A stretch of DNA of 64,000 bases, taken from contig NZ_CP046564.1 in NCBI RefSeq assembly GCF_009818105.1, positions 310,001 through 374,000 on the forward strand. The letters are read 5' to 3'. Below are positions 1-64,000 of the stretch, in pieces. The stretch's first letter is position 1. Each line of letters begins with the position of its first letter. The DNA is from Bacillus sp. N1-1. GTDB taxonomy: Bacteria; Bacillota; Bacilli; Bacillales; Guptibacillaceae. The notes beneath the pieces were generated by a model. That model did not search any database. It was not told where the DNA came from and was given only the letters and a program-made list of their open reading frames with translations. The position numbers and the translations under genes are program-made.

Positions 1-155
1 GGTTTTCAAAAACGAATACCGTTAAAAAAGAAACATGGAAAAATTAGTCGAAACTTTTTAGCTAAATTCGATAAATATCGCATGCGGTTTTCTGTTTCCT
101 CGTGTTATGCTAGGGAAAGTTCGAGTTTGAACGATAAGGGAAAAGGAGGATGGAC

Positions 156-683
156 ATGCTAGATAGTGGTCTTGGCATGGTTGCTACCATTTTTGTTATT
201 AATATCGTATATGTATCGTTTCTTACGATGCGTACGATACTTACACTTAAAGGTCAGCGATACCTTGCAGCAATTACTGGAACAATTGAAATTGCAATAT
301 ATGTTATAGGGCTTGGTCTTGTCCTCGATAACCTAGGGCAAATTCAAAACGTTATTGCATACGCCCTTGGTTTTGGTGTTGGAATTATCGTTGGGATGAA
401 GATTGAAGAATACCTTGCGCTTGGTTATATCACAGTGAATGCTATTACAACAAAGCTTGAAGATGATATTCCCAATAAATTAAGAGATATCGGATATGGC
501 GTTACCCATTACCTCGCCCATGGTAGACAGGGTGAACGTCTGGTGATGCAAGTACTAACGTCGCGTAAATCGGAAAGAAAGCTTTATAAAGCGATTGAAG
601 ACCTTGATCCGAAAGCTTTCGTTATCTCTTATGAACCCCGTACCTTCCAGGGTGGATTCTGGGTTAGAAAAATTCGGAGGTAA
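156..683 (+). CDS. yebE: DUF2179 (UPF0316) membrane protein, YebE-like
   Basis: Membrane protein of unknown function in the UPF0316 family. Seen: about 175 residues, with three hydrophobic segments in the first half (roughly residues 5-27, 35-57 and 62-82), then a soluble C-terminal DUF2179-type domain (about 95-170) containing the [15 protein letters not shown] stretch. The start is set at the second ATG because the AAAAGGAGG ribosome site directly abuts the ATG at 150 and lies 6 nt before the one at 156. It is followed 3 nt later by the NETI-motif gene. The pair sits directly upstream of purE as in Bacillus subtilis, which supports the assignment. No function can be deduced from the sequence. 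Confidence 0.88.
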
Positions 684-686
684 TGT

Positions 687-881
687 ATGGAAAAGAAAGC
701 GAAGAAAAAGAAGTTCGAGGTTCATGAAAATGAATCACTTTCTGACTGTTTAAAACGAATGGATGACGAAGGGTATATGCCTGTAAGACGGAGGGAAGAA
801 CCTGTCTTTAAAGAAAGTAAGAGTTCTAAAGAACCTGAGCTAGCTGGTCGGAAAATTGTTTTTGATGGAAAGTTAAAGTAA
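687..881 (+). CDS. yebG: NETI motif-containing small protein, YebG-like
   Basis: Small basic protein of 64 residues with unknown role. The N-terminus is lysine-rich (KKAKKKKFEV) and is followed by the family motif ENESLSDCLKRMDDEGYMPV, a variant of the NETI motif for which the family is named. No membrane segment is seen. The start is supported by CGGAGG 6 nt upstream. It is probably co-transcribed with the DUF2179 gene. Its stop codon abuts the first PurR box of the purine operon. The neighbourhood matches B. subtilis yebE-yebG-purE. Confidence 0.85.
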   Translation: MEKKAKKKKFEVHENESLSDCLKRMDDEGYMPVRRREEPVFKESKSSKEPELAGRKIVFDGKLK

Positions 882-925
882 AAACCGAACATTATAGTCA
901 ATATAAAACACATCGTTCGATTTTT
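881..925 (+). promoter_or_regulatory. Tandem inverted PurR boxes (pur operator)
   Basis: Box 1 carries CCGAAC at 885-890 after an A-run. Box 2 is inverted, with GTTCG at 915-919. The two CGAA cores are 26 nt apart. Known: Bacillus PurR binds two inverted 14-nt boxes with central CGAA cores separated by 16-17 nt, which predicts about this distance. The site lies just upstream of and against the -35 box, as expected for repression of the operon when PRPP is low. Confidence 0.72.
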
Positions 926-927
926 CG

Positions 928-957
928 TTGACAGTTGAACGTCGCTCTTGTTACTAT
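928..957 (+). promoter_or_regulatory. Sigma-A promoter of the pur operon
   Basis: The -35 box is a perfect TTGACA at 928-933 and the -10 is TACTAT at 952-957, with an 18-nt spacer. It lies immediately downstream of the PurR boxes and about 20 nt upstream of the purine aptamer, so transcripts starting here contain the whole riboswitch. Confidence 0.75.
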
Positions 958-977
958 GAAAGAGGAGCAAAAAGGAT

Positions 978-1050
978 ACCTCATATAATCTTGGGAATAA
1001 GGCCCATAAGTTTCTACCTGACGACCATGAATCGTCGGACTATGAGGGGG
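978..1050 (+). ncRNA. Purine riboswitch aptamer, guanine class
   Basis: The P1 stem pairs CCTCATA (979-985) with TATGAGG (1041-1047). The conserved core ATATAATC, the AGTTTCTACC segment and two kissing-loop hairpins (TTGGG...GGCCCATAAG, and CTGACGACC...AATCGTCGGAC) match the purine-aptamer consensus. The discriminating base in GGAC-TATGAG is C (1040), which in known aptamers selects guanine or hypoxanthine; adenine aptamers have T. It sits between the pur promoter and purE and should terminate transcription when guanine is abundant. Confidence 0.93.
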
Positions 1051-1095
1051 AAAGTCGTGTTTTGTGTATGCGCAAAGCAGGACGGATGTGTTTTC

Positions 1096-1155
1096 GCCCG
1101 AGGTAGAAGCTTCTTCTAAGTAAATAGAAGAATTCTATCTCGGGCTTTTCTGTTA
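1096..1155 (+). terminator. Riboswitch-controlled intrinsic terminator
   Basis: GCCCGAGGTAGAA (1096-1108) pairs with TTCTATCTCGGGC (1133-1145) with one G-U. The inner arms TTCTTCT and AGAAGAA extend the stem. It is followed by TTTTCTGTTATTTT. It lies 50 nt after the aptamer and 55 nt before purE, so it is the expression platform. The competing antiterminator pairing was not worked out. Confidence 0.85.
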
Positions 1156-1204
1156 TTTTCACACTATTTCGATTAATTAGCACCTTCATTTAAGGAGGAA
1201 TAGC

Positions 1205-1690
1205 ATGAACGCAAAAGTTGGCGTCATCATGGGAAGCACTTCTGATTGGGATACGATGAAGCATGCCTGTGACATACTAGAAGAACTTCAAGTACCGTAC
1301 GAGAAAAAAGTTGTTTCGGCTCATCGAACGCCGGAATTGATGTTTGAATATGCAGGATCGGCAAGAGAACGTGGCTTGAACGTCATCATTGCTGGTGCTG
1401 GTGGTGCTGCGCACTTACCAGGCATGGTAGCAGCGAAAACAACCCTTCCAGTCATTGGTGTCCCTGTTCAATCGCGCACATTAAACGGTTTAGATTCTCT
1501 CCTTTCGATCGTTCAAATGCCAGGCGGCGTACCTGTTGCAACCGTGGCGATTGGAAAAGCGGGAGCGAAAAATGCTGGGTTGCTTGCTGCGCAAATCTTA
1601 AGTACAGGTGATGAAACGATCGAGAAGAAGCTTAGCGAATATCGAATTCAGATGAAAGAAACCGTACTTGAAAGTAGTGACAGCTTATGA
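1205..1690 (+). CDS. purE: N5-carboxyaminoimidazole ribonucleotide mutase PurE
   Basis: Converts N5-CAIR to CAIR in IMP synthesis, in the cytoplasm. The 161-residue length is normal for class I PurE. Motifs seen are MGSTSDW at residues 9-15, SAHRTP at about 39-44 and the [11 protein letters not shown] loop near 70-80. The start ATG has TAAGGAGGAAT 7 nt upstream. It is the first gene of the 12-gene purine operon under the purine riboswitch and overlaps purK by ATGA, suggesting translational coupling. Because PurK is present, this is the mutase rather than a CO2-dependent carboxylase. Confidence 0.97.
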
Positions 1691-2799
1691 GAAAAACCAT
1701 TTTACCAGGAAGTACAATTGGGATTTTAGGTGGCGGACAGCTAGGAAGAATGATGGCGTTAAAGGCGAGAGAGATGGGCTATCAAATTGCAGTTCTTGAA
1801 CCAAAAGAAAATTCGCCTTGCGGTCAAGTTTCGGACCATGAAGTGGTTAGTGGCTATGATGATTTGGATGGCGCCCGTAGGCTAGCTGATTTAAGTGATG
1901 TGATTACTTATGAATTTGAAAATATTACACACGATACAGCAAGATGGTTGGAAGAAAATGCGTATATGCCTCAGGGGGGAGAACTCCTTAGGGTGACGCA
2001 AGATCGCTATGTTGAGAAAAAAGCGATTCAAGATTCGGGTCTGCGCGTAGCACCATTTGAAACGGTCGATTCTAAACAAGATCTTAAGGTTGCGCTTGAG
2101 AAGATTGGCCTCCCTTCAGTCCTTAAAACACGTACGGGTGGTTATGATGGAAAAGGACAGTGGGTACTTAAAACGGAAAAAGATGTTGAAGCTCTCACTT
2201 TTCCGAACGTACCTTGTATTCTTGAAAGCTGGGTTCCGTTTCAAAAAGAGCTCTCCGTGATCGTGACCCGCAGTGTAAAAGGGGAAACAACTACTTTCCC
2301 GGTAGGTGAGAACGTTCATGTGAACAATATTCTTCATCAAACGATCGTTCCTGCTCGAATAGACGAAGCGGTCAAAACCAAAGCGGATGAGATCGGAAAA
2401 AAGATTGCAAATTCACTTCAACTTGTTGGAACACTTGCAGTTGAGCTATTTCTTAAAGATAATGAGATTTATGTGAATGAGCTTGCACCACGTCCGCATA
2501 ATTCTGGTCATTATACGATGGAGGCTTGTGAGACATCACAATTTGAGCAGCATATTCGAGCGATATGTGGATTGCCGCTTGGAAACACAGAACTGTTAAA
2601 ACCTGTGGTGATGGGAAACTTGCTCGGTCAGCATGTTACCCCACTAATGAACAGTATTTCAGAGCTAGGGGACGCAAAGCTACATTTATATGGGAAAGAC
2701 GAAGCAAAGCCTAATCGGAAAATGGGACACATTAACTTTCTTGCCGCTTCAACAGAAGAAGCAATAAAACGAATGAACTCATGGAAGTTATGGCAGTAA
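1687..2799 (+). CDS. purK: N5-carboxyaminoimidazole ribonucleotide synthase PurK
   Basis: ATP- and bicarbonate-dependent carboxylation of AIR to N5-CAIR, the substrate of PurE. It is an ATP-grasp enzyme of 370 residues. It has an N-terminal [11 protein letters not shown] nucleotide-type loop at residues 12-22, a central [18 protein letters not shown]-grasp segment around 146-160, an [11 protein letters not shown] catalytic stretch near 270, and RKMGHINF near the C-terminus. It overlaps purE by 4 nt (ATGA) and is followed 25 nt later by purB. Nothing is missing. Confidence 0.97.
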
Positions 2800-2824
2800 A
2801 GACAAGAGACCAGGAGGACTTACG

Positions 2825-4117
2825 ATGATTGAACGTTATACTCGCCCTGAAATGGGAGCGATTTGGACAGAGGAAAACCGCTACAATGCGTGGCTTGAAG
2901 TAGAAATCTTAGCATGTGAAGCTTGGGCAGAACTTGGCATTATACCGAAAGAAGATGTCCAAAAGATCCGAGAAAACGCTGGTTTCAGCGTTGATCGCAT
3001 TCATGAGATTGAAGAAGAAACACGTCATGATGTTGTGGCTTTTACAAGAGCCGTATCTGAAACGCTTGGAGAAGAACGGAAGTGGGTGCACTACGGTCTT
3101 ACATCAACGGATGTCGTTGATACAGCACTTTCTTATCAGTTGAATCAAGCGAACGACCTTTTAATTAAAGACATTGAGAAATTCATTGACGTGCTTAAAG
3201 CAAAAGCACAGGAGCATAAGTACACAGTCATGATGGGGAGAACTCACGGTGTTCATGCAGAGCCAACAACGTTTGGTCTTAAAATGGCGCTATGGTATGA
3301 AGAAATGAAGCGTAACCTTGAAAGATTCAAAACAGCTTCAGATAACGTTCGATTCGGTAAACTATCTGGGGCAGTTGGAACATATGCAAACATTGATCCA
3401 TTTATCGAGCAGTATGTTTGTGAAAAACTTGGCCTTCAAGCAGCGCCGATTTCTACACAAACGCTTCAGCGTGATCGTCATGCTCATTACATGTCCGCTC
3501 TAGCACTTGTTGCAACATCGATTGAAAAGTTTGCTGTTGAAATTCGCGGTCTACAAAAGAGTGAAACGCGTGAAGTAGAGGAGTTTTTCGCGAAAGGACA
3601 AAAGGGATCTTCCGCTATGCCACATAAGCGTAACCCGATTGGTTCTGAAAATATGACTGGAATGGCACGTGTGATTCGTGGCTATATGACAACAGCTTAC
3701 GAGAACGTTCCTCTCTGGCATGAGCGTGATATTTCTCATTCTTCAGCAGAGCGTGTCATTCTTCCGGATGCAACGATTGCGCTCAACTATATGCTTAATC
3801 GTTTTGCAGGAATTGTTTCGAAACTAACGGTCTTTCCTGAGAACATGAAGCGCAATATGACAAGAACATACGGCTTGATTTACAGTCAGCGCGTTCTTTT
3901 GTCCCTTATTGATAAAGGCATGGCGCGTGAAGCGGCGTATGATCTCGTTCAACCAAAAGCAATGGATGCTTGGGAAAGAGGCATTCAATTTAGAGAGCTA
4001 GTTGAAGCGGATCCTAAGATTACAGATCAGCTTAGTGAAGCAGAAATTGAAGATTGCTTTGACTACAATTACCACCTGAAGCCGGTGGATATGATTTTTG
4101 AACGTCTCGGACTTTAA
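2825..4117 (+). CDS. purB: Adenylosuccinate lyase PurB
   Basis: Cleaves SAICAR to AICAR and adenylosuccinate to AMP, releasing fumarate in both reactions. The 430-residue length is standard for the Bacillus enzyme. The fumarase/lyase superfamily signature [16 protein letters not shown] lies at about residues 261-276 and holds the flexible catalytic serine loop. Other active-site stretches are TSTDVVDTA near 93-101 and [14 protein letters not shown] near 139-152. The start ATG follows AGGAGGACTTACG. Third gene of the purine operon. Confidence 0.97.
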
Positions 4118-4139
4118 TTAAGCATCGGAGGGGATCACC

Positions 4140-4865
4140 ATGGAAAAGCAAGCATTGTTGTACGAAGGAAAAGCAAAGAGAATTTACGCAACGAATGAAG
4201 CAGAAGTTGTCTGGGTCGCGTACAAAGATTCAGCAACCGCTTATAACGGGGAGAAGAAAGCAACGATTACAGGCAAAGGTCGCCTGAACAATGAGATTAC
4301 AAGCCTGCTCTTTGATTATTTAAAAAGTGCTGGCATTGAAAGTCATTTTATTGAAAAGCTTTCTTCTACTGAACAGCTTGTTAAACGCGTTTCAATTATT
4401 CCACTTGAAGTGGTTGTTCGAAACATCGCAGCTGGGAGCTTTTCCAAACGCACGGGTGTGGAAGAAGGAAAGTTACTAAAACAGCCGATCGTTGAATTTT
4501 ATTACAAGAATGATGACCTTGGTGATCCTCTTCTCACGCTTGATCACGTGTTAGAACTTGAACTTGCAACAGAAGAAACCGTTCAAGAATTAAAAGAACG
4601 CGCATTAAAGATCAATACGCTATTACGTGGTTACTTTCTTGAACGTGACGTAAAGCTCGTTGATTTTAAATTAGAGTTTGGTGTCACACCGGAAGGCAAG
4701 ATCCTGTTGGCTGATGAGATTTCTCCGGATACTTGTCGACTATGGGACAGTAAAACAAACGAAAAGTTAGATAAAGACGTGTTTCGAAGAGATATTGGAA
4801 ATTTGACAGAAGCGTACGAACAAATTTTAACTCGCCTGGGGGGCTCCGAATCATGTACAAAGTAA
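4140..4865 (+). CDS. purC: SAICAR synthetase PurC
   Basis: Ligates aspartate to CAIR using ATP to form SAICAR. The 241 residues are the normal length. Visible motifs are the N-terminal [10 protein letters not shown] (7-16), [13 protein letters not shown] (about 93-105) and the metal/substrate segment VDFKLEFG with [13 protein letters not shown] (about 177-205). The start is supported by CGGAGGGGATCACC. The 3' end overlaps purS by 13 nt, so the purS ribosome site CTGGGGGGC lies inside purC. Confidence 0.97.
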
Positions 4866-5104
4866 AAGTCTATGTAACGTTAAAAGAAAGTGTTCTAGAT
4901 CCGCAAGGAAGTGCTGTGAAAAATTCATTACACAGCCTTTCGTATCATGAAGTGGAGGACGTACGGATTGGGAAATACATGGAACTCACAGTGAAAGATA
5001 CGGAGAACCTGGATCAGCGAATTAAAGAAATTTGCGAGAAGCTTCTAGCGAATACGGTTATTGAAGACTACACCTATGAAATCGAGGAGGGAGTCGCACA
5101 GTGA
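4853..5104 (+). CDS. purS: FGAM synthase subunit PurS
   Basis: Small structural subunit (83 residues) that bridges PurQ and PurL in the three-part FGAM synthase used by Gram-positive bacteria. Features typical of PurS are the opening [18 protein letters not shown] and the following strand around [12 protein letters not shown]. It overlaps purC by 13 nt and purQ by 4 nt (GTGA), consistent with balanced translation of the subunits. Confidence 0.95.
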
Positions 5105-5784
5105 AATTTGCGGTGATTGTGTTCCCGGGTTCTAACTGCGATGTGGATATGTATCACGCCATCAAAGATGAGCTTGGAGAAGAAGCGGTTTATGTCCGGT
5201 ACGATGAGCAAAATCTAGCAAACTATGATGCGATTCTTCTACCAGGCGGTTTCTCTTACGGAGATTACCTTCGCAGTGGTGCCATTGCTCGTTTTGCGCC
5301 GATTATGCCTGAGGTAGTAAAGGCAGCTGAAGCAGGGAAACCGATCCTCGGTGTTTGTAATGGATTCCAAATTCTCTTGGAAGCAGGTCTGTTACCAGGA
5401 GCGATGAAGCGAAATAAAAATCTGAAGTTTATGTGTCGTCCAGTTACACTACGCGTTCAAAACAATGAAACGATGTTTACTTCAGCTTATGACAAAGAAG
5501 AAGAAATCACGATTCCAATCGCACACGGAGAAGGAAACTACTATTGCGATGAGGCGACACTTGCGACACTGAAGCAGGAAAATCGTATTGCGTTTACCTA
5601 TGCGGATAATCCGAACGGCTCGGTTGAAGATATTGCTGGGATCGTAAACGAAAAGGGAAACGTCCTCGGTATGATGCCTCACCCTGAACGAGCGGTAGAT
5701 GAGCTGTTAGGAAGTGGAGATGGATTAAATCTATTTAAATCGATATTACGCAACTGGAGGGAATCCCATGTCACACATGCATGA
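5101..5784 (+). CDS. purQ: FGAM synthase glutaminase subunit PurQ
   Basis: Class I glutamine amidotransferase that supplies ammonia to PurL. It has 227 residues. The nucleophile is Cys86 in GVCNGFQIL, and the His-Glu pair is in [10 protein letters not shown] near residue 195. The oxyanion-type [16 protein letters not shown] lies at about 49-64. The start is GTG, preceded by GAGGAGGGAGTC inside purS. The 3' end overlaps purL by 17 nt. Confidence 0.97.
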
Positions 5785-7993
5785 ACCAACACCTGAGATG
5801 ATTAAAGACCAGAAACTCTACAGTCAGATGGGCTTAACAGATGAAGAGTTCGGTATGGTGGAAGAGATTCTTGGCCGAACACCGAATTACACGGAAACGG
5901 GGCTATTTTCCGTTATGTGGTCGGAACACTGTAGCTACAAGAATTCAAAACCAGTGCTGAAAAAATTCCCGATCACAGGTGAGCGCGTTCTTCAAGGTCC
6001 TGGTGAAGGTGCCGGAATTGTTGATATCGGTGACGAGCAGGCAGTCGTGTTTAAGATTGAAAGCCATAACCATCCATCTGCAATCGAGCCTTATCAAGGT
6101 GCGGCAACAGGAGTTGGCGGCATTATCCGTGACGTTTTCTCGATGGGAGCGCGTCCTATTGCTCTTCTTAATTCACTTCGATTTGGTGAACTTAGCAATC
6201 CGAAAGTGAAGTATCTGTTTGAAGAAGTTGTTGCTGGTATTGCAGGGTACGGAAACTGTATTGGAATCCCAACGGTAGGTGGAGAAGTACAGTTCGATTC
6301 TTCTTACGATGGAAACCCACTTGTGAACGCGATGTGTGTTGGCTTAATCGATCATAAAGACATTCAAAAAGGAATTGCATCTGGAGCTGGGAACACGGTG
6401 ATGTACGTTGGTGCGAGCACTGGACGTGACGGCATCCACGGCGCAACCTTCGCATCTGAAGAATTGACAGATGCTTCTGACGAAAAGCGCCCTGCTGTTC
6501 AAGTAGGGGATCCGTTCATGGAAAAGCTTCTGCTTGAAGCGTGTCTTGAGCTTGTTCATTGTGATGCGCTTGTTGGCATTCAGGATATGGGTGCAGCGGG
6601 TCTAACATCTTCAGCTTCAGAAATGGCGAGTAAGGCAGGAATGGGCCTCGAAATGAATCTTGATGAAGTTCCACAGCGCGAAAAAGGAATGACGCCATAT
6701 GAAATGATGCTATCTGAGTCACAGGAGCGAATGCTTGTTGTGGTGAAGAAAGGGCACGAAGCTGAGATCAAAGCCATTACAGATCGCTGGGGTCTTTTAG
6801 CGAAAGAGGTTGGGGTTGTAACAGAAGATAAGCGGTTCCGACTTCTTCATCAAGGGGAAGTAGTGGCAGATGTCCCGGTTGATGCACTTGCTGAAGAAGC
6901 GCCTGTATATCATAAGCCTTCTCGTATTCCCGAGTACTATATTGAGAATCAACAGCTTCATAAATCAATTCCTGAGGTGGAAGATGCGAAGGAAATGCTT
7001 TATACACTACTAGGTCAGCCGACGATTTCAAGCAAGGAATGGGTTTTTGATCAGTATGACTATATGGTGCGTACGAATACGGTTGTAGCACCAGGATCAG
7101 ATGCTGCAGTTGTCCGCGTGCGTGGAACGAACAAAGGGTTAGCGATGACGACGGATTGTAATTCACGTTATTTATATCTCGATCCTGAAGTAGGCGGTCA
7201 GATCGCGGTTGCAGAAGCGGCGCGTAATATCGTTTGTTCAGGTGGCGAGCCATTAGCGATTACAGATTGCTTAAACTTTGGTAACCCTGAAAAACCAGAG
7301 ATTTTCTGGCAAATTGAAAAAGCAACAGATGGTATGAGTGAAGCGTGTCGTATGTTAAATGCACCTGTTATAGGTGGGAACGTGTCACTTTATAATGAAA
7401 CGAACGGCATTGCCGTATATCCAACACCGGTAGTTGGAATGGTCGGTCTCGTTCATGATCTTAGTCATGTTACAACGCAGCATTTTAAAAAAGAAGGAAA
7501 CTTGATTTACATGCTTGGCGAAACGGGAGACGATTTTGGCGGTAGCGAGCTTCAAAAGTACCTTGATGGTAAGATTTCAGGTCAAGCCCCTACCCTTAAT
7601 CTTGAAATTGAAAAAGAACGCCAAAACCAACTTCTAACCGCAATTCAAGATGGTCTTGTTGAATCAGCTCACGATCTCGCGGAAGGCGGCCTTAGTGTTG
7701 CCCTTGCAGAATCGCTCATTGGCACAGAGCTTGGAGCCAACGTAAGGATTGACGGAGATATCACGACAGACCTTTTTAGTGAAACACAATCTCGTTTTCT
7801 TGTAAGCATCAAGGGGGAACATCAGCAGGCATTTGAGCAACGAACGGGAGCAACGCTAATCGGTGAAGTCACCGGTACTGGCGTATTAACGATTATGCAT
7901 GAGGATGAAACACATATCTTCGATGCTCCAGTTCAAGAGCTTGAAGCAGCCTGGAAAGGAGCCATTCCATGTTTGGTGAAATCAAAGGCTTAA
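5768..7993 (+). CDS. purL: FGAM synthase catalytic subunit PurL (small type)
   Basis: Converts FGAR to FGAM with ATP and ammonia from PurQ. The 741 residues mark the small Gram-positive PurL, which needs PurS and PurQ; both are encoded directly upstream. Motifs include [15 protein letters not shown] near residue 41, [20 protein letters not shown] near 95-114, and the second-half ATP site [13 protein letters not shown] near 440. The start ATG is spaced from TGGAGGGAATCCC. It overlaps purF by 25 nt. Confidence 0.97.
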
Positions 7994-9381
7994 ATGAAGA
8001 GTGTGGCGTATTTGGTATCTGGGGTCACCCAGATGCTGCGTCGTTAACGTATTACGGTCTTCATAGCTTACAGCATCGTGGTCAGGAAGGTGCGGGTATT
8101 GTCACTACTGACGGTGATCGTCTCTATAACCATAAAGGACTTGGTCTTGTGAATGATGTCTTTGGACCAGGTGATCTTGAGAAGCTTGAAGGAAATGGTG
8201 CGATCGGCCATGTGAGGTATTCAACTGCTGGAGGTGGGGGATATGAGAACGTTCAGCCTCTTGTATTCCGCTCACAAAATGGTGGCCTTGCTCTTGCGCA
8301 TAATGGAAACTTAGTAAATGCCAATGCGCTTAAGCACCAGCTCGAAGGTCAGGGGAGTATTTTTCAAACAACGTCCGATACAGAAGTGCTAGCCCATCTT
8401 ATTAAACGAAGCGGCTACTTAAGTCAGCGTGAAAAAGTAAAGAATGCCCTCACAATGGTGAAAGGGGCTTATGCTTTCATTATGATGACGGAGAAAGAGA
8501 TGATGGTCGCTCTTGATCCCCATGGATTGAGACCACTCTCATTAGGCATTTTAGAAGGGGCATATGTTGTTGCTTCGGAAACATGCGCCTTTGATTTAAT
8601 TGGTGCGGAATATATTCGTGATGTTCAGCCAGGCGAGCTTTTGATCATTAGCGAGAACGGTTTGGAATCAGAGCGATTCTCTTCTTCGATCTCACGTGCT
8701 ATTTGTTCAATGGAGTACATCTACTTTTCTAGACCAGATAGCAATATTGAGAATATTAACGTGCATACGGCTCGTAAACAGCTTGGCAAACAGCTTGCTA
8801 AAGAAGCGCCAATTGAAGCGGATATCGTAACGGGTGTTCCAGACTCAAGCATTTCAGCTGCGATTGGATATGCAGAAGAATCAGGTATCCCATATGAAAT
8901 GGGCTTAATAAAAAATCGCTATGTGGGCAGAACGTTTATCCAACCTTCTCAGGAGTTACGGGAGCGCGGTGTGAAGATGAAGCTTTCACCAGTTCGAGGA
9001 GTTGTTGAGGGCAAGCGTGTCGTGATTGTTGATGATTCAATTGTAAGAGGGACAACAAGCAGACGAATCGTTACAATGCTTCGTGAAGCAGGAGCGAAAG
9101 AGGTTCACGTTCGCATTAGTGCGCCTCCGATTATCAGCCCATGCTATTACGGAATTGATACATCGAACTCAGGTGAATTGATTGCGGCGAAGATGAGCGT
9201 AGCAGAGATGTGTGAAGAAATAGGTGCTGATTCTCTAACCTTTCTTACAACAGATGGCATGACCACTGCGATCGGCAGAGAAGAGAAAGATTCATCGTGT
9301 GGTCAGTGTCTAGGTTGTTTTACAGGCAACTATCCAACGGAAATTTATCCTGATACCGTTCATCCTTACGAAAAAGTTTAA
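7969..9381 (+). CDS. purF: Amidophosphoribosyltransferase PurF
   Basis: First committed step of purine synthesis: PRPP plus glutamine gives phosphoribosylamine. The 470 residues begin with a short propeptide before ECGVFG, whose cysteine is the expected mature N-terminal nucleophile (self-processing is known in the B. subtilis enzyme). The glutaminase half contains [10 protein letters not shown], and the PRPP-binding motif [14 protein letters not shown] lies at about 346-359. C-terminal cysteines (CGQCLGC) fit the known 4Fe-4S cluster. It overlaps purL by 25 nt, with AAAGGAGCC as ribosome site. Confidence 0.97.
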
Positions 9382-9396
9382 CCGAAGGAGGCCATT

Positions 9397-10437
9397 ATGG
9401 CACAAGCATACAGGCAGGCAGGCGTTAACATAGAAGCAGGTTATGAAGCGGTGGATCGCATTAAGCCCCACGTAAAGAAAACAATGCGCAAAGGTGTAAT
9501 GGGCGGACTTGGTGGTTTCGGTGGCATGTTCGATCTGTCAGAACTAGATTATGAGAAACCAGTTCTTGTTTCAGGAACGGACGGTGTTGGAACAAAGCTC
9601 ATGCTTGCTATTCAACTCGATCAGCATGATACGATTGGCATTGATTGTGTGGCAATGTGCGTAAATGACGTTGTCGCACAAGGGGCAGAGCCTCTCTATT
9701 TTCTTGATTACATTGCAACTGGAAAGCTTGCACCAGAGCGAATTGAGGAAATTGTAAAAGGTGTGGCTGAAGGCTGTTCACAGGCAGGCTGTGCCTTAAT
9801 TGGTGGAGAAACAGCTGAAATGCCTGATATGTATCAAGAAAACGACTATGATCTTGCTGGATTTACTGTGGGAGCTGTTGAAAAGTCGAAGCTTATTACG
9901 ACAGAGAATGTGAGAGAAGGAAATGTCCTAATCGGTCTTGCTTCAAACGGCATTCACAGCAACGGTTTTTCCCTTGTACGTAAAGTGTTGCTGAAAGATC
10001 ATAAGATGGATCTTGCAACCTCTTATGATGAGCTTGATTCAACGCTTGGAGAGGCGTTACTTGCCCCGACGCGTATTTATGTTAAACCGGTTTTAAATGT
10101 TCTTAAATCGCACACTGTGAATGGGATTGCCCATATAACAGGCGGTGGTTTTGAAGAGAATATTCCGCGTATGCTTCCTGAAGGACTGGCAGCCCAAATT
10201 GATTATGGCTCATGGCCGATTCCTCCAATCTTTGATTTAATCGAAAAGAAAGGAAATCTTGCTCGTAAGGAAATGTTTACAACGTTTAATATGGGCGTAG
10301 GTATGGTACTTGCTGTGCCGGAAGATGAGGCTGTTAATGTCATTAAAGCTCTTGAACAGGATGGCGAACGAGCTTATATGATTGGGCGCGTAGTCAAAGG
10401 AGAAGGAATTGAATTTGGAGGCGGTGACCTGTCGTGA
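9397..10437 (+). CDS. purM: AIR synthetase PurM
   Basis: Cyclises FGAM to AIR with ATP. The 346 residues are normal for PurM. Motifs are [13 protein letters not shown] around 60-72, [18 protein letters not shown] around 86-103, [11 protein letters not shown] near 142 and [14 protein letters not shown] near 247-260. The start ATG follows CGAAGGAGG. The stop overlaps the purN start (GTGA), so PurM and PurN translation are probably coupled. Confidence 0.97.
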
Positions 10438-11012
10438 AAAAGGTAGCCGTATTCGCATCTGGGAGCGGCTCGAACTTTGAAGCGATCGCCGCAGCCATTG
10501 AAAAAGGACAATTCGAGGCTGAAGTTGCCCTTGTTGTATGCGACCGTCCTGGAGCAAAAGTTGAAAAAAGGGCAGAACGCTTTGGCATTCCTGTCCTTTC
10601 CTTTTATCCAAAATCATATGACTCAAAAGCTGATTTTGAAAACTTTATTCTTCAACAATTGAATGATGCAGGGGTTGAGTGGATTGTACTTGCTGGTTAT
10701 ATGAGGTTAATAGGTCCAACGCTCCTTAAAGGTTTTGGAGGAAGAATCATCAATATTCATCCCTCTCTCCTTCCGTCTTTTCCAGGAAAAGACGCGATTG
10801 GCCAAGCATTTGAAGCTGGTGTTAAAATCACAGGTGTTACCGTTCACTTCGTGGACGAGGGAATGGATACAGGGAAAATTATTGATCAAGACAGCGTTCG
10901 AATTGATGAGGGAGATACGAAAGAGGACCTGGCAAACAAAATTCAGGCCGTTGAACACCTTTTGTATCCCGCTGTCATTCGTTCCCTTCTTCAGGAAAAA
11001 TACAAGAGGTAG
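10434..11012 (+). CDS. purN: GAR transformylase PurN
   Basis: Transfers formyl from 10-formyl-THF to GAR. The 192 residues form a formyltransferase fold with [13 protein letters not shown] near the N-terminus, [12 protein letters not shown] around 86-97, the catalytic [13 protein letters not shown] (Asn and His) around 106-118, and the downstream Asp in [13 protein letters not shown]. The start is GTG with GGAGGCGGTGA overlapping the purM end. No PurT or PurU is visible in the window. Confidence 0.97.
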
Positions 11013-11026
11013 TAGGAGGAGTTCAC

Positions 11027-12565
11027 ATGACGATTAAACGCGCACTCATTAGCGTTTCTGATAAAACAGATATTACAGCATTTGCAAAAGGGCTTGCGGA
11101 AAAAGGGGTAGAGGTGATCTCAACAGGTGGGACAAAGCGTGCCCTTGAAGAAGCAGGTGTTAATGTGATTGGTATCTCAGATGTCACTGGTTTCCCGGAA
11201 ATTCTTGATGGCCGAGTAAAAACACTCCATCCTAACGTACATAGTGGTCTTCTTGCTGTGCGTGATAATGAAGCTCATCAAGAACAGTTGAACGAGCTTA
11301 ATATTAAACCGATTGATCTTGTCGTTGTGAATTTGTATCCTTTTCAGGAAACAATCGCAAAACCGGACGTGACGTATGAAGAAGCAATTGAAAACATTGA
11401 TATTGGTGGACCTACAATGCTTCGTTCCGCTGCTAAAAACCATCGTGATGTTACTGTAGTTGTCGATCCTTCTGACTACAACCGAGTTTTACGTCAAGTT
11501 GAAGAAAATGGAGACACAACAGAAATTCTTCGTCGTGAACTTGCAGCAAAAGTATTCCGTCATACGGCTTCCTACGATGCTGTGATCTCTGAATATTTAA
11601 CTGCTCAATCCGGTGAAGAAGAGCCTGAATCTCTAACAGTAACCTTTGAGCGCAAACAAACGCTTCGCTATGGTGAAAATCCCCATCAAAAAGCTGTTTT
11701 CTATAAAAAACCATTGTACAAAGGGGCATCTCTTGCTTCAGCTGAGCAGTTAAATGGGAAAGAGCTTTCTTACAATAACATTAATGATGCAAATGCAGCG
11801 CTAAATATTGTGAAGGAATTTGATCAGCCAGCTGTTGTAGCTGTTAAACATATGAACCCTTGTGGCGTTGGTACGGGGGAAACGATTGTCGAAGCTTACC
11901 AGAAAGCGTATGAAGCGGATTCAACTTCTATTTTTGGTGGCATTGTTGCGATCAATCGTGAAGTAGACGAAGTAACGGCGCTTAAGCTAAAAGAAATATT
12001 CCTTGAAATTATTATGGCGCCTTCGTTTACGGAAGAAGCGTTAGCTGTTTTAACGAAGAAAAAGAACCTTCGTTTATTGAAGCTTGATGTCGCGGCTTCA
12101 CCTGCTGTAGAACACCAGCTTACTTCAGTAAATGGCGGTCTTTTACTGCAAGAACGAGATCGTTATGGATTTGACGAAGCGAACATTACCGTACCAACCG
12201 ACCGTGAACCGACAGAAGAAGAATGGGAAGCGCTGAAACTAGCTTGGAAAGTTGTGAAGCACGTCAAGTCCAATGCGATTGTGTTAACGAAAAATGATCA
12301 AACAATTGGAATTGGTGCTGGACAGATGAACCGTGTCGGTGCGGCAAATATTGCGATTGAACAAGCAGGTGAGCAGAGTAAAGGATCGGTGATGGGCTCA
12401 GACGCTTTCTTCCCGATGGATGATACTGTTGAAGCAGCAGGACGAGCTGGCGTGACAGCGATCATCCAACCTGGCGGATCGATCCGAGATGAGGATTCGA
12501 TTAAGAAGGCAAATGAATACGGCATTACAATGGTCTTTACTGGCATTCGTCATTTCAAACATTAA
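11027..12565 (+). CDS. purH: Bifunctional AICAR transformylase/IMP cyclohydrolase PurH
   Basis: Last two steps to IMP. It has 512 residues. The N-terminal cyclohydrolase domain (about 1-200) has STGGT and GRVKTLHP. The C-terminal transformylase domain has [11 protein letters not shown] and the catalytic [10 protein letters not shown] (Lys-His) near 275, with [15 protein letters not shown] late. The start ATG follows AGGAGGAGTTCAC. Full length with no disruptions. Confidence 0.97.
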
Positions 12566-13928
<1,363 letters not shown>

Positions 13929-13956
13929 AACTAAACCTCCTTTTGATAAGGTAGAG

Positions 13957-13985
13957 AAAACTTCCCTATATAGGGAAGTTTTTTT
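13957..13985. terminator. Bidirectional terminator after purD
   Basis: AACTTCCCTA pairs perfectly with TAGGGAAGTT (13959-13980). It is flanked by T-runs on both strands (TTTTTTT on plus, TTTTCTC on minus). It can end the purine operon from the left and the DUF2892 transcript from the right. Confidence 0.8.
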
Positions 13986-13993
13986 GTGAAAAT

Positions 13994-14239
13994 TTAAGAA
14001 GGGTTGATCACTCTTTCAAGTGCTGTTTCATCCGGGTCGCGTGTTTCATCATGCGTCATAAGATCAACGACAGGGCAATACCGCGTATGACCTTCTGCTA
14101 CCTTCATGGCACCGACAGCAGCGAGAAGCCAGGCTGAGTTTGACTCCTCTTTAGAAAGCTTGGCGGTTGAATAGGCAAGCAGAGTGAAACCGGCTGTTAG
14201 GCGAATAAAGGCATTCAACATACTAATATTTGGCTTCAT
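13994..14239 (-). CDS. DUF2892 (YgaP transmembrane-like) protein
   Basis: Small protein of 81 residues resembling the DUF2892 membrane domain. It opens MKPNISMLNAFIRLTAGFTLLAYSTAK and has a second hydrophobic segment around AWLLAAVGAMKVAEGHT, then an RYCPVVDLM stretch holding the single cysteine. The start is the inner ATG (14237-14239), because AAAGGAG lies 7 nt before it and inside the longer reading frame. It is monocistronic and ends at the bidirectional terminator. Function unknown; DUF2892 is often fused to rhodanese domains, which are absent here. Confidence 0.75.
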   Translation of the reverse strand: MKPNISMLNAFIRLTAGFTLLAYSTAKLSKEESNSAWLLAAVGAMKVAEGHTRYCPVVDLMTHDETRDPDETALERVINPS

Positions 14240-14332
14240 TTGAAAATCTCCTTTCTTCATTCACAAATCTAAAGTAGCAACGTGTCAAAATTATGTTAAA
14301 ATAAAGAAAACTTCTTAAAGCGGGTGATGGTT

Positions 14333-16072
14333 ATGGCGAAAAGAAAAAATTTATGGACGAAGCAGCAATTACGACAACACGTCCAAGTTGTGTCTGGAGA
14401 ACTGCCTCCATCGATCGTTTTCTATCATGCAACGTATTTGAATCACGGATTAAAAAAATGGGTTACATCCAATATATGGGTATATGAAGATCGGATTGTG
14501 TACGTAGGCGATGATCTACCTGAAAAGCATCCATCGACTGAATGGATTGATTGCGAAGGACGATGCCTTGTGCCAGGTTACATTGAACCACATGCACACC
14601 CATTTCAACTATATAATCCCCTTACTCTTGCGCGATATGCATCTCAGCGGGGAACGACGACAATGATGAATGATAACCTTCTTTTACTTCTAGGTTTGTC
14701 AAAAGAGAAAGCGCTTACATTAATTGAAGAGCTTGATCAGTTTCCTGTTTCCATGTATTGGTGGGCACGATATGATTCGCAAACAAAGCTTTTAGATGAA
14801 GATATGATTACAAATAAACTGATGAAGGAATGGCTTGCGCACCCATTAGTCATTCAGGGTGGGGAACTGACCGCATGGCCTGATGTACTTAGTGGAGATG
14901 ATGAAATTCTAGAATGGATGCAAGAGACGCGAAGACTTGGTAAGCCTGTTGAAGGTCATTTGCCCGGTGCATCTCTTGCCACATTAACGAAGATGGGACT
15001 GCTGGGTGTTTCCTGTGACCATGAAGCGATGACGGGTGAAGAGGCCCTGCGCCGCTTAGAGATGGGCATGATGACATCACTTCGTTATTCTTCGATAAGG
15101 CCAGACCTTCCTGTCATACTTGAATCTTTACTTAAAAAAGGGGTCACTTCCTTTGATCGAGTGATGATGAATACAGATGGCTCAACGCCTTCCTTCTTAG
15201 AAAATGGCACAACAGACAAGTTAATTGAAATTGCGCTTGAGAAAGGAGTATGCGCAGAAGATGCGTATTCAATGGTGTCATATAATGTGGCAAATCACTA
15301 CGGAATAAGCGATACGCATGGTATGATAGCACCGGGTAGAGTCGCTCATATTAATATCCTTGAATCAAAAGAAAAGCCCCTCCCTGTTGCCGTACTTGCG
15401 CGTGGAAAATGGTTAAAGCGTGATGGAGAAGAAATGGACCAGGACTGGTCTTTTGAGTGGGAAAAGCATGGACTTACGCCACTTAACAACACCTGGAAAA
15501 TACAGCCTAACGATTTAACGTTTTCAGGTCCAGCAGGAATGGAAATGATTAATGCGGTGATTACAAAGCCGTATAACTTATCTGTTGAAACGTCCGTAGA
15601 CGAGCTTCCAGCAGGATCAGATGAAAGCTTTATTATGCTCCTTAGTCGCGAAGGGAAATGGCGGGTAAATACGATTATTAAAGGCTTCGCGAATCGTGTG
15701 AAAGGTTTTGCCAGTAGTTTTTCGAACACGGGTGATTTTATTCTTATTGGTAAAAATAAAGCAGATATGATGACGGCTTTTAATCGAATAAATGAAATTG
15801 GTGGAGGAATCTCACTTGTAGAAAACGGAGAAGTTATTTCCGAAATCCAATTACCTCTGATGGGAAAAATGTCCGATCTTCCGCTTGAAGACCTGATCAA
15901 AGAAGAAAAAAGAATGATTCAAGAACTAGAGGATAGGGGCTACACATACAAAGATCCTGTTTATAGCCTGCTGTTCTTCTCTTCAACGCATTTACCTTTT
16001 ATTCGATTGACACAGCAAGGAATTTATGATGTAAAGAGGAAAATGGTACTTTTTCCTTCGATAATGCGTTAA
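14333..16072 (+). CDS. yerA: Adenine deaminase-like amidohydrolase, YerA-like
   Basis: Amidohydrolase-superfamily protein of about 579 residues with an adenine-deaminase C-terminal domain. By family it would hydrolyse adenine to hypoxanthine, feeding salvage, but activity of the YerA branch is uncertain. Metal-site elements seen are PGYIEPHAHP (His-x-His) near 78, VIQGGELTAWPDVL with the bridging-type Glu, GHLPG, SCDHEAMTGEEALRRLEMGM and NTDGSTP, so the ligands look intact. The ATG at 14333 is chosen because GGTGAT lies just upstream; GTG 14324 and ATG 14327 are alternatives. Its position after pur and before yerC is conserved. Confidence 0.82.
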   Translation: MAKRKNLWTKQQLRQHVQVVSGELPPSIVFYHATYLNHGLKKWVTSNIWVYEDRIVYVGDDLPEKHPSTEWIDCEGRCLVPGYIEPHAHPFQLYNPLTLARYASQRGTTTMMNDNLLLLLGLSKEKALTLIEELDQFPVSMYWWARYDSQTKLLDEDMITNKLMKEWLAHPLVIQGGELTAWPDVLSGDDEILEWMQETRRLGKPVEGHLPGASLATLTKMGLLGVSCDHEAMTGEEALRRLEMGMMTSLRYSSIRPDLPVILESLLKKGVTSFDRVMMNTDGSTPSFLENGTTDKLIEIALEKGVCAEDAYSMVSYNVANHYGISDTHGMIAPGRVAHINILESKEKPLPVAVLARGKWLKRDGEEMDQDWSFEWEKHGLTPLNNTWKIQPNDLTFSGPAGMEMINAVITKPYNLSVETSVDELPAGSDESFIMLLSREGKWRVNTIIKGFANRVKGFASSFSNTGDFILIGKNKADMMTAFNRINEIGGGISLVENGEVISEIQLPLMGKMSDLPLEDLIKEEKRMIQELEDRGYTYKDPVYSLLFFSSTHLPFIRLTQQGIYDVKRKMVLFPSIMR

Positions 16073-16227
16073 ACTATAACAAAGTAAACCCTTAACGAAG
16101 TAAAGTACATGAATTTCTCAAGTTCAATTGTTAAAATGAACGCAAAGTGGAATAATAGCGCATCATGATGAGTGAAGCATAGAAAACATAGACCGATACA
16201 GAATGAAGTAAGGAGAGTGGATGTATA

Positions 16228-16524
16228 ATGCAAATTGATAAACTTCGAGGTAAAACACTAGACCAATTGTTTGAAGCGATTCTTTCATTAAAAGATTTAG
16301 AAGAGTGTTATTTATTCTTTGACGATTTAGCGACAGTGAACGAAATACAATCTCTAGCTCAGCGATTGGAAGTAGCAAGAATGCTTCGTGAAGGGTTTAC
16401 CTATCATAAAATTGAAACGGAAACAGGCGCAAGCACAGCGACGATTTCCAGAGTGAAGCGTAGTTTAAATTATGGAAACGACGGCTATCAAATGACGCTT
16501 GATCGCGTCCATAATAACGAGTAG
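16228..16524 (+). CDS. yerC: TrpR-like DNA-binding protein YerC
   Basis: A 98-residue protein of the TrpR/YerC-YecD family. The helix-turn-helix region is around residues 42-78 (EIQSLAQRLEVARML, then TGASTATISRVKRSL, a typical recognition helix). No tryptophan repression role is implied; the target is unknown. The start ATG follows AAGGAGAGTGGATGTATA. It is monocistronic, closed by a strong terminator, and sits between yerA and pcrB as in B. subtilis. Confidence 0.9.
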   Translation: MQIDKLRGKTLDQLFEAILSLKDLEECYLFFDDLATVNEIQSLAQRLEVARMLREGFTYHKIETETGASTATISRVKRSLNYGNDGYQMTLDRVHNNE

Positions 16525-16526
16525 AG

Positions 16527-16556
16527 AAAATGAGCCGGTTTCCGGCTCATTTTTGT
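16527..16556 (+). terminator. yerC terminator
   Basis: TGAGCCGG and CCGGCTCA (16531-16549) form a GC-rich hairpin with a TTT loop, followed by TTTTTG and preceded by AAAA. It ends the yerC transcript just before the repeat region. Confidence 0.9.
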
Positions 16557-16587
16557 TTTGAGCGTTTGCTGTAATGCAGTTTAGCGA

Positions 16588-16680
16588 TTTCGCGGAATTA
16601 TTTAAGGAATCGCGGAAAAAAGGTTCGATTTCGCGGAAAAAATCAGATTATCGCGGAATTATTAAGAATTTCGCGGGAAT
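16588..16680. repeat. Five TCGCGG motifs at 20-bp period
   Basis: The hexamer TCGCGG, usually inside TTCGCGGAA, starts at 16590, 16610, 16631, 16651 and 16671: spacings of 20, 21, 20 and 20 bp, close to two helical turns. The bases between are A/T-rich and not conserved. There is no coding potential. Similar TTCGCGGAA tracts occur, to my recollection, between genes in other Bacillaceae. Confidence 0.8.
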
Positions 16681-16717
16681 ATGACGCGGGTCTATTTCAC
16701 GCGTTCAAATGAAATGC

Positions 16718-17250
16718 CTCCAGCGCTTGTCGAGTCTAAACGCCCACTTCCGCTTTTCATGATCCAGCTGGAGCCTCCAGACCCTCGGTCACTTCACCCT
16801 CCAACTCGAACACAAAGACCGTGTTCAATTTGGAGGGCTCCAGTGCCTGCCGGATCTAAACGGAGGCTTCCGCTTTTAGTTGATCCAGCTGCAGTGGGCC
16901 AAATCTTCCGGCTGTTTCGCCCAATCGAATGAGACAAAAAGCGTCTCAGTCTCATGGGCTCCAACATCCTGCAGATTTAAACGGGCCCACTTCCGCTTTT
17001 CATTGATCCAGCTGCAGTGGGCAGACTCTAGGTCACTTCACCTTTCAACTCGAACACAAAGACCGTGTTCAATTTGAAAGGTTCCAGTGCCTTTCGAGTC
17101 TAAACGCCCACTTCCGCTTTTCATGTATCCAGCTACAGCGTCCAGCCTCTCGATCGCTTCACCCCATCAAAAGAACACAAAGACCGTGTTCTTTTGATGG
17201 GGCTCCAGCGCTTGTCGAGGCTAAACGGACGCTTCCGCTTTTAGGGTATT
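16718..17250. repeat. Tandem array of about 120-bp hairpin repeat units
   Basis: Four full units and a terminal half begin with CTCCAG or a close variant at 16718, 16838, 16959, 17082 and 17203 (period 120-123 bp). Each has a module A, with conserved TCTAAACG, CTTCCGCTTTT and ATCCAGCT blocks, and a module B, a hairpin with inner arms GAACAC/GTGTTC around loop AAAGACC. Module B copies lie at 16797-16837, 16919-16959, 17041-17081 and 17162-17202. Open frames here are chance products of the repeat; no ribosome site or recognisable protein is seen. Confidence 0.85.
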
Positions 17251-17253
17251 CTT

Positions 17254-17262
17254 TGATATAAT
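17254..17262 (+). promoter_or_regulatory. Extended -10 promoter for pcrB-pcrA-ligA
   Basis: TGATATAAT is a perfect extended -10. There is no convincing -35 at 17 bp, because that stretch is the end of the last repeat copy (CTTCCGCTTTT). It starts 35 nt before the pcrB ribosome site. Confidence 0.5.
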
Positions 17263-17297
17263 CCAATTTATGAGGAAAAGTGGGAGGAAGGGTTAGG

Positions 17298-17987
17298 ATG
17301 TTTGATTTTCTAGAGTGGAAGCATGTGTTTAAGCTGGATCCGAATAAGGAGATTGAAGATTATGATCTTGAGGCGATTTGTGAGTCTGGGACGGATGCGG
17401 TGATTGTTGGTGGTAGTGATGGTGTGACGCTTGATCGGACGTTAGATTTACTTGCTAGAATTCGCCGTTACGCGGTACCATGTGCTCTTGAGGTATCGAC
17501 TGTGGAAGCAGTGACCCCAGGATTTGATTTTTATTTTATTCCAACTGTGTTAAATACGGAAGACAGCCGCTGGGTAACTGGTTTGCATCATGAAGCTGTA
17601 AAAGAGTTTGGTGAGATTATGAATTGGGATGAAATTATTATGGAAGGGTATTGTATTCTGAATCAGGATTCTAAGGTTGCTCAGTTAACTTCTGCTCATA
17701 CTAATCTTGATGAAGAAGATGTACTCGCTTATGCGCGAATGGCAGAAAAGATGTTCAAACTGCCAATTTTTTATGTGGAATACAGTGGAACCTATGGAGA
17801 CAAAGAACTTGTTCAGAAGGTAAGCCGGGTTCTTGATGAGACGAAACTTTTCTACGGTGGAGGAATTGATTCGCCGGAGAAAGCAAAAGAAATGGCTGCT
17901 TCTGCAGATACTGTTATTGTTGGGAATATTATTTACGATAATATCAAACAGGCGATTAAAACAGTTGCTGCTGTGAAAGGAAATTGA
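17298..17987 (+). CDS. pcrB: Heptaprenylglyceryl phosphate synthase PcrB
   Basis: TIM-barrel prenyltransferase joining sn-glycerol-1-phosphate to heptaprenyl diphosphate, the bacterial counterpart of archaeal GGGP synthase. About 229 residues. Seen: FKLDPNKEI near the start, [13 protein letters not shown] (phosphate loop) around 38-50, [10 protein letters not shown] around 157-166, [16 protein letters not shown] near 185-200 and [10 protein letters not shown] near 205. The start is the ATG at 17298, after GGGAGGAAGGG; a GTG at 17280 precedes the ribosome site and is rejected. First of a pcrB-pcrA-ligA-camS run. Confidence 0.93.
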
Positions 17988-18050
17988 TTCTCTCCTATCG
18001 ATCAGGTAAAATAAGGTATAAGAACATATGTTTGTGAGGAGTGCGAAAAC

Positions 18051-20273
18051 ATGCAACGAATAGTTGATAAGTTATTAAACGGATTAAACCCCGAACAACA
18101 GGAAGCGGTCAAGCACACGGATGGACCGCTTTTAATTATGGCTGGAGCAGGCAGTGGAAAAACGAGAGTGCTCACGCATCGAATCGCGTACCTTCTTGTT
18201 GAGAAACAGGTCTCTCCATGGAACATCCTTGCGATTACCTTTACAAATAAAGCGGCGCGAGAAATGAGAGAACGAGTGAATTCCATTACAGGCCCGGTTG
18301 CCGAAGACATCTGGATTTCAACGTTCCACTCGATGTGTGTCCGTATTTTAAGAAGAGACGGGGATCGTATTGGCATTAATCGGAACTTTACGATTCTCGA
18401 TTCTGGTGACCAGCTGACGGTGATTAAGAAAATTTTGAAGGAACAAAACGTCGATCCTAAGAAATTTGAGCCGCGAGGGATTTTAGGGAGTATTAGCTCT
18501 GCTAAGAATGAACTTGAAACGCCGGAAGACTATAAAGCAAACGCCAAAGGACCGTATGAAAGTGTTGTTGCGGATGCATATGAACAATATCAAAAGCAGC
18601 TTCGTAAAAACCAGGCGCTCGACTTTGACGACTTGATTATGAGAACTATTACGCTCTTTAAAAAGGTGCCAGAAGTGTTGGAATTCTATCAGCGCAAGTT
18701 TCAGTACATTCATGTGGACGAGTATCAAGATACGAACAAAGCACAATATGTCCTTGTCAAATTAATGGCTGAGAAATATCAAAACCTTTGCGTAGTAGGT
18801 GATTCCGATCAGTCGATCTATCGCTGGCGCGGGGCTGATATTCAAAATATCCTTTCGTTTGAAAAAGACTATCCAAGTGCACGTGCGATCTTCCTTGAGC
18901 AAAATTATCGTTCAACAAAGAAAATTCTCCAAGCGGCGAATGTAGTGATTGAAAACAATATGAATCGAAAACCTAAAAAATTATGGACCGATAATGATGA
19001 TGGCCCGCACATTACGTATTATCAAGCCAATGATGAACATGATGAGAGTCGCTTTGTAACAGGGAAAATCCTTGATATGGTGAATAGCGGCAAGCGAACG
19101 AATGCACAAATTGCCATTCTTTATCGGACGAATGCACAGTCTCGAGTGATTGAGGAAATTTTAAATAAGTCGAACATACATTACAACATTGTCGGCGGTA
19201 CAAAGTTCTACGATCGTAAAGAAATTAAAGACGTTCTTGCCTATCTTCGTCTTATTGCAAACCTGGATGACGACATTAGCTTACTTAGAATCGTCAATGT
19301 TCCAAAGCGCGGTGTTGGTGCATCGACTATGGACAAGGTAGCACAATATGCAGCAAATCAAGATATTTCTATCTTTACAGCTCTTCAAGAAGTTGAACAG
19401 ATTGGCTTAAGTGCTCGTTTTACGAAGTCTCTAAAAACGTTTGGTAATCAAATGGCTAACTGGTCGCAAATGCAGGAATATTTAGCGGTTTCTGAACTTG
19501 TTGAAGAAGTGATTGATAAATCGGGCTATCGGGATGCACTACGAAACGAGAACACGATTGAATCACAAACCCGACTTGAAAATATTGATGAATTTCTCTC
19601 TGTAACCCAGGAGTTTGAGAAAGCAAGTGAAGACAAGAGCTTGATCGCTTTTCTAACGGACCTCGCCCTGGTTGCAGATATTGATAAGTTGGATGAGGAT
19701 GAAAACGAGCAAAAGGAAGCTGTTACGCTCATGACTCTTCACTCAGCGAAAGGCTTGGAGTTCCCAGTCGTTTTCCTTATCGGGATGGAAGAAGGCGTAT
19801 TTCCGCATAGTCGCTCACTATTTGAGGAAGAAGAAATGGAGGAGGAACGCCGACTTGCTTACGTAGGTATTACGAGGGCAGAAGAAGAATTATTTTTAAC
19901 AAATTCTCGTCTTCGAACGCTATACGGGAAAACGAATGCCAATCCTGTGTCTCGCTTCATTGGTGAAATTCCAGAAGAATTACTTGAAAAGCAAGGACAG
20001 GAAAAACCTGCAACACCGTTTGGAGGGACAAGTTCTCGACCTTCTTCAAGACCTGCTACTCCTAAAACTCCGAGACGTCCTCAGCTGACTTCAACAGGTG
20101 GAGATTCACTGGACTGGAAGGTAGGAGACAAAGCGAGCCACCGCAAGTGGGGAGTTGGAACGGTAGTTAGCGTGAAAGGTGATGGCGATTCGACCGAGCT
20201 TGATATTGCATTCCCAAATCCAGTTGGAATCAAGCGCTTGTTAGCAAAATTTGCGCCAATTGAAAAGCAATAG
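18051..20273 (+). CDS. pcrA: ATP-dependent DNA helicase PcrA
   Basis: Superfamily 1A 3'-5' helicase for repair and plasmid replication. It has 740 residues. Walker [10 protein letters not shown] lies near residue 32, [10 protein letters not shown] near 64, the DEYQDTN Walker B near 223, QNYRSTKKI near 284 and the motif VI region [12 protein letters not shown] near 606. The C-terminal tail after about 650 is proline/threonine-rich and ends in a Tudor-like segment ([22 protein letters not shown]) that binds RNA polymerase in relatives. The start follows GTGAGGAGTGCG. Confidence 0.96.
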
Positions 20274-20289
20274 TCATTTTAGAAGGTGA

Positions 20290-22299
<2,010 letters not shown>

Positions 22300-22312
22300 G
22301 GAGAGGAAATTA

Positions 22313-23560
22313 ATGCCAAAGAAGCAAACGTTCATCGTTAGTATCATGGCTCTTTCGCTCGTATTATCCGGTTGTGTTCCGAGTTTTATGAAGGGCGATC
22401 AGGACGATACAGTAAAGGTGAATGATTCAGAAGGCGAAGAAAGTGAAGAAATGATTGTAAGTGAAGATATAAAAACTTCAGAGACGTATTATCGTTCGGT
22501 GTTAGAGAAAGATGGGGAAAAAAATTCTCTTGATACTTCACAAGTTAGAGGATTAATTACGGCTGGTGTTGATAACCGTCTTGATGTAGATGCACTTGAA
22601 ATGGGATTGATTCGACTTTCTCAAGAACAATTTGATCCTGAAAAGTATTTCTTTAAAGAAGGACAGCTTTTTGATACAGAGCAAATCCACGGCTGGCTGT
22701 ATCGTGATAACGGTGTAACAAAGGAAGAAGCTGAGAAAGATAAAGAGAAAGAAGTAAATGTAGGGCTGAATCCACAGCTCGGTGTAGAAGAAAATCCTGC
22801 ACAATACGAGCAAGTAATTGAAGCAGAGAAGAAAAACCCTAAATTCCTGTCTTATATTCATGAACAGGATTATTATGTTCAGAACAAAGATGAAGAATTG
22901 CAGCTAGGCGGAGTTTCGATTGCCTTATCGCTTTATTCTGAATATCCCTACTCGGTTCTTGATGAAAATGGTTTGAAGTATACCGGGTCGGTAAAGTTAG
23001 ATAAAGATGAAGTGGTTGCGAAGGCAAAAGAATCGATTAAACCAATCGTTGAGAAAATTCGTGCCGAGCATGACGTGCCAATCATGTTTACACTCTTCTT
23101 AGAGCAGCCACGCCAATCGGTTGTCCCAGGTAACTTCGTGGCAAGCACGATTGTAGAGAAAGGTAAATCTAGCCCTGAGTCATGGAAAGATTTAAATGAA
23201 AAGTACATTGCATTTCCTTCATCCGCCGCTGATGAAGAATATCCAGCGGAAGCTGAGAAGTTTGATGACTTCACACGTGAAATACAAGATTTCTTTCCGA
23301 ACTTTGTAGGAGTCATTGGAACCGGCTTCTATAAACAAGACGAACTTTCTCAATTAAAGGTTGAGATTCCAATTCAGTTCTATAGCAAATCGGAAGTCAT
23401 TTCGTTCACGCAGTTTGTAAATGGACTCGTTAAGAAGCGAAACGATACATTTCCTCCGGATTTACCTGTCTCGATTTATATCACAAGCAACGGAGAAACA
23501 GAAAGTTTGATTGTGAAGGATCCTAACGAAGAAGAACCGTTTGTTCACATTTATCAATAA
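22313..23560 (+). CDS. camS: CamS family sex-pheromone-like lipoprotein
   Basis: Secreted lipoprotein of 415 residues. Signal peptide with lipobox LVLSGC (lipidated Cys near residue 21), then an acidic linker (EGEESEEM). The remainder matches the CamS family, whose signal peptide releases the cAM373-type pheromone in enterococci and staphylococci; in bacilli the role is unknown. The start follows ATGAGGAGAGG, 13 nt after ligA, so it is the last gene of the pcrB-pcrA-ligA-camS unit, ended by the terminator at 23565. Confidence 0.9.
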   Translation: MPKKQTFIVSIMALSLVLSGCVPSFMKGDQDDTVKVNDSEGEESEEMIVSEDIKTSETYYRSVLEKDGEKNSLDTSQVRGLITAGVDNRLDVDALEMGLIRLSQEQFDPEKYFFKEGQLFDTEQIHGWLYRDNGVTKEEAEKDKEKEVNVGLNPQLGVEENPAQYEQVIEAEKKNPKFLSYIHEQDYYVQNKDEELQLGGVSIALSLYSEYPYSVLDENGLKYTGSVKLDKDEVVAKAKESIKPIVEKIRAEHDVPIMFTLFLEQPRQSVVPGNFVASTIVEKGKSSPESWKDLNEKYIAFPSSAADEEYPAEAEKFDDFTREIQDFFPNFVGVIGTGFYKQDELSQLKVEIPIQFYSKSEVISFTQFVNGLVKKRNDTFPPDLPVSIYITSNGETESLIVKDPNEEEPFVHIYQ

Positions 23561-23564
23561 AAAT

Positions 23565-23596
23565 AAAGCCCTCCCGAGACAACGGGAGGGCTTTTG
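23565..23596. terminator. Bidirectional terminator camS/zinc lipoprotein
   Basis: AAAGCCCTCCCG (23565-23576) pairs with CGGGAGGGCTTT (23583-23594). T-runs on the plus side and A/T on the other allow it to serve both convergent genes. Confidence 0.9.
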
Positions 23597-23602
23597 CTTT
23601 TG

Positions 23603-24577
23603 CTATTCTGATAGAGCTTTTTCTAGTGTTTGAATGTTTTGTTCCATTAAAGTGAAATACGTTTCATCATTTTCGATATCTTCTTCTGTTAAGACAGAGA
23701 GGTTATGAATGCGAAGCGTCTCAAGGCCGAGCTCTCGTTGAACTGCTTTTGCTGGCTTTGGCGTAGCATTTTGTTCAAAAAGCATATACTTCAAATTGTA
23801 ACTTTTAGCTGTTTCAATGATATCTTCTAATTGTTTTTGTGTAGGTTCTTGAGATGGTGAAAGGCCAGACACACTTAATTGTTCAAGTCCATAACGGCTT
23901 TCCCAGTAGCTATAGGCATCGTGCGAAATAAGGAACTCTTTTTTTGGTGCACTGTCAGCCATTTCACGGAATTCTTTATCTAGAGCTAAGAGCTCTTCCT
24001 CTAATGATGCAAAATTAGACTCAAATATTTTCTTATTATCAGGATCAATTTCTATAAGTGCATGTTTAATATTTTCGGCCTGCTGGATAGCTAGGTTTGG
24101 ATCAATCCAAATGTGTGGATTTACATTGCCGTGATCATGACCCTCGTGCCCTTCTTCATCAGCATGCTCTCCTTCTTCATCAGCATGTTCTTCATGTTCT
24201 TCTTTTGTTTCATCAAAGTGAATTCCTTCAGCGGCTTCAAGCGTCATGACGTCTTCATTTTTTAATGTATCTTTAGCAGCATCAGCAAATCCTTCCATGC
24301 CTGCTCCATTGTAAATAAACAAATCGGATTCAGCTAACTCTGTCATTGTTTTCGTCGTTGGCTCGAAACTATGTGCGTCACTGCCAGGAGGAATGATGGA
24401 TTCAGCGGTTACGTGTTCTCCGCCAATTCGTTCAGCAAAATATTCAAGAGGATAAAGTGTTGTATAAATGGTTAGCTTTCCATCCGCATTTGAGTCTGAA
24501 TCTTCTTGACCACAACCGACTAGGATAAGCGTAGATATAGATAGTAAGAATGCCACTGTTAAAAAGCGATTTTTCAT
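23603..24577 (-). CDS. znuA: Zinc ABC transporter substrate-binding lipoprotein (ZnuA/AdcA)
   Basis: Captures zinc outside the membrane for an ABC importer. It has 324 residues, with lipobox ILVGC near residue 22. Metal-ligand motifs are GSDAHSFEPT, NPHIWIDP and SHDAYSYW. A His/Glu/Asp-rich loop (HADEEGEHADEEGHEGHDHG, about residues 131-150) is typical of zinc rather than manganese binders. The gene stands alone: no permease or ATPase gene is adjacent. A Zur box lies upstream, so expression should rise when zinc is scarce. Confidence 0.92.
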   Translation of the reverse strand: MKNRFLTVAFLLSISTLILVGCGQEDSDSNADGKLTIYTTLYPLEYFAERIGGEHVTAESIIPPGSDAHSFEPTTKTMTELAESDLFIYNGAGMEGFADAAKDTLKNEDVMTLEAAEGIHFDETKEEHEEHADEEGEHADEEGHEGHDHGNVNPHIWIDPNLAIQQAENIKHALIEIDPDNKKIFESNFASLEEELLALDKEFREMADSAPKKEFLISHDAYSYWESRYGLEQLSVSGLSPSQEPTQKQLEDIIETAKSYNLKYMLFEQNATPKPAKAVQRELGLETLRIHNLSVLTEEDIENDETYFTLMEQNIQTLEKALSE

Positions 24578-24618
24578 AAGCCATTTTCCCTTCCCTAAGT
24601 TTCTCTGCCACTCATTAT

Positions 24619-24635
24619 ATCGTAATCATTACGTT
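24619..24635 (-). promoter_or_regulatory. Zur box
   Basis: TCGTAAT-C-ATTACG (24620-24633) is a 7-1-7 palindrome, one base from perfect in its last position. It matches the Bacillus Zur consensus and lies about 45 bp upstream of the zinc-binding lipoprotein gene. No other gene that would need it is nearby. Confidence 0.8.
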
Positions 24636-24778
24636 TTGCAAACAGTAACCTTTCCGATTTATTGCATTCATGATGAAGAACTCAATGTAGGACGAAAAAT
24701 AAGTTTGGAATTGAACATTTAATACGGTATGAAAATAAGAGAAACGCGGCAATCTATAAAAAATATTTCAATTCGAAG

Positions 24779-24803
24779 GTTAACATTACAAAATGATGGG
24801 TAA
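24779..24803 (+). promoter_or_regulatory. Possible sigma-B-type promoter
   Basis: GTTAAC, 13 nt, GGGTAA resembles the stress sigma-B pattern (GTTTAA, 12-15 nt, GGGTAT). It lies upstream of the proline symporter. B. subtilis opuE is known to have a sigma-B promoter, but here the site is almost 280 nt from the gene, so the link is tentative. Confidence 0.3.
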
Positions 24804-24955
24804 ATGTTACTAAAGTATGTCGAAGCTTCACATAATCAGCAACTTATTTAAATAAATTTTCTTGAATACTTATGACATAAAAGTTGCTAAAAGAAGGAAA
24901 TAAACTCCTTCAGTGAATTTTTATTCATTAAAAAGTTTATCTTATAATATTTTCA

Positions 24956-24984
24956 TTGTTCTGAAAAATATTTTGTGATATAGT
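24956..24984 (+). promoter_or_regulatory. Sigma-A promoter of the proline symporter operon
   Basis: TTGTTC (24956-24961), a 17-nt spacer and TATAGT (24979-24984). It is about 100 nt upstream of the small accessory gene. The rest of 24640-25080 shows A/T-rich DNA with no gene. Confidence 0.55.
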
Positions 24985-25082
24985 AATCATTGGTTTGCAA
25001 AGGACTAATGGTCTACATCAATAATTTGAATTCACAGGAAAAATGCATAGCTGTGAATATTGACTTTGGAGGGGGTGAAAGT

Positions 25083-25187
25083 GTGGAATACACCTTAACT
25101 ACTGCAACATGGTTCTGGTTACTTATACCAATGCCTTTATTAGTCGTATTATCAATAATAACTTTTTTTACCGAAAGGAGAGAATAG
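25083..25187 (+). CDS. Small membrane protein preceding the proline symporter
   Basis: A 34-residue protein starting at GTG: MEYTLTTATWFWLLIPMPLLVVL, one transmembrane helix, and a short charged tail FFTERRE. GGAGGGGGTGA sits at good spacing before the GTG. The longer upstream frame has no ribosome site. It ends 6 nt before the symporter start, so both are made from one mRNA. I recall small proteins of this kind annotated as symporter accessory proteins in Bacillaceae. The role (assembly or stability of the symporter) is inference. Confidence 0.72.
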   Translation: MEYTLTTATWFWLLIPMPLLVVLSIITFFTERRE

Positions 25188-25193
25188 TACTCG

Positions 25194-26657
25194 ATGGGTA
25201 TTGAAACGCCAACGTTAGTTACGTTTATTGTTTATCTTGTGGGTATGCTCGCAATCGGATTAATTGCATACCGAATGACAAGTAATTTGTCGGATTATGT
25301 ACTTGGAGGAAGAAGATTAGGTGGATCTGTTGCCGCATTAAGTGCAGGCGCATCAGATATGAGTAGCTGGCTCTTACTAGGACTACCTGGTGCAATGTAC
25401 GCAGGTGGTATGAGTCAAATTTGGATTGGGATTGGGCTCGCAATCGGAGCTTACCTGAACTGGCAATTTGTTGCATCACGTCTTCGTCGCTATACTGAAG
25501 TGGCGAATGATTCAATAACGGTTCCAGATTACCTTGAGAATCGTTTCCGTGATGGGTCGAAAGCACTTCGCGTGATCTCAGCAATTGTCATTCTTGTATT
25601 CTTTACGTTCTATACGTCTTCAGGTCTTGTTGGGGGCGCAATCCTGTTTGAAAGCTCGTTCGGAATGAGCTATGAAAGCGCATTGTGGATCGGTGCAATT
25701 GTTATTATTTCTTATACGTTCCTCGGTGGTTTCCTAGCTGTAAGCTGGACAGATTTCTTCCAGGGAATACTTATGTTCCTTGCACTAGTTATCGTTCCAA
25801 TTGTTGCCCTAAATGAAATGGGTGGCTGGAATGAAACAGTTAATCAAGTTGGTGCAACGGATACAACTTATCTAGATATCTTTACTGGTATGAGTTTCAT
25901 GGGAATTATTTCTCTACTTGGTTGGGGACTTGGTTACTTTGGACAACCTCACATTATTACTCGTTTTATGGCAGTTAAATCTTCGAAAGAAATTCCTAAA
26001 GCACGCCTTGTTGGTATGTCATGGATGGTTCTTTCTCTGTTTGGTGCAATCTTTACTGGTTTCATCGGTATTGCGTATTTTGATGCGGGACTTCCGAACT
26101 CTGAAACCGTCTTTATCGAATTTACTCAAGTACTCTTTAATCCATGGGTATCCGGCTTCTTACTAGCTGCCATCCTATCTGCGATTATGAGTACAATTGA
26201 TTCTCAGCTACTTGTATCTTCAAGTGCTGTTGCGGAGGACTTTTATAAAGCGATTCTTCGTAAAAATGCAAGCCAAACTGAGCTTGTATGGGTAGGTCGT
26301 ATTGCTGTACTAGGTATTGCATTACTTGCCATCCTACTTGCTTATAATCCTGATAGCAGTGTTCTTGATCTTGTAAGTTATGCGTGGGCCGGTTTTGGTG
26401 CTGCATTTGGACCTGTTATTATCTTAAGTCTATTCTGGAAACGCATGACCCGTAATGGTGCACTTGCTGGTATCATCACTGGTGCCGTAGTTGTTATCTT
26501 ATGGGCTCAATTATCAGGTGGACTATTCGATCTTTATGAATTGATTCCAGGCTTTATCCTTGCATGGATTGCTGTAATGGCGTTCAGCTTTGTTGGTAAA
26601 GGGCCAGGTAAAGAAATTGAAGCTGAATTCGAAGCAGCAAAAACATCTAAATTCTAA
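25194..26657 (+). CDS. putP: Sodium/proline symporter (PutP/OpuE family)
   Basis: Na+-coupled proline uptake for osmoprotection or nutrition. The 487-residue SSS-family protein has about 13 hydrophobic helices. Family stretches seen are SDYVLGGRRLGGSVAALSAGASDMSSWLLLGLPGA (the core GASDMSSWL around residue 53 is typical of PutP), the WWxDF-like VSWTDFFQG, GYFGQPHI and STIDSQLLVSSSAVAED. The start follows GAAAGGAGAG. The position just before gatCAB matches opuE in B. subtilis, which is osmotically induced. Confidence 0.9.
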   Translation: MGIETPTLVTFIVYLVGMLAIGLIAYRMTSNLSDYVLGGRRLGGSVAALSAGASDMSSWLLLGLPGAMYAGGMSQIWIGIGLAIGAYLNWQFVASRLRRYTEVANDSITVPDYLENRFRDGSKALRVISAIVILVFFTFYTSSGLVGGAILFESSFGMSYESALWIGAIVIISYTFLGGFLAVSWTDFFQGILMFLALVIVPIVALNEMGGWNETVNQVGATDTTYLDIFTGMSFMGIISLLGWGLGYFGQPHIITRFMAVKSSKEIPKARLVGMSWMVLSLFGAIFTGFIGIAYFDAGLPNSETVFIEFTQVLFNPWVSGFLLAAILSAIMSTIDSQLLVSSSAVAEDFYKAILRKNASQTELVWVGRIAVLGIALLAILLAYNPDSSVLDLVSYAWAGFGAAFGPVIILSLFWKRMTRNGALAGIITGAVVVILWAQLSGGLFDLYELIPGFILAWIAVMAFSFVGKGPGKEIEAEFEAAKTSKF

Positions 26658-26669
26658 TCAGCTTTACTC

Positions 26670-26703
26670 AGAGACTCATCCCATTTGGGGATGAGTCTTT
26701 TTT
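26670..26703 (+). terminator. Symporter terminator
   Basis: AGACTCATCCC pairs with GGGATGAGTCT (26672-26698), followed by TTTTTTT. Confidence 0.9.
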
Positions 26704-26752
26704 ATAGAAATAAGAATGGTGATGACGATTGAGGCTAATCTCCAAACAGTAG

Positions 26753-26798
26753 TTAAACAAACGTTTGATTAATCCGACTTAATCAAACGTTTGTTTAA
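26753..26798. repeat. Perfect 20-bp inverted repeat upstream of gatC
   Basis: The left arm 26753-26772 and right arm 26779-26798 are exact reverse complements around a 6-nt TCCGAC centre. Each arm contains the smaller palindrome CAAACGTTTG. There is no T-run, so it is not an ordinary terminator. It resembles operators of TetR-type regulators, but no such gene is in the window. Confidence 0.85.
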
Positions 26799-26820
26799 AA
26801 TTGGAACAGACGGCGTTCTG

Positions 26821-26850
26821 TTGCTTAATGAAGCTTATTTTTGGTATCAT
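26821..26850 (+). promoter_or_regulatory. Candidate gatCAB promoter
   Basis: TTGCTT (26821-26826), an 18-nt spacer and TATCAT (26845-26850), about 30 nt before the gatC ribosome site. It is 22 bp downstream of the large inverted repeat. No T-box element is seen. Confidence 0.45.
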
Positions 26851-26892
26851 CTATATATTGCAGGTTGTTCGAAATTTGTGGAGGTGAAAGTG

Positions 26893-27183
26893 ATGTCCAG
26901 AATTACCAAAGAAGAGGTTAAGCATGTAGCCAATCTCGCTAGATTAGAAATGGATGAGGCAGAGGTCGAAAAATTTACAACTCAGCTTGATGACATTATC
27001 TCAATGGCGGAGCAGCTGAATGAATTAGATACAGAGAACGTTGCGCCTACAACACACGTTCTTGATTTGAAAAACGTACTGCGTGAAGACAAAGTACAGC
27101 CGTGGCTAACGCGTGAGGAAGCATTGAAGAATGCACCGGATCAAGCGAACGGTCAAGTAAAAGTTCCATCAATATTTGAGTAA
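26893..27183 (+). CDS. gatC: Glu-tRNA(Gln) amidotransferase subunit C
   Basis: Small subunit (96 residues) that stabilises the GatCAB complex, which converts Glu-tRNA(Gln) to Gln-tRNA(Gln). It starts [20 protein letters not shown], typical of GatC, and has the [17 protein letters not shown] segment. The ATG at 26893 follows GTGGAGGTGA; the longer upstream frame is rejected because it has no ribosome site. It is followed 14 nt later by gatA. Confidence 0.95.
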
Positions 27184-27197
27184 GGGAGGCAACGTCC

Positions 27198-28646
27198 TTG
27201 TTTGATAAAAGCATAAGTGAGCTTCACAGCTTGCTTCATAAGAAAGAGTTATCCGTCAGTGAACTTGTTCAAACTTCGTTTGATCGCATTCAAACGGTCG
27301 ACGAAAAGGTAAAAGCGTTCATGACGTTAAATGAAGAAGGTGCCATGCAAGCGGCAAAAGCTCTTGATGAAAAGCTTGGTACCGAAGAGGCAAGAGGACT
27401 TCTCTTTGGTCTCCCTGTCGGTGTTAAAGATAACATCGTTACGAAAGGACTACGCACAACAGCGTCAAGTCAGCTTCTAAGTAACTTTGAACCATTACAT
27501 AATGCAACGGTGGTTGAACGCTTAAATGCAGCGGAAACGATTACTGTCGGCAAATTGAATATGGACGAGTTCGCGATGGGTTCTTCGAATGAGAACTCTG
27601 GTTATTTCGGCACGCGTAACCCTTGGAATACAGATTATGTCCCGGGTGGATCAAGCGGTGGCTCAGCTGCCTCTGTTGCGGCTGGAGAGGTATTCTTCTC
27701 TCTTGGTTCTGATACAGGTGGTTCGATCCGTCAACCAGCTGCCTTTTGTGGTGTCGTTGGACTAAAACCAACGTACGGACTAGTTTCTCGTTTTGGACTA
27801 ATTGCTTTTGCATCATCACTTGATCAAATTGGACCAATTACGAACACAGTAGAAGATAATGCTTATCTTCTTCAATCGATTGCCGGTCATGACAAGATGG
27901 ATTCAACATCAGCGAACGTTGACGTTCCAGATTATCTTTCAAGTCTAACAGGTGATGTGAAAGGTCTTCGTATTGCTGTACCGAAAGAGTACCTTGCTGA
28001 AGGTGTAGATGAAGATGTGAAGAACAGCGTCCTTCAGTCACTTAAAAAGCTTGAAGAACTTGGCGCAACGTGGGAAGAAGTATCGCTTCCGCACTCAAAA
28101 TATGCAGTAGCAACTTACTATCTTCTTTCTTCATCAGAAGCATCAGCAAACCTGGCTCGTTTTGACGGCGTACGCTATGGCGTTCGTGCTGAAGCAGAGA
28201 ACCTGATTGATCTATATAAGAAAACAAGAAGCGAAGGCTTTGGTGACGAAGTGAAGCGACGCATCATGCTTGGTACGTTTGCCCTTAGCTCTGGTTATTA
28301 CGATGCTTATTACAAGAAAGCACAAAAAGTTCGTACGCTGATCAAGAACGACTTTGAAAAAGTGTTCGAAGACTATGATGTGATTATCGGGCCTACAACG
28401 CCAACTCCAGCCTTTAAAGTAGGCGAGAAGATTGATAACCCGCTAACAATGTATGCGAATGATATTCTCACAATCCCGGTTAACCTTGCAGGCGTTCCTG
28501 CGATTTCCGTACCATGTGGTTTATCAAATGGCCTACCTGTTGGACTTCAAATAATCGGAAAGCACTTTGATGAGAAGACCGTTTATCGCGTTGCTCATGC
28601 GTATGAGCAAGCAACGGATCATCATAAGGCTAAACCAGAGCTGTAA
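27198..28646 (+). CDS. gatA: Glu-tRNA(Gln) amidotransferase subunit A
   Basis: Amidase-signature glutaminase that supplies ammonia to GatB. It has 482 residues. The Ser-cisSer-Lys triad lies in [11 protein letters not shown] (Lys, about residue 78) and [15 protein letters not shown] (about 150-164), with [16 protein letters not shown] around 173-188. The start codon is TTG, after AAGGGAGGCAACG. The second gene of gatCAB. Confidence 0.95.
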
Positions 28647-28662
28647 GGGGTGACGACTGAAA

Positions 28663-30096
28663 ATGAATTTTGAAACTATTATTGGTCTGGAAGTTCACTC
28701 AGAACTGAAGACAAACACAAAGATTTTCTGTAATTGTTCAACGAATTTCGGTGCGCCGCCTAACACGAACGTTTGCCCGATCTGTCTCGGCCATCCTGGT
28801 GTTCTTCCAGTAATGAACGAACAGGCCGTTGATTTTGCAATGCGTGCGGCAATGGCATTGAACTGTGAAATCGCTGAAGATACGAAGTTTGACCGTAAAA
28901 ACTATTTCTATCCAGATAACCCGAAAGCCTATCAGATCTCTCAATATGATAAGCCAATCGGTGAAAATGGATGGATTGATATTGAAGTAAACGGCAAAAC
29001 AAAGCGCATTGGGATTACACGTCTTCACCTTGAGGAAGATGCAGGTAAGCTCACGCACGTTGATGGCGAGAATCACTCTCTTGTCGACTTCAACCGTCAG
29101 GGTACGCCTCTTGTTGAGATCGTATCTGAGCCGGATATCCGTACACCAGAAGAAGCGTATGCGTACCTTGAGAAGCTTAAAGCGATTCTTCAATATACGG
29201 AAGTGTCTGACTGTAAAATGGAAGAAGGATCTCTTCGCTGTGATGCGAACCTTTCTCTTCGTCCGTATGGTCAAGAAGAATTTGGTACGAAAACAGAGCT
29301 TAAGAACTTGAACTCATTTGCTAACGTACAAAAAGGTCTTCAATATGAAGAAGTACGTCAGGAGAAAGAACTTCTTGCAGGAAACGTGATCGGTCAGGAA
29401 ACGCGTCGTTACGACGAAGCTGGCAAGAAAACGATCTTAATGCGTGTGAAAGAAGGATCTGACGACTACCGCTACTTCCCAGAACCGGACCTTGTTCGTC
29501 TTGCGATCAATCAAGAATGGATGAACCGCGTTCGTGCGGACATTCCTGAGCTTCCAGACGCTCGTCGTGAGCGCTATGTGAAGGAATATGACCTTCCTGA
29601 GTACGATGCGATGGTGCTTACTCAATCCAAGAAAATGTCCGATTTCTTTGAAGTGGCCATTGGCCAGGGTGCTGATCCAAAACAGACTTCAAACTGGTTA
29701 ATGGGTGAAGTATCGGCTTACTTAAATGCGAACTATAAAGAAATTGACGAAGTTGCTCTTACTCCAGAAGGATTAGGGAAACTGATTTCTCTGATTGAAA
29801 AGGGAACAATTTCTTCGAAGATTGCGAAGAAAGTCTTCAAAGACCTTATTGAAAAAGGCGGCGATCCTGAACAGATCGTTAAAGACAAAGGCCTTGTACA
29901 GATTTCTGATGAAGGCGAGCTTCGTTCTATCGTTTCAGGTATTCTTGATGAGAACGAACAATCCATCGAAGACTACAAAAACGGGAAAGACCGTGCTATC
30001 GGCTTCCTTGTTGGTCAAGTGATGAAAGCAACCAAAGGAAAAGCAAACCCTCCAATGGTTAACAAGCTTATTGTAGAAGAAATGGATAAACGCTAA
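28663..30096 (+). CDS. gatB: Aspartyl/glutamyl-tRNA amidotransferase subunit B
   Basis: tRNA-binding, ATP-using subunit that activates the gamma-carboxylate of Glu on tRNA(Gln). It has 477 residues. Seen: [14 protein letters not shown](N)C near residue 8, with the zinc cysteines C-x-C and CPICLGHPG (about 22-45), [20 protein letters not shown] around 85-104, and the C-terminal YqeY-like tRNA-binding domain after about 330. The start ATG follows AAGGGGTGACGAC. Confidence 0.95.
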
Positions 30097-30103
30097 ATGA
30101 CGA

Positions 30104-30131
30104 AACCCTCCCAATGTGGAGGGTTTTTTTA
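30104..30131 (+). terminator. gatCAB terminator
   Basis: ACCCTCC and GGAGGGT (about 30105-30124) around an AATGT-type loop, followed by seven T. Confidence 0.88.
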
Positions 30132-30181
30132 TGTCTAAAGAGGAGTTTGAGTATGTTCACCTTATTCACTTATTTTCGGCT

Positions 30182-30210
30182 TTGCTTTTTTTTAGGGAAA
30201 AGCCTATAAT
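30182..30210 (+). promoter_or_regulatory. Sigma-A promoter of dgkB
   Basis: TTGCTT (30182-30187), exactly 17 nt, then TATAAT (30205-30210). This puts transcription start near 30217, about 175 nt before dgkB. Confidence 0.7.
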
Positions 30211-30233
30211 CAGAACAGAAGGTTAAGCGGAAG

Positions 30234-30267
30234 AAAACGGTCACGAGATTGTGGGCGTTTTTTGTTT
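30234..30267 (+). terminator. Hairpin plus T-run in the dgkB leader
   Basis: AAAACG..CAC pairs with GTG..CGTTTT around a GAGATT loop (30234-30263, with a 2-nt internal loop), followed by TTTTTTG. It lies about 20-45 nt after the predicted dgkB start point, so it may be an attenuator. No known riboswitch class was recognised. Confidence 0.45.
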
Positions 30268-30392
30268 GCGACTATCATATAAATAAGTAACGAGGACATT
30301 TAAAATGCCGCGTGCTTTGATACGCTTAAAGATTGAACAAATATAAACATTCTGCATGAAGAATTAAGATAGAGAAGATAGGATGATGAAGG

Positions 30393-31340
30393 ATGAAACG
30401 TGCGAGACTAATCTATAATCCAACGTCCGGAAGAGAACAAGTGAAGAGGTCACTACCATATATCCTCGAACGCCTTGAAAAAAATGGGTACGAGACGTCT
30501 GCCCATGCAACCACTTGTGAAGGCGATGCGACGGAAGCAGCGCGCATTGCCGTCGAGCGACGCTTTGATCTTGTCATTGCGGCAGGTGGAGATGGGACGA
30601 TCTATGAAGTGATCAATGGTATTGCCGAGCAGCCATATCGGCCGAAGATGGGGATTATTCCAGTTGGTACAACCAATGACTTTGCACGAGCGATTGGCGT
30701 TCCGCGCACAGTTGAAGGTGCGATGGACGTTCTGTGTAATGGTCTTGAAATGCCAATTGATATCGGTCGAGTGAACGAGCATTATTTCATCAATATCGCA
30801 GGTGGCGGACGCCTGACAGAATTAACGTATGAAGTGCCTAGTAAGCTTAAAACAATGCTTGGCCAGCTAGCTTACTATATGAAAGGCATTGAGATGCTTC
30901 CATCGATTCGTCCTGCAAGAACCAGGATTGAATACGACGGTAAGCTTTTTGAAGGTGAAATTATGCTTTTCCTTGTTTCAAACTCAAACTCCATCGGCGG
31001 ATTTGAGAAGCTAGCTCCACATGCATCGTTGAATGATGGCCTGTTCGATTTAATGATTTTAAAGAAGACGAACATCGCAGAATTCATTCGCATCGCAAGC
31101 AGTGCACTTCGCGGTGATCATATTAATGATCCAAATGTGGTGTATAAGAAAGCTAGTCACATTAAAGTAGAATCAGTTGATAAAATGCAGCTGAATCTGG
31201 ACGGCGAGTACGGTGGCCCGCTTCCAGCCGAGTTTACGAACTTATACCGACATATTACAATGATCGTGCCGAAAGAAACGAGCGAAAAACATACAAATGA
31301 AGAAGAAGCCGCGCACAAGCGCGCCATTTCAGGTGAGTAG
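30393..31340 (+). CDS. dgkB: Diacylglycerol kinase DgkB
   Basis: Soluble lipid kinase that recycles diacylglycerol from lipoteichoic acid synthesis to phosphatidic acid. It has 315 residues. It starts ARLIYNPTSGRE; the kinase GGDGT motif is in VIAAGGDGTIYEVING around residues 64-79, and GIIPVGTTNDFARA around 87-100. The acidic LNDGLFDLMIL segment lies near 212. The charged C-terminal tail (SEKHTNEEEAAHKR) is short. RBS GAAGG at 30387. The position before rlmCD matches B. subtilis yerQ-yefA. Confidence 0.92.
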   Translation: MKRARLIYNPTSGREQVKRSLPYILERLEKNGYETSAHATTCEGDATEAARIAVERRFDLVIAAGGDGTIYEVINGIAEQPYRPKMGIIPVGTTNDFARAIGVPRTVEGAMDVLCNGLEMPIDIGRVNEHYFINIAGGGRLTELTYEVPSKLKTMLGQLAYYMKGIEMLPSIRPARTRIEYDGKLFEGEIMLFLVSNSNSIGGFEKLAPHASLNDGLFDLMILKKTNIAEFIRIASSALRGDHINDPNVVYKKASHIKVESVDKMQLNLDGEYGGPLPAEFTNLYRHITMIVPKETSEKHTNEEEAAHKRAISGE

Positions 31341-31354
31341 AAATGAAGGAGAGA

Positions 31355-31383
31355 AGTCAGAGACGATGAGCTCTGGCTTTTTC
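31355..31383 (+). terminator. dgkB terminator
   Basis: AGTCAGAG (31355-31362) pairs with CTCTGGCT (31371-31378), followed by TTTTTCTG. Confidence 0.7.
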
Positions 31384-31430
31384 TGTTGTTTTCGAGGGTT
31401 AGGGGGATGGAAGTAGGTTTTAAATTTGGG

Positions 31431-31461
31431 TTTGGCCAATATAATTCGATTTTGGCCAATA
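31431..31461. repeat. Two TTGGCCAA palindromes 20 bp apart
   Basis: TTTGGCCAATA occurs at 31431-31441 and again at 31451-31461, an exact direct repeat with 20-bp period, and each copy holds the palindrome TTGGCCAA. It lies between the dgkB terminator and rlmCD, a plausible paired operator. No regulator is assigned. Confidence 0.45.
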
Positions 31462-31580
31462 AACCATGAAATAGAGCTCGCCTCACATGCAAAAAGCACC
31501 GCGCAGTTACATTTCGCGATTCATTCACACTGTGGTACAATTTTTGTACATGAAATCGAACGGAAAAGGACGGAAACCTA

Positions 31581-32948
31581 ATGAGTAATCAAGAAGTACC
31601 TGTAAAAAAGAATGACGTTGTCGAAGTAGAATTCAGAGACCTTTCCCATGACGGGGCAGGCGTCGCGAAAATAGATGGATACACGCTTTTCGTCCCGTAT
31701 GGCATTCCAGGAGAAACCGCGAACGTAAAAGTGATCAAGACGAAGAAAGGCTACGGCTTCGGAAAGATTCTCGATGTGAAAGTTGAGAGCGAAGACCGCA
31801 ATACACCGCCATGCCCGATCTTCTATCAGTGCGGCGGCTGCCAAACACAGCACATCACGTACGATAGCCAGCTAAGATTCAAGCACAAGCAAGTTCAAGA
31901 CGTGATGGAGCGCATCGCAAAGATCGATGTACCCGTTTACCCTGTTCTTGGCATGGAAGATCCATGGCGCTACCGCAACAAAGCGCAGGTTCCTGTAGGA
32001 GAACAGAATGGCAAAATCGTCGCAGGCTTCTATCAGCAGCGCAGTCACCAGATTATCGACATGGACCAGTGCCTGATTCAAGAGCAGGAAAACGATGAAG
32101 TTTTACGCGTTGTAAAAGAAATTGCTGAGAAGTACGGCATCCGTGCATACGACGAGCGCTCACATCGCGGAACGCTCAGACATGTTGTTGCAAAATATGG
32201 GAAGCAAACGGACGACATCATGGTCGTCATTGTTACGAAAAACAAAGACTTACCAAATCGCAAGAACATCATCAAAGACATCACAGAGCAACTTCCGAAA
32301 GTGAAATCAATCGTTCAGAATGTGAATCCAAAGCGCACAAACGTGATCTTCGGTGACGAAACCCGCGTCCTATGGGGATCACCATACATTTACGATACGA
32401 TCGGTGATATTAAATTCGCGATCTCAGCACGCTCCTTCTATCAGGTAAATCCTGATCAAACGAAGGTGCTTTACGATCAGGCGCTTGAATACGCTGGACT
32501 TACTGGGAACGAAACGGTCATCGATGCTTATTGTGGCATCGGCACGATTTCTCTGTTCCTTGCGCAAAAAGCGAAGCAGGTATACGGCGTTGAAATTGTA
32601 CCGGAAGCGATTGAAGATGCGAAGCGTAATGCTGAGCTAAACGGCATTACAAACGCAGAGTTTGCCGTTGGAGAAGCAGAGACCGTCATCCCAGCCTGGA
32701 AAGAGCAGGGCATCAAGCCTGACGTGATTGTCGTTGACCCACCACGTAAAGGCTGTGACGAGGCGCTGCTTCAAACGATTATTGATATGAAACCTGAGAA
32801 AGTTGTTTATGTATCATGTAATCCGGCAACGCTAGCACGGGATTTACGCATCCTAGAAGATGGTGGATTTGAAACGAAGGAAGTCCAGCCGGTTGATATG
32901 TTTCCGCATACGACTCACGTGGAGTGCGTAGCCGTACTAGAACTATAA
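31581..32948 (+). CDS. rlmCD: 23S rRNA (uracil-5-)-methyltransferase RlmCD
   Basis: SAM-dependent RNA m5U methyltransferase of the RumA/TrmA family; in B. subtilis one enzyme (YefA) modifies U747 and U1939 of 23S rRNA. It has 455 residues: an N-terminal TRAM domain (about 9-67), a 4Fe-4S cysteine set including [14 protein letters not shown] (about 77-90), a SAM motif [16 protein letters not shown] (about 314-329), [12 protein letters not shown] near 386, and the catalytic Cys in [13 protein letters not shown] near 412. A TACAAT -10 box lies 40 nt upstream. Confidence 0.93.
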
Positions 32949-32959
32949 TAAACTTTTCT

Positions 32960-32998
32960 AAATCCCACCTTAACTCTAAAGTTAAGGTGGGATTTTAA
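32960..32998 (+). terminator. rlmCD terminator
   Basis: AAATCCCACCTTAAC (32960-32974) pairs perfectly with GTTAAGGTGGGATTT (32981-32995), followed by TAAAT. The T-run is short. Confidence 0.8.
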
Positions 32999-33098
32999 AT
33001 AGTTGCAATAAGGTGTTTGGTTTACAGGAGGATTAGTCTCTATAATAGTTATGCCTGTTAAAATTGTATTTTGCAAAATCGAATAGAGTGCAATTAAA

Positions 33099-33127
33099 TT
33101 GAACGGAATATAGCGGTATGATATGGT
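33099..33127 (+). promoter_or_regulatory. Candidate promoter of the HesB-like gene
   Basis: TTGAAC, 17 nt, TATGGT. A second candidate (TTGGTT, 18 nt, TATAAT) lies at 33017-33046. Confidence 0.35.
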
Positions 33128-33171
33128 TTAGGCGTGAAGCATTATCGTATTCTAGAAGGAGTGAGGTTTAC

Positions 33172-33483
33172 TTGACTATTACGTTTACGGACGCTGCAAT
33201 TGAACATTTAAATACAGAGGATCACGTAGCTTTTCAGCTTAATCCTAGTTTAGGTGGATGTAGTATTGGTGCGGATTGGATCACATTTAAAGCTTTGTCT
33301 TCCAAAGGAGCACAGACAGGCGAGAAGTTGGTAGAGACTAATTATAAGCCTGTGGTTTTAGGAATTAAGCACGAATCCTTTTTCAAAGAAGATATGATTA
33401 TTGACTACTCTAGTAAAAGAAATGCATATATGTTAAAAAGCAAAAGTGAAATTCTCAGTTCTCATTTGTCATTAGAAAAATAA
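33172..33483 (+). CDS. HesB-like iron-sulfur biosynthesis domain protein
   Basis: Protein of 103 residues in the HesB/YneR/YqkB-type fold (FeS biogenesis domain). It opens MTITFTDAAIEHL, then a GGCSIGADWITF stretch with the only cysteine near residue 24, and the final DMIIDYSSKRNAYMLKS segment. Classical A-type scaffolds have three conserved cysteines; the other two are missing, so a scaffold role is unlikely and function is unknown. The start is TTG at 33172, 10 nt after AAGGAG; the longer frame to 33118 has no ribosome site. Confidence 0.7.
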   Translation: MTITFTDAAIEHLNTEDHVAFQLNPSLGGCSIGADWITFKALSSKGAQTGEKLVETNYKPVVLGIKHESFFKEDMIIDYSSKRNAYMLKSKSEILSSHLSLEK

Positions 33484-33534
33484 TTTAAATTTATGTGTGA
33501 AAACCTAAGGAAATGAAAGAATCATGTTCGTAAA

Positions 33535-33582
33535 AAAAGCACCATCTCAAACGCTGAGAAGCGTAGGAGATGGTGCTTTTAT
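33535..33582. terminator. Terminator between HesB-like gene and katG
   Basis: AGCACCATCTC (33538-33549) pairs with GAGATGGTGCT, with an internal ACGCT/AGCGT pairing. The minus strand ends in seven T, so it is mainly the katG terminator; the plus side has TTTT. Confidence 0.88.
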
Positions 33583-33588
33583 GTTCTA

Positions 33589-35859
<2,271 letters not shown>

Positions 35860-35876
35860 TTATAACCTCTATTAGA

Positions 35877-35891
35877 TTATAATTATAATAA
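35877..35891 (-). promoter_or_regulatory. PerR box of katG
   Basis: TTATAAT-T-ATAATAA differs from the 7-1-7 Per box (TTATAAT-N-ATTATAA) at one position. It is about 50 bp upstream of the katG start. Peroxide would release PerR and induce katG. The surrounding DNA is very A/T-rich, so chance similarity is possible. Confidence 0.6.
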
Positions 35892-36160
35892 ATTAATAAT
35901 CATTTTGGAAGAGTTATGAACTAATTTTCACAAAATAATTTCAAAACACTACTAGATAAAGCGGTTACAAATATTGGAAATGAAGTAGCCACCACTTGTT
36001 AACCTTTAAACGTTAATAGTAGTAGACTAGGAAACGATCCGACCGGATAGGCAACAGAAGAAGGGTTTTTCTCCCAGTTTCATTTTCCTACTTACTATAT
36101 ACTTTCGATTTATTAACCGGTTTACCTCTTTCAAAAAACAGTTAGGGGCATTCCGTTTAA
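35892..36160. other. Intergenic stretch with no recognised gene
   Basis: About 270 bp between the katG promoter and the HAD gene terminator. I find no ribosome site with a convincing frame, no tRNA and no riboswitch consensus. A short self-complementary GATCCGACCGGATAG piece at about 36037-36051 is the only local structure. Confidence 0.5.
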
Positions 36161-36161
36161 T

Positions 36162-36196
36162 AGAAAAAGAGAGGCAGTGATGAACCGCCTCTCTTT
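36162..36196 (-). terminator. HAD gene terminator
   Basis: On the minus strand AGAGAGGC and GCCTCTCT (36168-36175 with 36187-36194) form a stem followed by TTTTTCT. Confidence 0.85.
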
Positions 36197-36204
36197 CTGG
36201 AAAT

Positions 36205-37029
36205 CTATTTTGTTACGAGCTGATCTTTTAATAGAAACTTTTCAACTACTTTTGCGACACCGTCATTCTCGTTCGTATCTGTAATATAGTCAGAAATCTT
36301 TTTGATGTCATCTGGAGCATTCCCCATCGCAACGCCAAGTCCTGCAAATTCAATCATTTCTTGGTCATTATAACTGTCTCCAACGGCAATAACTTCTTCT
36401 CGTTTAATACCGAACTCATTAATAAGCCTCTCGATGCTCGTACCTTTCGTGATTCCTTTATCGGTGAACTCGAGAAAATAAGGCTTGGACCGCATGACGC
36501 TGAATTCTTCTCCTAACTCAGCTTGAAGTTTCTTTTCTACTTTCTTGAGGTGCTCTGGTTCTCCAACCATGAGAACTTTTACGACGGGTTCTGTGACACC
36601 ATCCATAAAGGAATCGACGACAGTAATCGGTAAACCTGTCAGTTCAGACTCAATCGTTGTGTAGGGATTTTCTTCTGCAGTAATAATTTCATCTCCAACG
36701 TACGTATGAATGTACACATTTTCTCGTGTACTAATGTCATGGAGTCGTTGAACAGCTTCTACAGATAATGTCTGACTGAAGAAATCCTTTTTAGAGTGAC
36801 AGTTAATAATTTTTCCGCCGTTAAAGGATAGAATGTAACTTTCATAGTCTGCGAGGAAGAGTTCGTCAGTATATGAAACCATTCCGAACGTTGGTCTTCC
36901 AGAGGCAAGCACAACTTTTTTTCCTTCATGCTGGGCTTGCATAAGAGCTTCTTTATTTCGATTAGAAATCGTTTGATCAGCACTAAGCAATGTATCGTCT
37001 AAATCTAATACAATCATTTTATAAGACAT
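36205..37029 (-). CDS. Cof-type HAD family phosphatase
   Basis: Soluble HAD hydrolase of 274 residues (Cof/YkrA-type, C2B cap), which usually dephosphorylates sugar phosphates or cofactors; the substrate cannot be told. Motif I is VLDLDDTLL at residues 7-15 (nucleophile Asp9), motif II VLASGRPT near 56, the motif III Lys is near 200, and motif IV is VGDSYNDQEMIEFAGLGVAMGNA near 215-237. The start follows AAGGAGATGAAAATCACAT. Confidence 0.88.
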   Translation of the reverse strand: MSYKMIVLDLDDTLLSADQTISNRNKEALMQAQHEGKKVVLASGRPTFGMVSYTDELFLADYESYILSFNGGKIINCHSKKDFFSQTLSVEAVQRLHDISTRENVYIHTYVGDEIITAEENPYTTIESELTGLPITVVDSFMDGVTEPVVKVLMVGEPEHLKKVEKKLQAELGEEFSVMRSKPYFLEFTDKGITKGTSIERLINEFGIKREEVIAVGDSYNDQEMIEFAGLGVAMGNAPDDIKKISDYITDTNENDGVAKVVEKFLLKDQLVTK

Positions 37030-37338
37030 ATGTGATTTTCATCTCCTTACTAGTTTCCCTTACCATTTTACTAGAATTTATGAGGAAGGGGGAAGGGATT
37101 GTAAAATGGAAAAAAGTAATAGTGTGCGACTTAGAAAGTAATGATAATACACTAAGCTTATTATGAGGAAGAAAGTTTGTAACTCTCTCATACTTCAAGA
37201 GTATTTTAAAATGCTCATTGTAAAAATGGAGCATCCAGATGCTTTATTACGTCCAATAAAGGGTATATGACGAAAGTAGACAACATTGTAACTGAAGTTT
37301 AGTTTAATAGGTTAATATTTGTAGAAAGGGTGTTTAGA
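37030..37338. other. Intergenic stretch without a gene
   Basis: About 300 bp of divergent upstream region between the HAD gene and the SDR gene. It is A/T-rich. No credible coding frame or RNA element was recognised. Confidence 0.5.
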
Positions 37339-37992
37339 ATGAAAAAAGTACTTATTGTTGGAGCAAACGGTCAGGTTGGGAAGCATTTAACTTCCTTTAT
37401 TAAAGAGCATAATGATCTAGAAGCGAAAGTGATGATTCGTAAAGAAGAGCAGGCTTCTTACTTCAAAGATTTAGGGGCAGAAACTGCTGTAGTTGATTTA
37501 GAAGAAGACGTTAATGCCATTGCGAAGGCTGCTGAAGGTGTCGATGCGATCGTCTTTACAGCAGGTTCTGGTCCAAACACAGGTGCGGATAAAACGATGT
37601 TAGTTGATCTAGATGGAGCTGTAAAAACAATTGAAGCAGCAAAAGAAGCTGGCGTAAAACGGTTTGTTATGATTAGTTCTTATGACACAACGCGAGAAGC
37701 GATCCAGTCTGCTCCATCTTCATTTTCACCTTATGTAGCAGCGAAGCACTATGCAGATGAATGGTTGCGAGCAACGGATTTAGATTATACAATCATCCAC
37801 CCGGGTGCCCTAACGAATGATGAGGGAATCGGTAAGGTCAACGCTGCTACTAGAGTAGAAAGAAATGAAATACCTCGAGAAGATGTTGCGAGTGTTATCG
37901 TAGCGACGCTCGAAAATGATGCAACGATTGGGAAAGAATTTCAAGTCGTGACAGGAACGGAGCCAATTAAAGAAAGCATCAATTCACTTTAA
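37339..37992 (+). CDS. Atypical SDR NAD(P)-binding protein, YhfK-like
   Basis: Short-chain-dehydrogenase-like protein of about 217 residues (NmrA/YhfK type). The N-terminal Rossmann loop is VLIVGANGQVGKHL (about 4-17), then AIVFTAGSGPNTGADKT near 73-89 and MISSYDT with a later YVAAKHYADEWL (Tyr-x-x-x-Lys). The ATG at 37339 is chosen, 8 nt after AAAGGG; a GTG at 37330 overlaps the ribosome site. Substrate unknown. It is monocistronic. Confidence 0.82.
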   Translation: MKKVLIVGANGQVGKHLTSFIKEHNDLEAKVMIRKEEQASYFKDLGAETAVVDLEEDVNAIAKAAEGVDAIVFTAGSGPNTGADKTMLVDLDGAVKTIEAAKEAGVKRFVMISSYDTTREAIQSAPSSFSPYVAAKHYADEWLRATDLDYTIIHPGALTNDEGIGKVNAATRVERNEIPREDVASVIVATLENDATIGKEFQVVTGTEPIKESINSL

Positions 37993-38027
37993 TTGAAACT
38001 CGATATTTTATAAGAGAGATTGCATTA

Positions 38028-38066
38028 AACAAAGCCCCTTGTTCACACGCAAGGGGCTTTGTTTTG
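38028..38066 (+). terminator. SDR gene terminator
   Basis: CAAAGCCCCTTG (38030-38041) pairs perfectly with CAAGGGGCTTTG (38050-38061), followed by TTTTG. Confidence 0.9.
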
Positions 38067-38077
38067 ATCTTTTCATT

Positions 38078-38153
38078 ACAACTCGTTTTCCGCACCAATA
38101 CTCTCCAGCGCTTCATTCACCTCATCTAAATCATAAAAAGAAAAGGCTGGAGT
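38078..38153 (-). pseudogene. Possible remnant of a medium-chain dehydrogenase C-terminus
   Basis: The minus strand, read in frame just after the lipoprotein stop, gives TPAFSFYDLDEVNEALESIG then AENEL and a stop. YDLDEVNEALE resembles the last helix of zinc-type alcohol dehydrogenases. There is no start and no upstream homology, so at best this is a decayed tail. The match is short. Confidence 0.25.
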
Positions 38154-39182
38154 TTAATTTGCAGATGTAATAAATGTGTCAGAAATATGAGTCGTCACCG
38201 GACCATATACATCTTGTTTGTTTTCAGGGTATGTAATGATGAACCGATTGAAAACATTATCGCCATAAAAGAATTTCTCATAAATAATCAATCCATTTTC
38301 TACGTAGGATAAGACGAACCAATGATCAGCCAATCGGTCATAAGCGATAGGGACTTCAATATTATTAATCGCTTGCTGATAAATCGATTCGATTGATTCG
38401 TCCATACTGTTATGTGATCCAAAAACGGTGATCTCCAACTCCTCATTATAAAAATTCATTCCATCACCATTAGCTGGAGGGAATCCTACGGTTAAATCAG
38501 ATGGATATTGGATAGAAAAGCCGAATCTATCATTCTTGTAAGTATCATAGGTCTGAACTTCTTCAACTTCCACAGGTTCTTCTTTTGATTGAATAGGTTT
38601 TTCTTTAGACGCATTTGTAGTGGGGGAAACCTTAGCATTTTCTAGCTCATCTAAAGCATCATTTATTCTTCCGGTAAGGTTAGCTAATTCATTTTCATAA
38701 TAGGAAAGAGCTTCTTCTGCTTGTACTTTAGCATTTAATAACTGAAGCTGCTCAAGAGCGCTAGTATATTCTTTGTCAGAAATGAGTTGATTGATCGTAT
38801 CGATTTCTTCCTCTGTATCCGCCAGTTCTTCTTGCTCATCAAGAATCGTCTTTTTCCATTTTTGAGCTTCTGATTGAACAGTCACTAAACCTTCATCTAG
38901 ATTTGTAACGGCCTCAAATGCATCTAATGCAGATATGTATTCTTCTTGTTCATAATAGTTAATGGCATCTTCCATTTGACTTGCTTGTTCGAAATAGATA
39001 CGTGCTTCTTTATCATTTGCTTGTTCCGAGGAAGCGACTTCAAAATAAATAGCTGCTTGGTGGTAATCTTGCTCTCCTAAGCTATCAATCCCTTTGTCCA
39101 TTGCATTCTGGTAGTCGCTGTTTGCACAAGAAGTGAGGATTATAATACAACAAAGGGTGCCAAAGGTGAACCGACTTTTCAT
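38154..39182 (-). CDS. Lipoprotein with helical-repeat and PsbP-like domains
   Basis: Not recognised as a named family. It has 342 residues. A signal peptide ends in lipobox ILTSC (Cys near residue 19). Residues 20-175 are acidic helical pairs resembling TPR (GEQDYHQAAIYFE, EQEEYISALDAFE, SDKEYTSALEQLQ). A low-complexity linker rich in K, E and P follows. The last 120 residues start YKNDRFGFSIQYPSDL, a PsbP/DUF-type beta domain found in surface lipoproteins. RBS TTAAAGGAGTTC. Probably anchored outside the membrane. Confidence 0.75.
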   Translation of the reverse strand: MKSRFTFGTLCCIIILTSCANSDYQNAMDKGIDSLGEQDYHQAAIYFEVASSEQANDKEARIYFEQASQMEDAINYYEQEEYISALDAFEAVTNLDEGLVTVQSEAQKWKKTILDEQEELADTEEEIDTINQLISDKEYTSALEQLQLLNAKVQAEEALSYYENELANLTGRINDALDELENAKVSPTTNASKEKPIQSKEEPVEVEEVQTYDTYKNDRFGFSIQYPSDLTVGFPPANGDGMNFYNEELEITVFGSHNSMDESIESIYQQAINNIEVPIAYDRLADHWFVLSYVENGLIIYEKFFYGDNVFNRFIITYPENKQDVYGPVTTHISDTFITSAN

Positions 39183-39295
39183 AAAAGAACTCCTTTAAAA
39201 TGGTAGTTACTAACAACTGTATTTTATCAGAATAAAACGTTATGGAGGTTCTTTTTCCAATTATTTCTTAAGAGAATGTGAAAAGACAATACAAA

Positions 39296-39327
39296 ACAAC
39301 CACCAGGGAATCTCCCCGATGGTTTTG
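39296..39327 (-). terminator. YjcZ gene terminator
   Basis: On the minus strand AACCATC..GGG pairs with CCC..GGTGGTT (39298-39324), followed by GTTTTG. Confidence 0.65.
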
Positions 39328-39335
39328 ATGAAGTA

Positions 39336-39503
39336 TTAGCAATCCTTTCCATTAACGAAAGCAGCGCCAACGATGATAAGAAGAATGAACAATACAACGA
39401 TTAGCGCAAAGCCATTCCCGTAACGAGCACCACCAACCTGGTTTCCGCAACCGCCGTATCCAGCGCCACCAACCTGGTTTCCACATCCGTAACCATAACT
39501 CAT
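39336..39503 (-). CDS. YjcZ family sporulation-type small protein
   Basis: A 55-residue Gly/Tyr-rich protein: [20 protein letters not shown] with the motif GNQVGGA repeated at about 8-14 and 20-26, then one transmembrane helix [18 protein letters not shown] and an NGKDC end. This is the YjcZ/YhfH-like sporulation family layout. The start is the inner ATG (39501-39503), with AAAGGAGATGATTTC before it. Its function in the spore or membrane is unknown. Confidence 0.85.
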
Positions 39504-39620
39504 GAAATCATCTCCTTTCATAGGTTCTTCTTTAGTGTATGAAGGAGGAGGAGATGGTGCTTAGGTGTTGGACTAGTTTAAAAAAGTTTGGTGAACCTCT
39601 GACAGCAACTAGAACCTAAA

Positions 39621-39653
39621 GAAAAACCCTGCTTGAGAAAAACAGGGTTTTGT
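39621..39653 (-). terminator. SDR gene terminator
   Basis: AAAACCCTG and CAGGGTTTT arms (39624-39651) with T-runs on the minus side after the stem. Confidence 0.75.
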
Positions 39654-39658
39654 TAGCA

Positions 39659-40408
39659 CTATTTAAATGAAGCGTATCCTTCATCAGCCATGACAACACT
39701 GCCGTTTATCGCACTAGCTTCTTCGAGTGAAAGAAGGTATACTGCATCGGCTAGCTGTTCGGGATCTGTGAGTTTATTGCCGATAACTTTTGCTTTCATG
39801 CCGTCGATTAGGCCTTTGTCACGATATCCTTGGACAATTGGCGTATCGACAACGCCGGGTGCGACACCAACGACACGGATGCCGTATGGTGCTAAATCAA
39901 GCGCAGCGGATTTCGTCATCATATTGACTGCCCCTTTTGTTGCATGGTAAGCGAAAGTGGCTGGCGAAGCGAGAACCCCAAAAACAGATGTTGTATTGAT
40001 GATGACGCCATTCACATTTAAAGCCTTCATCTTTCTAGCGGCAGCCATAATTCCATACGCGACGCCGTGCTGGTTAATGTCGATCACTTTATGATAATCT
40101 TCTAAATCAAATTCAGGAAGAGGTGTAGGACGTCCAATTCCCGCGTTATTAAACATCACGTCGATCGTCCCGAATTGTTCAACAGTTTTTTCAATAAGCG
40201 CTTCCACATCTTCATAACGCGAAACATCTGTCTTCACAAAGAGTGCAACTCCACCTTCTGCTTCAATTAATTCAACGGTTTCAATACCTTTCTTTTCATC
40301 AAAATCAGCAACAACGACTTGATCACCTTTTCGTGCGAACTTTAAACATGTTTGTCTTCCAATTCCGCTTGCTCCACCTGTAATTACTACTACTCTATTT
40401 GCAGTCAT
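39659..40408 (-). CDS. Short-chain dehydrogenase/reductase
   Basis: Classical SDR oxidoreductase of about 249 residues. NAD(P) site TGGASGIGRQTC near residues 9-20, an acidic residue in VVADFDEKKG that favours NAD, NNAGIG near 88, catalytic Ser in INTTSVFG and Tyr/Lys in YHATKGAVNMM (about 153-163). The start is the inner ATG (40406-40408), after GGGGTGGTC. It is divergent from the LysR regulator, which is a likely controller. Substrate unknown. Confidence 0.88.
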   Translation of the reverse strand: MTANRVVVITGGASGIGRQTCLKFARKGDQVVVADFDEKKGIETVELIEAEGGVALFVKTDVSRYEDVEALIEKTVEQFGTIDVMFNNAGIGRPTPLPEFDLEDYHKVIDINQHGVAYGIMAAARKMKALNVNGVIINTTSVFGVLASPATFAYHATKGAVNMMTKSAALDLAPYGIRVVGVAPGVVDTPIVQGYRDKGLIDGMKAKVIGNKLTDPEQLADAVYLLSLEEASAINGSVVMADEGYASFK

Positions 40409-40460
40409 AGAGACCACCCCATTTTTAAAAGTTTTTTACGGCTTTAGTTTATCATCGTTC

Positions 40461-40475
40461 ATATTTAATAAATAT
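40461..40475. promoter_or_regulatory. Palindrome between SDR and LysR genes
   Basis: ATATTTA-A-TAAATAT is a perfect 7-1-7 palindrome in the divergent 115-bp gap. It fits the T-N11-A style of LysR-type operators. Binding by the adjacent regulator is inferred from position only. Confidence 0.45.
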
Positions 40476-40523
40476 TTAAATATCGTTATACTTAATTAAG
40501 CAATGCTTAAGGAAGTGTTGAGA

Positions 40524-41414
40524 ATGAACATCGAACAAATGGCGTACATCGTTACAGTGGCAAACACGGGATCACTATCGAAGGCTGCGGAGGAACTGCA
40601 CATCAGCTTATCGGCTATCAGCCAATCAATTAGTAAATTAGAGAACGAAATAGGATTGAAAATATTTGTGCGTAATCGAGCAGGCGCGGCTCTAACATCT
40701 CAAGGTGAGCAAATTGTATCGAAGGCGAGAGAAGTCATAACAAAGATGGAAGAGGTAAGAGAAGAAGTAAACCGTCAACTAGATATGTTGACCGGTGAAT
40801 TAAAGGTCGCTACGATTCCAGGCCCGATTCATCTGTTAGTTGACGTTGTTTCACGTTTTAAAAGAGCGTATCCCAATGTAAAACTAGAGATCTATGAGAA
40901 TGGACCGGTAAAAATAATTGAAGAACTGTATCAAAAGCAGTTGGATTTAGGACTTATTTTAATATCGGAGCGGCTTATTCAAAAACATAACATACTTTCT
41001 TTTGAAAAAGTAAGGGATGGAAAAATGGTCGTCGGAGTAAGAAAGGAATCACCACTAGCTAGACAAAAGACAGTTAAGCCAGAGGATCTTATTCATGAGA
41101 CGCTCGTTCTTTACGATGATGCTTATATCGAACAATATGTAGCAGAAACGTTATCGAATTTTGGTTCTCCTGATATTTTGTTTACTACAAACAATACAGA
41201 TGCAATAAAAAATGCTGTTAAGAGGGGGATCGCGGTAACCCTTGGAATTGACTATTCGTTTGGTAACAGTCAATTAAGAGAGCATGACATTGTCATGGTA
41301 GAGATTGAGGAAGGGGAGCATGAAAATGTCTTCCTTGCTCTTGTGCGTCATCGTGAAGGACAAGCGAATCGAGTTAGGCGAGAGTTTGTAGAGAGTATAA
41401 AAAAGTATTTTTAA
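40524..41414 (+). CDS. LysR family transcriptional regulator
   Basis: DNA-binding regulator of 296 residues. The N-terminal winged HTH is MNIEQMAYIVTVANTGSLSK followed by AAEELHISLSAISQSISKLENEIG (residues about 1-45). The effector domain (about 90-290) has the GELKVATIPGP strand and two Rossmann-like lobes. The ATG at 40524 is chosen, after AAGGAAGTG; the upstream ATG at 40503 lacks a ribosome site. It probably controls itself and the divergent SDR. Confidence 0.88.
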   Translation: MNIEQMAYIVTVANTGSLSKAAEELHISLSAISQSISKLENEIGLKIFVRNRAGAALTSQGEQIVSKAREVITKMEEVREEVNRQLDMLTGELKVATIPGPIHLLVDVVSRFKRAYPNVKLEIYENGPVKIIEELYQKQLDLGLILISERLIQKHNILSFEKVRDGKMVVGVRKESPLARQKTVKPEDLIHETLVLYDDAYIEQYVAETLSNFGSPDILFTTNNTDAIKNAVKRGIAVTLGIDYSFGNSQLREHDIVMVEIEEGEHENVFLALVRHREGQANRVRREFVESIKKYF

Positions 41415-41452
41415 AAAAGGCCGGTTCATTATTTGAACCAGCCCTTTTCTTT
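41413..41452. terminator. Terminator between LysR gene and desR
   Basis: AAAAGGCCGGTTCA pairs with TGAACCAGCCCTTTT (one mismatch), around TTAT. It serves both convergent genes. Confidence 0.7.
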
Positions 41453-42028
41453 AAAACGTGAGATCGCTTCGATTCGGTTTGTAACTTCTAATTTATCGAG
41501 AATGACCGAAATGTAATTACGAACCGTACCTGGAGTAATATAAAGTTCACTTGAGATGTCTTTCGTGTTTTTACCATCAGCCATCAGCTGGATTACCTGC
41601 TTTTCGCGTTCGGTTAGCGGGTTTTCATTCCCGAAAGCGAGATCGACTAGCTCAGGAGCAAAAATTCGCTGACCTTCCATGATTTTACGAATCGAACTAG
41701 CTAATTCATCACTCGGACTATCTTTTAACAGATAGCCACTAACCCCTGCTTTACGTGCTCGCTCAAAATAACCGGCACGTGCAAAAGTGGTAAGAATAAT
41801 GATTTTGCACGATACACTACTTAATACTTCCGCAGCATCAAGTCCGCTTTTTAGTGGCATTTCAATGTCCATAATACATATATCGGGTTTTAGTTCTTTC
41901 ACTAAAGAGATCGCTTCTTCGCCATTTGTTGCCTGGCCGACAACTTCCATTCCTTCTTCTAGATCGAGTAGAGAGCCAAGCGCTCCAAGGAGCATACGTT
42001 GGTCTTCTGCAAGTACGATGCGTATCAC
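41429..42028 (-). CDS. desR: Response regulator DesR (NarL/LuxR type)
   Basis: Activates the desaturase gene in response to membrane rigidity. It has 199 residues. The receiver domain has AEDQ at 7-10 and the phosphoacceptor Asp54 in CIMDIEMP, the same number as B. subtilis DesR. The C-terminal LuxR HTH runs from NPLTEREKQVIQLMADG (about 134) through ITPGTVRNYISVILDKL. It overlaps desK by 4 nt (ATGA). It is adjacent to a desaturase, which supports the Des assignment. Confidence 0.9.
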   Translation of the reverse strand: MIRIVLAEDQRMLLGALGSLLDLEEGMEVVGQATNGEEAISLVKELKPDICIMDIEMPLKSGLDAAEVLSSVSCKIIILTTFARAGYFERARKAGVSGYLLKDSPSDELASSIRKIMEGQRIFAPELVDLAFGNENPLTEREKQVIQLMADGKNTKDISSELYITPGTVRNYISVILDKLEVTNRIEAISRFKEKGWFK

Positions 42029-43161
42029 ACCGATCCCTCCTGTTCTTTTTGTTGAATCACATTTGGTACTCGAATGTTTAAGGTTGTTCCTTGTGAAGAG
42101 TGAATTTCAAGAGTTCCATTTACGAACTCTAATCGTTCTCTCATTCCCTGAAGTCCGTGTCCTTGAAATGACGTTGTTCCTTCAGGGATGCCATTACCAT
42201 TATCCTCAACTTGGATCAGGACTTCGGTTGGGGATTGTTCTACGAGAACCCTGCACCATGAAGCTTGGCTATGTTTGACGATATTTGTTACGGCTTCTTT
42301 CAGACACATACTTAAAACATTTTCGGCAAGCAATGGCGTGTTTTCGAGCTGTGGATTCCCTTCAAGACGAAACTCCATTTCCGCCGCTTGTAGGATTTGT
42401 TGTACACGAATCAATTCATCCTCTAACCTGGCTCCGCGCATATTTGAAACCATCTCGCGAACTTCTTTCAATGCGGTTCTTGCAGTCTGTCTTATATCAT
42501 GAATTTCATTAATTGCTGCATCAGGTTTTACTGGAATTAGCTTTCGGGCTAAATCGCTTTTTAAACCGATCATCGAAAGCTTTTGACCGAGTGTATCGTG
42601 TAAATCACGTGCGATTCGTTCTCTTTCTTCAATCACCATTAATTGTGAAATCTTCTCGTTGGCGCTTTGTAATTGTTGTTCAAGGCGGTGCTGCTTATTA
42701 CGGTACCGAATCGTGAATGGGAGGAGAGCAACGCCTAGCACACAGATGAAGATAAACGGAAGCTGTGGAAGCAATGTATCATCATGTGTAAAGAAAATAA
42801 TGACTGTTGCCGCAATCGTTGTTGTTAAATGAACGATGTAGAGTGAGAGAAAACCAGCTTTATTCTCAATGCTACCAATGAAAAACGCTAAAAATAGAGC
42901 GAAGTACACGTACCCAAATAAAATTGTCATTACGATGCTAATCGCCATTTCAATACTGACCCATAAATAGACCAATTTACTATTAGAGATAAAAGAGAGA
43001 CGGTAGGATAAGAAAAATAAAAGGATGACAAAAATACCGATTGTAATTTCAATAACCGATGATGATCTGAAAATAAAAAAGAAGGGAAGCAAACAAAAAA
43101 TAATCCAAACATAAGAACTGATCCCGGTGTTCTTAGGAATGATGTGATACCAGCTTTGCAT
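42025..43161 (-). CDS. desK: Sensor histidine kinase DesK
   Basis: Membrane thermosensor kinase of 378 residues. Four to five N-terminal helices (about residues 15-150) come before a coiled linker. The HisKA_3 motif is ERIARDLHDTLGQKLSMIG with His188, matching B. subtilis DesK numbering. HATPase motifs are VEDNGNGIPEG and GHGLQGMRERL near the end. The start is the inner ATG (43159-43161), after AAAGGAGATCCCT. Cold-ordered lipids should switch it to kinase mode. It is downstream of des on the same strand. Confidence 0.9.
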   Translation of the reverse strand: MQSWYHIIPKNTGISSYVWIIFCLLPFFFIFRSSSVIEITIGIFVILLFFLSYRLSFISNSKLVYLWVSIEMAISIVMTILFGYVYFALFLAFFIGSIENKAGFLSLYIVHLTTTIAATVIIFFTHDDTLLPQLPFIFICVLGVALLPFTIRYRNKQHRLEQQLQSANEKISQLMVIEERERIARDLHDTLGQKLSMIGLKSDLARKLIPVKPDAAINEIHDIRQTARTALKEVREMVSNMRGARLEDELIRVQQILQAAEMEFRLEGNPQLENTPLLAENVLSMCLKEAVTNIVKHSQASWCRVLVEQSPTEVLIQVEDNGNGIPEGTTSFQGHGLQGMRERLEFVNGTLEIHSSQGTTLNIRVPNVIQQKEQEGSV

Positions 43162-43255
43162 AGGGATCTCCTTTCGATGAGCTATGGTTACAGGATATAC
43201 CATCTGTATGCGCATGTCACTTATCTATCATTAGTATAATCCCTTTAAAGATATT

Positions 43256-43289
43256 GAAAAACCCATCCAAGCTGAATGGGTTTTTCAGT
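43256..43289 (-). terminator. des terminator
   Basis: On the minus strand AAAAACCCATTC pairs with GGATGGGTTTTT. It lies between des and desK, so desKR needs its own promoter or readthrough. Confidence 0.8.
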
Positions 43290-43293
43290 AATG

Positions 43294-44352
43294 TTATTTT
43301 TCCTGGAAGCTTGGTCTTTTAGGATTCATCATCGCAAGCTTGTCAGGATTTTTAAGAAGTGGTTTTACTTCTTTAAAGGTAACAAACGTTTTGTTTTTTG
43401 TATCATAGAGACGGAATCGAATCGATTCAAGACTTGATAACAACGTAATTGTCGTCGCCTTATGCAATGGAGGCGTTGATTCATGCGCTTTCTCAAGATG
43501 ATAGTTAGGTACTCTTGGACTTAAGTGATGTACATGGTGATACCCGATGCTTCCGGATACCCATTGAAGGATTTTAGGAAGCTTGTAATAAGAACTACCA
43601 TCAACCGCAGCTTTTACAAAATCCCATTCTGTTTCATCTTCATAATAAGAGTCCTCAAATTGGTGCTGTACGTAGAACAACCAAATTCCAAGTGAGCCTG
43701 CTACGTAAAGGATTGGTAGCTGAATTATTAGAAACGCTTCCCATCCAATAACCAGAATCAAAAGAGAATAAATCGCTACAATGGATGCGTTTGTAATATA
43801 TGTGCTCATACGTTCTTTACGTTTCGCATCTTTACGATTGAAACGGTTAGCGATAAGGAACAAGTAAATTGGACCAAGACCAAACATCACAATCGGGTTA
43901 CGGTAGAGACGATAAGCAAGTCTACCCCAAAATGAAGCTTGGGCATACTCTTCAACCGTCATCACCCAGATGTCACCTGTTCCGCGCTTATCTAAGTTTC
44001 CGCTCGTTGCATGGTGGATGTTATGCTCACGTTTCCATTTTTCAAAAGGAAAGAGTGTGATGATGCCAGAGATTGTCCCAACAATCCGGTTTGCTTTTTG
44101 ACTTTTGAAGAAGGAACCGTGGGTACAGTCGTGAAAAATAATAAAGATTCGAACAACAAATCCTCCTGCAATCATCGCAAGTGGAACGGCTAGCCAGGCA
44201 GAAACGCTTAAGCTCTGGTAAGCAAGAAACCATAGCAATAAGAATGGAAGAAGGGTGTTCAAGAGCTGTCGTACCCCTACGACCGTGTCGGGCTTTGCGA
44301 AAGTTGATACACTTTTTTTCAATTCTTTTTGTTTTTGTTTTTGTTCATTCAT
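43294..44352 (-). CDS. des: Acyl-lipid fatty acid desaturase Des
   Basis: Membrane di-iron desaturase that introduces double bonds into phospholipid acyl chains at low temperature. It has 352 residues. The three histidine boxes are HDCTHGS (about residue 75), HNIHH (about 110) and HHVHH (about 273); hydrophobic pairs separate them. The start follows AAAGGGGTAACCAT. The upstream region carries repeated TGTCATGG/CATGA elements, likely DesR sites. It heads the des-desK-desR order of B. subtilis. Confidence 0.93.
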   Translation of the reverse strand: MNEQKQKQKELKKSVSTFAKPDTVVGVRQLLNTLLPFLLLWFLAYQSLSVSAWLAVPLAMIAGGFVVRIFIIFHDCTHGSFFKSQKANRIVGTISGIITLFPFEKWKREHNIHHATSGNLDKRGTGDIWVMTVEEYAQASFWGRLAYRLYRNPIVMFGLGPIYLFLIANRFNRKDAKRKERMSTYITNASIVAIYSLLILVIGWEAFLIIQLPILYVAGSLGIWLFYVQHQFEDSYYEDETEWDFVKAAVDGSSYYKLPKILQWVSGSIGYHHVHHLSPRVPNYHLEKAHESTPPLHKATTITLLSSLESIRFRLYDTKNKTFVTFKEVKPLLKNPDKLAMMNPKRPSFQEK

Positions 44353-44409
44353 ATGGTTACCCCTTTGTTAGGCATAGTTGAAATAACGTTAAGCCTAATG
44401 ATAGAGGAT

Positions 44410-44467
44410 AGAGTGTCATGGTGTAAGACACAAACGTCAGGACATAACCATGATAAATGTCATGGGT
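44410..44467 (-). promoter_or_regulatory. Candidate DesR binding region
   Basis: TGTCATGG occurs at 44414-44421 and 44458-44465, 44 bp apart (about four turns), with CGTCAGGACAT (44435-44445) and CCATGAT between. Seen from des, the second half lies just upstream of a weak TTGTGT-17-TATCCT promoter (-35 at 44428-44433), where an activator would bind. The region 44470-44715 shows no gene. Confidence 0.5.
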
Positions 44468-44717
44468 TTATTGGGGATATTAGGAAAAAACGTTCTAGAA
44501 ACTTGTGTCCACTTGTTGTTTCGCTCTCCGGCCTTGAACGATAGACTGATGGACTTTCATGGCAATCACTAAAATTATCCCTCCAAACTTGCACTCAATA
44601 AAGTAAAGAGCAGGGTGTTTTGTTTGTTTTTTTAATAATTCTTCCTAACTTTTAAAAAATTTCCTTTCTAATTATAATCGTGATTGCGTGAAAAGAAAAG
44701 GATAGGAAAATCACAAT

Positions 44718-44760
44718 AAAAGCCCCCCAAACCTCACTATAGAGGTTTTGGGGGGCTTAA
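44718..44760 (-). terminator. hxlAB terminator
   Basis: AGCCCCCCAAACCTC (44721-44735) pairs with GAGGTTTTGGGGGGCT (44741-44756); the minus strand then reads TTTTATTG. Confidence 0.88.
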
Positions 44761-44766
44761 GAAATG

Positions 44767-45321
44767 CTATTCTAAATTCGCATGTTTCCCATACATCTTA
44801 TTTGTATCTAAACCTTTCTTCTCCATGAATCGTAAAATAATCGCATCATAGAAAAGTAAAAGGGTTTGTTCGAATAACGATCCCATTGGTTGGATGGTTT
44901 CGTAGTCACCAGACTGATCTTTGGGAGAGCCTGGTAGTGTTACGATAATATCTGCTAATTCACCAATTGTAGAGTTAGGATTAATTGTAACAGCCGCAAT
45001 CTTTCCACCAATGTTCGCAGCTTTCTTCGCAATAGAGACGAGCTGCTTTGTTTCACCAGAACCTGATCCGATGATGATTAGATCATCTTCTTCAAAGTTA
45101 GGTGTAACCGTTTCGCCAACAACGTAAGCATCAATGCCCATATGCATCATGCGCATGGCAAAGGACTTTGCCATAAAGCCGGAGCGGCCACCGCCAGCAA
45201 CGAAAACCTTGTTTGCTCCGAGGATTTCGTTCGCGAGCTGTTCAGCTTCATCGTCAGCAATGAGATCTACTGAACGATTTAGCTCATCAATAATTTCAGC
45301 TAAATAGTGAGTAGTCTGCAT
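44767..45321 (-). CDS. hxlB: 6-phospho-3-hexuloisomerase HxlB
   Basis: Isomerises hexulose-6-phosphate to fructose-6-phosphate, the second step of formaldehyde fixation by the RuMP route. It has 184 residues and a SIS sugar-phosphate fold. VFVAGGGRSGFMAKSFAMR lies around 34-52, IGSGSGETKQLV around 87-98 and TINPNSTIGELAD near 117-129. It begins 6 nt after hxlA, with AAGGATAACC overlapping the hxlA stop, so it is translated from the same mRNA. Confidence 0.93.
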   Translation of the reverse strand: MQTTHYLAEIIDELNRSVDLIADDEAEQLANEILGANKVFVAGGGRSGFMAKSFAMRMMHMGIDAYVVGETVTPNFEEDDLIIIGSGSGETKQLVSIAKKAANIGGKIAAVTINPNSTIGELADIIVTLPGSPKDQSGDYETIQPMGSLFEQTLLLFYDAIILRFMEKKGLDTNKMYGKHANLE

Positions 45322-45327
45322 GATTGG

Positions 45328-45957
45328 TTATCCTTTAATAAGTTCTTGCATTTTAGATGCAACGGCTTTTTTATCGTCTTCACCAGTAATACCGCCACCT
45401 ACGATGACAAGGTCTGGTTGTACTTTTACAACTTCTTCAAGAGAATCAAGCTTAATGCCACCAGCGATAGCGGTTTTCGCATTCTTTACGACGCCTTTGA
45501 TTGTTTCAAGGTCTTCGAAAGAATTCTGGCCTTTTGCTTGAAGATCATAACCAGTGTGAACACAAATATAGTCAACGCCTAGCGCATCTACTTCTTTCGC
45601 ACGAGTTGCGAGATCTTTTACTGCCATCATATCAACAAGGATTTCTTTACCTTGTTTCTTCGCTTCTTCAACAGCACCTTTAATTGATTCATCTTCAGCG
45701 GCACCAAGAATTGTGATGATATCTGCATTCGATTCAGAGGCTTTCATAACTTCATAACCTGCAGCATCCATAATTTTAAGGTCTGCAAGAACTTCAAGGT
45801 TAGGGAATGCTGCTTTCATTTCTTTGACAGCACGAAGACCTTCATTGATGACGATCGGCGTACCGATTTCTACGATGTCAATATGTTCCTGAACTTCTTT
45901 TACTAGTTCAATACCTTCTTCTGTATTTACCAAATCTAATGCTAGCTGTAATTTCAT
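45328..45957 (-). CDS. hxlA: 3-hexulose-6-phosphate synthase HxlA
   Basis: Aldol addition of formaldehyde to ribulose-5-phosphate. It has 209 residues in the OMP-decarboxylase-like barrel: LQLALDLVNTEEG at the start, EIGTPIVINEG around 31-41, the metal/catalytic DLKIMDAAGYE around 60-70, and DYICVHTGYDLQA near 129. RBS GGGAGTGAACGT. With hxlB it forms a formaldehyde detoxification operon, facing hxlR. Confidence 0.95.
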   Translation of the reverse strand: MKLQLALDLVNTEEGIELVKEVQEHIDIVEIGTPIVINEGLRAVKEMKAAFPNLEVLADLKIMDAAGYEVMKASESNADIITILGAAEDESIKGAVEEAKKQGKEILVDMMAVKDLATRAKEVDALGVDYICVHTGYDLQAKGQNSFEDLETIKGVVKNAKTAIAGGIKLDSLEEVVKVQPDLVIVGGGITGEDDKKAVASKMQELIKG

Positions 45958-46035
45958 AATACGTTCACTCCCGATCCATATTTTTTCTGTCTCTCTTGTC
46001 AGACACCAATATAATCGATCTGTTGGTGTAGTAGC

Positions 46036-46104
46036 AAGTATACTGCTTACGATCTATTAATGTAAGTACGCACATTAAACTTACATAGTGTCAAAAAGTA
46101 TACT
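46036..46104. promoter_or_regulatory. Two HxlR-like sites between hxlA and hxlR
   Basis: AAGTATACT occurs at 46036-46044 and 46096-46104, 60 bp apart in the same orientation. The first sits against the weak -35 of a candidate hxlA promoter (-10 TATATT at 46008-46013, minus strand). The second lies between GTGTCA and the TATAAT (46111-46116) of hxlR, where binding would repress. B. subtilis HxlR is known to bind two repeats upstream of hxlAB. Confidence 0.55.
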
Positions 46105-46138
46105 ATGGGTTATAATGGGCTTATACGGAGGTGATTTC

Positions 46139-46501
46139 GTGTCACGCACCCAGGATAAAACATTTTACTGTGAAAAAGAATTAACGCTTGCGGTTATCGG
46201 GGGCAAGTGGAAAATGCTGATTTTATGGCATTTAGGCAAGCAGGGTACGAAACGATTTGGTGAGTTAAAGTCCCTTATGCCGGGAATTACACAGCGTATG
46301 CTAGTAAATCAGCTAAGAGAATTAGAAGATGACCAAATTGTTCATCGAGAAGTGTACCCAGTTGTCCCTCCGAAGGTAGAGTATTCCCTTACCGAGCAAG
46401 GTGAAACATTAATGCCCATACTCGACTCCATGTATGAGTGGGGGAAGAATTACAATCAGAATGTCCTTGGCAAACCGATTGAAACGAAAGAGTCGGTATA
46501 A
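46139..46501 (+). CDS. hxlR: HxlR family transcriptional activator
   Basis: Winged-HTH regulator of 120 residues, the exact length of B. subtilis HxlR. Opening [20 protein letters not shown] with the conserved family Cys near residue 11, then [12 protein letters not shown] and [18 protein letters not shown] (recognition helix), and the wing [13 protein letters not shown]. The start is GTG, after ACGGAGGTGATTTC; the ATG at 46088 is in the promoter. It should activate hxlAB when formaldehyde reacts with it. Confidence 0.92.
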
Positions 46502-46504
46502 AAC

Positions 46505-46556
46505 CCAAAACCCCTGTGCGCTCTATCAAACATATAGAGCGCACAGGGGTTTTATT
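46505..46556. terminator. Bidirectional terminator hxlR/esterase
   Basis: Perfect 20-bp stem: 46507-46526 with 46534-46553, starting AAAACCCCTGTGCG, around a 7-nt loop, with T-runs on both sides. It serves the two convergent genes. Confidence 0.93.
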
Positions 46557-46558
46557 TG

Positions 46559-47359
46559 TTAGTGTTCAACCAATAACTGTATTTCTTCTTTGATTGTTTC
46601 CCAGGCAAATGAAGTCGTATCGGTCAACATAAAGTGTTCTGCTGAAGGAAGCTCGATAAGTTTAATCAAATCGCCCTCGCCTTCAGCTTCGCGTTGATAA
46701 TAATCACTAATACCGATGGGGACATTTATATCTAGTGCACCGTGAACGAGAATTTGTTGGACCCCAAGGGGAAGAAGTTCCACAGGGGAAGCATTTTTGT
46801 AGCGCTCCGGGTATTCTTGAGGGGAACCGCCTAGTAGTTCTGCAGTAGGGTTATTTGGCTCAAGAGAGAGGACTTGGTCTCTGTACTCATGAACTCCGTG
46901 CATCATTTCAAGGTCGTTCACACCTGCAAGGCTAACCACTCCGTGAATAGGAAGAGGGTTGTCCGTAATGAATAATTTACTATTCTTATCGATGCGGTGA
47001 CGAGCAGCAATCCATGTAGCAAGATGGCCCCCAGCTGAATGTCCAATCGTAACCACTTTGTTCAGGTCGAGCGGATAGGTTTCTGCAAGTGTCCTTATGT
47101 AGTCAGTTGCTTGTGCCGCATCAGTAAGTGTTCCAGGATAGCCACCACCTTCTTGTCCAGTTCGACGGTATTCAATATTCCATGTGGCAAACCCACTCGC
47201 TGTTAAATCTTCCGCTACTTCTCTCATGATCTCGAGTGTAAAATGCTTTCTCCAAAAGCCCCCGTGAATGACAATGGCAACTGGAAACGGGCCATCTCCT
47301 TTCGGAAGACGCAATTCACCAAATTGATTTTCGTTTTCACCATAGAAAATTTTCTCCAC
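46559..47359 (-). CDS. Alpha/beta hydrolase (esterase/peptidase S9-like)
   Basis: Soluble hydrolase of about 266 residues. VIHGGFWRKHF holds the HG oxyanion element typical of carboxylesterases, the nucleophile Ser is in TIGHSAGGHLATW (near residue 106), and late D and H residues appear in VHGALDINVP and PSAEHFML. It resembles kynurenine-formamidase-like or acetyl-esterase relatives; the substrate is unknown. The start is GTG at 47357-47359, with AGAGGTGGTTAAG upstream; a longer frame to 47401 has no ribosome site. Confidence 0.8.
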   Translation of the reverse strand: MEKIFYGENENQFGELRLPKGDGPFPVAIVIHGGFWRKHFTLEIMREVAEDLTASGFATWNIEYRRTGQEGGGYPGTLTDAAQATDYIRTLAETYPLDLNKVVTIGHSAGGHLATWIAARHRIDKNSKLFITDNPLPIHGVVSLAGVNDLEMMHGVHEYRDQVLSLEPNNPTAELLGGSPQEYPERYKNASPVELLPLGVQQILVHGALDINVPIGISDYYQREAEGEGDLIKLIELPSAEHFMLTDTTSFAWETIKEEIQLLVEH

Positions 47360-47442
47360 GTTCTTAACCACCTCTCTGATCGAAATTACATGCACCTTCA
47401 TTATCGCATATCACGTGCCACTTTCATCAGATAGTGCACTTT

Positions 47443-47473
47443 AAAAAGCCAATCAATAAACGATTGGCTTTAC
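47443..47473 (-). terminator. GerPA-like gene terminator
   Basis: AAAGCCAATC (47445-47454) pairs with GATTGGCTTT (47462-47471); the minus strand continues TTTAAAG. Confidence 0.8.
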
Positions 47474-47495
47474 TGCGTAAAAAGAATAATGATGC

Positions 47496-47684
47496 CTAGT
47501 TACCTAGCTTTATGCCTCTTGCAACGCTATAAAAATTATTTACAATCATAAATGATCCCGTATTACTCCCACCGGATCCGCTAACCGTATTACTTACGGA
47601 GATCGGAGAGATGGTGTGCGCACATTGAACGACTGTACCGCTATTGTTAGTAATCACCACTGGCCCGCGTATCAAACAACCCAT
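47496..47684 (-). CDS. GerPA/GerPF family spore protein
   Basis: A 62-residue protein opening MGCLIRGPVVITNNSGTVVQ and carrying GSGGSNTGSFMIVNN, the hallmark of the GerPA/GerPF family (YpzD-like in B. subtilis). Known relatives help nutrients pass the spore coat during germination. It stands alone here, not in a gerPABCDEF operon. RBS GAGGAGTGAAAAC. An unusual Cys at residue 3 is seen. The role is inferred from the family. Confidence 0.8.
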   Translation of the reverse strand: MGCLIRGPVVITNNSGTVVQCAHTISPISVSNTVSGSGGSNTGSFMIVNNFYSVARGIKLGN

Positions 47685-47791
47685 TTGTTTTCACTCCTCA
47701 TTAACGAACTACTGATAACAGTATATGGACAAATTGACTCATCTGTTTGGACATGTTCCGAAAAAGGATGTCCAAATTGTGCACCACAAAA

Positions 47792-47818
47792 GAAGGAGTC
47801 AGTTTCCTGACCCCTAAA
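47792..47818 (-). terminator. ldh-lctP terminator
   Basis: On the minus strand AGGGGTCAG-GAAA-CTGACTCCT (47794-47815) has a stable GAAA tetraloop and one G-U, followed by TCTTTTG. Confidence 0.85.
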
Positions 47819-47825
47819 TGAAATG

Positions 47826-49478
47826 TTAGCTTATAAAAATGGCTTGAGAGAAAGTGATCACACCGGTGATAAGAAGAAAGACGAAGCTATATTTAAGTGT
47901 GAAGCGGAACAGATCGCCTTCGCGTCCTACAAGACCAACCGCTCCTGTTGCAACGGCGATAGACTGTGGAGATAGCATTTTTGCCATCACGCCACCTGCT
48001 GTATTCGCAGCAACGAGCACCATCGGAAGAACAGCAATTTGTTGAGCGGTAATCTGTTGTAGATTCCCGAATAGTGCGTTGTTAGATGTAACAGAACCTG
48101 TTAAGAATACGCCAATCCATCCAAGAAGTGGAGAGAGGAACGGGAAGACGCCACCTGTTGCAGCAAGGGCTAGACCTAATGTAGAGCTCATTCCACTATA
48201 ATTTGCGATGAAGGCGAATCCTAGCACCATCATAATTGTAAGAACCGGCTTTTGAAGTTCTTTTACTGTTTCAACAAAAGCTTCTAGCGCTGCTTTAGGG
48301 CTCATTCTAAGAATGAAAATGGATAGGATTGCAGCGATGAAGATGGCCGTTCCTGTTGCTGAAAGAAGATCAAGTTTCAACATAGCCCCATATGGTGTAG
48401 GTTCACTTACAATTGGTGCTGTTTTAATAACGAGATTATGGAGTCCGGGTACAGGAATTTGAAGGATCGTTGCTTCAAGTAATCCACCTTCTACAAATAA
48501 ATTCTTGAAAGGCTTTAGACTCCAAATTGTGACCATTGCTGTTAAAGCAATGAACGGAGACCATGCTTTTAAAATTCGGCCAGCTGTTAGCTGAGCTTCA
48601 GGGTCAAGAGAAACAGCCAGCTGTGCTTCAACTTCAGGATCAATCGTATGGTTTTGCTGCATTTTTGGATGCCACATTTTCACGAATACAGCTACCGCTA
48701 CTAAACTAACGATGGAAGACGTAATGTTAGGGAGTTCAGGTCCAATAAATGTGACTGTCGCCCATTGAGTAATGGCATATGTGCTACCGGCAACGAGAGC
48801 TGCTGGCCATACTTTTTTCAAGCCTTTCATACCATCCATAATGACGACGAGTAGGAATGGAATTGTGAAAGAGATAAAGGGAAGAGACGTTCCGAGAAAT
48901 TGCCCAATTTCCATTGGGGCGAGTCCACTTACTTGACCAGCAACAATGACAGGGATTCCCATTGCGCCAAAAGCGCCGCTAGCTGTATTGGCGATTAAAC
49001 ATAGTCCAGCTGCTTTAAGTGGTTCAAATCCAAGTCCGACAAGAAGGGCTGCTGTAATCGCAATCGGTGCTCCAAAACCAGCTGCGCCTTCAAGAAACGC
49101 ATTGAATGAAAAGGCGACGAGCAACATTTGAATTCGTTTGTCATCTGTAATGGATACAATAGAACTCCTGATAATATCGAATTGCCCACTTTTTACAGAA
49201 AGTTTATAAAGGTAGACCGCGCCAATAACGATGTAAGAAATTGGCCATAATCCAAATGCAAATCCGTAACCAGTTGTGGCTGCAACCATCGTGATCGGCA
49301 TATCATAGAAGAGGATCGCAATCACGATAGCGAGCATCACTGTAACCGTAGCAGCGATATGCCCTTTCATTCGAAAAGCGGTAAGAGCAAGAAAGAAAAA
49401 GATAATCGGGATAAGAGCAATAAAAGCGGATAGCCAGATGTTATTAAATGGGTCATATATTTGTGTCCATGTTTCCAT
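47826..49478 (-). CDS. lctP: L-lactate permease LctP
   Basis: Proton-coupled L-lactate transporter of the LctP/LldP family. It has 550 residues and about 12-14 hydrophobic helices. Family stretches are EGAAGFGAPIAIT near residue 130, NTASGAFGAMGIPVI near 164 and a C-terminal LTGSVTSNNALFGNLQ, with PQSIAVATGAVGLVG. RBS AAGAGGTGATCC. It follows ldh by 33 nt, so the operon can reduce pyruvate and move lactate. Rex control is inferred from the boxes upstream of ldh. Confidence 0.93.
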   Translation of the reverse strand: METWTQIYDPFNNIWLSAFIALIPIIFFFLALTAFRMKGHIAATVTVMLAIVIAILFYDMPITMVAATTGYGFAFGLWPISYIVIGAVYLYKLSVKSGQFDIIRSSIVSITDDKRIQMLLVAFSFNAFLEGAAGFGAPIAITAALLVGLGFEPLKAAGLCLIANTASGAFGAMGIPVIVAGQVSGLAPMEIGQFLGTSLPFISFTIPFLLVVIMDGMKGLKKVWPAALVAGSTYAITQWATVTFIGPELPNITSSIVSLVAVAVFVKMWHPKMQQNHTIDPEVEAQLAVSLDPEAQLTAGRILKAWSPFIALTAMVTIWSLKPFKNLFVEGGLLEATILQIPVPGLHNLVIKTAPIVSEPTPYGAMLKLDLLSATGTAIFIAAILSIFILRMSPKAALEAFVETVKELQKPVLTIMMVLGFAFIANYSGMSSTLGLALAATGGVFPFLSPLLGWIGVFLTGSVTSNNALFGNLQQITAQQIAVLPMVLVAANTAGGVMAKMLSPQSIAVATGAVGLVGREGDLFRFTLKYSFVFLLITGVITFSQAIFIS

Positions 49479-49511
49479 GGGGGATCACCTCTTATGCGTT
49501 ATAGTAGGGTT

Positions 49512-50477
<966 letters not shown>

Positions 50478-50484
50478 CTATTGT

Positions 50485-50502
50485 TTGTGATGTCTTTCAC
50501 AT
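50485..50502 (-). promoter_or_regulatory. Rex box 1 of ldh
   Basis: TTGTGA-6 nt-TCACAT fits the Rex operator pattern TTGTGA-N6-TCACAA with one mismatch. It lies 23 nt before the ldh start, so it can block elongation or RNA polymerase clearing. Confidence 0.75.
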
Positions 50503-50532
50503 ACATAATATAACGTGGATTTAATTGCTCAT

Positions 50533-50550
50533 ATGTGACAAAGATCACAT
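50533..50550 (-). promoter_or_regulatory. Rex box 2 of ldh
   Basis: ATGTGA-6 nt-TCACAT is a perfect palindrome of the Rex type. The two boxes are 48 bp apart and bracket a TATATT-type -10 region, a layout that allows co-operative repression. CRP-like sites look similar, but the ldh context favours Rex. Confidence 0.72.
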
Positions 50551-50613
50551 GAGAAGGCTTACATATAAAATTAATTTTAAAAGGTAAAAAACATGATTAA
50601 ATGAGAAATCTAT

Positions 50614-50648
50614 GTAAAAAAACGCTCGAATTTTGAGCGTTTTTTGTT
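50614..50648 (-). terminator. Terminator of the LSM-like small protein gene
   Basis: AAAAAACGCTC pairs with GAGCGTTTTTT (about 50616-50646) around an AAATTC-type loop; strong T-runs on both sides. Confidence 0.88.
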
Positions 50649-50894
50649 TTACCAGAAAAAGAAAGGTGACCAACTATAAGCAGCGATGGAGGCGAGACCG
50701 ACTGCAATGAGAGCCGCCCCGAAAAAAAAGTAGCTACCAAAGCCGGGACCGTCATTTCCGCCGCCCTCCATCGGGCGCAGGTAGACATTTTCACGATCAC
50801 AGTGGTCGATGTATCCGTAGTGCGTTGTGCCATCGTGGCAGCGAATGGCTACACATCTGCCAACATTATTATTGAATTCCTCGTGATAAGACAT
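50649..50894 (-). CDS. Small LSM-like protein with C-terminal membrane helix
   Basis: An 81-residue Bacillaceae protein of unknown role. MSYHEEFNNNVGRCVAIRC then HDGTTHYGYIDHCDRENVYLRP looks like an SM/LSM-type beta barrel (VGRCVAIRCHDG is the strand-turn pattern), then a Gly-rich linker and a hydrophobic FFFGAALIAVGLASIAAYSW helix. Relatives that I recall have the same layout. The start is the inner ATG at 50892-50894, after ATGAGGAATAAA. Alone, with its own terminator. Confidence 0.72.
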   Translation of the reverse strand: MSYHEEFNNNVGRCVAIRCHDGTTHYGYIDHCDRENVYLRPMEGGGNDGPGFGSYFFFGAALIAVGLASIAAYSWSPFFFW

Positions 50895-51077
50895 TTTATT
50901 CCTCATTTCTCGTTTAGTGTAAGAGTCACGAAACTCTCCGAACTTGCTAGATACATTATTACTCTATGAAATAAACGTAGAGGAGGATTGGACAGGAATG
51001 GAATTGAAACTAAATAACAACGCTTTATTAAAAGAAATAAAGTAGCTATGATAAAAGTAGAATAGAGGAGGTGCTGG

Positions 51078-51905
51078 ATGGACGAGATTAAACCATTGGG
51101 GTCATTTTATGGAGTGGATGAGGAAGGCTATTTGGTAAACGATACGTCGTGGGAGAAAATTGATCGAAACTATCGAAATGCGATCAATCGTGCTGTTGAA
51201 ATTTTAACTCTAGCAATCCCTATAAGCAGCATTTACTTAAGGGGATCAGTGCCAAAGGGGAATGGGATTGAGGGTATATCGGATCTTGATTTCATAGTTT
51301 TAACGGACCAAGATAATGAAAAAGTAGCTGAGCTCCTAAATAAAAAACTAACACATGAATTTCCATGGGTGAGTGGTTGTGAGGTAAGTTTCTTTTCACA
51401 TCGAAAGCTAGAAAAATTAACGCGCTTTTCAATCATTCCATTTATGCTCAAAACGTCCAGTCTCTGTGTATACGGAAACGACGTGACAAATGATATTCCG
51501 AATTATAAGCCAGACCGAGCCCTTGCCAATGATCATCTCATTCAGCTGCGAAAACATATTAATCAAGCAAAAAAAGAGCTGCTCGGCAATAAAGATGCGG
51601 AAGATATTGCGGATTGCTGTACATGGATTATGAAAATAATTGTTCGTAGTGGACTTGCGCTTGTAATGGAACAAAAGGCGATGTATACAAGAGATCTTTA
51701 TCCAGCGTATGCGTTATTTAGCGCTTTTTATTCACAGAAAGAACAAGATATGAAGCAGGCCATAACTTATGCGATCGTTCCTTCAAACTCTGCAGATGAA
51801 ATAACTCGTTTTTTGAATGGGTTTGGCGATTGGATAATTCAAGAATCAAATCAATGGTTAGATCAATACAATCCGAATCGAGTACCTCATATGCCTATAA
51901 CATGA
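51078..51905 (+). CDS. Nucleotidyltransferase domain protein
   Basis: Protein of 275 residues with a polymerase-beta-type nucleotidyltransferase core: YLRGSVPKGNGIEGISDLDF around residues 53-72 holds the GS and DxD elements, with the third acidic residue probably in EVSFFSH. The C-terminal half (about 150-270) is helical, with WIMKIIVRSGLALVMEQ like aminoglycoside nucleotidyltransferases. Substrate unknown (drug or tRNA/protein). RBS AGAGGAGGTGCTGG. It is single, between two terminators. Confidence 0.8.
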   Translation: MDEIKPLGSFYGVDEEGYLVNDTSWEKIDRNYRNAINRAVEILTLAIPISSIYLRGSVPKGNGIEGISDLDFIVLTDQDNEKVAELLNKKLTHEFPWVSGCEVSFFSHRKLEKLTRFSIIPFMLKTSSLCVYGNDVTNDIPNYKPDRALANDHLIQLRKHINQAKKELLGNKDAEDIADCCTWIMKIIVRSGLALVMEQKAMYTRDLYPAYALFSAFYSQKEQDMKQAITYAIVPSNSADEITRFLNGFGDWIIQESNQWLDQYNPNRVPHMPIT

Positions 51906-51914
51906 TGGCTAAAC

Positions 51915-51956
51915 GAAAAAGAACGGAGATCAAGAAAGTGATCTCCGTTCTTTTCG
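51915..51956. terminator. Bidirectional terminator NTase/cstA operon
   Basis: AAAAGAACGGAGATCA (51917-51932) pairs perfectly with TGATCTCCGTTCTTTT (51939-51954). Confidence 0.92.
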
Positions 51957-51957
51957 T

Positions 51958-52107
51958 TTATAAATAGGTAATTAACGCGATTCCGCCTAAGAACAAACCA
52001 CTTAGAATGAGTTTACCGAAAAGAGGGAGGTGTTCTTTTCCCTTTTCGTTGATTCGTTCCTCCTCTTCATCAAGAGTAGTTTTGTTTTTTGAATGACAGC
52101 AGCCCAT
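51958..52107 (-). CDS. 49-residue membrane protein downstream of cstA
   Basis: Small protein: MGCCHSKNKTTLDEEEERIN, then a charged linker and a helix FGKLILSGLFLGGIALITYL at the C-terminus. AAAGGTGTGATAAT gives it a good ribosome site. It lies 52 nt after cstA with no terminator between, and the strong terminator follows its stop, so it belongs to the cstA transcript. The MGCCHS start, with two Cys and a His, could bind metal or be acylated. I do not recognise a family. A partner role for CstA is inferred from position (E. coli has a different small protein, YbdD, beside CstA). Confidence 0.68.
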   Translation of the reverse strand: MGCCHSKNKTTLDEEEERINEKGKEHLPLFGKLILSGLFLGGIALITYL

Positions 52108-52159
52108 ATTATCACACCTTTATCATCCGTCAAAGGGGATTGTCTGTTCAACGTATCCT

Positions 52160-53617
52160 TTATGCAACGCTGTCCTTGTCCCAACCGGAAATATCGATTT
52201 CCAGTGGAATGTTGGCAGCACGTTGCTTACGAGCAGAGTAGAAGAAAGCTACAATAACAGCGATCGTAATGATGGTTGCCCCAATGTAAGCGACGTTCAT
52301 CGGTAAGCGAAAGCCGATTGGTGCATTTAGAATGTAAGTGGTCGTTGCCATCGTGATGAAAATCGCTGGAATCGTCGCAATCCAGTAGTTTTTCTTTGCA
52401 ATAAACAAGTACATTGCACCAACCCATAAGGCAATCATCGCTGTAGACTGGTTTGCCCATGAGAAGTATCTCCATAGAAGGGTGAAATCAATTTTCGTAA
52501 GCCCAAATGCAACAACGAAAAGCGGTAGTGCGATCCAGAGACGATTTGTTACTTTACGCTGTGAGTAATTAAAGTAGTCTGCAATAATCATACGAGCACT
52601 TCTGAAGGCTGTATCGCCAGACGTAATTGGAAGGACGATAACACCAAGAATGGCAAGCGTTCCGCCGATTGCACCGAGCATGAGCGTAGAAGCTTCACTT
52701 ACAATGGCGGCGGGACCACCGTTTGCAAGTAGTTCATTTAACCCAACCGGGCCATTGAATAAGCTCATAGCAGCAGCAGCCCAAATCATCGCAATAACAC
52801 CTTCAGCAATCATCATACCGTAGAAGATGTTACGACCTTGTTTTTCATTTTGCGTTGTACGCGAAATGATTGGCGTTTGTGTGGCGTGAAAACCAGAAAG
52901 TGCGCCGCAAGAGATTGTTAAGAATAGTAATGGAAAGACTGGTGCGTTGTCAGGGTGAAAGTTGCTTAGGGTGATTTCTGGAATCGGTGCACCAGTAAAC
53001 ACAAGCCCAGCACCAACACCAAGTGCACTAATAAGAAGAAGTGCGCCAAAAATCGGATAGAAGCGTCCGATGATTTTATCAATCGGTAGCAACGTGGCTA
53101 GGATATAGTATACAAAAATCGCGCCTAGAATAAGGCCCATCGTTGCCCAGCCGTTCATCAAGTTATTTAATAGTCCAGCTGGTGCTGTTACAAACACAGT
53201 TCCCGTTAGAAGGAGAAGAAGCACAGCGAATGCATTCACAACGTGCTTCATCACTTTTCCAAGAAATTTCCCTGCAAGTTCAGGTAAGTGAGCGCCCCTG
53301 TTACGGATGGAGATCATTCCTGTAAGGTAATCGTGAACAGCTCCTGCGAAAATACAGCCGAATACGATCCAGAGAAAAGCAACTGGTCCATAGAGTGCAC
53401 CAAGGATCGGGCCGAAAATTGGGCCAACACCTGCAATATTCAATAGTTGGATCAAAGAGTTTTTCTTTGTGTTCATAGGAAGATAGTCAACGCCATCCTG
53501 ATGCGTGTAGGCAGGCGTTTGACGCGCTTCCTTTACGCCGAAAACCTTCTCAACAAACTTTCCATAAGTAAAATAACCAATAATAAGTAGTGCAATTCCT
53601 GCTAGAAATGTATACAT
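52160..53617 (-). CDS. cstA: CstA family transporter (likely pyruvate)
   Basis: Membrane transporter of the carbon-starvation CstA/BtsT family. It has 485 residues and about 14 helices, shorter than the E. coli proteins (about 700). Seen: DYLPMNTKKN in the N-terminal CstA region, IAGVGPIFGPILGALYGPVAF around 62-82, FSGFHATQ-like GALSGFHATQTPIISRT around 238-254, and LPITSGDTAFRSARMI near 328-343. Adjacent LytST suggests control by extracellular pyruvate, as E. coli BtsSR does for BtsT. RBS AAAGGGATGATTTT. Confidence 0.85.
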   Translation of the reverse strand: MYTFLAGIALLIIGYFTYGKFVEKVFGVKEARQTPAYTHQDGVDYLPMNTKKNSLIQLLNIAGVGPIFGPILGALYGPVAFLWIVFGCIFAGAVHDYLTGMISIRNRGAHLPELAGKFLGKVMKHVVNAFAVLLLLLTGTVFVTAPAGLLNNLMNGWATMGLILGAIFVYYILATLLPIDKIIGRFYPIFGALLLISALGVGAGLVFTGAPIPEITLSNFHPDNAPVFPLLFLTISCGALSGFHATQTPIISRTTQNEKQGRNIFYGMMIAEGVIAMIWAAAAMSLFNGPVGLNELLANGGPAAIVSEASTLMLGAIGGTLAILGVIVLPITSGDTAFRSARMIIADYFNYSQRKVTNRLWIALPLFVVAFGLTKIDFTLLWRYFSWANQSTAMIALWVGAMYLFIAKKNYWIATIPAIFITMATTTYILNAPIGFRLPMNVAYIGATIITIAVIVAFFYSARKQRAANIPLEIDISGWDKDSVA

Positions 53618-53700
53618 AAAATCATCCCTTTCCGTTCGATGTATGCGTTTACATAAAGTATAAGAGATGAGAGGGAAGAAAAGATGACTTTCGTTACAAC

Positions 53701-53740
53701 ATGTCTAAAAGTAGGCTTAAAATGTCTAAATGAGACATTA
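53701..53740 (-). promoter_or_regulatory. Direct repeats upstream of cstA, candidate LytT sites
   Basis: ATGTCTAAA occurs at 53701-53709 and 53722-53730, exactly 21 bp apart, and AGACAT (53733-53738) makes a third, inverted, copy. LytTR regulators typically bind two direct repeats about 21-22 bp apart. Downstream toward cstA, TATACT gives a -10 with a poor -35, as expected for an activated promoter. Confidence 0.6.
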
Positions 53741-53755
53741 AGATGCACTAGTCGT

Positions 53756-54484
53756 TCACAATTCGAGCTCGGTCCGAAGCGCTTTTACATAATTCCGGCT
53801 AACGGATAATTTTTCTTCAACACCCTCTAATTCAAGCTGATAAGCCCCGTTAAACCATGGAGTTAGCCGCGTTACATAGTGAAGGTTAACAAGGTATCCT
53901 TTGTGAATTCTAAAAAAGGAGAACGAGGATAGGCGATTTTCAAGTTCTTTTAGTGCGATCTTCACTTCATACTCGGCATTTTTGACAATGATGCGGGAGA
54001 CTTTATCATCTCGAAAGATAAAGAGGATATCGTTGGGATCAAGGTAATGAATTTCCCCTTCGACGTCCACCGAGAGCTTGCCCTTTTTTGGTAAAGGTTC
54101 TTCTTTCATTGATACCTGCATCAGTTTCTTTAACCGCTGAACCGTCTGGCGAAGCTGTTCTTCATCATAAGGTTTCAGAAGGTAGTCAACCGCTTCATAG
54201 CGAAAGGCTTCCGCGGCAAATTCTGGATAGGCTGTCGCAAAAACGATGTGCGGCGGTTTTTTTAATTCATGTAGAGCTCTTGCAGCTTCCATACCATTCA
54301 TGCCTGGCATTTCAACATCAAGAAAAACCACGTCAGGGTGAAGCTGTACAGCTTTCACAACAGCTGATTCACCAGAATCAGCTTCACCGCAAACGTTCAC
54401 TGATTGGAACTGACCGAGTAAGTGGACAAGTTCCTGACGACTGTAACGCTCATCATCAACGATCAAAATATTCATTACGTTCAT
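53756..54484 (-). CDS. lytT: LytTR response regulator LytT
   Basis: Two-component regulator of 242 residues. Receiver domain with phosphoacceptor Asp56 in VVFLDVEMPGMNG and the Lys in DYLLKPYDEE near 105. The LytTR DNA-binding domain is C-terminal (about 135-240), with FFRIHKGYLVNL and LSVSRNYVKAL. The start ATG follows CGGAGGACAAATA and lies directly after the lytS stop. The partner is LytS; the target is probably cstA just downstream. Confidence 0.9.
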   Translation of the reverse strand: MNVMNILIVDDERYSRQELVHLLGQFQSVNVCGEADSGESAVVKAVQLHPDVVFLDVEMPGMNGMEAARALHELKKPPHIVFATAYPEFAAEAFRYEAVDYLLKPYDEEQLRQTVQRLKKLMQVSMKEEPLPKKGKLSVDVEGEIHYLDPNDILFIFRDDKVSRIIVKNAEYEVKIALKELENRLSSFSFFRIHKGYLVNLHYVTRLTPWFNGAYQLELEGVEEKLSVSRNYVKALRTELEL

Positions 54485-56221
54485 TTATTTGTCCTCCGTG
54501 GTTGGAATCATAAAGCAAATGGTCGTTCCTTCATATAAGGTACTACGAATTTGAAGTGTAGCTTTGTTGCCATACAACATTGATAAGCGGCGATTCACGT
54601 TATAGAGTCCGAGTCCTGTTCCAAGATCAGATGAAACGTGCATTTTTCCAAGCTGATCAAGTCGCTTTGGAGGAATCCCCTCTCCGTTATCCGTTACACA
54701 GACGACCGTGCCATTTGAATGACGCGTAATGCTGATTTCAACTAAGCAGTCTGTATTTTTATTTTTAATCCCATGTTTAATTGCATTTTCAACAATAGGT
54801 TGGAGCGTGAGAGGAGGTAGATTCATCGTTAACGCACTTTCATCAATCTTGTAGTTTACTGTGAGGCGATCGACGAATCGTGCCTCTTCTATTTCCAGGT
54901 AGGCTTTCACGTGCTTTAACTCTTGATTAAGCGAAGTCATGTTCGCCGTCGTTCCAGATAAATTCTGTCTTAAAAAGTGTGAAAGGGAAACGAGTAATTT
55001 ACGTGCTTTATCAGGTTCGATTCGAATTAACGAAATAATCGTATTAAGCGAATTAAACAGAAAATGTGGACTGATTTGTGCTTGTAATGCTTTGATCTCG
55101 GCTTCTTTTGCGAGCTGATAGGCTTTATCCGCTTCAGCGATTTCGAGCTGGTTACTGAGCAGGTTGCTGAGACCGAGAACGAGCTCGGTGATAATATGGG
55201 TAATCTCTTTTTCCGATCGGAAATAAAATTTTAGGGTGCCGATCGTTTTTCCTCGCTGTTTGAGTGGGGCAATGATGGCAGCTCCGAGCGGACAGTCTTT
55301 CTCAGCGCAGTGAATGGTCTGATCGTTTGCTACAACAATCTCACCATTATGAATGACGTCTTTCGTAATGGTCGTTTGAATTTCGTGTCCTGATTGGTGA
55401 TGGTCGTTCGCAAGCCCAACATGACTTAAAATGTGTGTTCGGTCTGTTATCGCGACTGCACTACCTTCAATTTCACGATGAAGAATCTGGCAGACTTCTT
55501 TCGCAGAAGCTTCGGAAAGCCCTTTTCTGAGATACCCGAGCGTTTGATCCGCGATACGAAGAGTTTTTTGAGCCTGCAGGGCACCGGCTTTTTCTTCCTC
55601 GTTTACGACATTTTTAATAATTAATAGGAAGAGAGCACAGCCAATACCGTTTGCGAGAATCATTGGAATCCCAATGACTTCAACGAGAGCGATTGCGTTT
55701 TCGAACGGCTTAGATAGAAGCAGGATAATGAGCATTTGAACCGTTTCTGCACCTGCACCGATCATAAAAGCTGAATGGAGTTTTACATGACGATTTCGTT
55801 TATGTAGGGAGCCGGCAATAAGTCCCGCAATTATCGAGGCAAGTCCACATGCCAGTGCTGTGAATCCTCCAAGCATATAGCGATGAAACCCTGCGATAAG
55901 ACCGGCACCAAAGCCAACTCTCTTTCCTCCAAGAAGGCCTGCAAGTACGACACCGATCACCCTGGAATTGGCGATTGCTTCGTCAGAAGACACTTCAAGT
56001 GGCCAAGAATTAAATTGAAGTGAGTCTGTACTGAATGTCAGTCCGGTATATGTACCGATGATCCCAAAAAAACCGAAGAAACCAATCGCAACATACTGTT
56101 GCTTCCGAGCGAGCTGATCGCTGTAAATCATATCTCTAAAGAAGCGAAAGCGTGTTAACACAAACGCAATCGTAACAATTATGCCAAGTCTCTCCAGCAT
56201 CGTAAGCAAGAGTTCAAACAT
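54485..56221 (-). CDS. lytS: LytS family sensor histidine kinase
   Basis: Membrane sensor kinase of 578 residues: 5TM-5TMR_LYT region in the first ~200 residues (RFFRDMIYSDQLARKQQ, then GLLGGKRVGFGAGLIAGFHRY), a GAF domain (about 230-350) with a C-x-x-G stretch, and His_kinase with His385 in AQISPHFLFNSLN, followed by the ATPase motifs VTDNGEGIPP and GTGLGLYNV. Relatives sense pyruvate (BtsS) or affect autolysis. The GGGTGGTGA ribosome site is part of a repeat element also found at 62893. Confidence 0.9.
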   Translation of the reverse strand: MFELLLTMLERLGIIVTIAFVLTRFRFFRDMIYSDQLARKQQYVAIGFFGFFGIIGTYTGLTFSTDSLQFNSWPLEVSSDEAIANSRVIGVVLAGLLGGKRVGFGAGLIAGFHRYMLGGFTALACGLASIIAGLIAGSLHKRNRHVKLHSAFMIGAGAETVQMLIILLLSKPFENAIALVEVIGIPMILANGIGCALFLLIIKNVVNEEEKAGALQAQKTLRIADQTLGYLRKGLSEASAKEVCQILHREIEGSAVAITDRTHILSHVGLANDHHQSGHEIQTTITKDVIHNGEIVVANDQTIHCAEKDCPLGAAIIAPLKQRGKTIGTLKFYFRSEKEITHIITELVLGLSNLLSNQLEIAEADKAYQLAKEAEIKALQAQISPHFLFNSLNTIISLIRIEPDKARKLLVSLSHFLRQNLSGTTANMTSLNQELKHVKAYLEIEEARFVDRLTVNYKIDESALTMNLPPLTLQPIVENAIKHGIKNKNTDCLVEISITRHSNGTVVCVTDNGEGIPPKRLDQLGKMHVSSDLGTGLGLYNVNRRLSMLYGNKATLQIRSTLYEGTTICFMIPTTEDK

Positions 56222-56265
56222 CAGTGCCTGTCACCACCCGGTTTAAGTCAAATTGTGTCGAATAA
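56222..56265. repeat. Copy 1 of an 18-bp repeat element at the lytS start
   Basis: AGTGCCTGTCACCACCCG (56223-56240) is identical to 62893-62910, and the following bases match in blocks (GTC.AAT..TGTCGA.AATA). On the minus strand it reads CGGGTGGTGACAGGCACT, whose GGTGGTGA serves as the lytS ribosome site. It also contains TGTCGA, close to the Spo0A box TGTCGAA. Confidence 0.7.
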
Positions 56266-56368
56266 TAAAGCGGTTGCTTTCCATTATAAAGGTTTTGATC
56301 TTGTGAGGGAATGAACCTGAGAGAGCTGATTACTTTCTCAGGTATGACCTGTTATCTCTTTGCATCGG

Positions 56369-57793
56369 TTATTTCATCGTTTGAAATCCGAATTTCCTTA
56401 ATCGATATTGTAAGCTTTGTCTGCTTAAACCTAGTAATTGTGCTGTTTTTGAGATATTACCTTTGTTTTCATGAAGCACCTTTTGAATATAAACTTTTTC
56501 TGCTTTCTCCATCTTCTCTTTCAATGGAATGGTTTGGTTGGAAGAATGAATGGGGAGCTCCTCTGGCTCAATCAAATGACTTTCTTTTTGTATTGGCGAT
56601 TTATTACGATACTGAATAGGTAGATGAGAATAGTCAATGACATCTTCGCTCATCATTAAATTCATCGCTCCTTCAATAATATGCTCTAATTCTCGAACAT
56701 TCCCAGGCCAATTGTAAGCTTTGAAAGACGCAGAGACTTCGGCATCTACCCCTTTCACATCCATTTGAAAGAGATCATTGTATTTTAAAATAAAGGAATC
56801 CACTAACAAAGAGATATCCTCTTTCCTTTCTCTTAGTGGAGGGATAAATAATGTCACAACCCCAAGACGATAATACAAGTCTTTGCGCATCCGTTCATTA
56901 GCAATAGCTTCAATGGGGTCTTCGTTCATTGTAGCGATGATTCTGACGTCAATGATCTTATCATCTGTGTCACCAATGCGCCGAATTGTTTTTTCCTGGA
57001 GAACTCGTAATAGCTTTGCTTGTAAATTCATACTTAAAGAATTGATTTCATCAAGTAATAACGTTCCGCCTTCTGCTTGTTCAAATAACCCTGGTCGTTC
57101 CGTGGCACCTGTAAAAGCACCACGCTTTGTCCCGAAGAGTAGGCTTTCAATTAAGTTATCCGGCAGTGCTGCGCAATTTTGTGAGATAAATGGAGCCGAG
57201 GAGCGATGGCTTCCATTGTGAATGCTTTGCGCGAATAATTCTTTCCCCGTACCGGTTTCCCCTACGATTAAAACAGACGACGACGTTCTCGTACTGCGTT
57301 TTGTATTTTCAATTACCTCTTGTATCGTAGGACTTTCTCCAATAATGCTATCAAATGTAAAGCGCGTGTTCCCTTTTCGATTCATATTATCTCGGATTAA
57401 CCGTTCTAATTTAGTCACATCGTTAGAAATTTCGACAGCGCCTTTAATAGTACCATTTTCCAAAATAGGAAATGATTGATTAATTGTCGTGATTTCCTTC
57501 CCTTTATTATTAAAATAGGTTTGCTTCACATTTGACGTCTCGATCCCCTTTTGAAGTGCCTTAACGAGCGTGCTGCTTTCATTTGCAGAGAACATGAAAA
57601 CATCTAATAAATATTTATCAAGCACATCCTGGTGATCCATTGCTTCAATTTGCATCATTTTCGGATTATAAATGATCGTTTTGCCTTTCTCGTCGATCAC
57701 ATGAACACCAACATCGATTTCATCGATGATTTTTTTATATACCTGGTTCATGGTTTTAAGAGATTTACAGTCATTCTCAGTGGTGTTATCCAA
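56369..57793 (-). CDS. rocR: RocR-type sigma-54 activator
   Basis: Enhancer-binding activator, about 474 residues. An N-terminal PAS sensor (IDEIDVGVHVIDEKGKTI) and a sigma-54 AAA+ domain: Walker A GETGTGKELFAQ near 193, the GAFTGA loop in KRGAFTGATERPG, Walker B GGTLLLDEINSL, and WPGNVREL. The Fis-type HTH is at the C-terminus (NISKTAQLLGLSRQSLQYRLRKFG). The start is TTG at 57791-57793, after AAAGGAGGTATG; ATG at 57874 is upstream of the ribosome site. It faces rocD; effector is probably ornithine or citrulline. Confidence 0.9.
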   Translation of the reverse strand: MDNTTENDCKSLKTMNQVYKKIIDEIDVGVHVIDEKGKTIIYNPKMMQIEAMDHQDVLDKYLLDVFMFSANESSTLVKALQKGIETSNVKQTYFNNKGKEITTINQSFPILENGTIKGAVEISNDVTKLERLIRDNMNRKGNTRFTFDSIIGESPTIQEVIENTKRSTRTSSSVLIVGETGTGKELFAQSIHNGSHRSSAPFISQNCAALPDNLIESLLFGTKRGAFTGATERPGLFEQAEGGTLLLDEINSLSMNLQAKLLRVLQEKTIRRIGDTDDKIIDVRIIATMNEDPIEAIANERMRKDLYYRLGVVTLFIPPLRERKEDISLLVDSFILKYNDLFQMDVKGVDAEVSASFKAYNWPGNVRELEHIIEGAMNLMMSEDVIDYSHLPIQYRNKSPIQKESHLIEPEELPIHSSNQTIPLKEKMEKAEKVYIQKVLHENKGNISKTAQLLGLSRQSLQYRLRKFGFQTMK

Positions 57794-57846
57794 TATACAT
57801 ACCTCCTTTACTGCTATCGCTATTGTATGTTTGGAAGTACATGGGT

Positions 57847-57908
57847 TGCAATAATATTTTGCGTATACATGCAAAATAGATCAACTGTGTGCAAAAATAT
57901 TTTGCGCA
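57847..57908 (+). promoter_or_regulatory. RocR upstream activating sequences
   Basis: TGCAATAATATTTTGCG (57847-57863) and TGCAAAAATATTTTGCGCA (57890-57908) are two near-perfect palindromes about 43 bp apart (four turns), with an extra TGCAAAA half-site at 57870. B. subtilis RocR sites have the same TGCAAAAT-ATTTTGCA form. They lie between rocR and rocD, so RocR may also regulate itself. Confidence 0.8.
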
Positions 57909-57958
57909 TCCGAATTGAATAATCCCCGTCATCCTTATGCTTAACCCATAATTAAAAG

Positions 57959-57976
57959 TTGGCATAAAACTTGCTT
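57959..57976 (+). promoter_or_regulatory. Sigma-54 (SigL) promoter of rocD
   Basis: TTGGCAT-AAAAC-TTGCTT matches the -24/-12 consensus (TTGGCAC-N5-TTGCAT), with GG at 57961 and GC at 57973, 12 bp apart. It lies 75 nt upstream of rocD and about 50 bp after the nearer RocR site. Confidence 0.9.
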
Positions 57977-58049
57977 ATTACTAAGGGGAAAGAAGAGCGG
58001 TGTCATTTTTTGCTCTTCCGGATGAGGCAACTTTTAAAGGAGGAAGAAA

Positions 58050-59252
58050 ATGAAGACTAAAACAACGACTGAAAACCTGATTGAAAAAACAACTCAACTT
58101 GGAGCGAATAATTATAATCCGTTACCAATTGTTATTACGGAAGCGGAAGGGGTTTGGGTAAAAGACCCTGAAGGTAACCAATACATGGATATGCTGAGCG
58201 CTTATTCAGCAGTAAACCAGGGACATCGTCATCCGAAGATTATTCAAGCTTTAAAAGATCAAGCGGATCGCATCACATTAACATCCCGAGCTTTTCATAA
58301 CGACCAATTGGCTCCTTTTTATGAAAAGGTAGCAAAGCTAACGAATAAAGCGAAAGTTCTTCCGATGAATACTGGTGCAGAGGCGGTTGAAACGGCGATT
58401 AAGACGGTTCGAAGATGGGCCTATGATGTGAAAGGTGTTTCTGAAAATCAGGCGGAAATTATTGCATGTGTAGGAAATTTCCATGGCAGAACAATGACGG
58501 CTGTATCACTTTCTTCTGAGGCGGAATATCAACGAGGATTTGGGCCGATGTTACCTGGAATAAAATTAATTCCCTATGGTGATATAGAAGCGCTAAGAAA
58601 AGCCATCACGCCAAACACGGCTGCTTTTCTCTTTGAACCGATTCAAGGAGAAGCAGGGATTGTGATTCCGCCTGAAGGGTTTTTGAAAGAAGCTTATGAC
58701 GTATGTAAAGAAAACAATGTTCTTTACGTAGCAGATGAAATACAGGCCGGGCTAGGTCGCTCTGGTAAAACGTTCGCCTGCGATTGGGAAGATGTTGAGC
58801 CGGATATTTATATACTTGGAAAGGCACTTGGCGGTGGTGTTTTCCCGATTTCGTGTATTGCAGCAAATGAAGAGATCCTTGGGGTGTTTAATCCCGGGTC
58901 ACATGGTTCTACATTTGGTGGGAATCCACTTGGGTGCGCAGTATCGGTTGCAGCCCTCGACGTATTGGAAAATGAACAGTTAGCTCAGCGGTCACTCGAG
59001 CTTGGGAACTATTTTCAAGAAAAATTAAAAGAAATCGATAACCCTCTTATTAAAGAAGTGCGCGGTAAAGGGTTATTTATCGGAGTTGAATTAACAGAGT
59101 CAGCAAGACCATACTGCGAAAAGTTAAAAGAAGAAGGGCTTTTATGTAAAGAAACACATGATACGGTGATTCGATTTGCGCCACCGCTCGTGATCTCACG
59201 TGAAGATCTAGATTGGGCCATAGCTAAAATCGTAAGTGTGTTGTCAAAGTAA
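58050..59252 (+). CDS. rocD: Ornithine aminotransferase RocD
   Basis: PLP enzyme that converts ornithine to glutamate semialdehyde. It has 400 residues. YNPLPIVI near residue 20, [11 protein letters not shown] around 48-58, [12 protein letters not shown] near 107-118, and the PLP lysine in [13 protein letters not shown] at about residue 258. RBS AAAGGAGGAAGAAA. First gene of a SigL-dependent operon. Arginase and rocA are not in this window, so upstream steps are encoded elsewhere. Confidence 0.95.
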
Positions 59253-59279
59253 GAAAAATTAATAAGATGAGGTGTATAC

Positions 59280-60569
59280 ATGGAAACGGCAGTTAGCCAA
59301 CAATTAAAGCAGGATGAAAAACAAGATACGGAATCACTGAATTTATTTCACTCCACTCAAATTGTCGTGAAGGAAGCGCTGGATCAATTAGGCTATTCAG
59401 ATGAGATGTATGAACTTTTAAAAGAACCAATGAGAATGCTAACTGTCCGTATTCCTGTGCGAATGGATAATGATAAGGTTCGTATTTTTACCGGATATCG
59501 GTCCCAACATAATGATGCGGTGGGACCAACAAAAGGTGGGGTGCGATTTCATCCAGAGGTAAATGAAGATGAAGTGAAGGCGCTATCTTTATGGATGAGC
59601 TTAAAATGCGGGATCGCCAATTTACCGTACGGCGGAGGGAAGGGTGGGATCATTTGTGATCCGCGCGAGATGTCTTTTCGCGAATTGGAAAGGTTAAGCC
59701 GTGGCTATGTTCGTGCAATCAGTCAGATTGTTGGGCCCACAAAAGATATTCCTGCTCCAGATGTTTTTACAAATTCACAAATTATGGCATGGATGATGGA
59801 TGAATACAGTCGGATTCGTGAATTCGATTCTCCTGGATTCATTACGGGTAAACCAGTGGTGCTTGGTGGCTCTCATGGAAGAGAAACTGCAACAGCTCGT
59901 GGTGTAACGATCTGCATTGAAGAGGCTGCTAGAAAAAAAGGAATCAATCTACAAGGAGCACGCGTAGTCATTCAGGGGTTTGGCAATGCTGGGAGTTTCT
60001 TAGCGAAATTCATGCATGATGCTGGGGCTATAATCATTGGAATTTCTGATGCCTATGGTGCGATTTATGATTCTAAAGGCCTTGATATTGATGACTTGCT
60101 AGATCGGCGCGATAGTTTTGGAACGGTGACAACTTTATTTAACAACACGATTACGAATAAGGAGCTCCTTGAGTTAGACTGCGATATTCTTGTACCAGCT
60201 GCGATTTCAAATCAAATTACAATCGAAAATGCTTCAGCCATTAAAGCTTCCATTGTAGTAGAAGCTGCTAATGGACCGACAACAATCGAAGCTACCAAAA
60301 TCTTAACAAAGCGGGGTATTTTACTTGTACCTGATGTATTGGCAAGTTCAGGTGGTGTGACAGTCTCGTATTTTGAATGGGTCCAAAATAATCAGGGATA
60401 CTATTGGACCGAAGAAGAAGTAGAAGCAAGGTTGCGAAAAGTGATCGTTGAGTCTTTTGCGAAAGTTTATGAAATCTCAAAAACTTACCACGTTGATACA
60501 AGGTTAGCAGCTTATATGGCGGGAATTCGAAAGATGGCAGAAGCTTCAAAGTTTCGAGGTTGGGTTTAG
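59280..60569 (+). CDS. rocG: Catabolic glutamate dehydrogenase RocG
   Basis: NAD-dependent oxidative deamination of glutamate to 2-oxoglutarate. It has 429 residues, with GPTKGGVRFHP near 81-91, SLKCGIANLPYGGGKGGI near 106-123 (catalytic Lys), DIPAPDVFTN near 158 and the Rossmann VIQGFGNAGSFLA near 230-242. RBS GATGAGGTG. Being in the arginine operon suggests it is the catabolic enzyme (rocG rather than gudB), but that is context only. Confidence 0.92.
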   Translation: METAVSQQLKQDEKQDTESLNLFHSTQIVVKEALDQLGYSDEMYELLKEPMRMLTVRIPVRMDNDKVRIFTGYRSQHNDAVGPTKGGVRFHPEVNEDEVKALSLWMSLKCGIANLPYGGGKGGIICDPREMSFRELERLSRGYVRAISQIVGPTKDIPAPDVFTNSQIMAWMMDEYSRIREFDSPGFITGKPVVLGGSHGRETATARGVTICIEEAARKKGINLQGARVVIQGFGNAGSFLAKFMHDAGAIIIGISDAYGAIYDSKGLDIDDLLDRRDSFGTVTTLFNNTITNKELLELDCDILVPAAISNQITIENASAIKASIVVEAANGPTTIEATKILTKRGILLVPDVLASSGGVTVSYFEWVQNNQGYYWTEEEVEARLRKVIVESFAKVYEISKTYHVDTRLAAYMAGIRKMAEASKFRGWV

Positions 60570-60614
60570 ATCGAGCGGTTTCTATATTATTGTGACGAAA
60601 GGGAGGATGAAAGA

Positions 60615-60869
60615 ATGAATGAGATCGTTCATACAATCAACAGTCCTTACTATGGAACAATTGAGCAGGTCGTTACACAGCCATTGGATCATGTATATGA
60701 GTGGAAAACATTGTTTTTAGTTAAAACAGGGGAAGGTAAACTTGAACATATTAATGTTGGAGTAAGTGGACATCTCCTTTCAATAGAAGTGAGTCAGGGA
60801 GAAGAGGTCACACCTGTTACAGTGTTAGGAACATTGAGGGATGATTTGTTAATAACCGGTAGTGATTGA
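60615..60869 (+). CDS. 84-residue protein with biotinyl/lipoyl-like fold
   Basis: Not a named family to me. PYYGTIEQVVT near residue 11 and the second half VGVSGHLLSIEVSQGEEVTPVTVLGTL look like a barrel-sandwich hybrid (biotin/lipoyl attachment type). There is no lysine at the turn where biotin or lipoate would be attached, so it is not a carrier of the usual kind. RBS AAAGGGAGGATG. It is 45 nt after rocG and before the NhaC-type antiporter, so it is in the arginine operon. Function unknown. Confidence 0.68.
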   Translation: MNEIVHTINSPYYGTIEQVVTQPLDHVYEWKTLFLVKTGEGKLEHINVGVSGHLLSIEVSQGEEVTPVTVLGTLRDDLLITGSD

Positions 60870-60950
60870 TGAAATATAAGCGCGCCACCCTTTTCTGTTT
60901 AGGCAGAAAGGGTACATAGGTAGACCATGAATCAAACTGGAGGTAAGCGA

Positions 60951-62381
60951 ATGAGGAGAACCGGTAAACAGATGACTTTTGGTTTAGCAATTGTTCCGTT
61001 TATAGCTATGATTGTTGCGATGGTTTTTACCATTGTCGTTTTTGAAGGAAGTGCCCATATTCCTCTTATTTTAGGTGCTGTTGTATCCGCTTTCATTGCG
61101 TGGTTTGTTGGTTTCAGTTGGAATGAAATCGAATCTAGTATTTATAAAGGAATTCGTCTTTCGTTACCAGCAGTGGTTATCATCATTCTTGTAGGGATTG
61201 TGATAGGTGCATGGATTGGCGGAGGAATTGTTGCGACGATGTTTTATTATGGTTTAAAGCTCATATCGCCGGGTTTTTTCTTAGTGTCTATTGCAGTTAT
61301 TTGTGCAATTGTCTCGATTGCGACGGGAAGTTCGTGGTCCACAATGGGAACAATCGGTATTGCAGGTATGGGAATAGGAATGAGCATGGACATTCCTTCA
61401 GGGATGGTTGCTGGAGCGATTATTTCAGGAGCGTACTTTGGGGATAAAATGTCCCCTCTTTCAGATACGACGAATCTCGCTTCAGGGACAGTAGGGGCAA
61501 ATTTGTTCGAGCATATTAAGCATATGACGTATACCACAGTGCCAGCCTTTATCATCGCTCTATGTGTTTACTGGTATTTAGGAACAAAATTTGCCTCGAA
61601 TAAGATTGATTTTGAGAAAATCGAAGCGATTATGAAAGTGTTACAAGACCAATTCGTTATATCACCTTGGCTCCTTATAGCGCCAGCTCTAGTAATTTTA
61701 TTAGTATCAAAAAAAGTACCCGTTATCCCTTCCTTAATTTCTGGTATTATTCTGGGTTTTCTTGCTGATGTTTTTGTGCAGGGCGGTGATGTAGGAACAG
61801 CGGTCAATACATTGCAAAGCGGGTTTTTCATTGAAACAGGAAATGCCACAATCGATGAACTTTTCAATCGAGGTGGCATAGACGATATGATGTATACCGT
61901 TTCTCTCGTTATTTGTGCGATGACGTTTGGTGGAATACTAGAAAACACAGGTATGCTTCATGCAATTGTGAATCAAATTATTAAAATAGCAAAAACAGCA
62001 AAAGGGCTGTTAACGACGACAGTTATGTCTGCTTTTGCGACAAATGTGTTAACGGCAGAACAATATATATCAGTGGTACTACCAGGTCGGATGTATGTGA
62101 AAAGATATAGGGAGTTAAATCTCCATCCCAAAAATTTATCAAGGGCGATCGAGGATGGCGGGACATTGACTTCTGTGTTTGTCCCGTGGAATACGTGTGC
62201 TGTATTTATCTTTGGTACGTTAGGAGTTTCTGTGATTGACTATGCGCCATATGCGGTTTTAAATTATCTCGTGCCTATTCTTTCGGTTGTCTTTGCATGG
62301 ACTGGTTTAACAGTTGCCTATATGACAAAGGAAGAGAGAATGAACCAGATACTAGAAGAGAAGGTAGAAGAAGTAGGATAA
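60951..62381 (+). CDS. NhaC family antiporter
   Basis: Membrane transporter of the NhaC superfamily, about 476 residues and roughly 11-12 helices. Typical stretches are GIVIGAWIGGGIVATMFYYG (the core GAWIGGGIV), IATGSSWSTMGTIGIA, and GDKMSPLSDTTNLASG, which match the NhaC/MleN group. Relatives exchange Na+ for H+ or malate/lactate. The start is the ATG at 60951, after CTGGAGGTAAGCG; the ATG at 60927 has no good ribosome site. In this operon it may move an arginine-pathway product, but that is inference. Confidence 0.85.
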   Translation: MRRTGKQMTFGLAIVPFIAMIVAMVFTIVVFEGSAHIPLILGAVVSAFIAWFVGFSWNEIESSIYKGIRLSLPAVVIIILVGIVIGAWIGGGIVATMFYYGLKLISPGFFLVSIAVICAIVSIATGSSWSTMGTIGIAGMGIGMSMDIPSGMVAGAIISGAYFGDKMSPLSDTTNLASGTVGANLFEHIKHMTYTTVPAFIIALCVYWYLGTKFASNKIDFEKIEAIMKVLQDQFVISPWLLIAPALVILLVSKKVPVIPSLISGIILGFLADVFVQGGDVGTAVNTLQSGFFIETGNATIDELFNRGGIDDMMYTVSLVICAMTFGGILENTGMLHAIVNQIIKIAKTAKGLLTTTVMSAFATNVLTAEQYISVVLPGRMYVKRYRELNLHPKNLSRAIEDGGTLTSVFVPWNTCAVFIFGTLGVSVIDYAPYAVLNYLVPILSVVFAWTGLTVAYMTKEERMNQILEEKVEEVG

Positions 62382-62408
62382 GTAGGATAATGGGAATGCG
62401 ATATTAAA

Positions 62409-62446
62409 TGAAAAGCAGAATTCCTTTTGAGGGATTCTGCTTTTGA
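62409..62446. terminator. Terminator roc operon/PH-domain gene
   Basis: AAAAGCAGAAT (62411-62421) pairs with ATTCTGCTTTT (62434-62444), with an inner CC/GG pair. It fits both convergent genes. Confidence 0.8.
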
Positions 62447-62459
62447 ATTGATCTCAATT

Positions 62460-62837
62460 TTATCCGCAAAGCTCCGTAAGAATTTTTTGGATTGTATAGA
62501 TGCTATCATCCTTCTTAAACTGTTTTGAGAAAGTAGGAGTCTGTGAACTAGAGACCCAGATTTTAAGCTCTGCATCAAGATCGAAGGGTCCCGCCGTCTC
62601 AATGCTGAAGTGCGAAATGCTCTTGTATGGAACAGAATGATATTCTACTTTCTTGCCTGTCATACCTTGCTTGTCAACAAATAAAAGCCGTTTGTCTGTG
62701 AACACGATTAAATCTCTGACAAGCTTAAACGCAGCATTCACCTCTTCTGTGTCAGCAAGAATGTTAGACAGTTCTTTCTTCACATCTTCTTTCTTCATCG
62801 TTGAAGCATTTCCCATAAATCCGCTTAAAATGCCCAT
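62460..62837 (-). CDS. Bacterial PH-domain protein
   Basis: Soluble protein of 125 residues with a bPH/DUF1696-type domain: NAAFKLVRDLIVFTDKRLLFVD, then GKKVEYHSVPYKSISHFSIET, and a C-terminal helix TIQKILTELCG. Relatives are of unknown function. The start is the inner ATG (62835-62837), after GGAGGAGTTACA; the frame continues upstream to 62888 without a comparable site. It is monocistronic. Confidence 0.85.
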   Translation of the reverse strand: MGILSGFMGNASTMKKEDVKKELSNILADTEEVNAAFKLVRDLIVFTDKRLLFVDKQGMTGKKVEYHSVPYKSISHFSIETAGPFDLDAELKIWVSSSQTPTFSKQFKKDDSIYTIQKILTELCG

Positions 62838-62890
62838 TGTAACTCCTCCTTCACATTTTTTATCATGCTCTCCCTCATATTCTAGCATAG

Positions 62891-62935
62891 GTAGTGCCTG
62901 TCACCACCCGAACTAGCTCGAATGTTGTCGAGCAA
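62891..62935. repeat. Copy 2 of the 18-bp repeat element
   Basis: AGTGCCTGTCACCACCCG (62893-62910) is identical to the copy at 56223-56240. Further blocks CTCGAATG and TGTCGAGCAATA also match. It lies upstream of the PH-domain gene, on the minus-strand side. Confidence 0.7.
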
Positions 62936-63052
62936 TATATGGATAAAAGAGCGGGTTCTTGCATACGTATCGAATGATGCTCGTGCTACACTCAAGTTAA
63001 CAACGCAATCAGGAAGAACAGCAATGATTTCTTACTATTAGGAGGGATAACA

Positions 63053-63859
63053 ATGCCATTCATGAATCTTGAAGATGATCTGGAACTTTATTATGAAGAT
63101 GTGGGAATGGGGAGTCCAGTCATCTTTATTCACGGTGTTTGGATGAGTAGCCGTTTTTTCAAAAAGCAGCTTCCTTACTTTAGACAGAAGTATCGAGCAA
63201 TTTCTCTGGACCTAAGAGGTCATGGGCAATCCTCTCATGTTCAGAAAGGTCATACGGTAGCAAACTATGCTCGTGATCTTAAGAAATTCATCGATGAACT
63301 TCATTTAAAGGAAGTCACGTTAGTTGGTTGGTCAATGGGAGCCTTTGTCATTTGGGAATATTTGCATCAGTTCGGTGAAGACAATGTGAAGGGAACAGTT
63401 ATTGTTGATGAGCTCGCATCTGACTTCAAATGGCCTGATTTTGATATAGGTGCATTCGATCTCCCAGCACTTACAGGAATGATGAGAGACATTCAATCCG
63501 ATCAGAAGGAATTGCTTCAAGGGTTTATTCCTCTCATGTTTAAAGAGGACCGATCTCAATCTGAGCTTGAGTGGATGTTAGAGGAGACAACGAAAATGCC
63601 AGCTTCCATTGCGAGTGCTATTTTATTCGATCAATCGATCATTGACTGCCGTCCTTATTTAAATAAAATCACGAAACCAACGCTACTGTGTTTTGGAAAA
63701 GAAGAAAAGCTCATCCCAGTAGCAGCAGGGGAACACTTAGAACGTGAAATCCCTAACGCAAAACTCGTTATATTTGAAGATAGCTGCCACTGTCCATTTA
63801 TAGAAGAAACTGACCGATTTAATCGGATCGTTGATGAATTTATTGGGGATATAAATTAG
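63053..63859 (+). CDS. Alpha/beta hydrolase
   Basis: Soluble hydrolase of 268 residues. Oxyanion HG in VIFIHGVWMSS, the nucleophile Ser in LVGWSMGAFVIWEY (about residue 95), a DLRGHGQSS loop, and likely acid/base Asp/His in IDCRPYLN...EDSCHCPF (His near 243). It resembles non-haem chloroperoxidase or arylesterase relatives; the substrate is unknown. RBS TAGGAGGGATAAC. It is monocistronic with its own terminator. Confidence 0.87.
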   Translation: MPFMNLEDDLELYYEDVGMGSPVIFIHGVWMSSRFFKKQLPYFRQKYRAISLDLRGHGQSSHVQKGHTVANYARDLKKFIDELHLKEVTLVGWSMGAFVIWEYLHQFGEDNVKGTVIVDELASDFKWPDFDIGAFDLPALTGMMRDIQSDQKELLQGFIPLMFKEDRSQSELEWMLEETTKMPASIASAILFDQSIIDCRPYLNKITKPTLLCFGKEEKLIPVAAGEHLEREIPNAKLVIFEDSCHCPFIEETDRFNRIVDEFIGDIN

Positions 63860-63862
63860 CTT

Positions 63863-63900
63863 AAGAAAAAGACAAGTAGCTCGTTTACTTGTCTTTTCTA
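63863..63900 (+). terminator. Alpha/beta hydrolase terminator
   Basis: AAAAGACAAGTA pairs with TACTTGTCTTTT (about 63867-63898) around GCTCGTT, with flanking T-runs. Confidence 0.85.
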
Positions 63901-63938
63901 GTCATTCAAAAACTTTCTCATTTTTATAAAAAAAGCTA

Positions 63939-63967
63939 TTGCTTATCCAAAAATGCTGGGATATAAT
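63939..63967 (+). promoter_or_regulatory. Sigma-A promoter for a gene beyond the window
   Basis: TTGCTT (63939-63944), exactly 17 nt, TATAAT (63962-63967). AGAGGAG at the last bases looks like the start of a ribosome site for a gene just past 64000. Confidence 0.72.
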
Positions 63968-63975
63968 AACATCAA

Positions 63976-63989
63976 CGAAAGCGCTTTCG
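63976..63989 (+). promoter_or_regulatory. LacI/CcpA-type operator
   Basis: CGAAAGCGCTTTCG is a perfect 14-bp palindrome that matches the catabolite-responsive element in its core and LacI-family operators in general. It starts about 8 bp after the -10 box, at the expected transcription start, a position that blocks transcription. Confidence 0.65.
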
Positions 63990-64000
63990 ATCCAGAGGAG

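Follow-up and report, generated by a model that had tools for sequence, protein, structure and literature searches.

The gap between two genes of Bacillus sp. N1-1 that we take to be yerC and pcrB is occupied by a tandem array of folded repeats, whose structured strand is antisense to both genes. The window in which the array lies, a stretch of 64,000 nucleotides, is part of a 4.50-Mb contig. The features of the locus are given below in window positions; bit scores refer to R1, a covariance model built from 21 copies of the repeat in the same genome.

16228..16524, plus strand: gene upstream of the array, presumably yerC-like
16718..16757, minus strand: partial unit at the distal end of the array, retaining only the 5′ part of the structured (minus) strand
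16762..16878, minus strand: unit U1, copy 1 of an earlier sequence-only reading (genome 326762-326878); R1 match of 128.8 bits
16883..17001, minus strand: unit U2 (copy 2), of the other sub-type, with a GGGCC..TGAGAC stem; R1 match of 87.8 bits
17006..17122, minus strand: unit U3 (copy 3); R1 match of 134.3 bits
17127..17243, minus strand: unit U4 (copy 4); R1 match of 134.7 bits
17244..17297, plus strand: conserved flank upstream of pcrB with an extended -10-like motif, TTTGATATAAT, recognised by eye
17298..17987, plus strand: gene taken to be pcrB, the conserved neighbour that served as the query for named loci

The sequence-only reading had described a four-copy tandem repeat at 16718-17250, and both the coordinates and the sequence proved to be as claimed. 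The repetition is real, but the array (16718-17243) comprises one partial unit in addition to four complete units, which are 117, 119, 117 and 117 nt long and are separated by 4-nt linkers. The array does not adjoin a stop codon; its end adjoins the promoter region of pcrB instead, where the extended -10-like motif TTTGATATAAT is absent from the promoter-scan listing. Behind the yerC-like gene, GAGCCGG/CCGGCTC with a T-run (about 16531-16554) looks like a terminator by eye and is not listed by the terminator scan. Degenerate 20-21-nt TCGCGGAA repeats lie at 16585-16678, between the yerC gene and the array, and similar TTCCGCGA or other short repeats are found ahead of some other arrays. Elsewhere, the window contains a purine riboswitch at 961-1062 (Rfam RF00167, 80.8 bits) and short tandem repeats at 24150-24191 and 39418-39489, whose periods of 21 and 36 nt are multiples of three, so that these repeats perhaps lie within coding sequence.

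A full unit folds into a single rod. Its base is an AGC/GCT pairing, followed by a seven-pair stem and by one of six pairs that carries an AAAC bulge on its 3′ side, and the upper part is built of a short stem, a variable stem of eight to nine pairs, and a GAACAC/GTGTTC hairpin. In U4, an inverted-repeat scan finds a perfect 17-bp inner hairpin at 17162-17202. The modules A and B that had been distinguished from the letters do form one unit, but they are not two modules, as A pairs with the 5′ part of the same unit and makes up the rod's lower portion. The outer arms given for copies 1, 3 and 4 (CCCTCCAA/TTGGAGGG, CCTTTCAA/TTGAAAGG, and CCCCATCA/TGATGGGG), the inner stems, and the constancy of the AAAGACC loop in three copies were all confirmed. 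Copy 2 indeed has a differing inner stem, but it is not a mutated version of its neighbours: it belongs to a second sub-type found elsewhere in the genome. On the plus strand, the fold of U3 has an energy of -50.2 kcal/mol, where shuffled sequences average -24.3 (z -7.45, with none of 200 shuffles as good), and the fold of the whole array has a z of -11.06. A pseudoknot between the AAAGACC loop and an upstream GGTC was considered and abandoned, since copies that have GATC still show this loop and the segment covaries within a stem instead.

The strand on which the repeat had originally been read turned out to be the less stable one. Its complement folds better in 56 of 59 unique copies from the same genome and in 130 of 132 unique copies of a genus-centred alignment (A4), where the mean advantage is about 9 kcal/mol and DNA parameters give 131 of 132. 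In a set of 61 diverse copies drawn from this and other genera (A5), 59 favour the complement, and all 61 do so when G-U pairs are disallowed. Because the asymmetry holds with G-U disallowed, its main source is probably a set of conserved purine-purine internal loops, which are pyrimidine mismatches on the opposite strand; as the copies have inherited these loops from common ancestors, they are not independent tests of the strand. There is also a modest excess of G-T over A-C on the structured strand, 49 versus 23 in the Watson-Crick columns of A4 (16 columns for, 10 against) and 62 versus 28 over all pairs of A5.

Among the 21 copies underlying R1, 95.7% of paired cells pair, compared with 80.3% after shuffling (none of 500 shuffles as high); two-sided cells number 136 versus 43 shuffled, and 24 of the 37 pairs have changed on both sides. 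Further pair types in these copies (alignment A2) are not clearly above the shuffled level, 44 versus 40.8, with 54 of 500 shuffles as high. For A5, 209 candidates were thinned at 90% similarity to 66, five odd ones were left out, and the remaining 61 were aligned on the strand opposite to that of the sequence-only reading. Here, 92.8% of cells pair versus 64.5% shuffled, two-sided (compensatory) change affects 32 of 34 pairs, and the 617 two-sided cells compare with 194 in shuffled alignments (0 of 500 shuffles as high) and with at most 149 in slid-partner controls. The evidence for covariation over the 61 copies is strong, as judged from shuffles that ignore the kinship of the copies and not from a formal R-scape result. 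The statement that the fold is kept while the sequence is not holds beyond the window, and neither of the two outcomes named in advance as refuting it was seen, as further copies exist and those in other genomes still pair.

The time course of these changes bears on the two causes that had been offered for them, selection on the fold or template-switch repair. Between copies one to four differences apart, changed pairs are two-sided in only 8 of 58 cases, and the two-sided share climbs with distance through 0.41, 0.53 and 0.77 to 0.78, the pairs of copies compared not being independent of each other. Between distant copies, about 77% of the changes are two-sided. Such a pattern fits mutation first and compensation later, which could be given by either selection on the fold or template switching, and the two proposals are not cleanly separated. 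The paired cells of A5 are distributed as 1832 Watson-Crick, 62 G-T, 28 A-C, and 120 other; nearly pure Watson-Crick pairing with few G-T is also what template switching leads one to expect. At the same time, several unpaired features are kept across genera, namely the GTTT bulge and the CGACA/TCGAG and GGA/GAA loops.

In the genome of Bacillus sp. N1-1, R1 finds 70 matches at E<=0.01, which are grouped into 30 clusters. The clusters mix sub-types, and the sub-type of U2 occurs also at, e.g., genome positions 26007, 672900, 871043 and 1708263. Integron attC cassettes were considered because the units change order, but units within one cluster are consecutive, separated by gene-free linkers of a few nt. 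An unsystematic look at the 30 clusters revealed no case of a gene flanked by two elements, the arrangement of an autonomous copy. One cluster, at 1621253-1621848, is a row of five near-identical tandem units, of which the first three are identical to each other, as are the last two; it is a sign of recent local amplification.

Judged by the neighbouring pcrB, the closest named relatives belong to Pseudalkalibacillus or carry other Bacillaceae names in their records, and we infer that the genome lies in or next to Pseudalkalibacillus. The module A part had been likened to a widespread Bacillaceae intergenic repeat, and the distribution bears this out: the covariance-model search that had been proposed as a check has now found further copies both at home and in relatives. 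R1 matches at E<=1e-4, from no more than 45 scored candidates in each genome, are present in 65 of 81 genomes (the own genome included) and in 44 of 57 genera; all 13 of the 13 other members of the genus are positive, with at least 43-45 matches each. When more candidates were scored, three of the genomes (G001, G009 and G008) yielded 59, 98 and 87 matches. In a sample of 398 genomes from the phylum, searched with strict filters and nine candidates scored per genome, so that weak copies can be missed, matches were confined to the own genome, four others of the order, and one of the class; the last (G248) is by eye a different hairpin and looks unrelated. One blastn query with U3 against each of the plasmid and phage collections gave no match. 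No Rfam family reaches its gathering score on the elements tested, and the best sub-threshold matches are to eukaryotic microRNA and lncRNA models, e.g., mir-9465, at 25.8 bits versus the 63 needed.

The position of the arrays relative to genes follows a rule that is specific for the strand. On the structured strand, 39 of 124 clusters have the start of the array no more than 10 nt from a stop codon; on the other strand, 0 of 124 do. The stop-adjacent clusters are 13 of 30 in the own genome and 26 of 94 in other genomes (opposite strand, 0/30 and 0/94), the latter being divided into 13 of 43 within the genus and 13 of 51 in other genera. In 38 of the 39, the spacing to the stop codon is -4 to +4 nt. 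A stop codon was counted if it belonged to a mechanically found ORF of at least 80 codons, and intergenic placement was likewise judged by mechanical ORFs; under this definition, 85 of the 124 clusters, the one in the window included, have no detected stop codon within 10 nt. By eye, four more clusters of the own genome (517658, 605880, 864716 and 1621253) adjoin the stop triplet of a shorter or unlisted frame. The clusters of other genomes come from loci fetched for their element scores or for pcrB and are thus not a random sample, and the alignments behind the cluster set hold 67 of 67 and the best 150 of 173 matches. Transcribed RNA genes are flanked as well: in three rRNA operons, a unit on the rRNA strand begins 4 nt past the Rfam 23S match and stops short of 5S, a position that is the one indirect hint of expression as RNA. 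These near-identical single units are located in the 23S-5S spacers at genome positions 14294, 301017 and 740941, and matches with the same score (104.1 bits) are present in G001, G008 and G009.

Comparison of relatives shows how the arrays change. Directly upstream of pcrB, a match is found in 21 of 80 named loci, always in the orientation seen in the window; these are eight Pseudalkalibacillus-like loci, B. taeanensis, two Fictibacillus (one match being weak), one locus filed under B. subtilis, and nine from records of Rossellomorea or Bacillus sp. Pseudalkalibacillus caeni (L084) has no match upstream of pcrB. The stretch at L084 1-120 resembles, by eye, the 3′ end of a group II intron rather than an array. 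In all eight loci L074-L081, the final unit extends to locus position 9946 or 9947, the pcrB ATG being at 10001. The order of the units is not preserved. The window has U1-U2-U3-U4, P. hwajinpoensis AmN0-1 (L074) has another unit followed by U1-U4-U2 (identities of 96.6, 97.4 and 100%), L075 has U2-U1-U3 (98.3, 94.9 and 97.4%), and L076 has U4-U2 (97.4 and 100%). Thus, U2 is identical to a unit upstream of pcrB in both L074 and L076, whereas different units of the window share only 66-82% identity. The more distant L077-L081 have two units each, which match window units at 63-94% at best (64.1 to 94.0 if the highest value for each unit is taken). Simple one-ended growth of the array was considered as well, but finds no support in the unit order upstream of pcrB.

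Occupied and empty sites are also seen behind gnd and zwf. Of 30 genomes compared for each gene, 4 have a stop-adjacent model match at gnd and 6 have one at zwf; remnants are recognised by eye at four more zwf loci, which leaves 20 of 30 zwf loci with neither a model match nor a by-eye remnant. The gnd flank is common to G000 and G005 up to TAAAAGA, and an array follows only in G000; G000, G008 and G009 have Zwf proteins of 100% identity (rounded) and differ in their arrays. In one further genome, gnd matches in two overlapping pieces (G004:C5:176442-177852), which may be due to a frameshift or an assembly error. The 5′ junctions of units are more alike within than between arrays, 0.655 versus 0.545 shuffled (0 of 5000 shuffles as high; 17 arrays, 57 units), a similarity that could result from tandem duplication. 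In the own genome, a motif scan places a partial unit distally in 21 of 30 clusters and proximally in none of 30; in other genomes, the distal side has a partial in 52 of 94 clusters and the proximal side a unit-like start in 8 of 94. For the distal motif, to which the control is confined, the counts in random nearby windows are 10 of 600 and 27 of 1782.

Several known classes of bacterial repeats resemble the element in part. According to PMC3733652, REP/BIME sequences with their RAYT transposases are intergenic, dispersed and palindromic, occur as singles and in clusters, and often lie near or overlap coding ends, all of which applies here; REP termini with GTAG often supply the stop codon itself, and E. 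coli REPs that lie no farther than 15 nt from a stop codon have been discussed as translation regulators (PMC12306157). Unlike REP/BIME, the unit is about 117 nt long (117-119 in the window) instead of 20-40 bp, and its consensus on the structured strand, with GAAAAGCGGAAG at the 5′ end and GCTGGAC at the 3′ end, has neither a GTAG nor a CGTC tag. Nor does the presence of the Y1 transposase domain PF01797, the partner family of REPs, track that of the element: it is found in 59 of the 65 element-positive genomes and in 12 of the 16 others, and six genomes have element matches but no PF01797. In the own genome, PF01797 has three matches, the listed one (4192433) lying about 27 kb from the nearest cluster. 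A partnership with a RAYT is doubtful on this distribution, and no mobilising enzyme was found. Small non-autonomous repeats next to genes, such as bcr1 and the MITE-like RUP, NEMIS and ERIC (likewise named in PMC3733652), are similar in habit; they differ in that neither terminal inverted repeats with target duplication nor a clean duplication on both sides could be shown at the junctions of the present element, whose outermost pairs are AGC/GCT with an adjoining internal loop and whose 5′ junctions are locus-specific.

Closer to home, Bacillus halodurans, a Bacillales relative, has intergenic stem-loop families, Bhal-1 (74 bp, 36 copies) and Bhal-2 (76 bp, 50 copies), as given in PMC2267715. 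They are shorter and were compared by description, not by sequence; they could be relatives of the element. The 52-nt and 20-21-nt tandem repeats of Bacillus have a constant unit size, a variable sequence and partial conservation between strains, and in this resemble the present arrays, from which they differ in unit size; the TCGCGGAA repeats at window 16585-16678 fit the 20-21-nt class by size, and no 120-121 nt class is mentioned in the examined portions of PMC8161180 or retrieved by a term search of its main text. No published description of the element was found in the literature searched, most subscription journals lying outside it.

What, then, maintains the fold and distributes the copies? 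A host-serving RNA at the start of the 3′ untranslated region, whose structured strand would alter translation termination, mRNA decay or processing and whose fold would be kept by selection, is a serious but rather unlikely answer. It agrees with the better fold of the strand that is sense to the adjacent gene, with the tight -4 to +4 nt spacing, with the transcribed position of the units within rRNA operons, and with the surplus of G-T over A-C, and the spacing of REPs near stop codons provides a precedent (PMC12306157). However, this surplus is small, and wobble cannot be the main source of the strand asymmetry, given the 61 of 61 copies in which it persists with G-U disallowed; many clusters, that of the window among them, are not behind a detected stop codon; and the patchy occupancy of gnd and likewise zwf, where most of the 30 genomes have no element, speaks against a needed host function. 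That nothing recognises the fold, and that the palindromes become perfect through template switching as the DNA is replicated, multiply by slippage and are shuffled among loci by gene conversion, we consider improbable. It would account for the mostly Watson-Crick cells of A5, for head-to-tail arrays such as the five near-identical units at 1621253, and for mosaic arrays with locus-specific ends, but perfecting should erase the unpaired bulge and loops that persist over genera, changes between close copies are mostly one-sided, and both the stop-codon placement and the appearance at new loci are left unexplained.

It is most improbable that the units act as one-sided terminators or insulators on the plus strand, with the rod and GCTTTTC halting read-through ahead of the next functional sequence. 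GCTTTTC or a close variant does end most plus-strand units, and by eye the plus 3′ end adjoins stop codons or promoter regions. Yet the T-run is only four long, the conserved loops favour the other strand, and a terminator scan of 16000-17400 gave 0 sites versus 1.5 expected by chance, though the same scan missed the by-eye terminator behind yerC.

Dispersed over the genome and the order, conserved in its fold, set in many clusters behind stop codons or 23S rRNA, alternating between occupied and empty sites and reordered from one relative to the next, the element is read here, at about an even chance, as a non-autonomous, non-coding palindrome of about 117 nt that is interspersed in Bacillales genomes in the manner of REP/BIME and spread by a trans-acting activity. 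The locus-specific 5′ junctions and the partial copies at distal ends also favour this reading. Weighing against it are the failure to find a mobilising enzyme, the distribution of PF01797, the unit order, the lack of a clean target duplication, the 85 clusters away from a detected stop codon, the 8 of 94 proximal unit-like starts, the 20 of 30 zwf loci without an element, the further pair types of A2, the 16-to-10 split of the G-T columns, and the blank plasmid and phage queries. It works like a REP but is not filed as one, since the REP tag and size are missing and no transposase follows it. The presumed trans-acting activity would recognise the folded strand near its 5′ end and would add units either to a 5′ end already present or to A-rich sequence immediately following a stop codon. 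Copies deficient in pairing would stop spreading, and the fold could in this way be kept without any need of the host. Local tandem duplication and ectopic gene conversion would then mix the units, and the array in the yerC-pcrB gap would be one such product. A bolder version of this reading, very doubtful in our opinion, is a mobile module that is copied in the form of a structured RNA or of a single strand and comes to lie just behind stop codons, perhaps via mRNA, by cleavage or reverse copying at terminating ribosomes; a selfish repeat would thereby form the start of host 3′ untranslated regions and a part of the 23S-5S spacer across Bacillales.

The element is a folded repeat of many Bacillales genera that has a placement rule and turns over between sister species, yet has no Rfam family. 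If it is mobile, there would be an unrecognised mobilising activity in Bacillales; if it acts as RNA, many unrelated genes would share a 3′ element at the stop codon. In both cases the arrays could be of use for typing, and yerC-pcrB, zwf, gnd and 23S-5S offer sites for ready natural experiments.
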